Below are positions 1-64,000 of a stretch of 64,000 nt of DNA, piece by piece; the stretch's first letter is position 1; each line of letters starts with the position of its first letter. The notes beneath the pieces are model-generated. The model was given only the letters and a program-made list of their open reading frames with translations. It had not been told where the DNA came from and ran no database searches. This DNA comes from Streptantibioticus silvisoli (GTDB taxonomy: Bacteria; Actinomycetota; Actinomycetes; Streptomycetales; Streptomycetaceae). The stretch covers positions 1 to 64,000 of the forward strand of contig NZ_JAAGKO020000030.1 in NCBI RefSeq assembly GCF_027947535.2, written 5' to 3'. The translations under genes were made by a program, and so were the position numbers.

Positions 1-312
1 GGGGGGCGGAGGGGAGCCTGGGGGAGTGGTGGCCGAAGCAGGCGGGAGCGGTCGCCGATGCGGTCGGAAAATCGGACGGGCGCCGGGCCGATCAGCAGAC
101 CCGAGCCGGCCCGGCCCCGCCGGAAGGCGGACGCGAACCGGCCCACCCCCCGCCGGAAGGCGCACGCCCACGCGGACGCGAGCCGGCCCACCTCCGCCCG
201 AAGGCCGGTGCGCAAGTCGCCCGGCCGCGCCGCGAGGCAGACGCGGACGCGGACGCGAGCCGCCCGGCCCCCGCCGGAGAGCGCGCGCACCCGCACGCGG
301 ACCTCGGCCCGG
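1..312. other. Non-coding, repeat-rich spacer at window edge
   Basis: No gene is supported here. The stretch is almost pure G and C and contains imperfect direct repeats built around CCGGAAGGCG followed by ACGCGAACCGGCCCACC-like sequence (about 116-200). Open frames crossing it give only Arg/Pro/Ala-rich peptides of the kind expected from shadow frames in high-GC DNA. It lies just downstream of the response regulator on the minus strand. Confidence 0.6.
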
Positions 313-984
313 TCAGGAGTTGAGATACCGCAGTACGGCGAGGACCCGGCGGTGGTCGCCGACGCTGGGGGCCAGGCCCAGCTTGAGGAAGATGTTGCTG
401 ACGTGCTTCTCCACCGCGCCGTCGGAGACCACGAGCTGCCGGGCGACCGCCGAATTCGTCCGGCCCTCCGCCATCAGCCCCAGCACCTCGCGCTCGCGCG
501 GCGTCAGACCGGCCAGCACGTCCTGCTTGCGGCTGCGGCCCAGCAGCTGGGCGACCACCTCCGGGTCCAGCGCGGTGCCGCCGGCCGCGACCCGTACGAC
601 CGCGTCGACGAACTCGCGCACGTCGGCGACCCGGTCCTTCAGCAGGTACCCGACGCCGCGGCTGGACCCCGCCAGCAGTTCGGTCGCGTACCGCTCCTCG
701 ACGTACTGCGACAGCACCAGGACGCCCAGCGCGGGGTGGTCCTTGCGCAGCCGCACCGCGGCCCGCACCCCTTCGTCGGTGTGGGTCGGCGGCATGCGCA
801 CGTCGGCCACCACCACGTCGGGCAGCTCGCCGGCCGCCGCCAGCCGCTCGATCTCCGCCAGCAGCGCCTCCGCGTCACCGACCCCGGCGACCACCTCGTG
901 GCCCCGGTCGGTCAGCAGCCGGGTCAGGCCGTCCCGCAGCAGGACCGAGTCCTCGGCGATCACCACGCGCACGCTGTCCACCAC
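313..984 (-). CDS. NarL/LuxR-type two-component response regulator
   Basis: A cytoplasmic transcription factor of 223 residues. The N-terminal receiver domain (about 1-125) has the acidic pair E11-D12, the phospho-acceptor Asp61 in VVVADVRMP and the conserved Lys in YLLKD. The C-terminal LuxR helix-turn-helix (about 158-205) begins [15 protein letters not shown] and contains [13 protein letters not shown], the DNA-recognition segment. It lies 106 bp downstream of a sensor kinase on the same strand, so it is probably the output partner of one or both kinases at 1091-3802. The target genes are not evident. Confidence 0.93.
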
Positions 985-1090
985 GACTCGTTTCCCCCAC
1001 GTCGCCTCGGTCGGGACCCGTCGGGCCTCCCGTCGGCCCCCAGCATCGCAGCAACCGGACGCTCCCCGCCGCGCTCCCGCCGAACGGGCC

Positions 1091-2428
1091 TCACACCCGC
1101 CACGGCAACTCCGCGGTGATCCGGGTCGGACCGCCGGCCGGTGAGTCGACCACCAGCAGGCCGTCGACCGCGTCGAGGCGTTCGGCGAGTCCGGCCAGTC
1201 CGCTGCCGGCGTCGGGTGAGGCGCCGCCGCGGCCGTCGTCGCGGACCTGGAGCATCAGCCGGTCGCCGGACCGCCACACCTCCACCCCGGCCCGCGTCGC
1301 ACCGCTGTGCTTGCTGACGTTGGCCAGCAGCTCGCAGACCGTGAAGTACGCGATGCCCTCGATCGCCGGCACCGGACGGCGCGGCAGTTCCACCAGGACG
1401 TCCACCGGTACGGTGCAGCGGGCGGCGATGGAGGACAGGGCGGCGTCGAGGCCGCGGTCGGTGAGGACGGCGGGGTGGATGCCGCGGGCGAGGTCGCGCA
1501 GTTCGGCGAGGGCGAGTTTGACCTCGCCGTGGGCGTCGCCGACCATGCGGGCGGCGGTTTCGGGGTCTTCGAGGAGTTTTTCCTTGGCGAGGCCGAGGTC
1601 CATGGCGAGGGCGACCAGGCGGGCCTGGGCGCCGTCGTGCAGGTCGCGTTCGATGCGGCGCAGGTCGGCCGCCGCGGTGTCCACCACGATCCCGCGGTCC
1701 GACTCCAGCTCCGTCACGCGCGTCGCCAGCCGCGACGGCCCCAGCAGCCCGGTCACCAGCAGCCGGTCCACGCCCGTCAGCCCCCGCACCACCCACGGCG
1801 TCAGCAGCACCAGCACCAGTCCCACGACCGCGGTCGACAGCACCTCGAACCACGACGACAGGTACCAGCCGCCGCCGTGCCCGTCGCCGTAGACCTGCAA
1901 CCCCGGCTCACCGGCGTACGCGGGGAAGACCCAGCGGTACGCCGGGTACGCCAGCATCGACCAGCCGGCCGACCACAGCGGCACGACCACGCAGAACGTG
2001 AACAGGCTCCACGGGAACGCCAGCACCGCGTACAGCGCGTGCCGCCACGACGGCCCCGACTTCAGCTGGCCGCCGATCCACCCCACCGGCCCCGGCCGCC
2101 CGAACCGCACCGGCTCGGGACCGGCCACGTCCACCCGCAGCAGCGCCCGCGCCCTGGCCCGTTCCACCACCCCGATCGCCCGGCAGCCGTACAGCGCGCC
2201 CGCCAGCAACGGGACGCCGATGAACGTGATCATCAGACCGGCGCCCACCGACAGCGCGGCCACCACGTAGACGAAGCACGCGATCGCGATCGGCAGCCCC
2301 AGCAGGACGTACAGCATCTCCCGCCACATCCGCCCGCCCAGCGGCGCGCGCACCACCTCCGGAATCCTCCGGCCGCGCCCCTCACGGGCGGCCGTGCGGT
2401 CGTACCCGCTCATCGTCGCCCCGGTCAT
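1091..2428 (-). CDS. Sensor histidine kinase, HisKA_3 type (paralogue 1)
   Basis: A 445-residue membrane sensor kinase. The N-terminal half has several hydrophobic segments (around 38-80 and 130-215), typical of the putative sensor domain found in actinobacterial kinases. The dimerisation/phospho-acceptor helix contains [16 protein letters not shown] with the likely phosphorylated His264. The C-terminal HATPase has the G-box [18 protein letters not shown]. It should autophosphorylate and pass phosphate to the response regulator immediately downstream. A 310-bp DNA segment covering the histidine helix is identical to one in the upstream paralogue. The signal sensed is unknown. Confidence 0.92.
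1404..1713. repeat. 310-bp perfect direct repeat, copy 1 (inside kinase 1)
   Basis: I read this segment as base-for-base identical to 2937-3246, at a constant offset of 1533. It encodes the dimerisation/phospho-acceptor region and the start of the ATPase domain. A second identical block at the same offset is 1161-1265 versus 2694-2798. Flanking kinase sequence differs clearly between the two genes, so the identity is local. Confidence 0.85.
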
Positions 2429-2461
2429 CGTCGTACCCCTGTCCCCTCGGGTTGTCGGATC

Positions 2462-2622
2462 GTCATACGTGGTGGTCGAACCGCCGGAACGTCCGCGTGG
2501 CGGTCGGCTCGTCGGCGGTCATCCGTGGTGGTCGAACCGTTCGGATGGTCATCCGTGCTGGACGAAGCGTTCGCATCGTCATACGTGGTGGTCGTCGCAA
2601 CGTCATCCGTGGTGGTCGAACT
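2462..2622. repeat. Five degenerate copies of a ~20-bp repeat between the kinases
   Basis: Copies of GTCATMCGTGGTGGTCGAAC begin near 2462, 2518, 2548, 2578 and 2602. Spacings are 56, 30, 30 and 24 bp. The last copy holds the stop codon and final FDHHG residues of kinase 2, so the array looks like duplicated 3' gene-end sequence. The spacer between the two kinases consists mostly of these repeats. Confidence 0.75.
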
Positions 2623-3802
2623 CGCGCTCGCGCCACGGGAGTTCGGCGGTGACCACGGTGGGGCCGCCGAGCGGTGAGTCGACGACCAGGACGCCGTCGA
2701 CCGCGTCGAGGCGTTCGGCGAGTCCGGCCAGTCCGCTGCCGGCGTCGGGTGAGGCGCCGCCGCGGCCGTCGTCGCGGACCTGGAGCATCAGCCGGTCGTC
2801 GGACCGCCAGACGTCGACCGACGCCGACCTCGCACCGCTGTGCTTGCTGACGTTGGTCAGCAGTTCCGAGGCGGTGAAGTACGCGATGCCCTCGATGGCG
2901 GCGGCCGGCCGGCCGGGCAGGTCGGCGACCACCCGGACCGGTACGGTGCAGCGGGCGGCGATGGAGGACAGGGCGGCGTCGAGGCCGCGGTCGGTGAGGA
3001 CGGCGGGGTGGATGCCGCGGGCGAGGTCGCGCAGTTCGGCGAGGGCGAGTTTGACCTCGCCGTGGGCGTCGCCGACCATGCGGGCGGCGGTTTCGGGGTC
3101 TTCGAGGAGTTTTTCCTTGGCGAGGCCGAGGTCCATGGCGAGGGCGACCAGGCGGGCCTGGGCGCCGTCGTGCAGGTCGCGTTCGATGCGGCGCAGGTCG
3201 GCCGCCGCGGTGTCCACCACGATCCCGCGGTCCGACTCCAGCTCCGCGATCCGCCGCTCCAGCTCGTCCGACGGCGACAGCAGCCCGCGGGCCATCGCCC
3301 GGTCCGCGTTGGCCATCCCGCGCGCCACCCACGGCAGCAGCGGCCAGCCGACGAACAGCATCACCAGCGTCACGGTGAACGTCACGATGCCCCACGGCAG
3401 CCGGACGAAGAAGTACAGCGCGTGCCGCCAGGCCACCGGGTCCTTCACCGCCGCCCACAGCCAGCCGAAGAACCCCAGCCGGTCCATCCGCAGCCGGCGC
3501 GGTTCGCCGATCCGCACGCCCAGCAGCGCGCGTACCCGCCGCCGTTCCAGCCGGCCCGCCAGCCGGCAGCCCGACAGGCCGAGCGCCAGCAGCGGCAGCC
3601 CGATCACGGTCACCGCCAGGCCGGTGCCGAGCGCCAGCGTGACCACCACGTAGACGAAGCCGAACACGTCGACGGGGAAGTTGGTCAGCAGGTGCGCGAC
3701 CTCCTTCCACGTCTCCTTGGCGAACGTGGCCCGCACGGGCGGCAGAGGATCGTCGGCTTCGCCGTCCGGATGCTGCGGCGTGCCGCTGGCAGGGGTGCTC
3801 AT
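2603..3802 (-). CDS. Sensor histidine kinase, HisKA_3 type (paralogue 2)
   Basis: A 399-residue paralogue of the kinase at 1091-2428. The start is placed at the ATG at 3802 (MSTPASG) because upstream in-frame sequence is non-conserved and proline-rich. It has the same layout: hydrophobic segments near 35-80 and 110-165, a phospho-acceptor helix with [11 protein letters not shown] and His211, and a C-terminal HATPase with [18 protein letters not shown]. It is the first gene of the minus-strand locus kinase 2, kinase 1, regulator. Only one regulator is present, so either two kinases converge on it or one acts elsewhere. Confidence 0.9.
   Translation of the reverse strand: MSTPASGTPQHPDGEADDPLPPVRATFAKETWKEVAHLLTNFPVDVFGFVYVVVTLALGTGLAVTVIGLPLLALGLSGCRLAGRLERRRVRALLGVRIGEPRRLRMDRLGFFGWLWAAVKDPVAWRHALYFFVRLPWGIVTFTVTLVMLFVGWPLLPWVARGMANADRAMARGLLSPSDELERRIAELESDRGIVVDTAAADLRRIERDLHDGAQARLVALAMDLGLAKEKLLEDPETAARMVGDAHGEVKLALAELRDLARGIHPAVLTDRGLDAALSSIAARCTVPVRVVADLPGRPAAAIEGIAYFTASELLTNVSKHSGARSASVDVWRSDDRLMLQVRDDGRGGASPDAGSGLAGLAERLDAVDGVLVVDSPLGGPTVVTAELPWREREFDHHG
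2937..3246. repeat. 310-bp perfect direct repeat, copy 2 (inside kinase 2)
   Basis: Partner of the segment at 1404-1713, identical by direct reading. Silent positions are also identical, whereas the sequence immediately outside (for example after the shared AGCTCCG at the end) diverges. This suggests recent gene conversion rather than selection on protein alone. Confidence 0.85.
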
Positions 3803-3984
3803 GACGACCACCCTGCCCGTCCCCCGACCTGTCCCGCCATGGGGAGGGTCGGTGGACGAGGGTGGGGTTATCCCCAGTCGTTGACGCGAGGTGTACGGAC
3901 CCGTGACACCGTGTTCGCCGTGCGGGAACTGGGAACCGCCCGGTCCGGTGGGCGGTTCCCCCTTCCGTGACCCGGCAGTACAGG

Positions 3985-4017
3985 CTTTAGACTCCGGTGC
4001 GTACAGATCGTCTAAAG
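3985..4017. promoter_or_regulatory. Inverted repeat upstream of nuoA, candidate operator
   Basis: Perfect 8-bp arms CTTTAGAC (3985-3992) and GTCTAAAG (4010-4017) are separated by 17 bp. The first arm overlaps TAGACT (3988-3993), which could be a -10 element. The site is AT-rich compared with its surroundings and lies 50-80 bp before the nuoA start. Function as an operator is inferred. Confidence 0.4.
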
Positions 4018-4066
4018 ATTCGCCCAGCTCACTGGACCCGGTTGGACGAACGCGAACGGATGAGGG

Positions 4067-4474
4067 GTGTACGTGCCGGAGTCGACCGTGCCGACCATCA
4101 GCGCGGCGGGCTACTTCCACACCTACTCGTTGGTGGGTCTGGTCGCGGTCGTCGGTGTGCTGTTCGTGACCGTGGCGTTCACGACCGGGCACCTGCTGAG
4201 GCCGATGGTGCCCACCCGCGAGAAGATGCTCACCTACGAATGCGGAGTCGACCCGGTGGGCGACGGCTGGGCGCACACCCAGATCCGCTACTACGTGTAC
4301 TCGTTCCTGTACGTGATCTTCGCGGTGGACGCGATCTACCTCTTCCCGTGGGCGACGGTCTTCGCCGCCCCGGGCTTCGGCGGCAGCACCCTGGTCGAGA
4401 TGTTCGTCTTCCTCGGCTTCCTCGCCGTCGGTCTGCTCTACGCATGGAAGAAGGGCGTCCTGGAATGGGCGTGA
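4067..4474 (+). CDS. nuoA: NADH-quinone oxidoreductase subunit A
   Basis: A small membrane subunit of respiratory complex I (135 residues, normal for the family) with three transmembrane helices. The family-typical loop [23 protein letters not shown], carrying the conserved Cys used in quinone-site conformational switching, is clear. The GTG at 4067 gives MYVPES. It is the first gene of a ten-gene operon and overlaps nuoB by 10 bases, which suggests translational coupling. Confidence 0.93.
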
Positions 4475-5370
4475 CCGATCCGGCGGGCGGGCCTGTGCCC
4501 GCCTCCGCCGACCCGCAGCCGGCCACCGAGCCGCAGCCGACCTTCCTGCCGGAGCCCAGACGGCTCGGCACCCTGGCCCGGCTCGCCCCCGAACCGATGA
4601 AGGTGGTCCTCAACTGGGGCCGCCGCTACAGCCTGTGGGTCTTCAACTTCGGACTCGCCTGCTGCGCCATCGAGTTCATCGCCGCCTCCATGGCCCGGCA
4701 CGACTTCATCCGGCTCGGCGTCATCCCGTTCGCCCCCGGCCCCCGGCAGGCCGACCTGATGATCGTCTCGGGCACCGTGACCGACAAGATGGCCCCGGCC
4801 GTCAAGCGGCTCTACGAGCAGATGCCCGAGCCGAAGTACGTCATCTCCTTCGGCGCCTGCTCCAACTGCGGCGGCCCCTACTGGGACTCCTACGCGGTCA
4901 CCAAGGGCGTCGACCAGATCATCCCGGTCGACGTCTACGTCCCCGGCTGCCCGCCGCGCCCGGAGGCCCTGCTCCAGGGCATCCTCAAGCTCCAGGAGAA
5001 GATCGCCCGCGAGTCCCTCGGCGACCGCTACGGTTCCCCGGCCGGCCCCGGCCCGTCGGCCGCGGCGCTCGGCAGCGGCCTGGTAGCGGCTCCGCCGGCT
5101 CCGGGAGCGGCGGGGGCACCGGCGGCGACGCCGGACGGGCCGGCGGTGGCGCCGGGTGGCTCGGCGGTGACTCCGGACGGCTCGGCGGTGGCGCCGGGTG
5201 GCTCGGCGGTGACTCCGGACGGCTCGGCGGTGGCGCCGGGTGGCTCGGACGTGACGCCGGACGAGGCGAGGGCAACGTTGGACGGACCGAGGTCTACGCC
5301 GGACGGGCCGGCGGCGACGCCGGATCAGCCGAGGTCGAAGCCGGGCAAGCCGGGGGAGGAGCGCCGGTGA
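4465..5370 (+). CDS. nuoB: NADH-quinone oxidoreductase subunit B with repeat tail
   Basis: A peripheral-arm subunit that binds the terminal [4Fe-4S] cluster N2, which passes electrons to quinone. The four cluster ligands are visible in GLACCAIEF (tandem Cys), GACSNCGG and PGCPPRPE. The start at ATG 4465 overlaps nuoA. The catalytic core ends near residue 190; the remaining ~110 residues are a low-complexity tail made of [14 protein letters not shown] repeats, making the protein 301 residues against about 160-200 for the family. The tail is encoded by a 42-bp DNA repeat. Stop and nuoC start overlap as GTGA. Confidence 0.92.
5145..5258. repeat. 42-bp tandem repeat inside nuoB 3' end
   Basis: Just over two and a half copies of a 42-bp unit that begins GTGGCGCCGGGTGGCTCGGC. 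Each unit encodes 14 residues ([14 protein letters not shown]). The unit is a multiple of three, so expansion keeps the frame. The repeat is confined to the non-conserved tail. Confidence 0.8.
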
Positions 5371-6632
5371 CCGACTTCGACCGGCTGCCGCAGGACGCCG
5401 CCGAGCTGTTCGGCGCCGGTGCCACCGCGGCGGAGGCCTACGGCCTGCTCACCGTCGACGTGCCCCCCGCCGCCTGGCTCGACGCGCTGCGCACCGCACG
5501 CGACACCCTGCGCTGCGACTACTTCGACTGGCTCAGCGCCGTCGACGAGCCCGGCACCGGCTTCCAGGTCTGCGCCCACCTCGCCGACGCCGGCCGCGGT
5601 GGCGTGCGGCACCTGGTGATCCGCACCACCGTCCCGCACGACAAGCCCGAACTCCCCACCGCCGTCGGGGTGTTCGCCGGTGCCGCCTGGCACGAGCGCG
5701 AGACCCACGAGATGTTCGGCGTCGTCTTCGCCGGCCACCCGCACCTCGTCCCGCTGCTCCTGCCGGAGAACTTCGAGGGGCACCCGCTCCGCAAGGACTT
5801 CGTGCTCGCCGCCCGGGTCGCCAAGGCATGGCCCGGCGCCAAGGAACCCGGCGAGTCCTCCGCCGACCACGCCGGTACCAAGCGCCGCCAGATGCTGCCG
5901 CCCGGCGTCCCCGACCCCAACGACTGGGGCCCCCTCAAGGGCCAGCTCCCCCCGGCCCCGGCCCGCCCGGCCCGCGCCACCGCCCGCCCCGCCCGCCCGG
6001 CCCGGACAACGGAGGCGCCCGCCCCCGGCGAGGCCGCCGGCGCCACGACGGACACCGGCACGCCCCGTCCCCCGCGCCCCGCCACCGACCGACCCGCCCG
6101 CCGCTCCCGCAGCGTCACCGAGGGCAGCGCCAGCCAGCGCCCGCCGGCGCCGCTGGTGGAGCCGGTGGAGCCGAAGGGGGAGGCGGAGCCGGTGGAGCGG
6201 AAGGGGGAGGCGGAGGCCCCGGCGGTGGAGCCGAAGACGGAGGCCGTGGAGCCGAAGTCGGAGGCGGAGCCGGCCAGGCGGAAGACGTCAGCCGTGGAGC
6301 CGAGGACGGAGGCGGAGCCGGCCGGGCGGAAGACGTCAGCCCCGGTCGAGCCGAAGGCAGAACGCCCGCGCCGCCGCACCGACAACGCCCCCTGGGCCAC
6401 GGAAGCCGACCCGCCGGCCACGCAGGCCGACCCGACGCCGACCGAGCCCGCGCCCGGTGAACCTGCTAAACCCGGTGCCCCCGGTGAGCAGACCCCCGCG
6501 TCGGAGCAGCCCGCCGCGCCGGCCGGCCCCGCCACCGGTGAATCCGCTGAACCGGCGGAACCTGCTGAACCCGCGGAGCAACCCCCCTCCGGTGACGCCC
6601 CGCGCGGTGAGAACGAAGGCGAGGAGCGGTGA
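5367..6632 (+). CDS. nuoC: NADH-quinone oxidoreductase subunit C with long disordered tail
   Basis: A 30-kDa-type peripheral-arm subunit of complex I. The GTG at 5367 is chosen because it overlaps the nuoB stop and gives [16 protein letters not shown]. The conserved core (about 1-190) contains [18 protein letters not shown] and [16 protein letters not shown], the family signature. The protein runs to 421 residues; everything after about 195 is Pro/Ala/Glu/Lys-rich with repeated VEPKxEAEP and RRKTSAVEP motifs, absent from ordinary NuoC. It is NuoC alone, not a NuoCD fusion. No nuoD follows. Confidence 0.88.
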
Positions 6633-7591
6633 ACCCCACCCTCGACATGGTGCTGCGCGCGGTCGGCGTGCTCGTCGTCTTCATGGTGCTGCCGCTCACC
6701 GTCGGGCAGGCCGAGCACAAGGTGATGGCCCACATGCAGGGCCGGCTCGGGCCGATGTACGCCGGCGGTTTCCACGGCTGGGCCCAACTCGTCGCCGACG
6801 GCGTCAAGTTCGTCCAGAAGGAAGACATCGTGCCCACCGGCGCCGATCGCCGGGTCTTCCAACTGGCGCCCGTGGTCGCCCTGTTGCCGTACCTCGTAGT
6901 GCTGATCGCGATCCCGGTCGGCCCGCACGGCTTCGTCGGCGCGACGGTCGACGCCGGGCTGTTCTTCGTCCTGGCGATGATGGGCGTCGGCGTGCTCGGT
7001 TCGCTGATGGCCGGCTGGGCGTCCGCCAACAAGTTCTCCCTGCTGGGAGCGCTGCGCAGCGCCGCGCAGTTGATGGCGTACGAACTCCCCATGCTGCTGG
7101 CCGCCGCCTCCGTCGCGATGGCCGCCGGCACGGTGTCGCTGCCCGGTCTGCTGTCGGCGTTCCACTGGTGGTGGATCCCGTGGCAGCTCGTCGGCGGCCT
7201 GGTGTTCTTCACCGCCGGGCTCGCCGAGCTCCAACGGCCGCCGTTCGACATGCCGGTGGCCGACTCCGAGATCATCTTCGGCGCCTACACCGAGTACACC
7301 GGCCTGCGGTTCGCGCTGTTCCTGCTCGCCGAGTACGCCGGCATCGTCGTGCTGTGCGCGCTGACCAGCGTGCTCTACCTCGGCGGCTGGCACGGACCGT
7401 GGTCCGGCAGCGTCGGCTGGCTGTGGACGCTGGTCAAGACCGGCCTGCTGGCGTTCGTCGTCATCTGGCTGCGGGTCAGCTACCCCCGGCTGCGCGAGGA
7501 CCAGTTGCAGAAGTTCGCCTGGACGGTGCTCATCCCTCTCTCCCTTCTCCAGATCGCGCTCACCGGCATCGTCAAGGTGGTGATCTCATGA
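6629..7591 (+). CDS. nuoH: NADH-quinone oxidoreductase subunit H
   Basis: A membrane subunit linking the peripheral arm to the proton-pumping arm and forming part of the quinone chamber. It has 320 residues and about eight transmembrane helices, normal for the family. Conserved stretches include [19 protein letters not shown] near the N-terminus, and [19 protein letters not shown] and [18 protein letters not shown] in the middle. The GTG start overlaps the nuoC stop by 4 bases and the stop overlaps the nuoI ATG. Confidence 0.94.
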
Positions 7592-8310
7592 GTCCCATCC
7601 CCGGTCACGGCCTGGCCAAGGGCCTTGCCGTCACCCTGCGGACGATGACCCGCAGGACGGTCACCCAGCAGTACCCCGAGACCCTGCCCGAACTGCCGCC
7701 CCGCTCGCGCGGCGTCATCGGGCTGTTCGAGGAGAACTGCACCGTCTGCATGCTCTGCGCCCGCGAATGCCCCGACTGGTGCATCTACATCGACTCCCAC
7801 AAGGAGACGACGCCGGCCGCCGCCCCCGGGGGCCGCGAGCGCAGCCGCAACGTCCTCGACCGCTTCGCCATCGACTTCTCGCTCTGCATGTACTGCGGTA
7901 TCTGCATCGAGGTCTGTCCTTTCGACGCGCTGTTCTGGTCACCGGAGTTCGAGTACGCGGAGACCGACATCCGCGAACTCACCCACGAGCGCGACACCCT
8001 GCGCGAGTGGATGTGGACCGTCCCGCCCCCGCCGGCCCTCGACCCGGCCGCCGAGGAGCCCAAGGAACTCGCCGCCGCCCGCAAGTCCGTCGACAAGCTC
8101 GCCGCGGAGGCACGGGTCGCGGTGCAGGCCCCACCCGCTCCGGCCGCCCAGCCCGCTTCAGCCGCCCAGCCCGCCAAGGGCGCGACGGCCGCGACGGACG
8201 CGAACACCAAGGACGCGACGGACCCCAAGGACGCGACGGCCGCCAAGGACGCGACGGAGCCCAAGGACGACAAGGGCCCCAAGGACGACAAGGGTGGTGA
8301 GCGGCCGTGA
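7588..8310 (+). CDS. nuoI: NADH-quinone oxidoreductase subunit I
   Basis: An 8Fe-ferredoxin-type subunit that carries clusters N6a and N6b. Two CxxCxxCxxxC motifs are present: [12 protein letters not shown] and [12 protein letters not shown]. The ATG at 7588 overlaps the nuoH stop. The core ends by about residue 165; the last ~75 residues are an Ala/Lys/Asp-rich tail with repeated [13 protein letters not shown]. Total 240 residues, longer than the usual 160-200. The stop overlaps the nuoJ start by 4 bases. Confidence 0.93.
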
Positions 8311-8855
8311 ACCTCGCCGTCGCCTCGCATCCCGGATTCCTGTCGCCGACCGGGGTGGAGATCACCTTCGTGCTCGTCGGACTGATCACCCTCGGCGCGG
8401 CCCTGGTCACCGTCACCACCAAGCAGTTGGTGCACGCGGCGCTCTGGCTGGTCGTCGCGCTCGGTGGGCTGGCCGTCGAATACCTGCTGCTCACCGCCGA
8501 GTTCATCGCGTGGGTGCAGGTGCTGATCTATGTCGGTTCCGTCGTCGTCCTCCTGTTGTTCGGGCTGATGATGACCAAGGCGCCCATCGGGCGTTCCCCG
8601 GACGCCGATTCGGACAACCGCTGGACCGCGCTCGCCGTGGCGGTCCTGGCCGCCGCGACCCTGGTGTGGGTCGTGGTGGACGCGTTCCGCTCGACCTGGG
8701 TCTCCCTGGGCGGCGCCGCCCAGGGGTCGACCGAGGTGACCGGCGAATTCCTCTTCCGGCAGTGGGTGCTGCCGTTCGAGGCACTGTCCGTCCTGCTGCT
8801 CGCCGCGCTCGTCGGCGCGATCGTCCTTTCCCGGCGCGACAGCAGGGAGCGCTGA
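8307..8855 (+). CDS. nuoJ: NADH-quinone oxidoreductase subunit J
   Basis: A membrane-arm subunit of 182 residues with about five transmembrane helices. The family signature around [32 protein letters not shown] is clear. Helix 3 of this subunit contains the flexible pi-bulge that couples quinone reduction to the pumps (family knowledge). The GTG start overlaps the nuoI stop and the stop shares one base with the nuoK ATG. Confidence 0.93.
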
Positions 8856-9271
8856 TGCACCTCGCCTATCCGGCAGTCCTCGCCGTCCTCCTGTTCTGCG
8901 TCGGCCTGTACGGGGTGCTCGCCCGGCGCAACGCGATCCTCGTCCTGATGTCCGTCGAGCTGATGCTCAACGCCGTCAACCTCAACCTCGTCGCGTTCGA
9001 CGTCTGGCTCCGCGACACCCTGCACGCGGGTCAGGCGCTCACGCTGTTCACCATCACCATCGCCGCCGCCGAGATCGGCATCGGGCTGTCGATCGTGCTG
9101 CTCGTCCATCGCAACCGTGGGACAGCGGACGTGGACAAGCTGACCGACCTCACCGACACCGGTACGGAACCCGGCTTCGACTCCGGCTCCGCCAGCATGG
9201 CACCCACCACTGACAATTCCGTCGAAAGCGCCACCGACCAGGCACTTCCCGCCGGGGGGCAGACCGCGTGA
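8855..9271 (+). CDS. nuoK: NADH-quinone oxidoreductase subunit K with C-terminal extension
   Basis: A small membrane-arm subunit, homologous to MrpC. Three transmembrane helices carry the conserved Glu in [17 protein letters not shown] and the second acidic site in [15 protein letters not shown]. The ATG at 8855 shares a base with the nuoJ stop. At 138 residues it is about 35-40 longer than the usual ~100; the extra C-terminus is Thr/Ser/Asp-rich and not conserved. Confidence 0.93.
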
Positions 9272-11574
9272 CCCTGACCAGCCTCGCCGTCCTCGCACCC
9301 CTCCTGCCGTTCCTCGCGGCCGTCGTCGTCCTGGTCAGCGGGCGGAGCGCGCCCGCGTTCGTCCGGCCGCTGGCCGTACTGCCCACGCTGGCCGCGTTCG
9401 CGCTCACGGTCGTGGTGGCGGTCCGCCAGGGCACCGGCCCGGCCACCGACGCCGGCATGCGGCTGACCCCGACCGGCTCGGTGCCGATCGACCTCGCGCT
9501 GCACCTCGACGGCTTCTCCGTGCTCATCGCCGTCCTGGTCGGCCTGGTCGCCACCTGCGTGCAGATCTACTCCACCGGCTACCTGCGCGACGACCCGCGC
9601 TACGCCTCCTACAGCGCGATGGTCTCGCTGTTCACCGCCGCCATGCTGACGGTCGTCTACTCCGGTGATCTGATCATGCTGCTGGTGGGCTGGGAGGTCA
9701 TGGGCATCTGCTCGTACTTCCTGGTCGGCCACTACTGGGAGACGTCCGAGGCGCGCGACGCGTCGCTGAAGGCGTTCCTGACCACCAAGCTCGGCGACGT
9801 GCCGTTCCTCATCGGCCTGTTCGCGCTGGCCGGCGAGACCGGTACCTTCCGGATCAACGGCATCCTCACCGGTGTCTACGCCGGCCAGATCCACCACCCG
9901 ACCCTCATCGCGCTGCTGCTGCTCGCCGGAGTGGCGGGGAAGTCGGCGCAGTTCCCGCTGCACACCTGGCTGCCGGACGCCATGGCCGGTCCGACGCCGG
10001 TGTCCGCGCTGATCCACGCGGCCACCATGGTCGCGGCCGGCGTCTACTTCGTGGCCCGCCTGCTGCCGCTGTTCGAACTGTCCGCCGCCGCGATGGCCAC
10101 CCTCGCCGTGATGGCCGCCATCACGATGATCGGATCGGCGCTGGCCGCCCTCGCCCAGGACGACATCAAACGCGTGCTGGCGTACTCCACCATCGGCCAA
10201 CTCGGCTACATGATGGGCGCCCTCGCGGTCGGCAACCGTTCCTCGGCGGTCTTCCACCTGCTGACCCACGGCGCGTTCAAGGCACTGCTCTTCCTCGGCG
10301 CCGGCGTGGTCATCCACGCGGCCGGCACCAACTCGCTGGCCGCGATGTCCCGGATGCGCGACCTGCGCACCCGGGTGCCGGACGCGATGTGGACCATGGG
10401 CGTCGGCCTGGCCGCGCTCGCCGCGATCCCGCCGCTGTCCGGCTTCTTCTCCAAGGAATCGATCCTGCGTGCCGCCGAGCACGCCGCCGGCGGCCACCAG
10501 GGCGGTGTGCCGTCCGCCGTCGGCTGGACCGTGCTGGTCGCGGCCCTGCTGACCGCGCCGCTCACCGGCGCGTACGCGACCCGGCTGTTCCTGCTGGCCT
10601 TCCGCGGCTCGGGCGGCGCGGCGCCGGCACCGCACCGCGTCCCCGTCGTCATGAACACCGTGCTGTGGGTGCTGGCCATCCCCTCCGTCGCGCTGGGCGT
10701 CGCGGTCGGCGCGCTGCCGAAGTGGTTCGACGGCACCGCGCTGACCCCGACCCTGGCCACCGCCGTCCTCGGCGCCGGCCTGGCCCTCATCGGCGTGCTG
10801 CTGACCTACGCCGCCTGGCGCGTCGCCGCCTCCCGGGCCGTCCCGCTCACCGCGGTCGCCGCCGGCCCCGCGCCCGGCACCCTCACCGCACCCGCCTCCA
10901 CCGCCCGCCCCGGCACCGCAGCCCCGGCACCGGAAGCCGCCCCAGCACCGGACACCACGCCGGCACCCGACGCCGCCCCGCCGCCGGACACCGCCCCGCC
11001 CGAAGCCGCGGGAGCGCCCGCGCCGGAGAAGGCGTCCGCACCGGAAACGTCGTCCGCGCCGGAGAAGCCGTCCGCGCCGGAAGCGTCGACCGCGCCGGAG
11101 AAGGCGTCCGCGCCGCAGAAGCTCCCCGCGCCGGAGACCCGGGCCGAGACCGCGGCGATCGAGGCCGCGCAGGCCGCCGCCGTGGCCGCTGCCACCGGTG
11201 AACCCGCCGCCACCGAGGCCGCCGCCATCGCCGCCCACCCCGTGGTCTACGGCGACATCGCCGGCGCCGCCGACCCCGCAGACCCGGGCCGGCTACTGCT
11301 GGGCCCGCTGCACCGGCACGCCGCCCACGGTTTCCATCTCGACGCCGTGTATTCGGCGCTGTTCGTCCGCCCGGTGACCGCCGCCGCGAGCCTGGTGCGT
11401 TTCCTCGACCGCGAGGTCGTCGAGACGTACGTCAGCGCCGCGGCCGGCACACCCCGCGTCCTGGGCGCCCTGGTGCGCCGCGCGCAGACCGGCAACGTGC
11501 AGACCTACCTCAGCGTGCTGCTGGCCGGCTCCCTGGTGCTGGCCGCCGTCGCCGTCCTCGTCGCCGGAGCGTGA
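9268..11574 (+). CDS. nuoL: NADH-quinone oxidoreductase subunit L with Ala/Pro insertion
   Basis: The distal antiporter-like pump subunit. It shows the Mrp/NuoL signatures: [17 protein letters not shown] with the key Glu, [35 protein letters not shown], and [22 protein letters not shown]. It has 768 residues against the usual 610-660. The excess is an Ala/Pro/Glu-rich insertion at about residues 530-650, with repeats such as APEKASAPE, located before the last transmembrane helix and lateral-helix region. The GTG start overlaps the nuoK stop. Confidence 0.93.
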
Positions 11575-13136
11575 GCGTGAACGACACCGTCCTGAGCCTG
11601 CTCGTCGCCGCGCTCGTCGTGCTGCCGCTGCTCGGCGCCCTCGCCGCCCTGCTGCCCGCACCCCCCGGGCTGCGCGGCCGCAACCCCGACCAGGCCGTCC
11701 TGCGGCACGGCGTCGTCGTCACCGGGCTCGTCCTGGTGCTGGCCGTCGTGCTCGCCGTCGGCTTCGACCACGGTCACGCCGGCCGTATGCAGGGCACCAC
11801 CGATCTCGACTGGATCCCCGCGCTGCGCGTCCACATCCACCTCGGGGTGGACGGCGTCTCCCTGCCGCTCGTCGTGCTCACCGCCCTGCTCACCTTCCTG
11901 TGCGCCCTGCACGCGTACTTCAAGACCCCCGAGGGCCCGACCCCCAAGGCGTTCGTCGCCCTGGTGCTGCTCCTCGAAGCGGGCACCATGGGGACCTTCG
12001 TCGCGCTCGACCTGATCCTGTTCTTCCTCGCGTTCGAGATGGTCCTCATCCCGATGTACTTCCTCATCGCCCGCTGGGGCGGTGAGAAGCGCGAGCGCGC
12101 CGCCCTCCGTTTCATCCTGTACACCCTGCTCGGCTCGGTCGTCATGCTGCTCGGCCTGATCCTCATCGGCGTCAGGGCGGGCACGTTCGACATGGTGTCA
12201 CTCGCCACTGACAACGGCTCAGGACTCAGCCGCGGCACCCAGATCGTCGCCGCCCTCGCGATCATGGCCGGCCTCGCCGTCAAGGCCCCCATGTGGCCGC
12301 TGCACAGCTGGCTGCCGGACGCCCACACCGCCGCGCCCACCACCGGTTCGGTCCTGCTGGCCGGCGTCCTGCTGAAGATGGGCACCTACGGATTCGTCCG
12401 TATCGTGCTGCCCATCACCCCGCGCGGCGCCCACCTGTTCGCGCCGTACCTGGGCGCCCTGGCCGTCATCGGCATCCTCTACGGCTCGCTGGCGTGCCTG
12501 GCGCTGGTACGACAGGGAACCGGCGGTGACCTCAAACGGCTCATCGCCTACTCCTCCGTCAGCCACATGGGCTTCGTGCTGCTCGGCATCTCCACCCTGA
12601 CCGCGACCGGCGTCAACGGCGCGCTGTTCGCCAACGTCGCCCACGGCCTCATCACCGGCCTGCTGTTCTTCCTGGTCGGTGCCGTCAAGGAGCGCTACGG
12701 CACCACCGACCTCGACCGGTTGTCCGGGGCCACCGGCGCCGCCCTGTACGGCCGCGCGCCACGCCTGGGCGGCCTGCTGGCGTTCGGCGCGGTCGCCTCG
12801 CTCGGCCTGCCGGGGCTGGCCGGCTTCTGGGGTGAACTGCTCGCGATGTTCGGCGCCTTCCACCCCGCCGCCGGCCTCGATCGCGCCGCATACCTCACGT
12901 TCCTGGCCCTCGCCGCGTTCGGCACCCTGCTGACCGCCGCGTACCTGCTCAACGTCGTACGGCGGGTGTGCATGGGCGACCGACGTTCGGAAAACGTGAC
13001 GCTCACCGACGTCCGGGGCTTCGAACTCGCCGCCTGGACCCCGCTGGTGGCCCTCACCGTGCTCGCCGGGCTGTGGCCCGCCCTCCTCCTCGGCCTGACC
13101 GACCCCGCCGTACGCACCCTCCTCGGAGGCAGTTGA
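11571..13136 (+). CDS. nuoM: NADH-quinone oxidoreductase subunit M
   Basis: The middle antiporter-like pump subunit: 521 residues with about 14 transmembrane helices. Signatures include EAGTMGTFVALDLILFFLAFEMVLIPMYFLI, the AVKAPMWPLHSWLPDAHTAAPTTGSVLLAG-type helix with the pump Lys and His, and DLKRLIAYSSVSHMGFVLLG. Length is normal, and no low-complexity insertion is present. The GTG start overlaps the nuoL stop by 4 bases. Confidence 0.94.
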   Translation: MSVNDTVLSLLVAALVVLPLLGALAALLPAPPGLRGRNPDQAVLRHGVVVTGLVLVLAVVLAVGFDHGHAGRMQGTTDLDWIPALRVHIHLGVDGVSLPLVVLTALLTFLCALHAYFKTPEGPTPKAFVALVLLLEAGTMGTFVALDLILFFLAFEMVLIPMYFLIARWGGEKRERAALRFILYTLLGSVVMLLGLILIGVRAGTFDMVSLATDNGSGLSRGTQIVAALAIMAGLAVKAPMWPLHSWLPDAHTAAPTTGSVLLAGVLLKMGTYGFVRIVLPITPRGAHLFAPYLGALAVIGILYGSLACLALVRQGTGGDLKRLIAYSSVSHMGFVLLGISTLTATGVNGALFANVAHGLITGLLFFLVGAVKERYGTTDLDRLSGATGAALYGRAPRLGGLLAFGAVASLGLPGLAGFWGELLAMFGAFHPAAGLDRAAYLTFLALAAFGTLLTAAYLLNVVRRVCMGDRRSENVTLTDVRGFELAAWTPLVALTVLAGLWPALLLGLTDPAVRTLLGGS

Positions 13137-14683
13137 TGACCGCCCTCGCCGCGGGGGCCGTCCAGTCCGTCGACTGGATCGCCATCGCACCTCCCGTGAT
13201 CGTCGCCGTCACCGGGCTGGCCGTGCTGATCGCCGACCTCTTCGTCACGCCGGCGCGCAAACCACTCCTGGGGGTGATCTCCGCCGCCGGCCTGGTGCTG
13301 GCCGGGCTCGCCCTGCTCCCGCTGCTGCGCGGCGACCGCGCCACCTTCTGCGTGGCCGGCGCGCCCACCCAGTGCTCCTACGTCGCCGACCACTTCACCG
13401 TCGTCGTGCAGCTGCTGGTGATCGGCGGGGCGCTGCTGACCGTGCTGCTGTCGATGCGCGACACCCGCGGCCTGCCGGCCGGCGAGTTCTGGTTCCTGCT
13501 GCTGGCCTCCGCCTCCGGCGCCGCGCTGCTGCCCGCCTCCCGCGACCTGGCCACGCTCATCGTCGCGCTGGAGGTCGTCTCGCTGCCCGCGTTCGCCCTG
13601 GTCGGGCTGCGCCGCGGCGACCGGCTGGCCGGTGAGGCGGCGCTGAAGTTCTTCCTGTCCTCGGTGACCGCCACCGCCGTCAGCCTGCTCGGCGTGAGCT
13701 TCGTGTACGCGGCCACCGGCACGCTGCACCTGGCGGCCGTCGCCACCGCCCTCGCGCACGGCACCGGGCAGCTCACCGTGCTGGCCCGCACCGGCGCGAT
13801 GCTCACCCTCGTCGGCTTCGCCTTCAAGCTCGCCGTCGCGCCCTTCCACTTCTGGGTCCCCGACACCTACGCCGGCGCGCCGGTGCCGGTCGCCGCGTAC
13901 CTGTCGGTGGTGAGCAAGACCGCGGGCTTCGCCGGGCTGATCCTGCTGACGGTCGTCGCCTTCCGCCCGTACGCGCACCTGTGGGCGCCCGCGCTGGCCG
14001 TGCTGGCGGCGCTGACCATGACCACCGGCAACGTCGCCGCCCTGCGCCAGCGCCCCGGCCACCCGCGCTCCGCGGTGCGGCTGCTCGCGTGGTCCTCCAT
14101 CGCCCAGGCCGGATACCTGCTGGTCCCGATCGCGGCCGCCGGGTACCGCGCCGACCCCGCCCGTGACGTCGGCACCACGCTCAGTTACGCGCTGATGTAC
14201 GCGGTCGTCAACCTGGGCGCCTTCGCCGTCGTCGTCCTGGTGACCGGTGGAGGGCGCTCCGCGCGGCTGGCCGACCACCGGGCGCTGTTCGCCACCCGGC
14301 CGCTGGCCGCGCTGGCGCTGGCCTTCTTCCTGCTGTGCCTGGCCGGGCTGCCGCCGGGGATCATCGGACTGTTCGCCAAGGTCGCCGTCTTCACCAGCGC
14401 CGTCCAGGCCGGTCTCGGCTGGCTGGCCGCCGTCATGGCCGTCAATGTGGTCATCGCCCTGTACTACTACCTGCGGTGGACCGGGTTGCTCTTCGCCCGC
14501 CCGGAAAGCGCCCCGATGATCACCCCCACGGATGATTCCGGCGCCGGCACACTGACGGCCCCGTCCGTCGCCCGGATTCCGTTTCCGCTCGCCACCGCCA
14601 TCGGCCTGGCCGCGCTGACCGGCGTCGCCCTGTCCGGCGCCCCCCAGCTCATCCTCCGGTTCGCCACCAGCACCCTCTTCTGA
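13136..14683 (+). CDS. nuoN: NADH-quinone oxidoreductase subunit N
   Basis: The third antiporter-like pump subunit: 515 residues. The ATG at 13136 shares a base with the nuoM stop. Conserved regions include LIVALEVVSLPAFALVGLRRGDRLAGEAALKFFL, AFKLAVAPFHFWVPDTYAGAPVPVAAYLSVVSKTAG, and a WSSIAQAGYLL helix. It is the last gene of the operon; a small hairpin (CCGGCG/CGCCGG, 14720-14736) follows, not a convincing terminator. Confidence 0.94.
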   Translation: MTALAAGAVQSVDWIAIAPPVIVAVTGLAVLIADLFVTPARKPLLGVISAAGLVLAGLALLPLLRGDRATFCVAGAPTQCSYVADHFTVVVQLLVIGGALLTVLLSMRDTRGLPAGEFWFLLLASASGAALLPASRDLATLIVALEVVSLPAFALVGLRRGDRLAGEAALKFFLSSVTATAVSLLGVSFVYAATGTLHLAAVATALAHGTGQLTVLARTGAMLTLVGFAFKLAVAPFHFWVPDTYAGAPVPVAAYLSVVSKTAGFAGLILLTVVAFRPYAHLWAPALAVLAALTMTTGNVAALRQRPGHPRSAVRLLAWSSIAQAGYLLVPIAAAGYRADPARDVGTTLSYALMYAVVNLGAFAVVVLVTGGGRSARLADHRALFATRPLAALALAFFLLCLAGLPPGIIGLFAKVAVFTSAVQAGLGWLAAVMAVNVVIALYYYLRWTGLLFARPESAPMITPTDDSGAGTLTAPSVARIPFPLATAIGLAALTGVALSGAPQLILRFATSTLF

Positions 14684-14823
14684 CCCGCCCTCCCGTCCCC
14701 CGTCCGGGCGACCGGCGGCCCTCGCCGGGGGAACCGGAGACTTCCGCATGGCGTTGACCGGTACGGAAGGTTCCACTGGAGCCTGGAAGACACCCCGTCA
14801 TCGCACGCCTGGGGAGGACGACC

Positions 14824-15684
14824 GTGCACCGCCGGCACAACGGGCTCAGGACAGCCGTACTGCTCGGAGGACTGTCCGCGATCATCGTGGTGATCGGCGG
14901 CACCTTCGGCCGTACCGGGCTGATCGTCGCCGTGGTCCTCGCGCTGGGCGTCAACGCGTACGCGTACTGGAACAGCGACAAGCTGGCTCTACGCGCGATG
15001 CGCGCCCGCCCGGTCAGCGAGATCGAGGCCCCCACCCTGTACCGGATCGTCCGCGAGCTGTCGACCGCCGCCCGCCGGCCGATGCCCCGGCTCTACATCT
15101 CGCCCACCGAGGCGCCCAACGCGTTCGCCACCGGCCGCAGCCCGCGGCACGCCGCCGTCTGCTGCACCGACGGCATCCTGCGGATACTCGACGACCGCGA
15201 GCTGCGCGGCGTCATCGCGCACGAGCTCAGCCACGTCCACAACCGCGACATCCTGATCTCCTCGGTGGCCGGCGCGCTCGCCTCCATGGTGGTCTTCCTG
15301 GCGAACTTCGCCTGGCTGATCCCGATCGGCCGCTCCGAGGACGACGACGGCCCCGGCATCGTCGGACTGCTGTTGATCATGCTCCTGGGCCCGCTCGCCG
15401 CCTCCATCGTCCAGCTCGCCGTCAGCCGCTCCCGCGAGTTCCAGGCCGACGCCTCCGGCGCGCTGCTCACCGGCGATCCGCTCGCGCTGGCCTCGGCGCT
15501 CAGGAAACTGGAAGCGGGCACCCGGCACCTCCCGCTGCCGCCCGAGCCGCGCCTGGAGACGACCAGTCATCTGATGATCGCCAACCCGTTCCGCACGGGG
15601 GACGCCTCGAAACTGTTCTCCACCCACCCCCCGATGGCCGAACGCATCGCCCGCTTGGAAGAAATGGCAGGTCATCGCCCATGA
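14824..15684 (+). CDS. htpX: M48-family membrane metalloprotease, HtpX type
   Basis: An integral-membrane zinc protease for quality control of membrane proteins (family role). It has 286 residues. Two hydrophobic segments lie near 10-45. The zinc motif HELSH is at His133-His137 in [12 protein letters not shown], and the third ligand Glu is in [11 protein letters not shown]. Two further hydrophobic helices follow the motif. The GTG start has GGGGAGGA upstream. The stop overlaps the next gene (ATGA), so the two are probably cotranscribed. Confidence 0.9.
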
Positions 15685-16073
15685 AGACGATCCTGAACGT
15701 CATCTGGCTGGTGCTGTGCGGCCTGTGGATGGCCCTCGGCTACCTGGTCGCCGGTCTCATCATGTGCCTGCTGATCGTCACCATCCCGTTCGGCATAGCG
15801 GCGTTCCGCATCGCGGGCTTCGCCCTGTGGCCCTTCGGCCGCACCACGGTCGAACGCCGCGACGCTGGCGGCGCGTCCCTCATCGGCAACGTCATCTGGC
15901 TCGTCCTGGCCGGCTTCTGGCTCGCCATCGGCCACGCCCTGACCGGTGTCGCGCTGTGCGTCACCATCGTCGGCATCCCGCTGGGCATCGCCAACTTCAA
16001 GCTCATCCCGCTCTCCTTGATGCCGCTGGGCCGCGAGATCGTCCCCACCGACCGCCCGTTCGCCACCCGGTAG
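15681..16073 (+). CDS. YccF-family small inner-membrane protein
   Basis: A 130-residue membrane protein of unknown molecular function. It contains two copies of the family repeat, each beginning NVIWLVL and continuing into a glycine-containing helix pair (residues ~5-50 and ~65-115). Motifs [19 protein letters not shown] and [21 protein letters not shown] are characteristic. It overlaps the protease stop by 4 bases, suggesting joint expression in membrane maintenance. Confidence 0.88.
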
Positions 16074-16284
16074 CCGGCGCGCCGCCCGGTTGCCATGGGT
16101 GATCCGGCGGCGGGAGCGGCCGGACGCCCGCCGCCCCGGCGCCATACGGGCCGGCGGAAGCCCGCCGCAACGCCGCGTCCGGCACCGGCCGGGCCCTGGG
16201 CCGTCGGCCGGTGGCCCAGTTCCTACGAACGCGCAGTCATACGATCAGCCACCCCTGCCTTTCGTCACCAGGAGTGATGCGGAC

Positions 16285-17235
16285 GTGACCGACTTACGCG
16301 TGGTCCCGTGGAAGCGCTACGGACACGACCGGCTGTACGTGAACGATGCCGATGCCGGGGGAGAGAAGGTCGCCTGGCTGGACCGCGGCACCGGCCGGCT
16401 CACCGTCCTGGTCGAAGCGCACCGGGAAGCGGCGGTCCGCGCCCTGGCGCCCTACCTCTCCAGCACGGCACCGCCGGCGTCGCCACCCCGGCGCCCACCG
16501 GCCACGCCACGGCAGCCGGCCGCCACCCCGGCGGCCCCGTCGGCCGCTCCGCGGCGTCCGGCCGGTCCCACGCGCCCGGTGAGCGTCCCCGCCGCGCGAA
16601 CCGCCGCCGGCCCGGTGCCGTCCCCGAACCCCGACCTGGCCGCCAACCGGCCCGGTGAGGCGCTGCTGGCGAAGATCGACGAGCTCGCCCCGGGCTTCTG
16701 GCGTTCCGTGCTGAACCTGCTGCTGGGCAGGCGTTCGCAGGCCGACAGCTGGCGCAAGGGGCTGGCCGGTGAACGTGCGGCAGCCGTCGAGCTGGACCGG
16801 CTGGCCGGGCGCGGCTGGCGGGTGCTGCACTCGATACCCCTGCCGCGCGGGGTCGACATCGATCATCTGCTGATCGGCCCGGGCGGCGTCTTCTCGTTCA
16901 ACACGAAGCACCACCCCGGCGCCCAGGTCTGGGTGGGCGACGAGGCGGTCAAGATCGGCGGCCAGGCGTACCCGTACGTCCGCAAGGCCCGCGCCGAGGC
17001 ACGCCGGGCGTCAGCCGCCCTGAGCCGCGCCTGCGGTTTCGAGGTCCCCGTCGAACCCGTGCTGGCCTTCGTCGGCACCGACCGGCTCACGGTGGTCGCG
17101 TCCCTGAGGGATGTGCGCGCCATCGGCCACCGCGAGATCGCTGCGCTGGGCCGGGCGGGTGGCGTCTGGAGCCGGCGGCAGGCCGAAGTGATCTACGCGG
17201 CGGCCCGCGAGCGGGGGACGTGGTCCGGGGCGTGA
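16285..17235 (+). CDS. NERD-domain (nuclease-related) protein
   Basis: The GTG at 16285 (VTDLRVVPWKRYG) is chosen because AGGAG lies about 10 bases upstream; a more upstream start would add non-conserved Pro/Arg sequence. The protein has 316 residues: an N-terminal part (1-60), a Pro/Ala/Arg linker (60-120) and a C-terminal NERD domain (about 155-300). The domain shows KGLAGERAAAVELDRLAGRGWRVL, then DIDHLLIGPGGVFSFNTK, matching the D...(N)xK nuclease-like core. NERD proteins are widespread in streptomycetes; the role is unknown. Confidence 0.8.
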   Translation: MTDLRVVPWKRYGHDRLYVNDADAGGEKVAWLDRGTGRLTVLVEAHREAAVRALAPYLSSTAPPASPPRRPPATPRQPAATPAAPSAAPRRPAGPTRPVSVPAARTAAGPVPSPNPDLAANRPGEALLAKIDELAPGFWRSVLNLLLGRRSQADSWRKGLAGERAAAVELDRLAGRGWRVLHSIPLPRGVDIDHLLIGPGGVFSFNTKHHPGAQVWVGDEAVKIGGQAYPYVRKARAEARRASAALSRACGFEVPVEPVLAFVGTDRLTVVASLRDVRAIGHREIAALGRAGGVWSRRQAEVIYAAARERGTWSGA

Positions 17236-17493
17236 GGGGGCCAGTCCCGGGTGCGGGGCGTGAGGGGGTGTTCTTGGGCGTGAGGTGGATTTCGGGGCGT
17301 GAGGTGGGCTTCGGGGCGCGGAGCCGGCCGGTCCCACGCGGAGGGGGCGGTCGGGGAGACGGCTGACGTCAGCGGTGGTTGGTCGACGACCCGAGCAGGG
17401 GGCTGAACGGGCCGGACGTCGCCGTTGGGAGAGGGGGTGAACGGGTCGGGTCGGACGCCGTCCCCACCGAGTAGGTGATGAACGGGCCCGTTG
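17236..17493. other. Repeat-containing spacer, no gene seen
   Basis: The convergent spacer between the NERD gene and yajQ. It contains several imperfect copies of GGGGCGTGAGGTGG-like sequence at about 17255-17320. No open frame with coding character and no clear terminator hairpin was seen. Confidence 0.5.
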
Positions 17494-17982
17494 TCAGCGG
17501 TAGTTGACGTACTGGAGGGCGAAGTCGAGGTCCTTGCCCTTCAGCAGGGCCTGGACCTCCTGAAGGTCGTCGCGGCTCTTGGAGGAGACACGCAGTTCGT
17601 CGCCCTGCACCTGCGCCTTGACGCCCTTGGGCCCCTCGTCGCGGATGATCTTTGCGACCTTCTTCGCGTTGTCCTGGGAGATGCCCTCCTCGATCGACGC
17701 GACGATCTTGTACTCCTTGCCGGATGCCTGCGGCTCTCCGGTGTCCAGCGCCTTCAGCGAGATGCCACGCTTGACGAGCTTCGTCTCGAAGACGTCGAGG
17801 ATGGCCTTGACCCGCTCCTCGGAGTTCGCCCGCATCTCGATCTTCTCGCCCGACCAGTCGATCGAGGCGCCCACGTTCTTGAAGTCGTAGCGCTGCGAGA
17901 TCTCCTTGCCTGCCTGGTTCAGGGCGTTGTCGACCTCTTGCCGCTCGACCTTCGAGACGATGTCGAAACTGGAGTCGGCCAT
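17494..17982 (-). CDS. yajQ: YajQ family nucleotide-binding protein
   Basis: A 162-residue cytoplasmic protein that starts [23 protein letters not shown], the canonical N-terminus, at ATG 17982. An RBS-like GGAGCC lies upstream on that strand. The family (formerly UPF0234) has two RRM-like folds and binds nucleotides, including cyclic-di-GMP in some members. It also shows [13 protein letters not shown] and [36 protein letters not shown]. Length is normal. Confidence 0.94.
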
Positions 17983-18187
17983 GTTCAGTTGGCTCCTTGC
18001 GTCATATGCGTCGGCTGCGCCGCGATGTCCTCCGTGCGGCCCCGGGCCCCGGGCCCGTCCCCGCAAGAGTAGCCACCACCGGCCCCCGGCACCCTGATCA
18101 ACCGGGTAGCGGACCACCCCCTGCGATCAGGTATCGTTACGTCGTCGCCAAGGGAGACCGCGCAAGCGAATCCCACCACGACACCCC

Positions 18188-18272
<85 letters not shown>

Positions 18273-18276
18273 GATC

Positions 18277-18320
18277 AGAAGGGCCCGTGACCAGCGAAAA
18301 CGCTGGATGCGGGCCCTTCT
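18277..18320 (+). terminator. Hairpin terminator after tRNA-Tyr
   Basis: The outer stem AGAAGGGCCCG pairs perfectly with CGGGCCCTTCT, and an inner stem CCAGCG-AAAA-CGCTGG sits in its loop. It lies 4 bases after the tRNA CCA end. It probably ends tRNA transcription and separates it from the convergent integrase gene. Confidence 0.7.
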
Positions 18321-18428
18321 GGCATGAGCGGGCCATGTGGACGGTACGTGGCCGGAATCCCGGTCTGTCTCACCCGATCCCACGTGCTGACCACCGCTTG
18401 TGGGGCAGGCGTGGGGCACGCCCCACGG

Positions 18429-19808
18429 TCACTCCCAGGTCTCCAGCGCCTTGTCGATCCGGTCGTTCGCCATGCTCGTCGCGCCGTCCAGACACTTCGC
18501 GTAGACCTTCAGCAGGACCGCGACGGAGTGGCCGGCCCGCCGGGCGACCTCCACCGGATCGACCCCGGAGTTCAGCCACAGGGAGACGCACGCGTGCCGC
18601 AGGTCGTACGGCCGCGCGGCCAGCGGTGACGCCTGCTGCTCCGGCGGCATGAACGCCTTCCGGGTCCGCGCCCACACCTCCCCGTACCCGCTCTCCTGCA
18701 CCAGGCCCCCGCGACTGGTCTGGAACAGGCGGCCGTCGTCAGTCGTGCCGTACGTCATCAGGTGGTCGCGCAGCATCGTGACCAGCACAGGAGGGATCGG
18801 CACGTGGCGCACCTCCTTGCGCGGGCGCCACTTGAGGCCCCGCACGTCGTGGGAGTCGCCGGTGTCGGTCCACGCGCTGCCCACGCGGGGGCGCGACCCG
18901 TCGATGTGCAGCGTGCCCCAGCCCTTGAGCGGGAGTTCGCAGTTCACGCGGCGGAGCCACACGGTTTCCGCCGGCCGCAGACCCGCGTGGTAGAGGGTCC
19001 CGAAGAACGCCCGGAGGTGCTGGCCCCGGTCGCCCTGCTCGGCCACGGCGTTCAGGAGCTTGCGCGCCTGCCGGGGGTTGACCACGCACCCGGGGTCCAC
19101 CTGCTCCACCGGCGCCGGGATCGCCCACTGGACCTGGGGAAGCGGGTTGACCTTGAGCCGCCGGGCCTCCACCGCGAACCCGAGGGCGTTGTGGAAGATC
19201 GCACGCTTCCGCCGTACCACGGACGGCGCGTGCTGGCCGCCGTCCAACCGCACGGTGAAGGCGGTCAGCACCTTGCGGAGCAGCAGCGGGTCTTCCAGGT
19301 TGCTCATCGGCACGGTGTGCGCCGCGACCCAGTCGAGCACCTGCTGAACGTCTGTCGGCGGGTCCTCCCGCCACCGGTTCCAGTTGAACCCCCAGCCGTA
19401 CAGGGCCCGCCGCAGCGTGCGGGCATCCGGCATGCCGCGATGCGTGGTGAACAGGGCCGGCGTCGCGCAGGCCATGGCTTCGGCGAGGGTGGTCCGTGTC
19501 TTGGCCGGGGCCGCCGGCCACTTCATCTCGATGTAGTCGCGGGCGTGCTGGTACCAGCTCACGTCGTTGCGCTTGCGCAGCTCCGACACGGGCACGCCGG
19601 TGGCCTCATCGAACGGTTCACCGAGCCTCACGGCGGTGAGCAGTTCAGCGCGCCGGCCGTCGGCAAGGGTCTTGGTCTTGAACGTCTGGGAGTGCGGGGT
19701 GTCGCCGACCTTCCAGCGCAGTTCGGCGGACGACTGGTTGCGGTCCTTGCGCTGGCGAACGGCCCAGATACGGACGTCGAACGTGTGGCCCACAGGGGGT
19801 CCTCGCAT
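18429..19808 (-). CDS. Tyrosine site-specific integrase
   Basis: A 459-residue recombinase expected to integrate and excise the element at tRNA-Tyr. The catalytic domain has the first Arg in YHAGLRPAETVWL, a Lys in RPRKEVRHVPI, the box PYDLRHA with Arg404-His405 (the first His of the HxxR box is Tyr401, as I recall in many streptomycete elements), His427 in RAGHS and the nucleophile Tyr436 in LKVYAKCLDG. An N-terminal Arm-type domain precedes. The gene points at the tRNA and its stop lies ~110 bp past the hairpin. The frame is intact. Confidence 0.93.
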   Translation of the reverse strand: MRGPPVGHTFDVRIWAVRQRKDRNQSSAELRWKVGDTPHSQTFKTKTLADGRRAELLTAVRLGEPFDEATGVPVSELRKRNDVSWYQHARDYIEMKWPAAPAKTRTTLAEAMACATPALFTTHRGMPDARTLRRALYGWGFNWNRWREDPPTDVQQVLDWVAAHTVPMSNLEDPLLLRKVLTAFTVRLDGGQHAPSVVRRKRAIFHNALGFAVEARRLKVNPLPQVQWAIPAPVEQVDPGCVVNPRQARKLLNAVAEQGDRGQHLRAFFGTLYHAGLRPAETVWLRRVNCELPLKGWGTLHIDGSRPRVGSAWTDTGDSHDVRGLKWRPRKEVRHVPIPPVLVTMLRDHLMTYGTTDDGRLFQTSRGGLVQESGYGEVWARTRKAFMPPEQQASPLAARPYDLRHACVSLWLNSGVDPVEVARRAGHSVAVLLKVYAKCLDGATSMANDRIDKALETWE

Positions 19809-19856
19809 GTGGGAGGGGCCCGCCGGGCGTTCCGGCGGGCCCCTCCGAGGTGTGCG

Positions 19857-20030
19857 TCAGTAGGCGAGGGTGTCGAGGTTGCGAAGCCAGGCGTCGAGGT
19901 CGTCCCGGCGGAACCGGAGGTGGCCGTTCGGCAGCTTCACCGGGCGGGGGGCCTGGCCCCGGGCGCGCATCCGGTAGAAGGCGGCGCGGGACATGTCGAG
20001 TTCGGCGAGGACTTCGGGGAGGCGGAGCAT
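19857..20030 (-). CDS. Excisionase-like MerR/HTH protein
   Basis: A 57-residue helix-turn-helix protein (MLRLPEVLAELDMSRAAFYRM). It ends with RFRRDDLDAWLRN, the typical form of excisionases in actinomycete integrative elements: HTH residues ~4-25, then a wing with LPNGHLRFRRDDLDAWL. It lies 48 bp upstream of the integrase on the same strand, the usual xis-int order. The start at 20030 is set by family length. It is the probable directionality factor, and could also act as a repressor. Confidence 0.85.
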   Translation of the reverse strand: MLRLPEVLAELDMSRAAFYRMRARGQAPRPVKLPNGHLRFRRDDLDAWLRNLDTLAY

Positions 20031-20176
20031 GGGCGGCCGCCTGCGGGTGAGTGATCGGTCCAGTCCGCTCCCCGCGGTTCGGCTCCGGCCGGGCCTGCGC
20101 CCCGCCTCACTCCAGCCTGGCCAACGTCTAAGGCAAACCACTCCCGTGAAACGGCTACGCGCGGCAGGATGTTGAT

Positions 20177-23020
20177 GTGGACTACGACCTGACGCGCCTC
20201 GGCAGCCGAGAGTTTGAACACCTCACGCAAGCCTTGGCGATACAGATCCTGGGCCCAGCGGTTCAGGCTTTCGGTGACGGACCCGACGGCGGACGTGAGG
20301 CAGAGTTTCACGGTAAAGTGACGTTCCCGGTCCCCGACCCCGAGGGTCCATGGGACGGACACGGCATTCTGCAAGCGAAGTTCCTGCAACGGCCGCGTGG
20401 TACGACACAGGATACGTCTTGGTTTTTTACCCAGGTTCGCAGCGAGCTACGGCAGTGGGCTGATCCCGAATCAAAGAGAGCCCGCGTCGGAGCTCTCCCA
20501 AATTATCTATTGTTTTCCACGAATGTAGTCCTATCTGCAGATCCAGAGACTGGCGGGATCGACTCATTCCAACGCATCACAAGAGAACTTGTTGATGAGT
20601 TAAAATTGCCAATCCGCGACATTCGAGTCTGGCATTTTGATCAGATGTGCCGCTATCTGGACAACTACCCGAACATTCGGCAAAGCTACAGTGCACTCAC
20701 TACCGCGGGTGATGTCCTTTTTCGTTTGCGGGAATTTATCGAGGGGACGGCGGCGGAACTCGGTGAACTTCTTGCTAACCATAGTAGTAAGGAACTTTCC
20801 ACTGATCAATGGCTGAAGCTGGGGCAAGCAGGAGAAGCAGATAATCAACGCCTCCCCTTGGCTGAGCTAGCGATTGACCCCACGGCTTCGTTTGTAACCT
20901 CCGATGGCAACCAGGAAAGTGTTGCCGTAGTGGGACATGTCATTTCGCATGGCGACACAATTCTGCGCTCAGTGAATTCTAAACAAGGGCCTCGTCATAT
21001 TGCTCTAATCGGAGGGCCGGGACAAGGAAAGTCAACAGTCGGTCAACTTTTGTGTCAAGTCTATCGTGTAGCGCTACTTAAAGATGCAGCTGATCGACTA
21101 GACGATGAGACGGTCGAGATTCTTAACATCTTTTCTGGAGAGATGCAGAGAATGGGCCTGGGCATGCCCGCTGCACGAAGATGGCCTATTCGCATCAACC
21201 TCAGTGAGTATGCGGATGCTGTGGCAGGCGGTGAAATTATCAGCCTTCTTCGGTATCTCTCATCTAAAATCAGCCACAGAACACCGGATATCACGCCTGC
21301 TCAATTGCGTTCTTGGTTGAGGGCGTGGCCGTGGCTTCTGGTTCTAGACGGTCTCGACGAAGTAGCGTCCGCGCATGCTCGTGACATTGTTATGGAGCGG
21401 ATAAACGATTTCCTTTTAGAGGCGAACTCAGTAGATGCAGATTTGCTAGTTGTTGCAACCTCGCGCCCGCAGGGATACAGAGAAGAGTTCTCTCCAAAGC
21501 GGTACGTCCACATGCGGCTGGAGCCCATGGGGGCAGAAGATGCCGTCTCGTACGCAGCGCAGCTTGTGCAAATGCGTCACCGTGGAGATCAGGAGACAGC
21601 TGAGCGTGTGTTGCGGCGCGTAGAAGAGGCCTCTGAGGAGGACCTAACGGCGCGTCTAATGAGATCTCCTCTCCAGGTTACGATCATGGCCATTCTACTT
21701 GAACGCCGTGAACGCGTACCTCAACAACGGTATCGCCTTTTTTATGATTACTATCAGGTCATCTATAATCGAGAGGCAGGTAAACTTGGGCCGACCGCAA
21801 GGCTCATTGATGAGCATCGAAATGCGGTGACCTATCTCCATGAACGTGCCGGATTTCTTCTGCAGATGAGATCTGAGAACGATGGCGAATCTGATGCGGT
21901 TCTATCGCGGGCCGAGCTATTTAGCATTATCGAAGATTACCTAAGAGGTGAGGGATTCGACGACGCAGATAGCGGCGTGCTGGCGAGTCGAATGGTCGAT
22001 GCAGCCATGCGCCGTCTCATTCTGCTCGTCCCTCGCAAGCAAGATAGTGTCGGATTCGACGTGCGAAGTCTGCAAGAGTTCATGGCGGCGCGAGCAATCG
22101 TATCGGAAGAACCCGAGGGAGCGAGTGTGCTCCTCACCGCAATTGCTACATCTACCCACTGGCGAAACACGTGGTTGTTGGCGGCCGGACAGATCTTTCA
22201 TGAACGACCTGCGCTGAGGGACAGGCTGGTTATGCTACTTGACGAAATCCAAGCGGAAAGTGAAATAAGTCTTTTCACCAAGCCGGGGTCGGATCTCGCA
22301 GTTGGCCTGCTTTCGGATGGCGTAGCTGCAAAGGCGCCTAGATTCCTTCGGGCTCTGACGAAGATAGCGCTGGAGCTTCTAGAAGACCCACTGGAGGAAC
22401 TTGAGTGCCTGGAACTTTGTGAAGCTCTTTGGGATGTAGCCGCTGCCGATGACGCATCGCGCCGACTTATTGAGCGTACGGTTGACAAGAATGTGGAAGC
22501 TGGGGGACACAGGGCTGCCAATACGCTAGCAACGCTAGGCATTGCTTGGCATGATGAATCGGGTGCGCTGGCCTATCACGTGCGTAGGCATCTAGAGGTG
22601 GCGCGGATTAACCAAGATGACTTGGCATCCCTCCTTGGCTGCAAACTGCTGTGGCCTTCCTATCTGTTGAAGGGGCTCAATGATGGATCGATTGAATTCC
22701 ACCATCGTTCTCCGATGCAGGTACTGAAACCATATCTGGCGCTTTCTGCTCTGGAGCGTTTCGAAGAAATATACGAAGAGATATTTGCGAGTGACCGAAT
22801 CCAATTCTTGACCATTTCTCCTGGTCGAGAGGTTGCCCTCGGATATACGCCTTCGAAAGGTGCGAAGAGTGAGGATATTATCTTGGCTACGCCTATAGCT
22901 GAGGAGCTTGTATTTGCGGCGGAGGGGCTTCCGGTTGAGCTTTGGCAACTCAAATACCATATTCGTCAGATCTTTCGAGCTATGCAAGAGCGTGGACCCT
23001 CGGGTCTCGATGAGTCGTAA
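20177..23020 (+). CDS. Nuclease-like domain fused to NACHT NTPase, candidate defence protein
   Basis: A 947-residue protein. Residues ~1-130 resemble an Mrr-like PD-(D/E)xK nuclease: an FEHLTQAL helix, then Asp37 in GPDGGREAEF and Gln66-x-Lys68 in ILQAKF. Residues ~270-450 form a STAND/NACHT NTPase with Walker A GGPGQGKST (Gly279-Thr287), Walker B WLLVLDGLDE (Asp391, Asp394-Glu395) and a SRPQGY motif. The remaining ~500 residues are helical with no repeat I recognise and would be the sensor. Bacterial NACHT and Avs proteins with such effectors protect against phage; that role here is inferred. GC is far below the neighbours. TTA codons lie at 20600 and 21416. It starts at GTG 20177 and is divergent from xis. 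Confidence 0.82.
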   Translation: MDYDLTRLGSREFEHLTQALAIQILGPAVQAFGDGPDGGREAEFHGKVTFPVPDPEGPWDGHGILQAKFLQRPRGTTQDTSWFFTQVRSELRQWADPESKRARVGALPNYLLFSTNVVLSADPETGGIDSFQRITRELVDELKLPIRDIRVWHFDQMCRYLDNYPNIRQSYSALTTAGDVLFRLREFIEGTAAELGELLANHSSKELSTDQWLKLGQAGEADNQRLPLAELAIDPTASFVTSDGNQESVAVVGHVISHGDTILRSVNSKQGPRHIALIGGPGQGKSTVGQLLCQVYRVALLKDAADRLDDETVEILNIFSGEMQRMGLGMPAARRWPIRINLSEYADAVAGGEIISLLRYLSSKISHRTPDITPAQLRSWLRAWPWLLVLDGLDEVASAHARDIVMERINDFLLEANSVDADLLVVATSRPQGYREEFSPKRYVHMRLEPMGAEDAVSYAAQLVQMRHRGDQETAERVLRRVEEASEEDLTARLMRSPLQVTIMAILLERRERVPQQRYRLFYDYYQVIYNREAGKLGPTARLIDEHRNAVTYLHERAGFLLQMRSENDGESDAVLSRAELFSIIEDYLRGEGFDDADSGVLASRMVDAAMRRLILLVPRKQDSVGFDVRSLQEFMAARAIVSEEPEGASVLLTAIATSTHWRNTWLLAAGQIFHERPALRDRLVMLLDEIQAESEISLFTKPGSDLAVGLLSDGVAAKAPRFLRALTKIALELLEDPLEELECLELCEALWDVAAADDASRRLIERTVDKNVEAGGHRAANTLATLGIAWHDESGALAYHVRRHLEVARINQDDLASLLGCKLLWPSYLLKGLNDGSIEFHHRSPMQVLKPYLALSALERFEEIYEEIFASDRIQFLTISPGREVALGYTPSKGAKSEDIILATPIAEELVFAAEGLPVELWQLKYHIRQIFRAMQERGPSGLDES

Positions 23021-23253
23021 TGCGGTCGCCAAGCGGCCAACGAGACTAAACCTCGAATGTGGTTGCAGTCTTAGTGCTATTCCCGTAGTGCTCGGGTGAA
23101 TAAGTAACCCGGAGCAGAGACGATCGACAGAGCCTGGACTGTGGCATGAACGCATTGCCGCTGGCGGCCCTTAAGGGTAGAGAATCCCCCATGCGTCCCC
23201 GTAGCCAGCGGCTGACCGAAGAAATCCTGGTCAGAAGGGTTGAAGCTGGCCCG
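23021..23253. other. Low-GC spacer between NACHT gene and att-like sequence
   Basis: No gene is recognised. Composition is intermediate between the NACHT gene and the host chromosome. I found no clear terminator. The short motif TCAGAAGGG near 23231 also follows the intact tRNA-Tyr (18276), possibly by chance. Confidence 0.4.
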
Positions 23254-23300
23254 CTGTAAATCTGCCGGCTTAACCACCCGGATTCGAACCCTGGCGTCGC
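23254..23300 (+). other. Decayed tRNA-Tyr 3' half, attR-like boundary
   Basis: CTGTAAATCTGCCGGCT (23254-23270) matches 18220-18236 exactly and TTCGAACCCTGGCG (23283-23296) matches 18250-18263 exactly. The variable arm between them differs at several positions with a 1-base length change, and the acceptor end reads CGTCGCAA instead of CGCCGCCA. No 5' tRNA half is present, so it is not a functional tRNA. It marks the distal end of an insertion. Confidence 0.8.
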
Positions 23301-23439
23301 AAGAGGAACCGAGACTTCGTGCGACCTTGTAAAAGCGCAGGCCACACGGAGTTTCCTCCTTTTGCGCGGGGCATCGCGGTTCTCACGGGCTTGTCTCGCT
23401 CTGTCCGGTCCCGCCTCGTGATTTCCAGGAAAGGACGGT

Positions 23440-23690
23440 CCACCCGGCTCGTTCCACTCGCTGAGGGCTGTGTCGATCCGGTTGGCGCGCTCCTTGGCAT
23501 TCGAGAGGACCTTGGCGTAGACCTCTCAGCAGCGGCGACGGCGCGGCCGGCCCGCCGAGCGGCCTCCACCGGGTTGACGCCGGAGCGGGACGCTGGGGTG
23601 CCAGGGCCGCACGGCCCCTTGGCCGTCCGCGAAGCGCGTTCCTCCTCGCTCAGGCCGCGGCTCCGGCCTTCGCCCGCACCTCCTCTGGCG
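23440..23690 (-). pseudogene. Remnant of a second tyrosine integrase (C-terminal part)
   Basis: On the minus strand one frame reads SRSGVNPVEAARRAGRA, matching NSGVDPVEVARRAGH of the intact integrase. After a frameshift a second frame reads VYAKVLSNAKERANRIDTALSEW, matching KVYAKCLDG...NDRIDKALETW and including the nucleophile Tyr. Upstream, EEERASRTAKGP resembles PEQQASPLAARP. No intact frame covers the region. It lies next to the decayed tRNA half in the same orientation as the intact integrase beside tRNA-Tyr, so it belonged to an older element. Confidence 0.75.
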
Positions 23691-23994
23691 GCCCCCCCGC
23701 AGCAGCCAGCCCGCCAAGGCACCCCCGTCCCCGGCGGCGTGCATCCGCAGCATGCGGACACAGACCGCCGGAGCCACACCACAGGGAAACCCCCTCACCC
23801 TCGCCCCCTCAAAACCCAAGACCCCAGCAATGGTTGCCGGGGCCCTGCGGTCCTGCCGTCTTACCGTGGCAACGACGTTGCCGCCTTACGTGCCACCCGA
23901 GCCACCCCGCCCACACCCCGCCATCCGTGGCAGCCGAGGCAGCCGTCGTTCCGAGTTCCTGCCGCGGCCGGGGGCGTGGTCGGCCCCGCAGGGG
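23691..23994. other. Spacer without recognisable gene
   Basis: Lies between the integrase remnant and the glycosyltransferase stop codon. GC returns to host level. No homologous protein sequence was recognised in either strand and no clear hairpin was found. It may hold further eroded element sequence. Confidence 0.4.
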
Positions 23995-26574
23995 TCAGTG
24001 CTTCGGGGCGCAGTCGTAGACCGTTTCGCCGAGCACCGGGACGGACGGCAGGCTCGTGCAGTCCTTCGTGACCCACTTCGTGATGGCCGACGTCGGCGTG
24101 GTCGCCGAGCGGCCGCCGCCGCCGAAGCCGCCCCACGCGCCGCCGCCCCTGCCGGCGAAGCCTCCCGCCCCGGCGAAGCCGCCCGCGCCGGACGTCTGGG
24201 GAAGCAGGACGTAACGCAGTTGGCCCGTTGACGTCAGGTGCTGGAAGGCGGTGAGGGTGGGGAAGGGGACCTGGCCGCTGAAGCCGCCCAGGGCGAGGAC
24301 GGGGGCGCCGGCGCTGAGGATGTACGGGGAGGCCGTGTTCCAGCTCGTCGTCGCGAACACGTACCGCGCCGAACCCTGGTGGGCCCGCGCGTACGACAGC
24401 ATCGAGGCCTGACCGGCGGTCAGCGTGCCGCCGCCCATCCCGCCGCCCATGCGCCCGCCGCCCATCCCGCCGAACCCCTGGGCGCGCGCCTTCTCCATCG
24501 CTGCGGACCCTGCGGAGCCCATCCCGCCGAAGCCGCCGGGCCGGGCCGATCCGCTCGACGGGTTCGTCGGTCCCACCGAGCCCATCATGCTGGTCATACC
24601 GCCCGACTGGCTGAAGACCTGGGACGCCCACGCGCTCGGCGCCAGCAGGATCGCGGCGAGGCCCGCCAGCAGTCCGGCGAGCGCGACACGCCGGGCCCGG
24701 GTGCCGCTCGCGCCGCGCCGCCCGAACACCAGCAGCCCGACGGCGACCACCCCCAGCGCGATCACCGCGGGTGCCAGCCACGGGGCGAACGAGCTGAACT
24801 GGAAGCAGAGGTACGCCGCCCACGCCACCGTCGCCGCCACCGCGCCGGGCAGCACCCACGCGCGCCGCCCGCCGTCCCGGAACGCCCGCCACATCGCCGT
24901 GGCGCCCGCGCCGGTGAGCGCGGCCAGCGGCACCGCGACGACGCCCATGTAATACGTGTGCCCGCCGACGCTGCCCGCGCTGAAGACCAGGAAGTACGTC
25001 ACCAGCCAGACGCCCCACAGCACGAAACCGGCGCGCAGCCGGTCCTTGCGCGGACGCCGGCCGCGCCACAGCAGCCCGGCGACGAGCGCGATCGCGGCGA
25101 ACGGGTAGAGCCAGCCGGTCTGCGAGGCGAGCGACGTGCCGAACATCTTCGACCAGCCGTCCTGCTGCCCGCCGAAGCCCCCGAAGCCGCCCCGCGCGCC
25201 CCCGGCACCCGCCCGGCCGCCCGCCGCGTCACCGCCGAACCCCGCACCGCCCGCGAACGCCCCGCGTCCGCCGGCACCCCCGGAAGCCTGCCCGCCGCTG
25301 CCGGTCGTACCGGTGCCCCGGCTGCCGGAGGCCCCGGTCGTACCGGACCCGTGGCTCCCGGCGGAGCCCGCCGTACCGGAGGCGTTCGCCCCGGAGCCGT
25401 GACTGCCGGCGGCAGCGCTCGCACCGGCCGCCCGCCCGCCGGCGGCCTTCCCGGCACCACTCGCCGCTGCCCCTTGCACCCCGGAGCCCTGCGTACCGGA
25501 GTCCTGCGCCCCGGAGGCCTGCGTACCGGAGCCTTGCGCCCCGGAGGCCCGCCCGCCGGAGGCGTTCGCCCCGAAGCCCTGCGCCCCGGAAGCCGTCGCG
25601 CCGGCGAACCCGCCGCGCCGCCCGGCGCCGCCCGCGCCGCTGCCCCCGCCGTGCCCGCCGCCCTGCGTCGCGCTGACGCTGCCCGTCGACGCCGCGGAGA
25701 TCCCCAGGGAGGAGAAGCGGTTGAGGAAGTTGTAGCCGACGACCATGCTGAACGCGGAGTTGTTGGTGGTGCCGTCGATGTAGGGGCGGTCCTGGGCCGG
25801 GGTGAGGGTGGCCGCCAGCATCCAGGAGCCGGAGACGGCGATCGTCACGACACCGGCGACGGCGAGGTGGCCGAGGCGGCGCAGCCGGGCGCCCGGCGCG
25901 GCCAGCGCGTAGGCGAGGGCCAGCGCCGGCAGCACGGCCCACGCCTCCAGCATCTTCGCCTGGAAGCCCACGCCGACCCAGACGCCGGCCATCAGCAGCG
26001 GCCGCAGCCGTCCGGACTCCGCCGCGCGCCCGGTCGCGTCCGCGGCCAGCAGTACGCACAGGGTGAAGGCCGGGTCCTCGACCGCGGTGCGGAACAGCCC
26101 GGCCGCCACCGGGGTCACCAGGAACGCGGTGCAGGCGATGAGTGCCGCGTTCGGGCCGGCCCAGCGGCGTACCACCCGGAAGAGCACCAGGACGCAGCCG
26201 ACGCCCTCCAGCACCTGGGGGAGGGTGAGCGCCCACGGGTGGAAGCCGAAGATCCGCGCGGAGACGGCCTGCGGCCACAGGAAGCCGGGGAGCTTGTCGA
26301 GGGTGATGGAGTTGCCGGGGTCGAACGAGCCGAAGAAGAAGCCCTTCCAGCTCTCCGTCATGCTCCGGACGGCGTTGGCGTAGAAGACGTGGAACTGGCT
26401 GTTCTCGATGCCCCACGCGTACACCAGCAGCGCCACGCCGCACAGCGCGATTAGCGCCGGTCTGCTGTACGCGGGCTGGTCCTCCGGGGATCTCCACGGC
26501 GCGCGAAAGCGGGGCGCGCTGCGGGGGACGGTGGGGGGGAGGACTGTGGTGGCCATGCCCGCAGTCTTCGGCAC
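23995..26574 (-). CDS. Family 39 (ArnT/PMT-like) membrane glycosyltransferase
   Basis: A polytopic membrane enzyme of 859 residues that would transfer sugars from a lipid-linked donor (family knowledge). The N-terminal region shows YANAVRSMTESWKGFFFGSFDPGNSITLDKLPGFLWPQA, with the acidic loop typical of the family, followed by many hydrophobic helices. Residues ~299-458 are a Gly/Ala/Ser insertion with repeats such as GSGTQASGAQ, then helices resume, with another Gly/Met-rich stretch near 690-725. A GTG at 26574 gives MPKTAG; the ATG six codons later (MATTV) is equally possible. Acceptor unknown. Confidence 0.85.
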   Translation of the reverse strand: MPKTAGMATTVLPPTVPRSAPRFRAPWRSPEDQPAYSRPALIALCGVALLVYAWGIENSQFHVFYANAVRSMTESWKGFFFGSFDPGNSITLDKLPGFLWPQAVSARIFGFHPWALTLPQVLEGVGCVLVLFRVVRRWAGPNAALIACTAFLVTPVAAGLFRTAVEDPAFTLCVLLAADATGRAAESGRLRPLLMAGVWVGVGFQAKMLEAWAVLPALALAYALAAPGARLRRLGHLAVAGVVTIAVSGSWMLAATLTPAQDRPYIDGTTNNSAFSMVVGYNFLNRFSSLGISAASTGSVSATQGGGHGGGSGAGGAGRRGGFAGATASGAQGFGANASGGRASGAQGSGTQASGAQDSGTQGSGVQGAAASGAGKAAGGRAAGASAAAGSHGSGANASGTAGSAGSHGSGTTGASGSRGTGTTGSGGQASGGAGGRGAFAGGAGFGGDAAGGRAGAGGARGGFGGFGGQQDGWSKMFGTSLASQTGWLYPFAAIALVAGLLWRGRRPRKDRLRAGFVLWGVWLVTYFLVFSAGSVGGHTYYMGVVAVPLAALTGAGATAMWRAFRDGGRRAWVLPGAVAATVAWAAYLCFQFSSFAPWLAPAVIALGVVAVGLLVFGRRGASGTRARRVALAGLLAGLAAILLAPSAWASQVFSQSGGMTSMMGSVGPTNPSSGSARPGGFGGMGSAGSAAMEKARAQGFGGMGGGRMGGGMGGGTLTAGQASMLSYARAHQGSARYVFATTSWNTASPYILSAGAPVLALGGFSGQVPFPTLTAFQHLTSTGQLRYVLLPQTSGAGGFAGAGGFAGRGGGAWGGFGGGGRSATTPTSAITKWVTKDCTSLPSVPVLGETVYDCAPKH

Positions 26575-26828
26575 ATCAAACGGACTAATCCGTCGTGCCG
26601 GGCCGTTTCAAGGGATTTTGAAGGCATTTCTCATCGGGCGGCCATCCGGGGGACGCGATGGTCGGGGACGGTGGCATCGCAGCCGTTCTCCGGCGGGAGA
26701 ACGCGCAAGGGGCGTTCGTCCGACGAACGGACGAACGCCCCCAGCACCCGAAGCGGCCGGCGGCCACCCCGTCAACGTCAACGCGTAGGACAAGCACACC
26801 GGCCCGCCCCGCGTACAACGGTCCCTGG

Positions 26829-26940
26829 GACCAACAGCCCTTAGGACCAACAGCCCTTGGGACCAACAGCCCCTAAGACCGGCAGCCCGTACGACCAACA
26901 GCCCAGAGGACCAGCAGCCTGTAAGACCGGTGCACCCGTT
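26829..26940. repeat. 16-bp minisatellite, seven units
   Basis: Seven consecutive 16-bp units with consensus GACCAACAGCCCTTAG begin at 26829, 26845, 26861, 26877, 26893, 26909 and 26925. The first eight to twelve bases are best conserved; the last four vary. Confidence 0.85.
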
Positions 26941-26950
26941 CAACGCTCAG

Positions 26951-27023
26951 AACAACCGCACCGGTCAACAACCGCACCGGTCAACAACCGCACCGGTCAC
27001 CATGCGCACCGGTCAACAACCGG
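26951..27023. repeat. 16-bp minisatellite, about four and a half units
   Basis: Units of AACAACCGCACCGGTC begin at 26951, 26967, 26983 and 26999 (the last as ACCATGCGCACCGGTC), with a partial unit at 27015. The period equals that of the neighbouring array although the unit sequence is different. Confidence 0.85.
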
Positions 27024-27050
27024 CCCCGCCGCGGACAGCGCGAGGCAGCG

Positions 27051-28040
27051 TTACGGCAGGACCTGGATCTTGCGTCCCTGGCCCGCCTTGAAGCGGTCGA
27101 TCGCGGACGCGTAGTCCTTCAGCGGCAGGCGGTCGCTGATGAAGATGTCCGGGTCCAGCACACCGGTCGCGAACAGGTCCGCGGCCCGCTCGTAGCTGTG
27201 CAGGACAGCCATCGAGCCGGTGATGGTGATCTCCTGGTTGTAGATCTTGTACGGCTCGATGGTCGCTCTGGCCGCGTAGTCCGCGACGCCGAACTGGAGG
27301 AACGTGCCGCCCTTGCCGACCCGGCCCAGACCGTCCTGGATCGCGGCGGCGTTGCCGGTGGCGTCGACCACCAGGTCCCAGCCGTAGGGCCGTTCGATCT
27401 CGTCCGGGGAGGCGGCGGTGATGTCGCAGCCCAGGGTGCGGGCGGTGGACAGCCGGTCCGCGTTGAGGTCGACCACGTCGACGCTCGCCGCACCGGTGCG
27501 CTTGGCCAGCTCCAGCATCATCAGGCCCATCGTGCCGGAGCCGTAGATCAGCACCCGGGAGCCGAGCTGGGAGCGCAGCACGTCGTAGCCGCGCACCGCG
27601 CAGGACAGCGGCTCGATCAGCGCGGCGTCCTCGGTGCGGATGTGGTCGGGCAGCTTGACGCAGTTGGCCACCGGTGCGACCGCGAACTCGGCCGCGCCGC
27701 CACCGGTGGTGACGCCGATGCCGCCCCAGCGCTCGCAGAGGTTGTTCTTGCCGAGCCGGCAGTAGTGGCACTCGAAGCAGTACAGCGACGGGTCGACGCC
27801 GACCCGGTCGCCGATCCGCACCTCGGTGACCGCCGAACCGACCGCCACGACCTCGCCGGCGAACTCGTGCCCGGGCACCAGCGGCAGCGACGGGGCGAAC
27901 TCGCCCTGGAGGATGTGCAGGTCGGTGCCGCACAGGCCGCAGGCCGCCACGTCGATGACGACGTCGCGCGGTCCGGGCGACGGGTCCGGCACCTCGGCGA
28001 TCTCCACCGTGCCGATCCCGGTGATGACGGCTGCCTTCAT
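27051..28040 (-). CDS. Zinc-dependent medium-chain dehydrogenase (polyol/threonine dehydrogenase type)
   Basis: A 329-residue NAD(P)-dependent oxidoreductase. The catalytic zinc site is in GLCGTDLH and PGHEFAGEVV. The structural zinc Cys set is in CFECHYCRLGKNNLCE. The Rossmann fold contains GSGTMGLMMLELAKRTGA. It starts at ATG 28040, overlapping the upstream permease stop (ATGA), so it is the last gene of the ABC operon. It probably oxidises the imported polyol or sugar; sorbitol or mannitol are plausible, not proven. Confidence 0.9.
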   Translation of the reverse strand: MKAAVITGIGTVEIAEVPDPSPGPRDVVIDVAACGLCGTDLHILQGEFAPSLPLVPGHEFAGEVVAVGSAVTEVRIGDRVGVDPSLYCFECHYCRLGKNNLCERWGGIGVTTGGGAAEFAVAPVANCVKLPDHIRTEDAALIEPLSCAVRGYDVLRSQLGSRVLIYGSGTMGLMMLELAKRTGAASVDVVDLNADRLSTARTLGCDITAASPDEIERPYGWDLVVDATGNAAAIQDGLGRVGKGGTFLQFGVADYAARATIEPYKIYNQEITITGSMAVLHSYERAADLFATGVLDPDIFISDRLPLKDYASAIDRFKAGQGRKIQVLP

Positions 28041-28924
28041 TTGACGGCTCCCAGCGACAGGCCCTGGACCAGCTTGTCCTGGGCGGCGAACCCTGCGATC
28101 AGTACCGGCAGGGAGATGCAGACCGCGGCGGCGCACACCTTCGCCAGGAACAGGCCCTGGCTGGTGACGAAACCGGTGAGGAAGACCGGCGAGGTACCGG
28201 CGACGACGCCGGTCAGCACCCGGGCGAACAGCAGCTCGTTCCAGCTGAAGATGAACGAGATGAGCGCCGTCGCCGCGATCCCCGGCATGGCCACCGGTGC
28301 CACGATGCGGGTCAGGACGGTCGGCAGCCCGGCGCCGTCGATGGAGGCGGCCTCCAGCATCTCCACCGGCACCTCGGCCAGGAACGACCGCATCATCCAC
28401 ACCGCGATCGGCAGGTTCATCGACGTGTAGAGGATGACCAGCAGCCAGATGTTGTCCAGCATGTGGATGTTCTCGGCGATCAGGTAGATCGGCAGCAGGC
28501 CGGCCACCGCCGGGAGCATCTTGGTCGACAGGAAGAAGAACATCACGTCGGACCACTTCTTCACCGGCTTGATCGACAGCGCGTACGCCGCCGGGATCGC
28601 CAGCGCCAGCACCAGCAGCGTCGACATCACGCTGGCCGTCAGCGAGTTGAGCAGCGGCGGCCACGGCGACAGGCCGCCGCCGGCGCCGAAGAACTCCCGG
28701 TAGCCCTGAAGGGTCAGCGGCGCGGCGAGCGACGGGGGATTGGTGGCCGCCGCCTGCTCGCTGTGGAAGGAGGTCAGCAGCATCCACAGCGCCGGCAGCA
28801 CGAAGAGCACGCCGACCACCCAGGCCACCACGCTCCACACCACTCCGGTGCGCCGCTTGCCGGGGCGGCTGCCCGCGGCGGAGGCGGCACGGGCCGCCGC
28901 AGGTGTCATGGTCGCGGCACTCAT
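28037..28924 (-). CDS. Carbohydrate ABC transporter permease, MalG type
   Basis: A 295-residue inner-membrane permease with about six transmembrane helices. The EAA loop, which contacts the ATPase, is seen in VEMLEAASIDGAGLPTVLTRIVAPVAMPGI. The start at ATG 28924 overlaps the stop of the upstream permease. Family CUT1: imports oligosaccharides or polyols with its partner permease and binding protein. Confidence 0.92.
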   Translation of the reverse strand: MSAATMTPAAARAASAAGSRPGKRRTGVVWSVVAWVVGVLFVLPALWMLLTSFHSEQAAATNPPSLAAPLTLQGYREFFGAGGGLSPWPPLLNSLTASVMSTLLVLALAIPAAYALSIKPVKKWSDVMFFFLSTKMLPAVAGLLPIYLIAENIHMLDNIWLLVILYTSMNLPIAVWMMRSFLAEVPVEMLEAASIDGAGLPTVLTRIVAPVAMPGIAATALISFIFSWNELLFARVLTGVVAGTSPVFLTGFVTSQGLFLAKVCAAAVCISLPVLIAGFAAQDKLVQGLSLGAVK

Positions 28925-29889
28925 CGGCCGGCCTCCTCGCTGAGCAGGGACGAGACGGTACGCAGGGCCAGCGTCGCCACGATGATCGAGGCGATGACCA
29001 CCACGACACCCTCGGCGGACGCCTGGCCGTAGTCGTGCGCCTCGTAGAACGTCTGGTAGATCGTGTAGGGCAGGTTGCCGGTGCCCAGGCCGCCGGAGGT
29101 GAGGGTGAAGACGGCGTCGAAGTTCTGCACCACGTAGACGCAGCCGAGCAGCGCGGCCAGCTCCAGGTAGCGGCGCAGGTGCGGCAGGGTGAGGTAGCGG
29201 AACACCTGGAAGGGGCCGGCGCCGTCGACGGTGGCGGCCTCGACGGCGTCCATCTGGCGGGACTGGAGTCCGGCCAGCAGGATCAGCATCATGAACGGCG
29301 TCCACTGCCACACCAGCGATGCCTCGATCGACATCAGCGGCACCTTGGAGACCCAGTCGGGCTGCGGTGCGTTGTGGCTGCCGAACAGCTGCCAGACCCA
29401 GTTCAGCACGCCGTTGATCACACCGTAGGTGGCGTTGTACATCGCGTGCTTCCACAGCAGCGCCGAGGCCACCGGCACGATGAGGAACGGGGTGATCAGC
29501 ATGGTGCGGACGATGCCGCGGCCCTTGAACTTGCGGTCCAGCAGCAGCGCCAGGCCCAGGCCCAGCAGCAGCGAGACCACGACGACGGCCAGCGTCAGCT
29601 CGACGGTGGTCAGCACCGCCTTGCGCAGCATCGGGTCGGTCAGCACCGTGGCGTAGTTGGACAGCCCGGTGAACTTGCGGTTCTGCGGCGACAGCGCGTT
29701 CCACTGGGTGAAGGAGATCACCAGGGTGGCGACGAACGGCAGCTGCGTGACGATGATCATGAAGATCAGCGCGGGCATCAGCGGCGCGCGCCGGGCCCAG
29801 CCCAGGGCTCGCTCGCTACGGCCCGGCGTCGGGGCGCGGCCGATGCGGGTGGGGGTGGTGGGGGCGGTGGTCAGGGTTGGCGAACTCAT
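28921..29889 (-). CDS. Carbohydrate ABC transporter permease, MalF type
   Basis: A 322-residue permease with about six transmembrane helices and the EAA-type loop MDAVEAATVDGAGPFQVFRYLTLPHLRRY. It starts MSSPTLTTAP at ATG 29889, 29 bp after the binding-protein stop, and its stop overlaps the second permease. It forms the heterodimeric channel with the MalG-type protein. Confidence 0.92.
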   Translation of the reverse strand: MSSPTLTTAPTTPTRIGRAPTPGRSERALGWARRAPLMPALIFMIIVTQLPFVATLVISFTQWNALSPQNRKFTGLSNYATVLTDPMLRKAVLTTVELTLAVVVVSLLLGLGLALLLDRKFKGRGIVRTMLITPFLIVPVASALLWKHAMYNATYGVINGVLNWVWQLFGSHNAPQPDWVSKVPLMSIEASLVWQWTPFMMLILLAGLQSRQMDAVEAATVDGAGPFQVFRYLTLPHLRRYLELAALLGCVYVVQNFDAVFTLTSGGLGTGNLPYTIYQTFYEAHDYGQASAEGVVVVIASIIVATLALRTVSSLLSEEAGR

Positions 29890-29918
29890 GGCGGCTCTCC
29901 GCGGGTCGTGGGGCGGGC

Positions 29919-31307
29919 TCAGCGGTAGTGCGCGGCCACGGCGGCCGCCAGTTTCTGGCTCTCGTTCAGCGCGGACGGCACGCTCGTCTGGCCGGCGATC
30001 GCCGAACTGAGGTTCTGTGAGACCCGGTCACCGAGCGCGGCGAACTCGGGGATGCCGACGAACTGGATGCCGGTCGCGGGCCGCGGCTGAACACCCGGGT
30101 TGTCCGGGGTCGCGGAGTTCAGCGCCTGCTGGGTGGCGCCGGCGAACGCGGCGGACGCCTTGATGTACGCGGGGTTGGTGTAGAGCGAGTTGCGGGTGCC
30201 CGGCGGGACGCGGGACCAGCCCAGCTCCTTGCCGGCCAGGTTCAGGTAGCCCTTGCTGGTGGCCCAGGAGATGAACTTCCACGCGTCGGCCTGGTGCGTG
30301 CTGGCCTTCTGCATGGCGAACGCCCACGAGTACAGCCAGCCGGAGTTCTTGGTCTGCTCCACCGGCGCCGGGACGTAACCGACCTTGCCGGCCACCGGGG
30401 AACCGGCGCCGTCCAGCGAACCGGCCGCCGACGTCGCGTCGTACCACATGGCGACCTTCGACTGCTCGAAGTCGTTGAGGCACTCGGTGAACCCGGACTC
30501 CGCAGCGCCCGCCTCACCGTGCTTCTTCAGCAGGTTGACGTAGAACTCGGTCGCCTTGGTGAACGCCGGGCTGTTGACCTCGGCCTTCCAGTCCTTGGTG
30601 AACCAGGTGCCGCCGAACGTGTTCACCACCGTGGTCAGCGGTGCGATCATCTGACCCCAACCGGGCTCGCCGCGCAGGCAGATGCCCTTCATGCCCGGCT
30701 TGGCACCGTCCGCCTCGGCGGCCAGCGTCGCCACCTGCTGCCACGTCGGGTGCGCCGGCATCTTCAGGCCCTTCGCCTGGAAGATGTCCTTGCGGTACAT
30801 CAGGAACGACGACTCGCCGTAGAACGGCTCCGCGTACAGGTTGCCGTCCGACGCGGTGAGCGCCTTGCGGATCGGCGCCAGCACGTCCGCCTGGTCGTAC
30901 CCCGGCGTCTTCGCCGCCAGCGGGTTCAGCGGCACCAGCCAGTGGTTGCGGGCGTAGAACGGGATCTCGTAGTTGCTGATCGTCGCCACGTCGTACTCGC
31001 CGGCCTGGCTGGAGAAGTCCTGGCTGATCTTGTCGCGGACGTCGTCCTCGGGAAGCATCGTGAAGTTGACCCGGATGCCGGTCTCCTTCGTGAAGTGCTC
31101 CGCCGTCAGCTTCTGAAGGTCCACCATCTGCGGGTTGTTCACCATCAGGACGTTGATGGTGTGCCCACCCGACCCCCCGCCGAGTTCGTCGCCGCCCGCG
31201 CCGGCGCAGCCGCTCAGCAGCAGACCCGCGACGGCCACCAGCGCGGCCGGCCGGGCGAACCGCAGCGGCCGACGCCGCCGTGACGGTGGTGACGATGATG
31301 TGGTCAT
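29919..31307 (-). CDS. Extracellular solute-binding lipoprotein (sugar/polyol ABC uptake)
   Basis: A 462-residue substrate-binding protein. The ATG at 31307 (MTTSSSPPS) is preceded by AGAGGA. The signal peptide has an Arg-rich n-region, a hydrophobic core and the lipobox LLLSGC with Cys34 as lipid anchor. The mature part is a family 1 binding protein (INVLMVNNPQMVDLQKL... and GWLYSWAFAMQKAS). First gene of the operon binding protein, permease, permease, dehydrogenase. No ATP-binding subunit is encoded; streptomycetes often share one (MsiK) among such importers. Confidence 0.92.
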   Translation of the reverse strand: MTTSSSPPSRRRRPLRFARPAALVAVAGLLLSGCAGAGGDELGGGSGGHTINVLMVNNPQMVDLQKLTAEHFTKETGIRVNFTMLPEDDVRDKISQDFSSQAGEYDVATISNYEIPFYARNHWLVPLNPLAAKTPGYDQADVLAPIRKALTASDGNLYAEPFYGESSFLMYRKDIFQAKGLKMPAHPTWQQVATLAAEADGAKPGMKGICLRGEPGWGQMIAPLTTVVNTFGGTWFTKDWKAEVNSPAFTKATEFYVNLLKKHGEAGAAESGFTECLNDFEQSKVAMWYDATSAAGSLDGAGSPVAGKVGYVPAPVEQTKNSGWLYSWAFAMQKASTHQADAWKFISWATSKGYLNLAGKELGWSRVPPGTRNSLYTNPAYIKASAAFAGATQQALNSATPDNPGVQPRPATGIQFVGIPEFAALGDRVSQNLSSAIAGQTSVPSALNESQKLAAAVAAHYR

Positions 31308-31383
31308 CAGATCCTCTTTCTTGGGGGGGCGCGGGACTTCCGGAGACGGGGGCCTCAGGGATCTTCGGCCCGGCACCTCGGGG

Positions 31384-31405
31384 GGAAAACGGACGGAAAA
31401 CGGTC
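31384..31405. promoter_or_regulatory. Tandem 11-bp direct repeat upstream of the ABC operon, candidate operator
   Basis: GGAAAACGGAC is followed immediately by GGAAAACGGTC, an 11-bp (one helical turn) spacing that places both copies on the same DNA face. It lies about 80 bp upstream of the binding-protein start and downstream of the DeoR gene. It is notably A-rich for this DNA. Binding by the adjacent regulator is inferred. Confidence 0.45.
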
Positions 31406-31533
31406 ACGAGGGAACGCGTGGGGGCGCGACGGCTCCGCCGGGCGGCGGTCGACGCCCGGACGGGGTGCGCGCTATGGGGAGTTGGGGGGAAGGTCAGGGG
31501 GAGAGGGAGATGGGGCAGGACCGGGCGGCGAGG

Positions 31534-32295
31534 TCAGACGCGCAGGACGTGCGGCCCCAGCAGGCTGTAACGGTGTGCCTCGGCCGCCGACAGCCCGGTG
31601 TCGGTGACCACCGCCTCGAAGTCGGAGACCTCCGCGAACCGGCAGAAACTGCTGGCGCCGAACTTCGTGTGCGTCCCCACCAGCACCCGGCGGCGCGCCG
31701 ACTTCACCGCCTGCGCCTTCACCGCCGCCACCGCCGGATCGGGCGTCGTGAGCCCGAACTCCCGCGAGATGCCGTTGGCCCCGACGTACGCCAGATCGAT
31801 GACGAACGACGAGAGCATGTCCGTGGTCCAGTCGCCGACCGTGGCCAGGGTCCGGCCACGCACCCGGCCGCCCAGCAGCAGCACGGTGATGTCGTCCGAC
31901 TCCGCCACCGCCGCGGCCGTGGCCAGCGACGCGGTCACCACGGTCAGCCGGCGCCCGGCGGGCAGCAGGCCGGAAAGCAACTGCGGGGTGTAGCCCTCGT
32001 CGACGAAGACGGTCTCCGCCTCCCCGAGCAACCCCACCGCGGCCGCCGCGATGCGGCGCTTCTCCGCCACGTGCAGCACCTCGCGGCGCGCCAGACTCGT
32101 CTCGAACCCGGCGCTCTCCACCGGGTACGCGCCCCCGTGGGTGCGCCGGACCAGTCCTCTGCGCTCCAGCTCACTCAGATCGCGCCGGATCGTCTCGGGC
32201 GCCACCTGGAACCGGGCCGCCGCGCCCGAGACCTCCAGACGTCCGTCCTGCCGGGCGAGAGTGAGCAAGCGGTGCTGGCGGTCGGCCGCGGTCAT
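31534..32295 (-). CDS. DeoR-family transcriptional regulator
   Basis: A 253-residue regulator. The N-terminal winged HTH reads VSGAAARFQVAPETIRRDLSELERRGLVRRTHGGA, the DeoR signature. The C-terminal sugar-phosphate sensor domain (isomerase-like) includes VFVDEGYTPQLLSGLLP and LLLGGRVRGRTLATVGDWT. A strong AGGAGG lies just before ATG 32295. It sits directly upstream of the ABC operon in the same orientation, so it probably represses that operon until a phosphorylated sugar appears. Confidence 0.92.
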   Translation of the reverse strand: MTAADRQHRLLTLARQDGRLEVSGAAARFQVAPETIRRDLSELERRGLVRRTHGGAYPVESAGFETSLARREVLHVAEKRRIAAAAVGLLGEAETVFVDEGYTPQLLSGLLPAGRRLTVVTASLATAAAVAESDDITVLLLGGRVRGRTLATVGDWTTDMLSSFVIDLAYVGANGISREFGLTTPDPAVAAVKAQAVKSARRRVLVGTHTKFGASSFCRFAEVSDFEAVVTDTGLSAAEAHRYSLLGPHVLRV

Positions 32296-32864
32296 CGTGC
32301 CTCCTGCCTCCTCGTTCCGCTGTCGGACGCCATGCCCGGACGGACGTGACGCCAGCCCGGGCGGTGCGACCGAGCGGGCGCCCGTTCGGGTCCGGTCGGG
32401 CCCGTTCGGGGCTGTTGCAGAGTTATACCGCCCGGCTCAAGCCTGTGAGGTGTCCATGACGGCGTGACTTCCGCCCGTTTCCACGGAAGCCCACCCGATA
32501 TCCCTCCTGGTGGCAGCGGTACGCCGGGCACCCGCTTGTGGGTTTCCGCCGGATTAATGCCCGCTTCGCGCCCGTTTCTACTCCCCTGAGCGCCCCTCGT
32601 ACGCCACGCGGTGACGACCCACGCCAGGTCAACGCCCCTTCCGCGTACGCCGTGTGATCGACCGTACGCGCAGAGTGCGCAAGGGGTGCCGCTCCGTGGT
32701 CGCCGACCGGATGCCCGATGAGCCCGGGCAGGCGCCCAGAACCGCGCGGGGTGAGCGGAAGGCGGCCGGCGCCGGCCGGAGAACTGCGGGGGCGCGGGCC
32801 GGAGCGTGGGCGGGGGCTGCGGGGGCGGCGGGGGCGGCGGGTGCGGCGGGTGCGCCGAAGCCGG
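32296..32864. other. Non-coding stretch upstream of the DeoR gene
   Basis: No gene with coding character was seen. Part of it (about 32380-32450) contains imperfect CCCGTTCGGG repeats. About 32440-32640 is somewhat less GC-rich. From 32800 it runs into GGGGGCGGC repeats. Promoter elements for the DeoR gene should lie in the first part but could not be fixed. Confidence 0.45.
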
Positions 32865-33235
32865 GCTGAAGGCGGCAGGCCGAAGTGAAGCCGAAGCCAG
32901 GCTGAAGGAAGCAGGCCGAAGTGAAGCGGGCCGAAGTGAAGCCGAAGCCAGGCTGAAGAGATGCCCAGGCTGAAGAGATGCCCAGGCTGAAGAGATGCCC
33001 AGGCCGAAGTGAAGCAGGCCGAAGAGAAGCCGGACCCGGGCCGGAGAGAAGCCGGGCCGGTGAAGCCGGAGCCAGGCCGAAGAAGAGCCCAGGCCGAAGA
33101 GATGCCCAGGCCGAAGTGAAGCAGGCCCAAGAGAAGCCGGAGCCAGGCCGGAGAGAAGCTGGGGCCGAAGTGAAGCCGGAGCGAAGCCCGGGCCGAAGAG
33201 ATGCCCAGGCCGAGGAGAAGCCGAAGGCCAAACGT
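32865..33235. repeat. Degenerate short tandem repeat field
   Basis: About 370 bp made of shuffled 14-20-bp units such as GAAGAGATGCCCAGGCT, GAAGTGAAGCAGGCC and GAGAAGCCGGAGCCAG. Three near-identical 17-bp units run consecutively around 32956-33005. Open frames through it on both strands encode simple repeats only and match nothing I know. It ends at the amidohydrolase stop codon. Confidence 0.75.
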
Positions 33236-34614
33236 CAGGTGTCCGTGCGTGATTGACGCGGCAGGTCGAGCGCCGCTGCCGTGTCGCAGTCCGCGTACTC
33301 GCGTACCGCGCTCGTGCGGGAGACGACGCGGCCGCGGTGGATGACGATGCGGCTGTACGCCAGCGACAGCACCGCGTCGAGCCGGGGGCCGCGAACGGCG
33401 AGGAGTTCCGCGGGGAAGCCGGCCTCGACGCGGACCTCGGGCAGGCCGAGCGTGTCGCGGGCCCGGGAGGCGACCGCGTCGTAGGCGGTGCGCACCCCGC
33501 ATTCACCGTGCGACGCCAGCAGGAACGCCGCTTCCAGCGGGTCGCCGCGGCCGACCGGGTTCGCCGCGTCCCGCAGGCTGCCGCTGCCGGCGCTCACCCG
33601 GACCCCGGCGGCCCGCAACTCGCGGAAGACGCCGGGCCCGTGGCCGCCGCCGGGCCGGCCGCCGCGGCCGGGGGCGCCGCAGCCGCCCTGCGGCAGGCAG
33701 ACCACCGCGACGCCGGCCGCCGACAGCTGGCCGGCCGCGCGGCGGGCCGCCTCCGGGCGCATCATGGCGAGCCCGGCGCAGCCGGAGAGCGTCACGCCGG
33801 GGCGCAGGCCGCCGGCCATCGCGGTCAGCCGGGCGAGCCGGGCCGGGTCGGCCGCGTCGGTGTGCAGGTCGACCGGGCAGCCGAACTCGCAGGCCACCGA
33901 CAGCGCGGCCTCCGCGTAACCGGTGGGGTCCGGGTCGAGGTCGGGGCAGCCGCCGACCACGTCGGCGCCCATCTTCACCGCGTCGCGCAGCACCGCCAGG
34001 CCGTCGCCGCCGGCCGCGCCGGTGAGCAGCCGGGGCATGGCCACCGCGGTCAGGTCCACCAGGCCGCGCAGTGACCGTTTGGCCTGGAGCACCGCCTCCA
34101 GCGCGGCCAGCCCCTGGACGTCGCCGACCCGCACATGGGTGCGTACCACCGTCGCGCCGTGGCCGAGTTGGAGCAGCGCGGCCTCGGTGACCCGGCGTTG
34201 GACGTCCTGCGCCGCGTCGCTCGGCGGGCCGGCCGGGTCGGCGGTGAGCGCGGTGTCGAGGTGGGCGTGCGGTTCGGCGGGGGCCGGCAGCAGCAGGTAG
34301 CCGGTGAGGTCCACCCGGCTTCCGGTGCCGCCCTGGGCCGGGCCGTCCGCGGTCCGGCGGCCGTCCCGCAGCGCCGTGCCGCCGAGCAGGCCGGCCGGGC
34401 CAGTGCCGGGCGGCTGGCCGGCCGCCGACCCGGCGGTGAGGCTGCCCGCGGTGCCGACCGCCTCGATGCGGCCGCCGCTGAGCCGGACGTCCACCACGCG
34501 GCCGTCGCCGAGCCGGGCACCGGTGAGCAGCAGCACGGGTGCGGCGCCCGGCCCGTCACCCGGCTCGCCGGAGCCGCCCGGCCGGTGCGGCTGCGGAGGG
34601 ACACTCTCGGTCAT
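33235..34614 (-). CDS. Amidohydrolase / cytosine-deaminase-like protein, active site altered
   Basis: A 459-residue protein starting MTESVPPQPH at ATG 34614. The amidohydrolase fold is evident: N-terminal beta-sandwich (LLLTGARLGDGRVVDVRLSGGRIEAVG), the metal motif HxH at His116-His118 in EPHAHLD, VVRTHVRVGD, and His251 in VDLHTDAADP. Two usual catalytic positions look replaced: the His of the SH motif is Gly278 (TLSGCAGL), and the Asp of the late GSD motif is Gly345 (AGSGSLRDAANPVGRGDP). It may be inactive or have changed chemistry. Start chosen because upstream sequence is not conserved. Confidence 0.8.
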   Translation of the reverse strand: MTESVPPQPHRPGGSGEPGDGPGAAPVLLLTGARLGDGRVVDVRLSGGRIEAVGTAGSLTAGSAAGQPPGTGPAGLLGGTALRDGRRTADGPAQGGTGSRVDLTGYLLLPAPAEPHAHLDTALTADPAGPPSDAAQDVQRRVTEAALLQLGHGATVVRTHVRVGDVQGLAALEAVLQAKRSLRGLVDLTAVAMPRLLTGAAGGDGLAVLRDAVKMGADVVGGCPDLDPDPTGYAEAALSVACEFGCPVDLHTDAADPARLARLTAMAGGLRPGVTLSGCAGLAMMRPEAARRAAGQLSAAGVAVVCLPQGGCGAPGRGGRPGGGHGPGVFRELRAAGVRVSAGSGSLRDAANPVGRGDPLEAAFLLASHGECGVRTAYDAVASRARDTLGLPEVRVEAGFPAELLAVRGPRLDAVLSLAYSRIVIHRGRVVSRTSAVREYADCDTAAALDLPRQSRTDT

Positions 34615-34842
34615 CGCGCTCCTGCGGTCCGGGACGGTGGCGCCGGTTCGGTGCGCGCTGTCACGTCTCGACCTTAGGACGCGGTGAGCGGCCGCGGGCG
34701 CAGGAGGGAAATAGTCGTACCGGTGCGGTCGGCCACCCCCAGTGACCTGGGCCCGGACCGTCCGCGGCCCCCCGCCGCGCACCCCTCCTACGACCCGTTG
34801 CCGGGGGTGAGTTGCGCCACGTCGGCGGGGACCGTATTTGGA

Positions 34843-34872
34843 TTTCACGTACGGCTGCGGACCGTGTAATGT
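34843..34872 (+). promoter_or_regulatory. Promoter of the tRNA-Thr/tRNA-Met/rpmG group
   Basis: -35 TTTCAC (34843-34848) and -10 TAATGT (34867-34872) are separated by 18 bp and end 11 bp before the tRNA-Thr 5' end. This fits a housekeeping sigma promoter. Confidence 0.55.
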
Positions 34873-34883
34873 CTTCCTCGCTC

Positions 34884-34956
34884 GCCCCAATAGCTCAGTC
34901 GGTAGAGCGTCTCCATGGTAAGGAGAAGGTCTACGGTTCGATTCCGTATTGGGGCT
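34884..34956 (+). tRNA. tRNA-Thr (GGT)
   Basis: A 73-nt cloverleaf. Acceptor GCCCCAA pairs with TTGGGGC, discriminator T. Anticodon loop ATGGTAA with anticodon GGT, closed by TCTCC/GGAGA. T-loop TTCGATT. No CCA is encoded. Confidence 0.96.
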
Positions 34957-35029
34957 CAGGTGAGAAGGGAATCTCGTTTGCCCACCGCCGGTTCTGCCGG
35001 TGGTAGGTCGACGAGGTTCCCCTCATCAA

Positions 35030-35102
35030 GGCGGTGTAGCTCAGTCGGTAGAGCAAGCGGCTCATAATCGCTGTGTCACCGGTTCAAGTCCGGTCACCGC
35101 TA
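35030..35102 (+). tRNA. tRNA-Met (CAT)
   Basis: A 73-nt cloverleaf. Acceptor GGCGGTG pairs with CACCGCT (terminal G-U), discriminator A. Anticodon loop CTCATAA with anticodon CAT, stem AGCGG/TCGCT. The D-arm GCTCAGTCGGTAGAGC and the first-pair pattern fit an elongator rather than an initiator. It lies 85 bp before rpmG. Confidence 0.95.
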
Positions 35103-35186
35103 CTCCCTGTAGCCGATTGTGGGATCGGTCCTTCGATCGGCTACTCTTCCTGCGTTCACACCTAATGTCCGTCAAGGAGCACTCAC

Positions 35187-35351
35187 GTGGCTGCCACCGA
35201 TGTCCGCCCGAAGATCACGCTGGCCTGCGTGGAGTGCAAGGAGCGGAACTACATCACCAAGAAGAACCGGCGTAACGACCCGGACCGTCTTGAGATGAAG
35301 AAGCACTGCCCGCGCTGCAACGCGCACACCGCGCACCGCGAAACCCGCTGA
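35187..35351 (+). CDS. rpmG: 50S ribosomal protein L33
   Basis: A 54-residue ribosomal protein read directly from the sequence: it starts GTG ([17 protein letters not shown]) with AAGGAGC upstream and ends HTAHRETR. Two CxxC pairs (CVEC and CPRC) form a zinc ribbon, so this is the zinc-binding form of L33. A strong hairpin terminator follows. Confidence 0.95.
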
Positions 35352-35384
35352 CCCTGGTCGGCGCGTAACGCGCTGGAAGACATA

Positions 35385-35429
35385 CGCCGCGAGGCCGTCC
35401 CCGTCCCAGGGGGCGGCCTCGCGGCGTTT
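35385..35429 (+). terminator. Terminator after rpmG
   Basis: A perfect 13-bp stem, CGCCGCGAGGCCG with CGGCCTCGCGGCG, surrounds a 16-nt loop and is followed by TTT. Confidence 0.85.
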
Positions 35430-35516
35430 CTCCGCTCCGCGCTCCGCGCCGGCTGCCGGGCGCCGGGTTTCCGATGATCGTCCGACCGTATGTCCGTAAG
35501 CTTTCCGGAGGTGCCG

Positions 35517-35969
35517 ATGCCGCTCGACCAGTCCTTCGTCGGGCGTACCTACCCGCCCACCGCCCCGTACGAGGTGGGCCGGGAGAAGATCCGCGAGTTC
35601 GCGGTCGCCATCGGCGACGCCAACCCCGCGTACACCGATCCGGCGGCCGCGCGTGCGCTGGGTCACCCGGACGTGATCGCGCCGCCGACCTTCCCGTTCG
35701 CGCTGAGCTACCAGGCGGCCCAGCAGGTGCTGGAGGACCCGGAACTCGGGCTGGACTTCAGCCGGGTGGTGCACGGCGACCAGAAGTTCCGCTACACCCG
35801 GCCGGTGCGGGCCGGCGACCGGCTCGTGGTGACGGTGAGCATCGAGTCCATCAAGTCGATGGCCGGCAATGATCTGATGACCGTGAGCGGCGAGGTCCAC
35901 GACGCGGACGGCGAGCACGTGGTGACCTCGCTGATGATGCTCGTCGCCCGTGCCCCCGAGGAGGTATGA
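35517..35969 (+). CDS. MaoC-like hotdog dehydratase, N-terminal-type (UPF0336)
   Basis: A 150-residue protein starting MPLDQSFVGRTYPPTAPYEVGREKIREFA. The ATG at 35517 has GGAG six bases upstream. The hotdog fold lacks the catalytic Asp-His signature of the partner gene but has PTFPFALSYQAAQQVLEDPELG, typical of the HadA-like member of the (R)-hydroxyacyl-ACP dehydratase pair. The stop overlaps the next gene (ATGA), consistent with a heterodimer acting in fatty-acid elongation. Confidence 0.85.
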   Translation: MPLDQSFVGRTYPPTAPYEVGREKIREFAVAIGDANPAYTDPAAARALGHPDVIAPPTFPFALSYQAAQQVLEDPELGLDFSRVVHGDQKFRYTRPVRAGDRLVVTVSIESIKSMAGNDLMTVSGEVHDADGEHVVTSLMMLVARAPEEV

Positions 35970-36406
35970 GCGTGGCCGCCAAGTTGACGTACGACGAGGT
36001 CGCGACCGGCACCGAACTGCCGCCCGGCGTCTTCCCGGTGACCCGCGCCACGCTCGTGCGGTACGCGGGCGCCTCCGGTGACTTCAACCCGATCCACTGG
36101 AACGAGAAGTTCGCCCTGGAGGTCGGACTGCCGGACGTCATCGCGCACGGCATGTTCACCATGGCCTCCGCGATCCGCGTGGTCACCGACTGGGCCGGCG
36201 ACCCGGGCGCGGTCGTCGACTACGGGGTGCGCTTCACCAGGCCGGTGGTCGTCCCCAACGACGACAAGGGCGCCGTCATCGAGATCACCGGCAAGGTGGC
36301 CGCCAAGCTGGACGACGAGGCCCGCACGGTCCGCGTCGACCTGACGGTCACCGCCGCCGGCCAGAAGGTCCTCGGCATGGCCCGCGCGGTCGTCCGCCTC
36401 GCCTGA
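35966..36406 (+). CDS. MaoC-like (R)-hydroxyacyl dehydratase, HadB type
   Basis: A 146-residue catalytic hotdog protein. The hydratase motif ASGDFNPIHWNEKFA supplies the catalytic Asp and His. VIAHGMFTMA is also family-typical. It overlaps the preceding gene by 4 bases and probably pairs with it to dehydrate 3-hydroxyacyl intermediates. The downstream 36407-36667 is Pro-codon-like GC-rich sequence with short CCCCGGC repeats and no gene. Confidence 0.88.
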   Translation: MSVAAKLTYDEVATGTELPPGVFPVTRATLVRYAGASGDFNPIHWNEKFALEVGLPDVIAHGMFTMASAIRVVTDWAGDPGAVVDYGVRFTRPVVVPNDDKGAVIEITGKVAAKLDDEARTVRVDLTVTAAGQKVLGMARAVVRLA

Positions 36407-36667
36407 CCCCCGGTGCCTCCGGCGGCGGTCACCCACCTCCGCCGGAGGCCCGCGAGCTGCACCGGGGCCGAACCCGGGCCGAACCGGGCCCGTCCGGCCG
36501 ACACCGACCCGGAGCGCGCCGGCCCGGGCCCCGAACCGGCGGACCCCGGCCCGTGAAGACGCAAGCCCCGGCAAGCCCCGGCCCCCGAAGCGGCGGCCGC
36601 CGACCGGTGAAGACCCCGGCCCCGGCAGGCCCCGGCCCCGGGAAAGCTCTCAGCAGAGCACACCCAC

Positions 36668-36702
36668 TTGACGAGTTAGTTAGTGAGTAATAACTTATAA
36701 CC
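36668..36702 (+). promoter_or_regulatory. TetR promoter and operator, probably leaderless
   Basis: -35 TTGACG (36668-36673), 17 bp, -10 TAACTT (36691-36696); the predicted start falls on the ATG at 36703 and there is no RBS, so the mRNA is probably leaderless. The imperfect palindrome AGTTAGTGAGTAATAACT (36678-36695) overlaps the -10 and resembles a site before the MFS gene. Confidence 0.6.
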
Positions 36703-37284
36703 ATGGCGAGCAGAGGACCCAGGATGTCGGCCGAGGAGCGGCGCGAGAGCGTCGTGCGGGCGGCGTACACGGAATTCGCCCGTACCGGGTACCACGGCAC
36801 CTCGACCGAGGCCATCGCCCGGCGGGTCGGCGTTTCGCAGCCGTACCTCTTCCGGCTCTTCCCCGGAAAGCAGGCGCTGTTCCGCGCGGCCGCCGAACGC
36901 TGTTTCGACGTGACGCTGGCCACCTTCGAGAAGGCCACCGAGGGGCTGAGCGGCCACGACGCCAAGGAAGCGATGGCCGAGGGGTACGCCAAACTCATCC
37001 TGGACCGCGACGTGCTGCTGATGCAGATGCAGCTCTACGTGGCCGCCGCCTCCGCCGAGAACCCCGAGCTGTCGGAGTTCATCCGGCGGCGCTGGACCGG
37101 GCTGTGGGACTTCGTGCGGGGCCGCACCGGCTCCACCGACGAGGAGCTCACCCACTTCTTCGGCACCGGCATGCTGATCAACGTCCTGGTCTCCCTGGGC
37201 ATCCCGCCCGGTGACCGGTGCTGGAACGCGCTCGGCGACGACTGCAAGATCGCCGCCCGGGAACTGCTCGCGCTGACCGACTGA
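36703..37284 (+). CDS. TetR-family transcriptional repressor
   Basis: A 193-residue repressor. The HTH is in TSTEAIARRVGVSQPYLFRLFPGKQALFRAA (about 33-63) and the C-terminal ligand domain is helical. It sits 77 bp upstream of a drug-type exporter in the same orientation. A shared operator-like palindrome in front of both genes suggests that it represses itself and the exporter until a small molecule binds. Confidence 0.93.
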   Translation: MASRGPRMSAEERRESVVRAAYTEFARTGYHGTSTEAIARRVGVSQPYLFRLFPGKQALFRAAAERCFDVTLATFEKATEGLSGHDAKEAMAEGYAKLILDRDVLLMQMQLYVAAASAENPELSEFIRRRWTGLWDFVRGRTGSTDEELTHFFGTGMLINVLVSLGIPPGDRCWNALGDDCKIAARELLALTD

Positions 37285-37324
37285 CCCCCGCCCTCTTTCC
37301 GGAGAGGGCATACGTGTGACCACG

Positions 37325-37346
37325 ATAAGTAGTGATCGATAACTAA
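37325..37346 (+). promoter_or_regulatory. Operator-like site before the MFS exporter
   Basis: AAGTAGTGATCGATAACTAA has an imperfect dyad centred on ATCGAT and matches 13 of 18 aligned positions of the palindrome before the TetR gene. TGTGAC (37315-37320) and GATAAC (37338-37343) could be -35 and -10 boxes with 17 bp between. Confidence 0.5.
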
Positions 37347-37361
37347 GCACCAGGGGAAGGC

Positions 37362-38834
37362 ATGAAGACAACCACCACACCGCGGCCGGCCGACACCGCG
37401 CCGCCGCGCGGCCGGGCCGGCGTCATCTGGGCCCTGGTGATCACCAGCGTCGCCGGGTTCATGGCCGCGCTCGACAACCTCGTGGTCACCACCGCACTGC
37501 CCTCCATCCGCAAGGACCTCGGCGGGCAGCTGTCCGACCTGGAGTGGACGGTCAGCGCCTACACCCTCACCTTCGCCGTGCTGCTGATGTTCGGCGCGGC
37601 GCTCGGCGACCGGTTCGGCCGCCGCCGGATGTTCCTCACCGGTCTGACGATCTTCACGGTCGCCTCGGCCGGCGCCGCGCTCTCCACCGGCATGGACCAG
37701 CTCATCGCCGCCCGCGCCATCCAGGGCTCCGGCGCGGCGATCATGATGCCGCTGACCCTCACCCTGCTGTCCGCGGCCGTCCCGGCCCGCCGGCGCGGCA
37801 TGGCCTTCGGCATCTGGGGCGCGGTCAACGGCCTCGCCATAGCCAGCGGCCCGCTCATCGGCGGCACCCTGACCGAACACCTGTCCTGGCACTGGATCTT
37901 CTGGCTGAACGTACCGATCGGCATCGCCGTGCTGCCGTTCGCCCGGCTGCGCCTGCGCGAGAGCCACGGCCGCGCCCTGCGCATCGACCTGCCCGGTACC
38001 GCCCTGGTCAGCCTCGGCCTGTTCGGCATCGTCTACGCGCTGATCCGCGGCAACGCCGACGGCTGGACCAGCCCGCTCATCCTCGCCATGCTCGCCGCCG
38101 GCGCCGTCCTCGTCGCCGCCTTCGTCCGCTACGAACTGCGCGCGGCCCACCCCATGCTGCCCATGCGGCTGTTCCGCGACCGCGGCTTCAGCGCGATCAA
38201 CGCCGCCAGCCTGCTGATGTTCCTCGGCATGTTCGGCTCGGTCTTCCTGCTCAGCCAGTTCCTCCAGGGCGTGCAGGGGTACACGCCGATCCAGGCCGGC
38301 CTGCGCATGCTGCCGTGGACCGCCATGCCGATGGTCGTCGCGCCGATCGCCGGCACGCTGTCCGACCGGATCGGCGGCCGGCCCGTCATCGCCATCGGCC
38401 TCGCCCTCCAGGCCATCGGCCTCGGCTGGTTCGCGGTCATCATGTCGGTCGACGTCTCCTACGCGGCGCAGGTGCCGGCGCTGGCCGTCAGCGGCATCGG
38501 CATGGCCATGTACTTCTCGCCCAGCGCGAACGTCCTCATGGGGACCGTCGCCCCGCACGAACAGGGGATCGCCTCCGGCGCCAACAACGCCGTCCGCGAG
38601 ATCGGCGGAGCCCTCGGCGTGGCCGTCCTCGCCTCCGTCTTCTCCGCCAACGGCTCCTACGCCTCCGGCCAGTCCTTCGTCAACGGGATCACCCCGGCGC
38701 TGTGGACCGGGGCCGTGGCGGTCGCCGTCGGCGCGGTCGCCGCGTTTCTCCTCCCCAGGAGGCCCCGGGCGGCGGACGCGAAGGCGGAGGAGAAGTCCCC
38801 GGTCGGCGCGTCCGCTGCGGCCACGGCGTCCTAG
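37362..38834 (+). CDS. MFS exporter, DHA2 (14-helix, EmrB/QacA) family
   Basis: A 490-residue multidrug-type proton antiporter with about 14 transmembrane helices. Family motifs are ALDNLVVTTALPSIRKDL (helix 1), GDRFGRRRMFLTG (motif A), and AARAIQGSGAAIMMPLTLTLL with GIWGAVNGLAIASGPLIGG (motif C region). RBS GGGGAAGG precedes ATG 37362. Probably controlled by the upstream TetR protein. Substrate unknown. Confidence 0.92.
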   Translation: MKTTTTPRPADTAPPRGRAGVIWALVITSVAGFMAALDNLVVTTALPSIRKDLGGQLSDLEWTVSAYTLTFAVLLMFGAALGDRFGRRRMFLTGLTIFTVASAGAALSTGMDQLIAARAIQGSGAAIMMPLTLTLLSAAVPARRRGMAFGIWGAVNGLAIASGPLIGGTLTEHLSWHWIFWLNVPIGIAVLPFARLRLRESHGRALRIDLPGTALVSLGLFGIVYALIRGNADGWTSPLILAMLAAGAVLVAAFVRYELRAAHPMLPMRLFRDRGFSAINAASLLMFLGMFGSVFLLSQFLQGVQGYTPIQAGLRMLPWTAMPMVVAPIAGTLSDRIGGRPVIAIGLALQAIGLGWFAVIMSVDVSYAAQVPALAVSGIGMAMYFSPSANVLMGTVAPHEQGIASGANNAVREIGGALGVAVLASVFSANGSYASGQSFVNGITPALWTGAVAVAVGAVAAFLLPRRPRAADAKAEEKSPVGASAAATAS

Positions 38835-38880
38835 GCCGGCGCGGGGTCCGCGGGACGGCTCCTGCCGGGGGCGGGCGGCG

Positions 38881-38926
38881 GTGCGGTTCCTCCGGGGCGG
38901 TCACCGGTGCGGTTCCTCCGGGGCGG
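38881..38926. repeat. 20-bp direct repeat in MFS-murB spacer
   Basis: GTGCGGTTCCTCCGGGGCGG occurs at 38881-38900 and again at 38907-38926, spaced 26 bp apart. The 238-bp spacer otherwise holds no recognisable gene. Confidence 0.75.
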
Positions 38927-39072
38927 CCGGCGGTGCGGCGGAGGGGGCGGTGGCCGGTGAGGGCGGAGGTCTTCCACCGGACCGCCTGCCGCCGGATCAG
39001 GCGGTCCGGCGGGCGGCCGGACCGCCGGCGGGCTCACCGCGGCCGGGATCGGTGTCCGGTTACGCTGGCCCC

Positions 39073-40128
39073 GTGCGAGTAGACCTTGACGCGCCGATCG
39101 CGCCGTATACGACGTTCCGTCTGGGTGGGCCGGCGGCCCGCCTGGTGACCGCGACGACGGACGAGGAAGTGGTCGGCGCGGTCCGGGAGGCCGACGCCGC
39201 GGGCGTGCCGGTGCTGGTCATCGGCGGCGGGAGCAACCTCGTCGTGGCCGACGGCGGCTTCGCCGGCACCGCGGTGCGGATCGCGACGCGCGGATTCGAG
39301 CTGAACGGCACGGAGCTGGAGCTCGCGGCGGGGGAGACCTGGACGGACGCGGTCGACCGCACCGTCGAGGCGGGACTGGCCGGCGTCGAGTGCCTGGCGG
39401 GCGTGCCGGGGTCGGCGGGCGCCACCCCGATCCAGAACGTGGGCGCCTACGGCCAGGACGTCTCCTCCACGGTCACCGGCGTCACCGCGTACGACAGGAC
39501 GGCCGGCGAGATCGTCACGCTGACCGCCGGGGAGTGCGCCTTCGCCTACCGGGACAGCCACTTCAAGCGCAGCCCCGGCCGGTACGTGATCCTGCGGGTG
39601 CGTTACTCGCTGGAGGACGCCGGCGGGATGTCGACGCCGGTCAGGTACGCCGAGGTCGCCAGGACGCTCGGTGTCGGGCCGGGGGAGCGGGTGGCCCTCG
39701 CCCACGCCCGGGACACCGTCCTGCGGCTGCGGGCCGGTAAGGGCATGGTGCTGGACGCGGCGGACCACGACACGTGGTCGGCGGGTTCGTTCTTCACCAA
39801 CCCGGTGCTGGACGCGGACGCGCACGCCGTCTTCCTGGACCGGGCGCGGACCCGGGTCGGGGCGGACGTGCCGGTACCGGGCTGGCCGGACGCGGACGGG
39901 CGGGTGAAGGTGCCGGCGGCCTGGCTGATCGAACGGGCCGGGTTCACGAAGGGCTACGGCTCCGGGCCCGCCACGATCTCCACCAAGCACACCCTCGCGC
40001 TGACCAACCGCGGCGCCGCCAAGACCGAGGACCTGCTCGCGCTGGCCCGTGAGGTCCGCGACGGCGTGCAGGACGTCTTCGGGGTGACCCTGGTCAACGA
40101 ACCGGTGATGGTCGGCGCGACCCTCTGA
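39073..40128 (+). CDS. murB: UDP-N-acetylenolpyruvoylglucosamine reductase
   Basis: A 351-residue FAD enzyme that reduces UDP-GlcNAc-enolpyruvate to UDP-MurNAc in peptidoglycan synthesis. FAD-binding motifs are APYTTFRLGGPAARLV, VIGGGSNLVVADGGF and LAGVPGSAGATPIQNVGAYGQ. The catalytic Ser is in WSAGSFFTNPVL, and the C-terminus TKHTLALTNRG...VFGVTLVNEP is typical. GTG 39073 has no RBS; a TACGCT box 7 bp upstream suggests a leaderless start. It converges on the adenosine deaminase gene with 78 bp between. Confidence 0.94.
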   Translation: MRVDLDAPIAPYTTFRLGGPAARLVTATTDEEVVGAVREADAAGVPVLVIGGGSNLVVADGGFAGTAVRIATRGFELNGTELELAAGETWTDAVDRTVEAGLAGVECLAGVPGSAGATPIQNVGAYGQDVSSTVTGVTAYDRTAGEIVTLTAGECAFAYRDSHFKRSPGRYVILRVRYSLEDAGGMSTPVRYAEVARTLGVGPGERVALAHARDTVLRLRAGKGMVLDAADHDTWSAGSFFTNPVLDADAHAVFLDRARTRVGADVPVPGWPDADGRVKVPAAWLIERAGFTKGYGSGPATISTKHTLALTNRGAAKTEDLLALAREVRDGVQDVFGVTLVNEPVMVGATL

Positions 40129-40206
40129 TCCGCTGATCCGATCATCGCCCCAGCTCCCTCAGCCACCGCCGCCCCCAGCCGCCGCCTCAACCCCGGCCCG
40201 CCCCTC

Positions 40207-41220
40207 CTAAGGCTTCAACCACTCGTCGATCCCGGTGAGCAGCCGCTCCCGGACGTCCGGCGGTGCGCAGGAGCCGCGGACCGACTGGCGGGCCAGGTCC
40301 GCCAGCTCCGCGTCGGTGAAGCCGTGCGCGTCGCGGGCGATCTCGTACTGGGCGGCGAGCCGGGAGCCGAAGAGCAGCGGGTCGTCGGCGCCGAGGGCCA
40401 TCGGGACGCCGGCCGCGTAGAGCGTGCGCAGCGGCACGTCCTCGGGCTTCTCGTAGACGCCCAGGGCGACGTTGGACGCCGGGCAGACCTCGCAGGTGAT
40501 GCCGCGGTCGGCGAGCCGGGCCAGCAGGGCGGGGTCCTCCGCGGCCCGTACGCCGTGGCCCACCCGGCTGGCGTGCAGGTCGTCCAGGCAGTCGCGGATG
40601 CTGTGCGGGCCGGCCAGCTCGCCGCCGTGCGGGGCCGCGATCAGGCCGCCCTCCCGGGCGATGGCGAAGGCCCGGTCGAAGTCGCGCGCCAGGCCGCGGC
40701 GTTCGTCGTTGGACAGGCCGAAGCCGATGACGCCCCGGTCGCGGTGGCGCACCGCCAGCCGGGCCAGCGTGCGGGCCTCCAGCGGGTGCTTCATGCGGTT
40801 GGCGGCCACCAGGACCGCGATGCCGACGCCGGTGTCGCGGGAGGCGGTGTGCACCGCGTCCAGGATGATCTCCAGGGTCGGGATCAGCCCGCCGAGCCGG
40901 GGGGCGTACGAGGTGGGGTCGACCTGGATCTCCAGCCAGCCGGAGCCGTCCTTGACCTCTTCCTCGGCCGCCTCGCGCACCAGCCGCTGGATGTCCTCGG
41001 GGGTGCGCAGGCACGAGCGGGCGATGTCGTACAGCCGCTGGAAGCGGAACCAGCCGCGTTCGTCGGTGGCCCGCAGTTTCGGCGGCTCGCCGGAGGTCAG
41101 TGCCTCCGGGAGGTGGACGCCGTACCGGTCGGCCAGCTCCAGCAGGGTGGACGACCGCATCGAACCGGTGAAGTGCAGGTGCAGGTGGGCCTTGGGAAGC
41201 AGAGTGACATCGCGCGCCAT
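40207..41220 (-). CDS. Adenosine deaminase family protein
   Basis: A 337-residue purine-salvage enzyme that deaminates adenosine (or a related aminopurine nucleoside). Zinc ligands and catalytic residues are visible: KAHLHLHFTGSM (HxH), APHGGE (His and catalytic Glu), SRVGHGV (His), and GADDPLLF (Asp pair). CPASN is also typical. It starts MARDVTLLPK at ATG 41220. Gene order after murB is conserved in streptomycetes. Substrate specificity within the family is inferred. Confidence 0.92.
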   Translation of the reverse strand: MARDVTLLPKAHLHLHFTGSMRSSTLLELADRYGVHLPEALTSGEPPKLRATDERGWFRFQRLYDIARSCLRTPEDIQRLVREAAEEEVKDGSGWLEIQVDPTSYAPRLGGLIPTLEIILDAVHTASRDTGVGIAVLVAANRMKHPLEARTLARLAVRHRDRGVIGFGLSNDERRGLARDFDRAFAIAREGGLIAAPHGGELAGPHSIRDCLDDLHASRVGHGVRAAEDPALLARLADRGITCEVCPASNVALGVYEKPEDVPLRTLYAAGVPMALGADDPLLFGSRLAAQYEIARDAHGFTDAELADLARQSVRGSCAPPDVRERLLTGIDEWLKP

Positions 41221-41321
41221 TCCCAGATCCTGCTACAGATCGGCCCCCGACCGGTACCCGATCATCCGATCGGTGCGCGCGGGCGGGGGCCGGCTGCGAA
41301 CCCCTGAACGGGGTCCGTACG

Positions 41322-42560
<1,239 letters not shown>

Positions 42561-42711
42561 GCGCCTCATCGTCGCAGACCTGCCCGGCCGACCGGAAAGC
42601 TCCCGGGCCCCGCTACCCGTGCGGGTGAGCCGGAGAAACGCCACCACGCGGGGGCGCCGCCGCCAACTGGCGCTGTGGTGAGGGACGATGCCGAACTTCC
42701 GGCAGTTCACG

Positions 42712-42741
42712 TTCGACGCCCGGCCGATCTACCCGTACACT
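42712..42741 (+). promoter_or_regulatory. Promoter upstream of tRNA-Trp
   Basis: -35 TTCGAC (42712-42717) and -10 TACACT (42736-42741) with 18 bp spacing, about 85 bp before tRNA-Trp. It would drive the tRNA and possibly secE-nusG. Confidence 0.5.
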
Positions 42742-42824
42742 CAACCCTCGTGGTCCTCGGCGAACGCGGATCCGGCCTGCGCACTCAGTGCGTCGCGACG
42801 GATGCGCTACGTTGGGGGACGCAA

Positions 42825-42897
42825 AGGGTCGTAGCTCAATTGGTAGAGCACCGGTCTCCAAAACCGGCGGTTGGGGGTTCAAGTCCCTCCGGCCCTG
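42825..42897 (+). tRNA. tRNA-Trp (CCA)
   Basis: A 73-nt cloverleaf. Acceptor AGGGTCG pairs with CGGCCCT (one T-G), discriminator G. Anticodon loop CTCCAAA with anticodon CCA, stem CCGGT/ACCGG. It precedes secE, the usual actinobacterial arrangement. Confidence 0.96.
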
Positions 42898-43004
42898 CGA
42901 GGCACGTTCGTCCTACGGACGTGAGTACGCGTACGTTGGTAAAAGTATCGCCGTGCAGCCGGGCAGGCACGGCTTGGCCCCGACCCGGATTCAGGTGAGG
43001 ACGA

Positions 43005-43310
43005 GTGACGGAAGCCCTGGGCTCCACCGCGACGCCTGAAAGTGGCCGGCCGGAGGACGACACCGACGAATTCCTCGACGACAAGTCGAAGAAGAAGCGC
43101 GGCGGCAAGCGCGGCAAGAAGGGCCCGTTCGCAAGGATGGGGCTGTTCTACCGGCAGATCGTCGCGGAGCTGCGGAAAGTCGTCTGGCCGCCCCGCAAGG
43201 ACTTGATGTCCTACACCACCGTCGTCATCGTCTTCGTCGCCGTCATGATCGGTATCGTGACCTTGATCGACTGGGGTTTCTCCTCCCTCATCAAGTACGT
43301 CTTCGGCTGA
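43005..43310 (+). CDS. secE: Preprotein translocase subunit SecE
   Basis: A 101-residue single-span SecE. A charged, Lys/Arg-rich N-terminus is followed by the family motif FYRQIVAELRKVVWPPRKDLMSYT and one transmembrane helix (about 72-92). It stabilises SecY in the translocon. GTG start with AGGACGA upstream. An imperfect small hairpin (GCGCCC/GGGCGC, about 43325-43345) lies between it and nusG. Confidence 0.95.
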   Translation: MTEALGSTATPESGRPEDDTDEFLDDKSKKKRGGKRGKKGPFARMGLFYRQIVAELRKVVWPPRKDLMSYTTVVIVFVAVMIGIVTLIDWGFSSLIKYVFG

Positions 43311-43388
43311 GAACCCCGCGAGGAGCGCCCTCGGGGGCGCCCTTTCGCATGTTCCATTCTTTGAAAAAGTCAGGAAGAAGCAGCCATC

Positions 43389-44318
43389 GTGTCCGACCCG
43401 AACCTGAACGAAGCCGACCAGCCCGTCGAGCACCACGACGCGGCCGACGAGGCTGAGGCGACGGCCGTCACGGCCGAGGTCGAGGACACCGACGCTGCCG
43501 ACGTGGCGGAGACCGCCGACGCCGAGCCCGAGGACGCCGACACCGGGGCGACCGACGAGGACGCCTCCGACGAGGCTGCCGACGAGGACGAGGCGGAGTC
43601 CGACGAGGACGACGACGCCGAGGCGTCCGAGGACACCGACGCCGAGGACGCTTCCGACGAGGAAGACGCTTCCGACGAGGACGGCGACGAAGAGCCGGCC
43701 GAGGAAGAGCCCGTCGTCGACCCGGTCGCCGCGTTCCGTGAGGAACTGCGCACCCTGCCCGGTGAGTGGTACGTCATCCACACCTACGCCGGCTATGAGA
43801 ACCGCGTGAAGGCCAACCTGGAGCAGCGCGCGGTCTCCCTGAACGTCGAGGACTACATCTACCAGGCCGAGGTGCCGCAGGAAGAGGTCGTCCAGATCAA
43901 GAACGGCGACCGCCGCACCGTCCGCCAGAACAAGCTGCCCGGCTACGTGCTGGTGCGCATGGACCTGACGAACGAGTCCTGGGGCGTCGTCCGCAACACC
44001 CCCGGCGTCACCGGCTTCGTCGGCAACGCGTACGACCCGTACCCGCTGACCCTGGACGAGATCGTCAAGATGCTCGCCCCGGAGGTCGAGGAGCAGGCCG
44101 CGGCGGCCGGTGGCGGCGCGCAGAAGAAGAAGGTCGAGGTCCAGGTCCTGGACTTCGAGGTCGGCGACTCCGTCACCGTCACCGACGGCCCGTTCGCGAC
44201 CCTCCAGGCGACGATCAACGAGATCAACGCCGACTCCAAGAAGGTCAAGGGCCTGGTCGAGATCTTCGGCCGGGAGACCCCGGTCGAGCTGTCCTTCGAC
44301 CAGATCCAGAAGAACTAG
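43389..44318 (+). CDS. nusG: Transcription termination/antitermination factor NusG
   Basis: A 309-residue factor. The first ~115 residues form a very acidic Glu/Asp/Ala extension typical of streptomycete NusG. The NGN domain begins [22 protein letters not shown] and includes [19 protein letters not shown]. The C-terminal KOW domain is [23 protein letters not shown] to the end. It binds RNA polymerase and Rho or ribosomal S10. Confidence 0.95.
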
Positions 44319-44357
44319 CCGTCGCGCGGCCCCGGCCGTGCCCCCTCGCTTCCGTCC

Positions 44358-44389
44358 AGGTCAGGCCACGCTTCCAGGTGGTCTGACCT
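44358..44389 (+). terminator. Hairpin after nusG
   Basis: A 12-bp stem (AGGTCAGGCCAC with GTGGTCTGACCT, one G-U) and a short loop, about 40 bp after the nusG stop. A candidate rplK promoter follows: TTTCAA (44396) and TATCGT (44421), 19 bp apart. Confidence 0.65.
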
Positions 44390-44484
44390 GCTCGGTTTCA
44401 AGCCGCGCCGAGATACCCGTTATCGTGGTGCGGCATGCCTGCCCGCAGGCATGAATCACTCTCGATTAGGACCCGGAGAGAGCA

Positions 44485-44919
44485 ATGCCTCCCAAGAAGA
44501 AGAAGATCACGGGGCTGATCAAGCTCCAGATCAACGCCGGCGTCGCCAACCCGGCCCCGCCGGTCGGCCCCGCGCTGGGCCAGCACGGCGTCAACATCAT
44601 GGAGTTCTGCAAGGCCTACAACGCCGCGACCGAGTCGCAGCGTGGCATGGTCGTGCCGGTGGAGATCACGGTCTACGAGGACCGTTCCTTCACCTTCATC
44701 ACCAAGACCCCGCCGGCCGCGCGCCTGATCCTCAAGGCCGCCGGTGTGGACAAGGGCTCCGGCGAGCCGCACGTCAAGAAGGTCGCCAAGATCACCCGCG
44801 ACCAGGTCCGCGACATCGCCACCACCAAGATGCCCGACCTGAACGCGAACGACCTGGACGCCGCGGAGAAGATCATCGCGGGTACCGCTCGTTCCATGGG
44901 CATCACCATCGAGGGCTGA
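44485..44919 (+). CDS. rplK: 50S ribosomal protein L11
   Basis: A 144-residue protein of the GTPase-associated centre, starting [49 protein letters not shown], the canonical N-terminus. Strong GGAGAG upstream of ATG. The C-terminal RNA-binding domain ends [10 protein letters not shown]. It is also required for RelA activation (family knowledge). A 209-bp spacer, long for this operon, separates it from rplA. Confidence 0.96.
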
Positions 44920-45128
44920 CACCCGAACCCACGCAGTGGCCGGCCGAGCGAAGCGAGGTCGTCCGCGGAGCGGGCGAGCAGGAAGCCCGAGCGATGTGGG
45001 CTGGGGCTGACATCCCGCGCCCGAGTGGCGAGGGACCTCGGTGACGTCCCCGTCGCCCGTTGTTCATCCGTGGGAGGGTCGTGCGCGGCCCGGCACCACG
45101 AACTCCATTCCGTATTCCAGGAGACGCA

Positions 45129-45851
45129 GTGAAGCGCAGCAAGAACCTCCGCGCCGCGGAGGCCAAGATCGACCGCGAGCGGCTGTACGGCCCGCTTGAG
45201 GCGGTTCGTCTCGCCAAGGACACCTCGTCCACCAAGTTCGACTCGACCGTCGAGATCGCCATGCGCCTGGGTGTCGACCCGCGCAAGGCCGACCAGATGG
45301 TCCGTGGCACCGTCATCCTTCCGCACGGCACCGGCAAGACCGCCCGGGTCCTGGTCTTCGCGACCGGTGACCGTGCTGCGGCGGCGGAAGCCGCGGGCGC
45401 CGACATCGTCGGCTCCGACGAACTGATCGACGAGGTCGCGAAGGGGCGTCTGGACTTCGACGCCGTCGTCGCCACCCCGGACCTCATGGGCAAGGTCGGC
45501 CGCCTGGGCCGCGTGCTCGGCCCCCGTGGCCTGATGCCGAACCCGAAGACCGGCACCGTGACCCCGGACGTGGCCAAGGCCGTGAACGAGATCAAGGGCG
45601 GCAAGATCGAGTTCCGCGTCGACAAGCACTCCAACCTGCACTTCATCATCGGCAAGTCGTCGTTCGGTGAGCAGCAGCTGGTGGAGAACTACGCCGCGGC
45701 GCTCGACGAGGTTCTGCGCCTCAAGCCGTCGGCCGCCAAGGGCCGTTACATCAAGAAGGCCGCCATCAGCACCACGATGGGCCCCGGCATCCCGCTCGAC
45801 CCGAACCGCACCCGCAACCTCATGGTCGAGGAAGACCCGGCCGCGGTCTGA
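45129..45851 (+). CDS. rplA: 50S ribosomal protein L1
   Basis: A 240-residue protein of the L1 stalk. The GTG at 45129 ([22 protein letters not shown]) is chosen because CAGGAGA lies upstream and the family starts there. Core motifs: [46 protein letters not shown]1 commonly represses its own operon by binding leader mRNA. Confidence 0.96.
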
Positions 45852-45890
45852 GCTGTTCCGACAGCTTGAATGATCTGTACAGGCTGTGCG

Positions 45891-45922
45891 AAGGGGCCCG
45901 GAGTGTCACTCCGGGCCCCTTT
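45891..45922 (+). terminator. Terminator after rplA
   Basis: The stem GGGGCCCGGAGTG pairs with CACTCCGGGCCCC around a minimal loop and is followed by TTTC. It ends the rplKA unit before the lipoprotein gene. Confidence 0.85.
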
Positions 45923-45971
45923 CGCATGCGCTAGCGTGCTTCGCGTCGGTTTTTCTAGGGGGAGGCACTCC

Positions 45972-46865
45972 ATGAAGCACGCAGGATTTCGCACGGCCGC
46001 CGCGGGGGTCGCGGCCGTCGCCGCACTGGGCACGCTGTCGGCCTGTGGCGGCCACAGCACCAAGGCGTCCGCCAACGGCTCCTCCAGCAGCGGCAGCACC
46101 ACGGCCGCCAGCCCGCTGGCGGCGCTGCGCGCGGCCGTCACCAACACCAACCAGCAGCAGTCCGCCAAGGTCGACGGCACCACCAAGACCAACCAGATGA
46201 GCGTCACGATGAAGGGCACGCTGGACTGGTCCCAGGGCATGAGCGGCAACATGACGCTCAAGATGAGCGGCGCCCAGGCGTCCTCGGCCACCGCCCAGCT
46301 CGGCACCGACGGCGCCATGCAGGCGCGCTACACCCCGGACGCCATGTTCGTGGACATGGGCCCGACGATGGCCAAGTCCGACGGCGGCAAGCCCTGGATG
46401 AAGTACTCCTACGACGCGCTGGCCAAGCAGCTGGGCGCCTCCGGCGACGCGATGAAGGAGGAGTTCCAGAACAACAACCCGACCCGCTCGGTGCAGATGC
46501 TGATCGCCTCCGGTGACGTGAAGTCGCTGGGCTCCGCGACCGTCAACGGGGTGGCGACCACGCACTACGCGGGCGTGGTGGACGTCGACAAGCTGCTCGG
46601 CGCGCAGCCCGGCCTGGACGCCGCGACCGTCAAGCAGCTCCAGGGCCAGCTGAAGTCGCAGGGCATCAAGAACGACCACATCGACGTCTGGGTCGACGGC
46701 CACGGGCTGCTGGTGGAGAAGGTCGAGAAGTGCGCCATGAGCAGCGGCACGATGAACTCCACCGCCTTCTACACCGACTACGGCGTCAAGGTCACCGTCA
46801 CCCCGCCGCCGGCCTCGCAGACGATGGACGTCTCCAAGATGCTGGCGCAGCAGGGCAAGTCCTGA
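45972..46865 (+). CDS. Lipoprotein of the LppX/LprG-like type
   Basis: A 297-residue secreted lipoprotein. The ATG at 45972 follows GGGGAGGC. The signal peptide ends in lipobox LSAC with Cys25. The mature part is Ser/Thr-rich, then a domain with MSVTMKGTLDWSQG..MTLKMSG and VNGVATTHYAGVVDVDKLLG resembling actinobacterial LppX/LpqN lipid-carrier-like proteins. The ligand is unknown. Its position inside the ribosomal protein region between rplA and rplJ is shared by streptomycetes; it probably has its own transcript because a terminator precedes it. Confidence 0.82.
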   Translation: MKHAGFRTAAAGVAAVAALGTLSACGGHSTKASANGSSSSGSTTAASPLAALRAAVTNTNQQQSAKVDGTTKTNQMSVTMKGTLDWSQGMSGNMTLKMSGAQASSATAQLGTDGAMQARYTPDAMFVDMGPTMAKSDGGKPWMKYSYDALAKQLGASGDAMKEEFQNNNPTRSVQMLIASGDVKSLGSATVNGVATTHYAGVVDVDKLLGAQPGLDAATVKQLQGQLKSQGIKNDHIDVWVDGHGLLVEKVEKCAMSSGTMNSTAFYTDYGVKVTVTPPPASQTMDVSKMLAQQGKS

Positions 46866-46982
46866 CGCGGTCCGCCCGACCCGCCGCCCGACCCGCCGTC
46901 CGGCCCGCCCGACCCGCTGGTCCGCCGGCTGGCTGACCCGGGCCGTCCGGTGCCGGGACATCGCGCCGGTTCCGGGGCGGAT

Positions 46983-47012
46983 TTGCTCCGGCGCGGGCCG
47001 TTCACGTATGGT
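46983..47012 (+). promoter_or_regulatory. Promoter of rplJL
   Basis: -35 TTGCTC (46983-46988) and -10 TATGGT (47007-47012) with 18 bp spacing, placing transcription start near 47019, some 230 nt before rplJ. Confidence 0.55.
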
Positions 47013-47018
47013 CCTCGT

Positions 47019-47245
47019 GAAGCCAAAGACCGCTGGTCGCTGTCCTTCCCCAAGGTTTCAGGGGGTTGGGTGGCCGAAGGAATCCGCTGGGTGCGGACGG
47101 CCTGCGCAGGTGTTCATGAGGATGTACTCCCGGATGCGGTTCGTCCGGTCGAGATCACGCCCCGTGCGCCTGCGCCGGGGCGTTCCGTTTGTCCCGGGGC
47201 CTCCTCCTTCAGTCCGCGCGGTCCGCAACCACCCGGAAGGAGGCC
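47019..47245 (+). ncRNA. Probable L10 autoregulatory leader (mRNA 5' UTR)
   Basis: The long untranslated leader of rplJL. It contains GAAGCCAAAGACCGCTGGTCGCTG near 47028-47051 (first and last parts pair locally) and further GC-rich stems around 47150-47190 (CGCCCCGTGCGC..GCGCCGGGGCG). Bacterial rplJ leaders bind L10-(L12)4 to repress translation. Recognition rests on position and general structure; no covariance search was possible. Confidence 0.5.
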
Positions 47246-47252
47246 GAGGCTC

Positions 47253-47816
47253 ATGGCGAGGCCCGACAAGGCTGCCGCGGTTGCCGAGCTGACGGACAAG
47301 TTCCGCAGTTCGAACGCCGCTGTGCTGACCGAGTACACCGGTCTCACCGTGGCGCAGCTGAAGCAGCTGCGCCGTTCGCTCGGTGAGAACGCTCATTACA
47401 GCGTCGCGAAGAACACGCTGTCCAAGATCGCGGCCAACGAGGCCGGGATCACCCAGCTCGACGACCTGTTCGCGGGTTCGACGGCGATCGCCTTCGTCAC
47501 CGGTGACCCGGTGACCTCGGCGAAGGGTCTGCGCGACTTCGCGAAGGAATTCCCCGCCCTGGTCATCAAGGGCGGCGTCATGGACGGCAAGACGCTGTCC
47601 GCCGACGAGATCAAGAAGCTTGCGGACCTCGAGTCCCGCGAGGTGCTGCTCGCCAAGCTGGCCGGCGGCATGAAGGCGTCCATGGCCAAGGCCGCGGCGA
47701 CCTTCCAGGCCCCGCTGTCGAAGTTCGTCCGTACCGCGGACGCGCTGCGCAGCAAGGTCGAGCAGGGCGGTGCCGACAACACGGCTCCCGCCACCGAGGA
47801 CGCCGCGGCCGAATAA
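47253..47816 (+). CDS. rplJ: 50S ribosomal protein L10
   Basis: A 187-residue stalk base protein. ATG 47253 ([28 protein letters not shown]) has GGAAGGAGG upstream. [28 protein letters not shown] is the rRNA-binding signature. The C-terminal helix anchors L7/L12 dimers. Confidence 0.96.
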
Positions 47817-47903
47817 GGCCCGCAGCCCACCCTCGGAACGGGCCGAGTATGCCCGCCGAAATACACCCCCGGCACCAGCCGAATTAGTGGAAGGACCGCC
47901 ATC

Positions 47904-48281
47904 ATGGCGAAGCTCAGCCAGGACGAGCTGCTCGAGGTCTTCGGTGAGATGACCCTGATCGAGCTCTCCGAGTTCGTGAAGGCCTTCGAGGACAAGTTCG
48001 ACGTCGAGGCCGCCGCCCCGGTCGCCGCTGCCGCCGCTGCCCCGGCCGCCGCCGAGGCCGTCGAGGAGCAGGACGAGTTCGACGTCATCCTCACCGGCGC
48101 CGGCGAGAAGAAGATCCAGGTCATCAAGGTCGTGCGTGAGCTGACCTCGCTCGGCCTGAAGGAAGCCAAGGACCTGGTCGACGGCACCCCCAAGCCGGTC
48201 CTGGAGAAGGTCAAGAAGGAAGACGCGCAGAAGGCTGCCGACTCCCTCAAGGCCGCTGGCGCCTCCGTCGAGGTCAAGTGA
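47904..48281 (+). CDS. rplL: 50S ribosomal protein L7/L12
   Basis: A 125-residue stalk protein: dimerisation N-terminus [32 protein letters not shown], an Ala-rich hinge (about 35-52), and a C-terminal domain with [24 protein letters not shown] that recruits EF-Tu and EF-G. RBS GGAAGGA. Confidence 0.97.
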
Positions 48282-48330
48282 CCCTGTCACGGCTCTGATG
48301 CCGTGACCAGCCCCTTCGTGGGCTGATCAG

Positions 48331-48368
48331 CCGCAGGGCGGCCACCCGTACGGGTGGCCGCCCTGCGG
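48331..48368 (+). terminator. Strong terminator after rplL
   Basis: A near-perfect palindrome with a 17-bp stem beginning CCGCAGGGCGGCCACCC and a GTAC loop, about 50 bp after rplL. It should limit read-through into rpoB. A related but shorter hairpin follows rpoC. Confidence 0.85.
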
Positions 48369-48879
48369 TGTTCCGGTGGTCGTCGAGCCGGTTGGCCGCC
48401 GTTGTCGGCGGACCCGGGTATGGTGATCAACGGTGGTCGTCGCGACCCCTCTCGAACACGGATCTGACGAACTCTCCGAGGATCTCCGAGGGGCGGGGGC
48501 CTTGACGAACCGCACGCAGCGCGCAATTCTCAGGACGCGTCGTAAGCCGTTCGCATCGCGAGGCATGGATCGACCGTGATCCGGGAATGACTGACGACGG
48601 AAGCGCAGGACCGTGATGTGGACCCGGGTCGGACCGGCTCCACCAGATGACGAGGGGGAGATGATTCGGTCTCCGAATCACTGCTCTGGACATCAGTGTG
48701 CCGAATGGCTACACTGACCCTTTGCGCTGCCTGTTAGCTGTCGCCTGGCCCGTCACCAGGGACCAGCATTCGTCTGAGCACCTCAAATACGGTGTCGTCC
48801 TCCATCGGGACGCCGTCGTACGGGCTCAGGGGGGACCGGTACGCGCGTAGTGAGTCCGAGCCCTCGGAAGGACCCCCTC
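48369..48879. other. rplL-rpoB spacer with rpoB promoter and leader
   Basis: No gene seen. It contains the rpoB promoter listed separately and about 155 nt of leader. The region 48420-48660 has moderate GC and no recognised motif. Confidence 0.5.
48687..48715 (+). promoter_or_regulatory. rpoB promoter
   Basis: -35 TGGACA (48687-48692), 17 bp, -10 TACACT (48710-48715): a good match to the streptomycete housekeeping consensus. Start expected near 48722. Confidence 0.7.
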
Positions 48880-52365
<3,486 letters not shown>

Positions 52366-52487
52366 CGGGTTGCCGCCCGGCCTCCCCGGAGGCCGGGCGG
52401 CGATCCCGGACCCGTTCAGACCATGATTGAGACACACCCCCGGTCGTCGTACTGGCCGGGTAACCACGAAGGTGGGATTGACGAACA

Positions 52488-56387
<3,900 letters not shown>

Positions 56388-56422
56388 GTCGTCCCCCGCG
56401 CGTGAGCGCGTAGCACGCTGAC

Positions 56423-56454
56423 AGGGCGGTCACCCCTCACGGGGTGGCCGCCCT
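56423..56454 (+). terminator. Terminator after rpoC
   Basis: The stem AGGGCGGTCACCCC pairs with GGGGTGGCCGCCCT (one T-G) around TCAC, followed by TT. Confidence 0.85.
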
Positions 56455-56806
56455 TCGGCGTGTCGCGGAGGGGGTGGGGGTGTTGTGCGGGGGCGGTGCT
56501 TCTTGGGGTGGCGTGGTGGGGTTTGTGGTGGCGGGGGCGGTGCCTCTCGGGGTGCTGTGGTGGCCTGCGCGGTACGGGAGACGCGTGTCGGGGGGTGCCC
56601 CTCGGCGTACCGCGGCGGTCCTCGCCGTACGGGAAGTGTGCGAATCGGTGTGCGGGTCGCCTCAGGGGTGGCTCGTCCGCGCGGGCGAGCGGCGGATCCC
56701 CCCTGCGAGCGATGCCCGGGCGTCACCATCGGTGACAGGCTGAACGCGGAAACGGCACAACGATCCGGTCGGTCCCGCAGGCCGTCCGGCCAGGGGGAGA
56801 CGTCTC
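56455..56806. other. GC-rich spacer, no gene seen
   Basis: G-rich on the plus strand with runs such as GGGGTGGGGGTG. Open frames give Arg/Gly-rich peptides without homology I recognise. A promoter for the next gene is not evident. Confidence 0.5.
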
Positions 56807-57538
56807 ATGAAGCGCACACCTGCCCGCACCGCGCCGGACCGCGCCCCGGCCGCCCGCCGCCGTGCCCCGGTCCTGCTGCTGCTCTGCGGTCCGGCAGCCG
56901 CCATCGCCTGCCTCAGCGCCTGCGACGTCACCGTCGTCGGGCAGCACAGCCGGACCGTCTCCTACGCCGTGAGCGCCCCGGTGCGCGCCCTGGTCGTGCA
57001 CGACGACACCGGGTCCATCCACGTCACCCGGGGCGCCTCGGGTCTCCGGGTGACCGAACGCCAGGGCTACCGGGGGAAGACGGCCCCGCACACCACGCAC
57101 GCGGTCGCCGCCGGCACCCTGACACTGGCCCACACCTGCCGCGACTGCTCGGTGAGCTACGACGTCCAGCTCCCGGCCGGCACCTCGGTCGACCTGCGGA
57201 CCGACACCGGCAGCGTCGTCCTGGACGGCCTCAGCGGCCCGGTGGACGCCGCCACGGACACCGGGAGCGTGACGGCGACCGGCCTCACCGGCGGCCGGGC
57301 GCGGCTCACCACCGGGACCGGCAGCGTCAACGCCGCGTTCGGCCGCCCGCCGGCCACGCTGGACGCGACCGCCGACACCGGCAGCGTCACGCTCACGCTG
57401 CCCTCCGCCCCGGCCTACGCGGTGACCGCCGGCTCCGGCACCGGCCACGTGTCGGTCGGCGTACGCCGGGACGACTCCGCCCGGTACCGCGTCACGGCCC
57501 ACACCGACACCGGCGACGTGGCGATACGCCGGGGGTGA
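56807..57538 (+). CDS. DUF4097-like putative lipoprotein
   Basis: A 243-residue exported protein. After an Arg-rich n-region, a hydrophobic segment (20-36) ends with a lipobox-like ACLSAC, Cys39. The mature part is a series of short beta repeats carrying (T/D)DTGSV motifs (DDTGSIHV, TDTGSVVL, TDTGSVTA, TGTGSVNA, ADTGSVTL, TDTGDVAI), the pattern of DUF4097 adhesin-like beta-helix proteins. RBS GGGGGAGA. Role unknown; the location between rpoC and rpsL is a known site of small accessory genes in streptomycetes. Confidence 0.78.
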   Translation: MKRTPARTAPDRAPAARRRAPVLLLLCGPAAAIACLSACDVTVVGQHSRTVSYAVSAPVRALVVHDDTGSIHVTRGASGLRVTERQGYRGKTAPHTTHAVAAGTLTLAHTCRDCSVSYDVQLPAGTSVDLRTDTGSVVLDGLSGPVDAATDTGSVTATGLTGGRARLTTGTGSVNAAFGRPPATLDATADTGSVTLTLPSAPAYAVTAGSGTGHVSVGVRRDDSARYRVTAHTDTGDVAIRRG

Positions 57539-57949
57539 GGGCGCGGACGCGTCATGGGTGAGCGGGATGGGGCCGGGGTGAGTGTGCTGGGGCCGGAGGT
57601 GCGGGTGCCGGCGCCGGCGGGAGCATGCGGCAGCGCCATGCGTGAGGGGGGTGGCGTCATGCGTGAGGGGGTCGGCGTTATGCGTGAGCGGACCGGCGCC
57701 GGGGGTGAGCACGCCGGTGCCGGCGCGGTGAGCACGCCGGTGCCGGAGTCCTGGCGTACCGCTGGAGTCGGGCTTCGCCGTGCCGGGGAGGGATGAATCG
57801 GCGGCCGGCGCGGGTTGACCCACCCAGGAAGCGGCCCGGAGCTGTCTCCCCGGCGAGGGGCGGAGCGGATTCCCGTCCCGACGGCCCGTCGGACACCCTC
57901 CGGCCGCGCGCTGCTGCGATGCCGGGACGGTGGAGAGCGGGAGGGGCCG
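57539..57949. other. Repeat-containing spacer, no gene seen
   Basis: It contains imperfect direct repeats of ATGCGTGAGSGGGTSGGCG (about 57637-57700) and of GGTGAGCACGCCGGTGCCGG (57704-57745). Frames through it are repeats without coding character. Confidence 0.5.
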
Positions 57950-58684
57950 ATGAAGTGGCTGACGGGAGAGGGCCGGGGAACGGAGCCGGGGGGTGCTCCC
58001 GCGGGAGCGGTGGCTGACGTGCGGGTGGCTGACGTGCCGGGGGCAGTGGTGGTTGACGTGACGGTGGGCGGTGGGGCGGTGGTTGACGTGGCGGTGGCTG
58101 ACGCGACGGTGGGCGGCGGGGCGGTGGCTGACGGAGCGATGGCCGGCCCGCCCGTGTCGGCGGTGGCTGACGGAGCGGCGGCCGACGTACCCCCGCCGGC
58201 GGGTTCCGACATACCCGTGGCCGGCCCCGAAGCGGTGATCGCTGAAGCCGCCGTCCCGGAAGCGGTCGCCCTCGTGCCGTCGGAGGGCGGAGGCGTGGAC
58301 GGGGAACCGGAGTTCCGGCTCGCGTCCGGTACCGGTGGCCGGGCGGCGCTCGAAGTGGCGCGCGGCGGCGAGGTGGTGGCGGTGGACGTGGCCAACGCGT
58401 TCAGCGCGCCGGTGCTGGGCGGACTGCGCGGTGGCGGGGCGGCCGCGGCGTGGGCGGTGGCCTGGGGCTGCCTGCCGCCGGACGGTGGCGGGGTGACGGT
58501 GGAGTTTGGCCGGGGCCGGGCGGGGCGTCGGCGGGCGGCGGTGCCGGTGCGGGCGGTGGGGCCGTTCTGGGTCGCGCGGACCCGGGGCCGGTTCACCACG
58601 GTGACGGTCGGCGTGGGCACGGCGGACCCGGCCTCCGGACGCGGTGCGGGACGGCAGCAGCGCTGGCGGCTGGCCGGGCGCTGA
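57950..58684 (+). CDS. Hypothetical protein with degenerate N-terminal repeats
   Basis: A 244-residue protein starting MKWLTGEG, with GGGAGGGG upstream of ATG 57950. I do not recognise the family. Residues ~15-110 are Val/Ala/Gly/Asp-rich with repeated (V)ADV and GGGAVVDV motifs, encoded by degenerate GGTGGCTGACG repeats. The C-terminal half (about 125-244) looks like a folded beta-rich domain (PEFRLASGTGGRAALEVARGGEVVAVDVANA ... GPFWVARTRGRFTTVTVGV). No signal peptide or membrane helix. It is probably a real gene from codon bias and context. Confidence 0.55.
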   Translation: MKWLTGEGRGTEPGGAPAGAVADVRVADVPGAVVVDVTVGGGAVVDVAVADATVGGGAVADGAMAGPPVSAVADGAAADVPPPAGSDIPVAGPEAVIAEAAVPEAVALVPSEGGGVDGEPEFRLASGTGGRAALEVARGGEVVAVDVANAFSAPVLGGLRGGGAAAAWAVAWGCLPPDGGGVTVEFGRGRAGRRRAAVPVRAVGPFWVARTRGRFTTVTVGVGTADPASGRGAGRQQRWRLAGR

Positions 58685-58805
58685 CGGCGGGGGAGCGGGG
58701 TGCGGGGTCCGGCGGGCGGAGGTTCGGGCTGCGGGGAACCTTCGGGGTGCGGCCCGCGTCTGTTGCTTAGGACGGGTGGGCCGGTTCTGGGGGGAGCAGT
58801 CGGCG

Positions 58806-59351
58806 ATGACGGACTACGGGGGGTCACCGACCGGTCGCGGATCTTCCCGCCGGGCCATGCTCGCGTCGGACGCCGACCGGGAGCGGACCGTCGACACGCT
58901 GAAGACGGCGTACGCCGAGGGCCGGCTGACCGCGGACGAGCACGACGACCGGGTCGGGCGGGCCTACGTCTCGCGCACCTACGGCGAGCTGGCCGCGCTC
59001 GTGGCCGACCTGCCGCAGTCGCCGGGCGCCATGCTGCCGGCCGTCTCGCCGGTGTACCAGCCGTTCCCGCCCTACCCGTCGCAGGCGGTCTCCCCGCCGC
59101 CGTACTACCCGGTGCGGCAGAAGCCGACTAACGGGCTCGCGGTGGCGTCGTTGATGTGCGGGCTGGCGGGCATACCGCTGTGCCTGCCGGCGGTGGCGGC
59201 GATCGCACTGGGACACATCGCGCGCTGGCAGATCCGCAACAACGGCGAGGGCACCGAGGGCGGCAAGGGCGCGGCCACCGGCGGCGCGGTGCTGGGCTAC
59301 CTCGGTGTCGTCTTCTGGCTGATCCTGCTGCTGACGACGGGTTCCGGCTGA
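58806..59351 (+). CDS. DUF1707/DUF4190 membrane protein
   Basis: A 181-residue protein. The N-terminal DUF1707 (about 15-70) reads MLASDADRERTVDTLKTAYAEGRLTADEHDDRVGRAYVSRTYGELAALVADLP, a common streptomycete module. A Pro/Tyr linker follows (75-105), then two transmembrane helices (about 108-135 and 155-178) of DUF4190 type with GIPLCLPAVAAIALGHIARWQI. Start at ATG 58806; the upstream GGGGGAG is an adequate RBS. Function unknown. Confidence 0.85.
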   Translation: MTDYGGSPTGRGSSRRAMLASDADRERTVDTLKTAYAEGRLTADEHDDRVGRAYVSRTYGELAALVADLPQSPGAMLPAVSPVYQPFPPYPSQAVSPPPYYPVRQKPTNGLAVASLMCGLAGIPLCLPAVAAIALGHIARWQIRNNGEGTEGGKGAATGGAVLGYLGVVFWLILLLTTGSG

Positions 59352-60083
59352 GGCCGTGACCGCCGGGCCGAGCGGGATGACCACGGGGGCCGGGGCGCCC
59401 GTGGTGCCGGGAGCGTGCGGCCGACCGCCGGGTTGCGGGCGGCGGCAGGGCGGCGGCCGGGTGGCCGGGCTCCCCGGAGCGCGGGCGCGTCGTGCTGCGG
59501 GCGTCCGGCGTGGCGGCGGGGTGTCGTGGTGGCCGAGGAGTCGGCGAGTGGCGGCGTGGTGGCCGAGGACTCGGCCGGTGGCGGTGGCATGTCGTGGTGG
59601 CCGAGGAGTCGGCGAGTGGCGGCGGCGCGTCGTTGACCGCGGCGGGGCCGGGCGGGTGCTCTTTGGGATGATCTTGGCCGTCCGGAGGTGACCGGGGGCC
59701 GGGTGACGGTGGCCACACACCGGTGGAGGGGGAGCGTGGCCGGTCGCCGTCTTCCCCTGTCACAGGGGTGGCGGTTACCGTAACGGCGGTGTGCCGGGGC
59801 CGGGCGTCCTTCGCGTGTGCATTTGTTTTGACCGCAGCCCATGCGCTAGGTACGCTCTGTCCTTGTGCCTGGGGTGTCCCCGGGTTCTTGTGCGTGCACT
59901 CGACCGCACGGAACTCCGAGACTGCGACATCCAGATAAGTGAGCCGGGCCCGCCTCGCGGGAACGCGCGATCTATCCGACACGCCCGACCGCGTGGGTCG
60001 GCGAGTACGTCGGCCTCCGCGCGAGCGGGGTGTATTCCCCAGGTTAGTTGTACCGAGATCGGCACACAGAAACCGGAGAAGTA
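59352..60083. other. Spacer with direct repeats and the rpsL promoter/leader
   Basis: No gene. A 33-bp sequence beginning GTCGTGGTGGCCGAGGAGTC occurs at 59523-59555 and 59591-59623, with a partial copy between. The rpsL promoter and about 220 nt of leader fill the second half. Confidence 0.6.
59828..59856 (+). promoter_or_regulatory. rpsL promoter
   Basis: -35 TTGACC (59828-59833), 17 bp, -10 TACGCT (59851-59856). It should drive rpsL-rpsG-fusA and possibly tuf. Confidence 0.75.
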
Positions 60084-60455
60084 GTGCCTACGATCCAGCA
60101 GCTGGTCCGGAAGGGCCGGCAGGACAAGGTCGAGAAGAACAAGACGCCCGCGCTGAAGGGTTCGCCCCAGCGCCGCGGCGTCTGCACGCGTGTGTACACG
60201 ACCACCCCGAAGAAGCCGAACTCGGCGCTGCGTAAGGTCGCGCGTGTGCGTCTGACCAGCGGGATCGAGGTCACCGCTTACATTCCGGGTGAGGGCCACA
60301 ACTTGCAGGAGCACTCGATCGTGCTCGTGCGCGGCGGTCGTGTGAAGGACCTGCCGGGTGTCCGCTACAAGATCATCCGCGGCTCGCTCGACACCCAGGG
60401 TGTCAAGAACCGCAAGCAGGCCCGCAGCCGCTACGGCGCCAAGAAGGAGAAGTAA
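60084..60455 (+). CDS. rpsL: 30S ribosomal protein S12
   Basis: A 123-residue decoding-centre protein. GTG 60084 gives [20 protein letters not shown], the canonical start. Streptomycin-relevant positions are wild type: Lys43 in TTTPKKPNS and Lys88 in [21 protein letters not shown]. Confidence 0.97.
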
Positions 60456-60458
60456 GAC

Positions 60459-60929
60459 ATGCCTCGTAAGGGCCCTGCCCCGAAGCGGCCGGTCATCATT
60501 GACCCGGTCTACAGCTCTCCGCTTGTCACGTCGCTGGTCAACAAGGTCCTGCTGAACGGCAAGCGCTCCACCGCCGAGCGCATCGTCTACGGCGCCCTCG
60601 AAGGTCTGCGTGAGAAGACCGGCAACGACCCGGTCATCACGCTGAAGCGCGCGCTGGAGAACATCAAGCCGACTCTTGAGGTCAAGTCCCGCCGTGTCGG
60701 TGGCGCGACCTACCAGGTGCCGGTCGAGGTCCGTCCCGCCCGTGCGTCCACCCTGGCGCTGCGCTGGCTGGTCGGTTACTCCCGTGCCCGTCGCGAGAAG
60801 ACCATGACCGAGCGCCTCATGAACGAGCTGCTCGACGCCTCCAACGGTCTTGGCGCCTCCGTCAAGCGCCGCGAGGACACCCACAAGATGGCCGAGTCCA
60901 ACAAGGCCTTCGCGCACTACCGCTGGTAG
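60459..60929 (+). CDS. rpsG: 30S ribosomal protein S7
   Basis: A 156-residue protein that nucleates the 30S head. It starts [31 protein letters not shown], three bases after the rpsL stop, and ends [11 protein letters not shown]. Length normal. Confidence 0.97.
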
Positions 60930-60967
60930 TCGCTACCCCCATCGAGACCGAGAGAAGACTGAGCCTC

Positions 60968-63070
60968 ATGGCCACCACTTCACTTGACCTGGCCAGGGTC
61001 CGCAACATTGGGATCATGGCCCACATCGACGCGGGCAAGACGACCACCACCGAGCGGATCCTGTTCTACACCGGTGTGAGCTACAAGATCGGTGAGGTCC
61101 ACGACGGCGCTGCCACCATGGACTGGATGGAGCAGGAGCAGGAACGCGGCATCACCATCACGTCCGCCGCGACCACCTGCCACTGGACGGTGGACGGCGA
61201 AGACCACACGATCAACATCATCGACACCCCGGGCCACGTCGACTTCACGGTCGAGGTGGAGCGCTCGCTGCGCGTCCTGGACGGTGCCGTCACGGTGTTC
61301 GACGGTGTGGCCGGTGTCGAGCCGCAGTCCGAGACGGTGTGGCGTCAGGCGGACCGGTACAACGTCCCGCGCATCTGCTTCGTCAACAAGCTGGACCGCG
61401 TCGGTGCCGAGTTCCACCGCTGCGTCGACATGATCGTCGACCGCCTGGGTGCGGTGCCGTTGGTCATGCAGCTCCCGATCGGCGCCGAGGCGGACTTCCG
61501 CGGCGTGATCGACCTCGTCCGGATGAAGGCTCTGGTCTGGTCCGAAGAGGCCGCCAAGGGTGAGATGTACGACACCATCGACATCCCGGAGACCCACACC
61601 GACGTTGCCGAGGAGTACCGCGGCAAGCTGCTGGAGACGGCCGCCGAGTCGGACGACGAGCTGATGGAGCTGTACCTGGAGGGCCAGGAGCCCACCGAGG
61701 AGCAGCTGATCGCCGGCATCCGCCGCGCGACCATCGCCTCGAAGCTCACCCCGGTGTTCTGCGGCACCGCGTTCAAGAACAAGGGCGTCCAGCCCCTGCT
61801 CGACGCGGTCGTCAAGTACCTGCCGTCCCCGACCGACGTCGACGGCGTCACCGGCCACAAGGTCGGCGACGAGGAGACCGAGATCTTCCGCAAGGCCTCG
61901 GACGAGGAACCGTTCTCCGGTCTTGCCTTCAAGATCATGAGCGACCCGCACCTCGGTAAGCTCACCTTCATCCGGGTGTACTCCGGCCGCATGGACTCCG
62001 GCACCCAGGTGCTGAACTCCGTGAAGGGCCGCAAGGAGCGCATCGGCAAGATCTACCGGATGCACGCGAACAAGCGTGAGGAGATCCCCAGCGTCGGTGC
62101 CGGTGACATCGTCGCCGTCATGGGCCTGAAGGACACCACCACCGGTGAGACCCTCTGCGATGCGGCCAAGCCCGTCATCCTGGAGTCCATGAACTTCCCG
62201 GCCCCGGTCATCCAGGTGGCCATCGAGCCGAAGTCCAAGGGCGACCAGGAGAAGCTCGGCATCGCGATCCAGCGGCTCGCCGAGGAGGACCCCTCCTTCC
62301 AGGTGCACACCGACGAGGAGACCGGCCAGACGATCATCGCGGGCATGGGCGAACTGCACCTCGACGTGCTGGTCGACCGCATGAAGCGCGAGTTCCGGGT
62401 CGAGGCCAACGTCGGCAAGCCCCAGGTCGCGTACCGCGAGACCATTCGCAAGAAGGTCGAGCGGATCGACTACACGCACAAGAAGCAGACTGGTGGTTCC
62501 GGCCAGTTCGCCAAGGTGCAGATCGCCATCGAGCCGCTCGAAGGCGATGGGTACGAGTTCGAGAACAAGGTCACCGGTGGCCGCATCCCCCGGGAGTACA
62601 TTCCCTCGGTGGACGCCGGCTGCCAGGAGGCCATGGAGTTCGGCGTGCTGGCCGGCTACCCCCTCACGGGTGTCAAGGTCACCCTGCTGGACGGTGGCTA
62701 CCACGACGTCGACTCCTCCGAACTCGCGTTCAAGATCGCCGGCTCCATGGCGTTCAAGGACGGTGCCCGCAAGGCCAGCCCGGCTCTGCTGGAGCCGATG
62801 ATGGCTGTCGAGGTGACCACGCCCGAGGACTACATGGGCGATGTCATCGGCGACATCAACTCGCGCCGTGGCCAGATCCAGGCCATGGAGGAGCGCAGCG
62901 GTGCCCGGGTCGTCAAGGCTCTGGTCCCGCTGTCGGAGATGTTCGGCTACGTCGGTGACCTGCGCAGCAAGACCTCCGGCCGTGCCAGCTACTCCATGCA
63001 GTTCGACTCCTACGCCGAGGTTCCGAGGAACGTCGCAGAGGAGATCATTGCGAAGGCCAAGGGCGAGTAG
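60968..63070 (+). CDS. fusA: Elongation factor G
   Basis: A 700-residue translocase GTPase. G1 [16 protein letters not shown]2/switch [16 protein letters not shown]3 [19 protein letters not shown]4 [10 protein letters not shown]. Domain IV begins [12 protein letters not shown] and includes [25 protein letters not shown]. It follows rpsG by 38 bp. Confidence 0.97.
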
Positions 63071-63290
63071 CTCCGCGTTTCAACGAGCAGCACGCAAGCC
63101 TTAGGCTTGACGCCAGGTGGTCCGGGCGACCTACCGCAGACCGTGAGGAAAACGGTGGGTCCCCGGCAGCCCGGCAACCAATCCGCGGGTTGGATGCGCA
63201 ATGCCCTTCGGGGTTCTCATCAACCCGGCAACGATTCCCCTGTCGCGATACGGCGTATGGCGCACAGAAATAGTTCACAGGAGGACCCCC
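63071..63290 (+). promoter_or_regulatory. fusA-tuf spacer with possible tuf promoter
   Basis: A 220-bp spacer. TTGACG (63107-63112) and TACCGC (63132-63137) are a weak promoter candidate; streptomycete tuf1 is known to have its own promoter here. The tuf RBS CAGGAGGA is near 63277-63284. Confidence 0.4.
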
Positions 63291-64000
63291 GTGGCGAAGG
63301 CGAAGTTCGAGCGGACTAAGCCGCACGTCAACATCGGCACCATCGGTCACATCGACCACGGTAAGACCACTCTTACCGCGGCGATCACCAAGGTGCTGCA
63401 CGACGCGTACCCGGACCTGAACGAGGCCTCGGCCTTCGACCAGATCGACAAGGCTCCCGAAGAGCGCCAGCGCGGTATCACCATCTCCATCGCGCACGTC
63501 GAGTACCAGACCGAGTCGCGTCACTACGCCCACGTCGACTGCCCCGGTCACGCGGACTACATCAAGAACATGATCACCGGTGCCGCGCAGATGGACGGCG
63601 CGATCCTCGTGGTCGCGGCGACCGACGGCCCGATGCCGCAGACCAAGGAGCACGTGCTCCTGGCCCGCCAGGTCGGCGTCCCCTACATCGTCGTCGCGCT
63701 GAACAAGGCCGACATGGTGGACGACGAGGAGATCCTGGAGCTCGTCGAGCTCGAGGTCCGTGAGCTCCTCTCGGACTACGAGTTCCCGGGCGACGACGTT
63801 CCGGTCGTCCAGGTCTCCGCGCTCAAGGCGCTCGAGGGCGACAAGGAGTGGGGCGAGAAGCTCCTCGGCCTCATGAAGGCCGTGGACGAGGCGATCCCGA
63901 CTCCCGAGCGTGACGTCGACAAGCCGTTCCTGATGCCGATCGAGGACGTCTTCACGATCACCGGTCGTGGCACCGTCGTCACCGGTCGTATCGAGCGTGG
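63291..64000 (+). CDS. tuf: Elongation factor Tu, 5' part (runs off window)
   Basis: The first ~236 residues of EF-Tu. GTG 63291 gives [36 protein letters not shown]. GTPase motifs: [29 protein letters not shown] and SALKALEG. Domain 2 begins with [16 protein letters not shown] at the window edge. It delivers aminoacyl-tRNA to the ribosome. Confidence 0.97.

Follow-up and report, generated by a model that had tools for sequence, protein, structure and literature searches.

An eroded integrase end beside a small NACHT-carrying element suggests successive insertions at tRNA-Tyr in Streptantibioticus silvisoli

Results

An integrative element and a second, decayed integrase end at tRNA-Tyr

We analysed a 64,000-nucleotide stretch of Streptantibioticus silvisoli DNA (the window; assembly GCF_027947535.2, contig NZ_JAAGKO020000030.1, positions 1 to 64,000), in which ARAGORN calls a single intact tRNA-Tyr; this gene is also the sole Rfam match within 17800-24200. 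About 5 kb of DNA with an integrase gene (int), an AlpA/HTH_17-like excisionase gene (xis) and a NACHT NTPase gene, here called element B, lies between the tRNA and a decayed second end, the fossil, which we attribute to an outer element A. The features are as follows.

18188-18272, plus strand: intact tRNA-Tyr (GTA), from ARAGORN and Rfam RF00005
18273-18325, plus strand: tRNA terminator hairpin, fold -39.7 kcal/mol, z -8.3, presumably carried by B
18429-19808, minus strand: intact tyrosine integrase P0001, 459 aa (Pfam Phage_integrase, 1.9e-5)
19857-20030, minus strand: excisionase-like HTH_17/AlpA protein, 57 aa (Pfam HTH_17 3e-9, AlpA 1.5e-5)
20177-23020, plus strand: NACHT-type NTPase, 947 aa, the sole cargo of B (Pfam NACHT, 4.6e-5)
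23254-23300, plus strand: fossil tRNA-Tyr 3' half, the right att copy of B and left att copy of A
23309-23356, plus strand: decayed tRNA terminator hairpin of A, from the fold of 23301-23360
23390-23420, no strand assigned: GTCTC-type stretch, resembling one that intact elements have between their terminator and int
23427-23685, minus strand: C-terminal remnant of an older tyrosine integrase, from nhmmer, gap pattern, codon positions and trees
23686-23994, no strand assigned: transition from fossil to chromosome, without informative homology
23995-26574, minus strand: YkcB/PMT_2 mannosyltransferase gene, from Pfam, in the same place in genomes G027 and G016 (L043, L044)

The Phage_integrase match of P0001 scores 24.9 bits, below the Pfam cut-off of 27.1. 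Eight named Streptomyces records carry relatives of this integrase with 61-80% identity, and a full tRNA-Tyr adjoins it in seven of them, whereas in the other (L041) just part of the tRNA 3' half is matched there. From about 18220 onwards, the 3' half of the intact tRNA was presumably supplied by B itself. The NACHT match scores 23.8 bits, below the Pfam cut-off of 26.7; the first 241 residues of this protein gave no Pfam match at E <= 1, and PADLOC returned for it a single weak match of 44 residues (E 0.001). Its gene has a G+C content of 49-55%, compared with 62-80% in the profile windows outside it, and relatives at E <= 1e-20 are present in 18 of 297 family genomes, its own genome counted. 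The PDB, searched by sequence, gave no match for the NACHT protein (E up to 0.1) or the integrase (E up to 0.01). The low-G+C stretch that separates the NACHT gene from the fossil half (23021-23253) has no Rfam match; a DNA search with 23015-23253 found nothing in plasmids, and among 199 other genomes just three gave matches, of 25-37 bp.

We compared B with the AICE criteria of PMC3218068. The scan covered the three proteins encoded by int, xis and the NACHT gene, which occupy most of 18429-23020. B has a tyrosine integrase, its Pfam score below cut-off, with an adjoining excisionase-like gene; replication (RepSA, RepAM, Prim-Pol) and FtsK-type genes are not among the three genes scanned.

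The fossil tRNA half and its terminator

An earlier note on this DNA had described, at 23254-23690, a decayed tRNA-Tyr 3' half followed by the frameshifted C-terminus of another tyrosine integrase in the orientation seen at the intact tRNA. Its coordinates were correct to within a few bases, and both parts were recovered. The fossil half is 88% identical to the intact gene over 48 columns, with 5 mismatches and 1 gap. With the tRNA 3' half as query against both strands of the whole window, position 23254 scored 63, against 24 for the runner-up and 29 for the best of 3000 shuffles. Searching the entire assembly (8.7 Mb, 98.1% complete) with the tRNA returned two matches, the intact gene and the fossil half, so that the gene at 18188-18272 is the one full tRNA-Tyr of the assembly. 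The tRNA is accompanied by two integrases, P0001 and the fossil integrase end, and the decayed direct repeat of its 3' end (23254-23300) separates the two elements. Neither the window nor the rest of the assembly contains a third tRNA-Tyr piece such as would mark the far end of the outer element A; in this reading, A's far repeat has been lost. The divergence of the window's two halves was set beside that in seven other genomes with two halves, compared over 52 positions: there were no differences in G102, G343, G278, G009 and G016 (the two halves of G016 lie on different contigs), one in S. torulosus and three in G191.

The intact tRNA is followed by a strong terminator hairpin, and hairpins occupy the same place at other tRNA-Tyr loci (-37.0 to -50.8 kcal/mol in four relatives). 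The fold of 23301-23360 is weaker, at -24.4 kcal/mol (z -3.7, equalled by 1 of 200 shuffles). We also folded the 62 bases 3' of 45 distinct tRNA-Tyr 3' halves: 43 reach -35 kcal/mol or lower, one gives -27.9 and the fossil is the weakest of all at -24.1 kcal/mol. Beyond the terminator, the GTCTC-type stretch is a predicted arm-type integrase site. A TGTCYCR motif is found there in 27 of the 45 distinct flanks, comprising 24 of 24 integrase-bearing ends (both window ends counted) and 3 of 21 without an integrase, counts that are descriptive since the motif was first spotted in these very sequences. One tRNA-Tyr 3' flank, L012 of G219, has a GTCTC-type motif without an integrase match, and is possibly another eroded end.

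A broken integrase C-terminus behind the fossil half

In three-frame translation of the remnant, SGVNPVEAARRAG and VYAKVLSNAKERANRIDTALSEWNEPG stand in different frames. Three integrase clades occur at tRNA-Tyr in the genomes compared: that of B, a clade whose members end in a WNEP tail (the WNEP clade), and a third comprising L017, L039, L026 and L073 of G016. A DNA profile of seven WNEP-clade C-termini matched 23683-23427 on the minus strand with 78.0 bits (E=1.3e-23), whereas a profile of seven B-clade C-termini, B included, matched 23585-23443 with 42.1 bits (E 1.2e-12). Neither profile matched the reversed window. Relative to L006, the remnant (23683-23454) has deletions of 1, 1, 11, 1 and 3 nucleotides; at least four deletions disrupt the frame, and about 80 of some 460 codons survive. 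Differences from the WNEP-clade consensus are spread evenly over codon positions (26/78, 20/77 and 24/75). By contrast, L006, L009, L014, L020 and L033 show 0-1, 1-4 and 20-23 differences at the three positions, and more distant members of the clade show 7, 9 and 34 (L053) or 8, 10 and 43 (L011). The even pattern of the remnant is not decisive, however, because the intact P0001 gives similar counts against the same consensus (25/78, 18/77 and 29/75).

Aligned to complete ends of tRNA-Tyr elements, as the earlier note had advised, the fossil is matched continuously. An end profile that spans tRNA half, terminator, arm and integrase, built from five complete WNEP-clade ends of other genomes, covered 23254-23685 in a single alignment at 98.2 bits. 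B-clade end profiles covered 23254-23585 with 64.3 bits (five rows, without B) or 70.6 bits (six rows, with B), and a third-clade end profile scored 59.1 bits on the fossil. L034 was kept out of the B-clade end profile as a row with inserted DNA. The order of tRNA half, terminator, GTCTC stretch and integrase is well supported as the integrase end of a tRNA-Tyr element.

Relationship of the fossil integrase to known clades

The last readable codons of the fossil are VYAKVL...SEWNEPG. Members of the WNEP clade read VYAKVL...REWNEP; in B's clade the sequence is VYAKCLDG and the tail is lacking. The tail is present in the fossil, in 7 of 7 WNEP-clade rows and in 0 of 7 rows of B's clade, the groups having been named with the tails already known. 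Of 19 fully diagnostic columns, the fossil agrees with the WNEP clade in 9, with B's clade in 5 and with neither in 5; for majority-diagnostic columns the numbers are 26, 15 and 16.

Two trees were calculated, tree 1 from an alignment with some columns beyond the coding end and tree 2 from coding columns only, with L073 added. Rows used were 21 of 25 and 22 of 26, respectively, as L015, L019, L027 and L046 were dropped as truncated or decayed; L038, in which the frame is broken near the end, and the decayed L007 and L048 were never included. Several genomes supply two loci (L005/L053, L006/L052, L007/L048, L009/L074, L026/L045, L027/L051, L031/L050, L033/L075). With the rows used, the third clade is starred in both trees. 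The fossil groups with the WNEP clade in both, with support of 80/99 in tree 1 and 67/98 in tree 2; its branch is long (1.0) and its position is starred in neither. Forcing the fossil together with P0001 was 12.8 log units worse in tree 1 (p-AU 0.048) and 10.5 log units worse in tree 2 (p-AU 0.065). Placement inside B's clade was not rejected (p-AU 0.094 in tree 1 and 0.229 in tree 2). It is well supported, though not proven, that the fossil integrase belongs to another lineage than B's, and we place it nearest the WNEP clade, perhaps as an offshoot close to its base. A copy of the neighbouring integrase, or one of its relatives, appears less likely on these sequence comparisons. The fossil is most likely the end of a mobile element different from B at the same site. 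The earlier note's "another" integrase is therefore favoured by the profile scores and the tail, while the trees fail to reject B's clade.

The right-hand border and the genus g17

The fossil ends about 310 bp short of the mannosyltransferase gene. Matches to the intervening 23686-23994 are short and weak and occur in 15 of 61 genomes, its own counted. In the g17 genomes G027 and G016, other DNA of about 2.3 and 3.1 kb, respectively, separates tRNA-Tyr or its 3' half from the mannosyltransferase gene, beyond which lie an amidohydrolase-type gene and tRNA-Thr/Met. Among the tRNA-Tyr loci compared, these two genomes are the only ones in which the mannosyltransferase adjoins tRNA-Tyr, and a search with the right flank in 30 genomes placed it nowhere less than 50 kb from tRNA-Tyr among the matches listed.

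Related genomes did not provide the intact older element that the earlier note had suggested looking for. The tRNA-Tyr element of G016 has a third-clade integrase, 57% identical to the fossil over 217 bp, and integrase searches between tRNA-Tyr and the mannosyltransferase in G027 were empty. No strain with an intact A, or with the locus lacking B, was found, the genus being represented by one genome. Since g17 has the mannosyltransferase after tRNA-Tyr without the fossil, a deletion in the window is likely; it would run from inside the old integrase through the body of A and its far att copy to a point near the mannosyltransferase. Such a deletion would explain both the short reach of the fossil and the missing third tRNA piece. 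The mannosyltransferase gene contains a low-complexity stretch rich in proline, alanine and glycine (25310-25660), which the g17 copies match not at all or partly.

The tRNA-Tyr site in other genomes

The left flank was matched in all 52 genomes of 1-5 contigs that were searched. A second tRNA-Tyr 3' piece lies within 35 kb in at least 14 of the 52, a lower bound because ten candidates were scored per genome. Decayed integrases whose best fit is the WNEP profile adjoin the tRNA in G191, G236 and G283 (L046, L048 and L051). Behind a B-clade element of S. torulosus, positions 2672-2840 of L037 hold an att copy, a terminator and a GTCTCAC stretch, but the integrase is missing; the WNEP end profile scores 81.0 bits there, and this locus is an independent parallel to the fossil.

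At L046 of G191, an eroded element of about 2.9 kb (828-3852) has a truncated WNEP-type integrase and retains its far att copy; it resembles a halfway stage in the erosion proposed for the window. A further locus, L034 (9368-10124), has a B-clade integrase that ends about 0.7 kb from tRNA-Tyr, compared with about 0.16 kb in L035-L037, and this enlarged distance means that inserted DNA may lie between; a weak end-like match is present at 9873-9940.

Discussion

The best explanation of the locus is very probably that an older element A occupied tRNA-Tyr, that B arrived later between the tRNA and A, and that A then eroded. A would have recombined into the tRNA-Tyr 3' half through its own tyrosine integrase, leaving a copy of that half, its own terminator and an int gene reading toward the tRNA. 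B, with its int, xis and NACHT genes, would later have used the same att core and thus come to lie between the tRNA and A. The integrase of A would then have gathered its frame-disrupting deletions, and a larger deletion would have taken A's body, its distal att copy and, probably, a piece of the chromosome as far as the mannosyltransferase gene. That A is the older element is suggested by its broken integrase, in contrast to the open int, xis and NACHT frames of B. The DNA order would be identical if the far att copy of the first element had been the target of the second, so the newer-before-older succession proposed in the earlier note draws on the state of decay and not on the arrangement.

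Given a single full tRNA-Tyr, the half that is found today at 23254 would have been part of a working gene until B inserted, and its decay would have followed that event; B is probably a long-standing resident and not a recent arrival. Some of the fossil's differences may nevertheless predate B, since a tRNA half brought in by an element can itself be a variant: L034 has one with 80% identity to that of the window, and its tRNA is still called. Another element that once lay between, or a second tRNA-Tyr missed by the assembly, may also count against this age reading. The decayed att copy may serve as a relative clock for the arrival of the small NACHT-carrying element. That it is a clock and possibly also a lock, with B trapped beside it and its defence-type gene domesticated in place, is an idea that we put forward tentatively and consider rather doubtful.

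Four other accounts were weighed. The integrase-like frames could be chance similarity in plain chromosome beside a true att copy of B, and a tRNA half and terminator without an integrase do exist elsewhere (G027, L043). We rejected this account, which the earlier note had named as a possible refutation, and give it practically no credence: the tRNA-half scan stands clear of its shuffles, the integrase part by itself reaches E=1.3e-23 with the reversed window empty, and the end profile match has the correct strand and distance. That the remnant is a decayed copy of B's own integrase end, or stems from an earlier B-clade element, is harder to dismiss yet still quite improbable. Within the genome the remnant aligns best with B's int (84% over 76 bp). 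It sides with B's clade in 5 of the 19 fully diagnostic columns, and on coding columns the p-AU values are 0.065 for the fossil with P0001 and 0.229 inside B's clade. Against this, WNEP-clade profiles fit better and over a greater length, B's clade lacks the WNEP tail, and tree 1 speaks against a duplicate of P0001 (p-AU 0.048). Simple duplication of the adjacent integrase, which the earlier note had listed as a refuting outcome, is thus disfavoured by profiles and tail, although the trees do not formally reject it.

The other two accounts concern the order of events. Fossil and B could have come jointly as a tandem composite moving in cis, its far end lost later; the arrangement on its own is compatible with this, and cis-mobilisation of Streptomyces tandem elements is discussed in PMC9513070. 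With the mannosyltransferase common to g17, however, the far end of the composite must also have been lost, and no positive evidence for the composite emerged; we regard it as unlikely. Entry of A into the far att copy of a resident B, which would make the intact element the older one, predicts the same DNA order, but it is A that is broken and B whose int, xis and NACHT frames are open, and this order of arrival is very unlikely.

Arrival of B between the tRNA and an older A, the reading we prefer, has published counterparts. In a Streptomyces population, elements with different integrases have accreted at one tRNA-Arg, together with a conserved remnant without traB (PMC9513070), and tandem AICEs are reported at tRNA-Lys in Frankia and at tRNA-Arg in S. 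avermitilis (PMC3218068). Unlike the AICEs of PMC9513070, which accreted with an ancient remnant at tRNA-Arg, the window involves tRNA-Tyr; its remnant is an integrase end only, with the far repeat lost, and none of B's three genes is a replication or transfer gene. SLP1 (Gi11) of S. coelicolor also sits in tRNA-Tyr, where it regenerates the tRNA and is bounded by a 112 bp far-end direct repeat, and it has a restriction nuclease gene, sco4631 (ScoMcrA), near attR (PMC3009677). SLP1 is conjugative and measures 17.1 kb, whereas B has about 5 kb with int, xis and the NACHT gene; bacterial NACHT proteins act against phages (PMC12169576). Stacked elements with remnants are thus already published for Streptomyces, and the window is an ordinary further case: it shows a succession of integrative elements at tRNA-Tyr with the older one worn to its integrase end, and leaves the general picture of element accretion unchanged.

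Closest in build to the fossil is the WNEP-clade element of G343 (L052), which uses the same tRNA, has the same order of tRNA half, terminator, GTCTC stretch and integrase, and whose integrase belongs to the clade closest to the fossil. It is intact, with about 16.5 kb between its att copies and FtsK/SpoIIIE-type and GntR genes, whereas the fossil is reduced to its end. At another locus, L045 of G102 (16170-18946), a tRNA-Tyr integrase is split, with about 1.4 kb between its two pieces, as an insertion would leave it.
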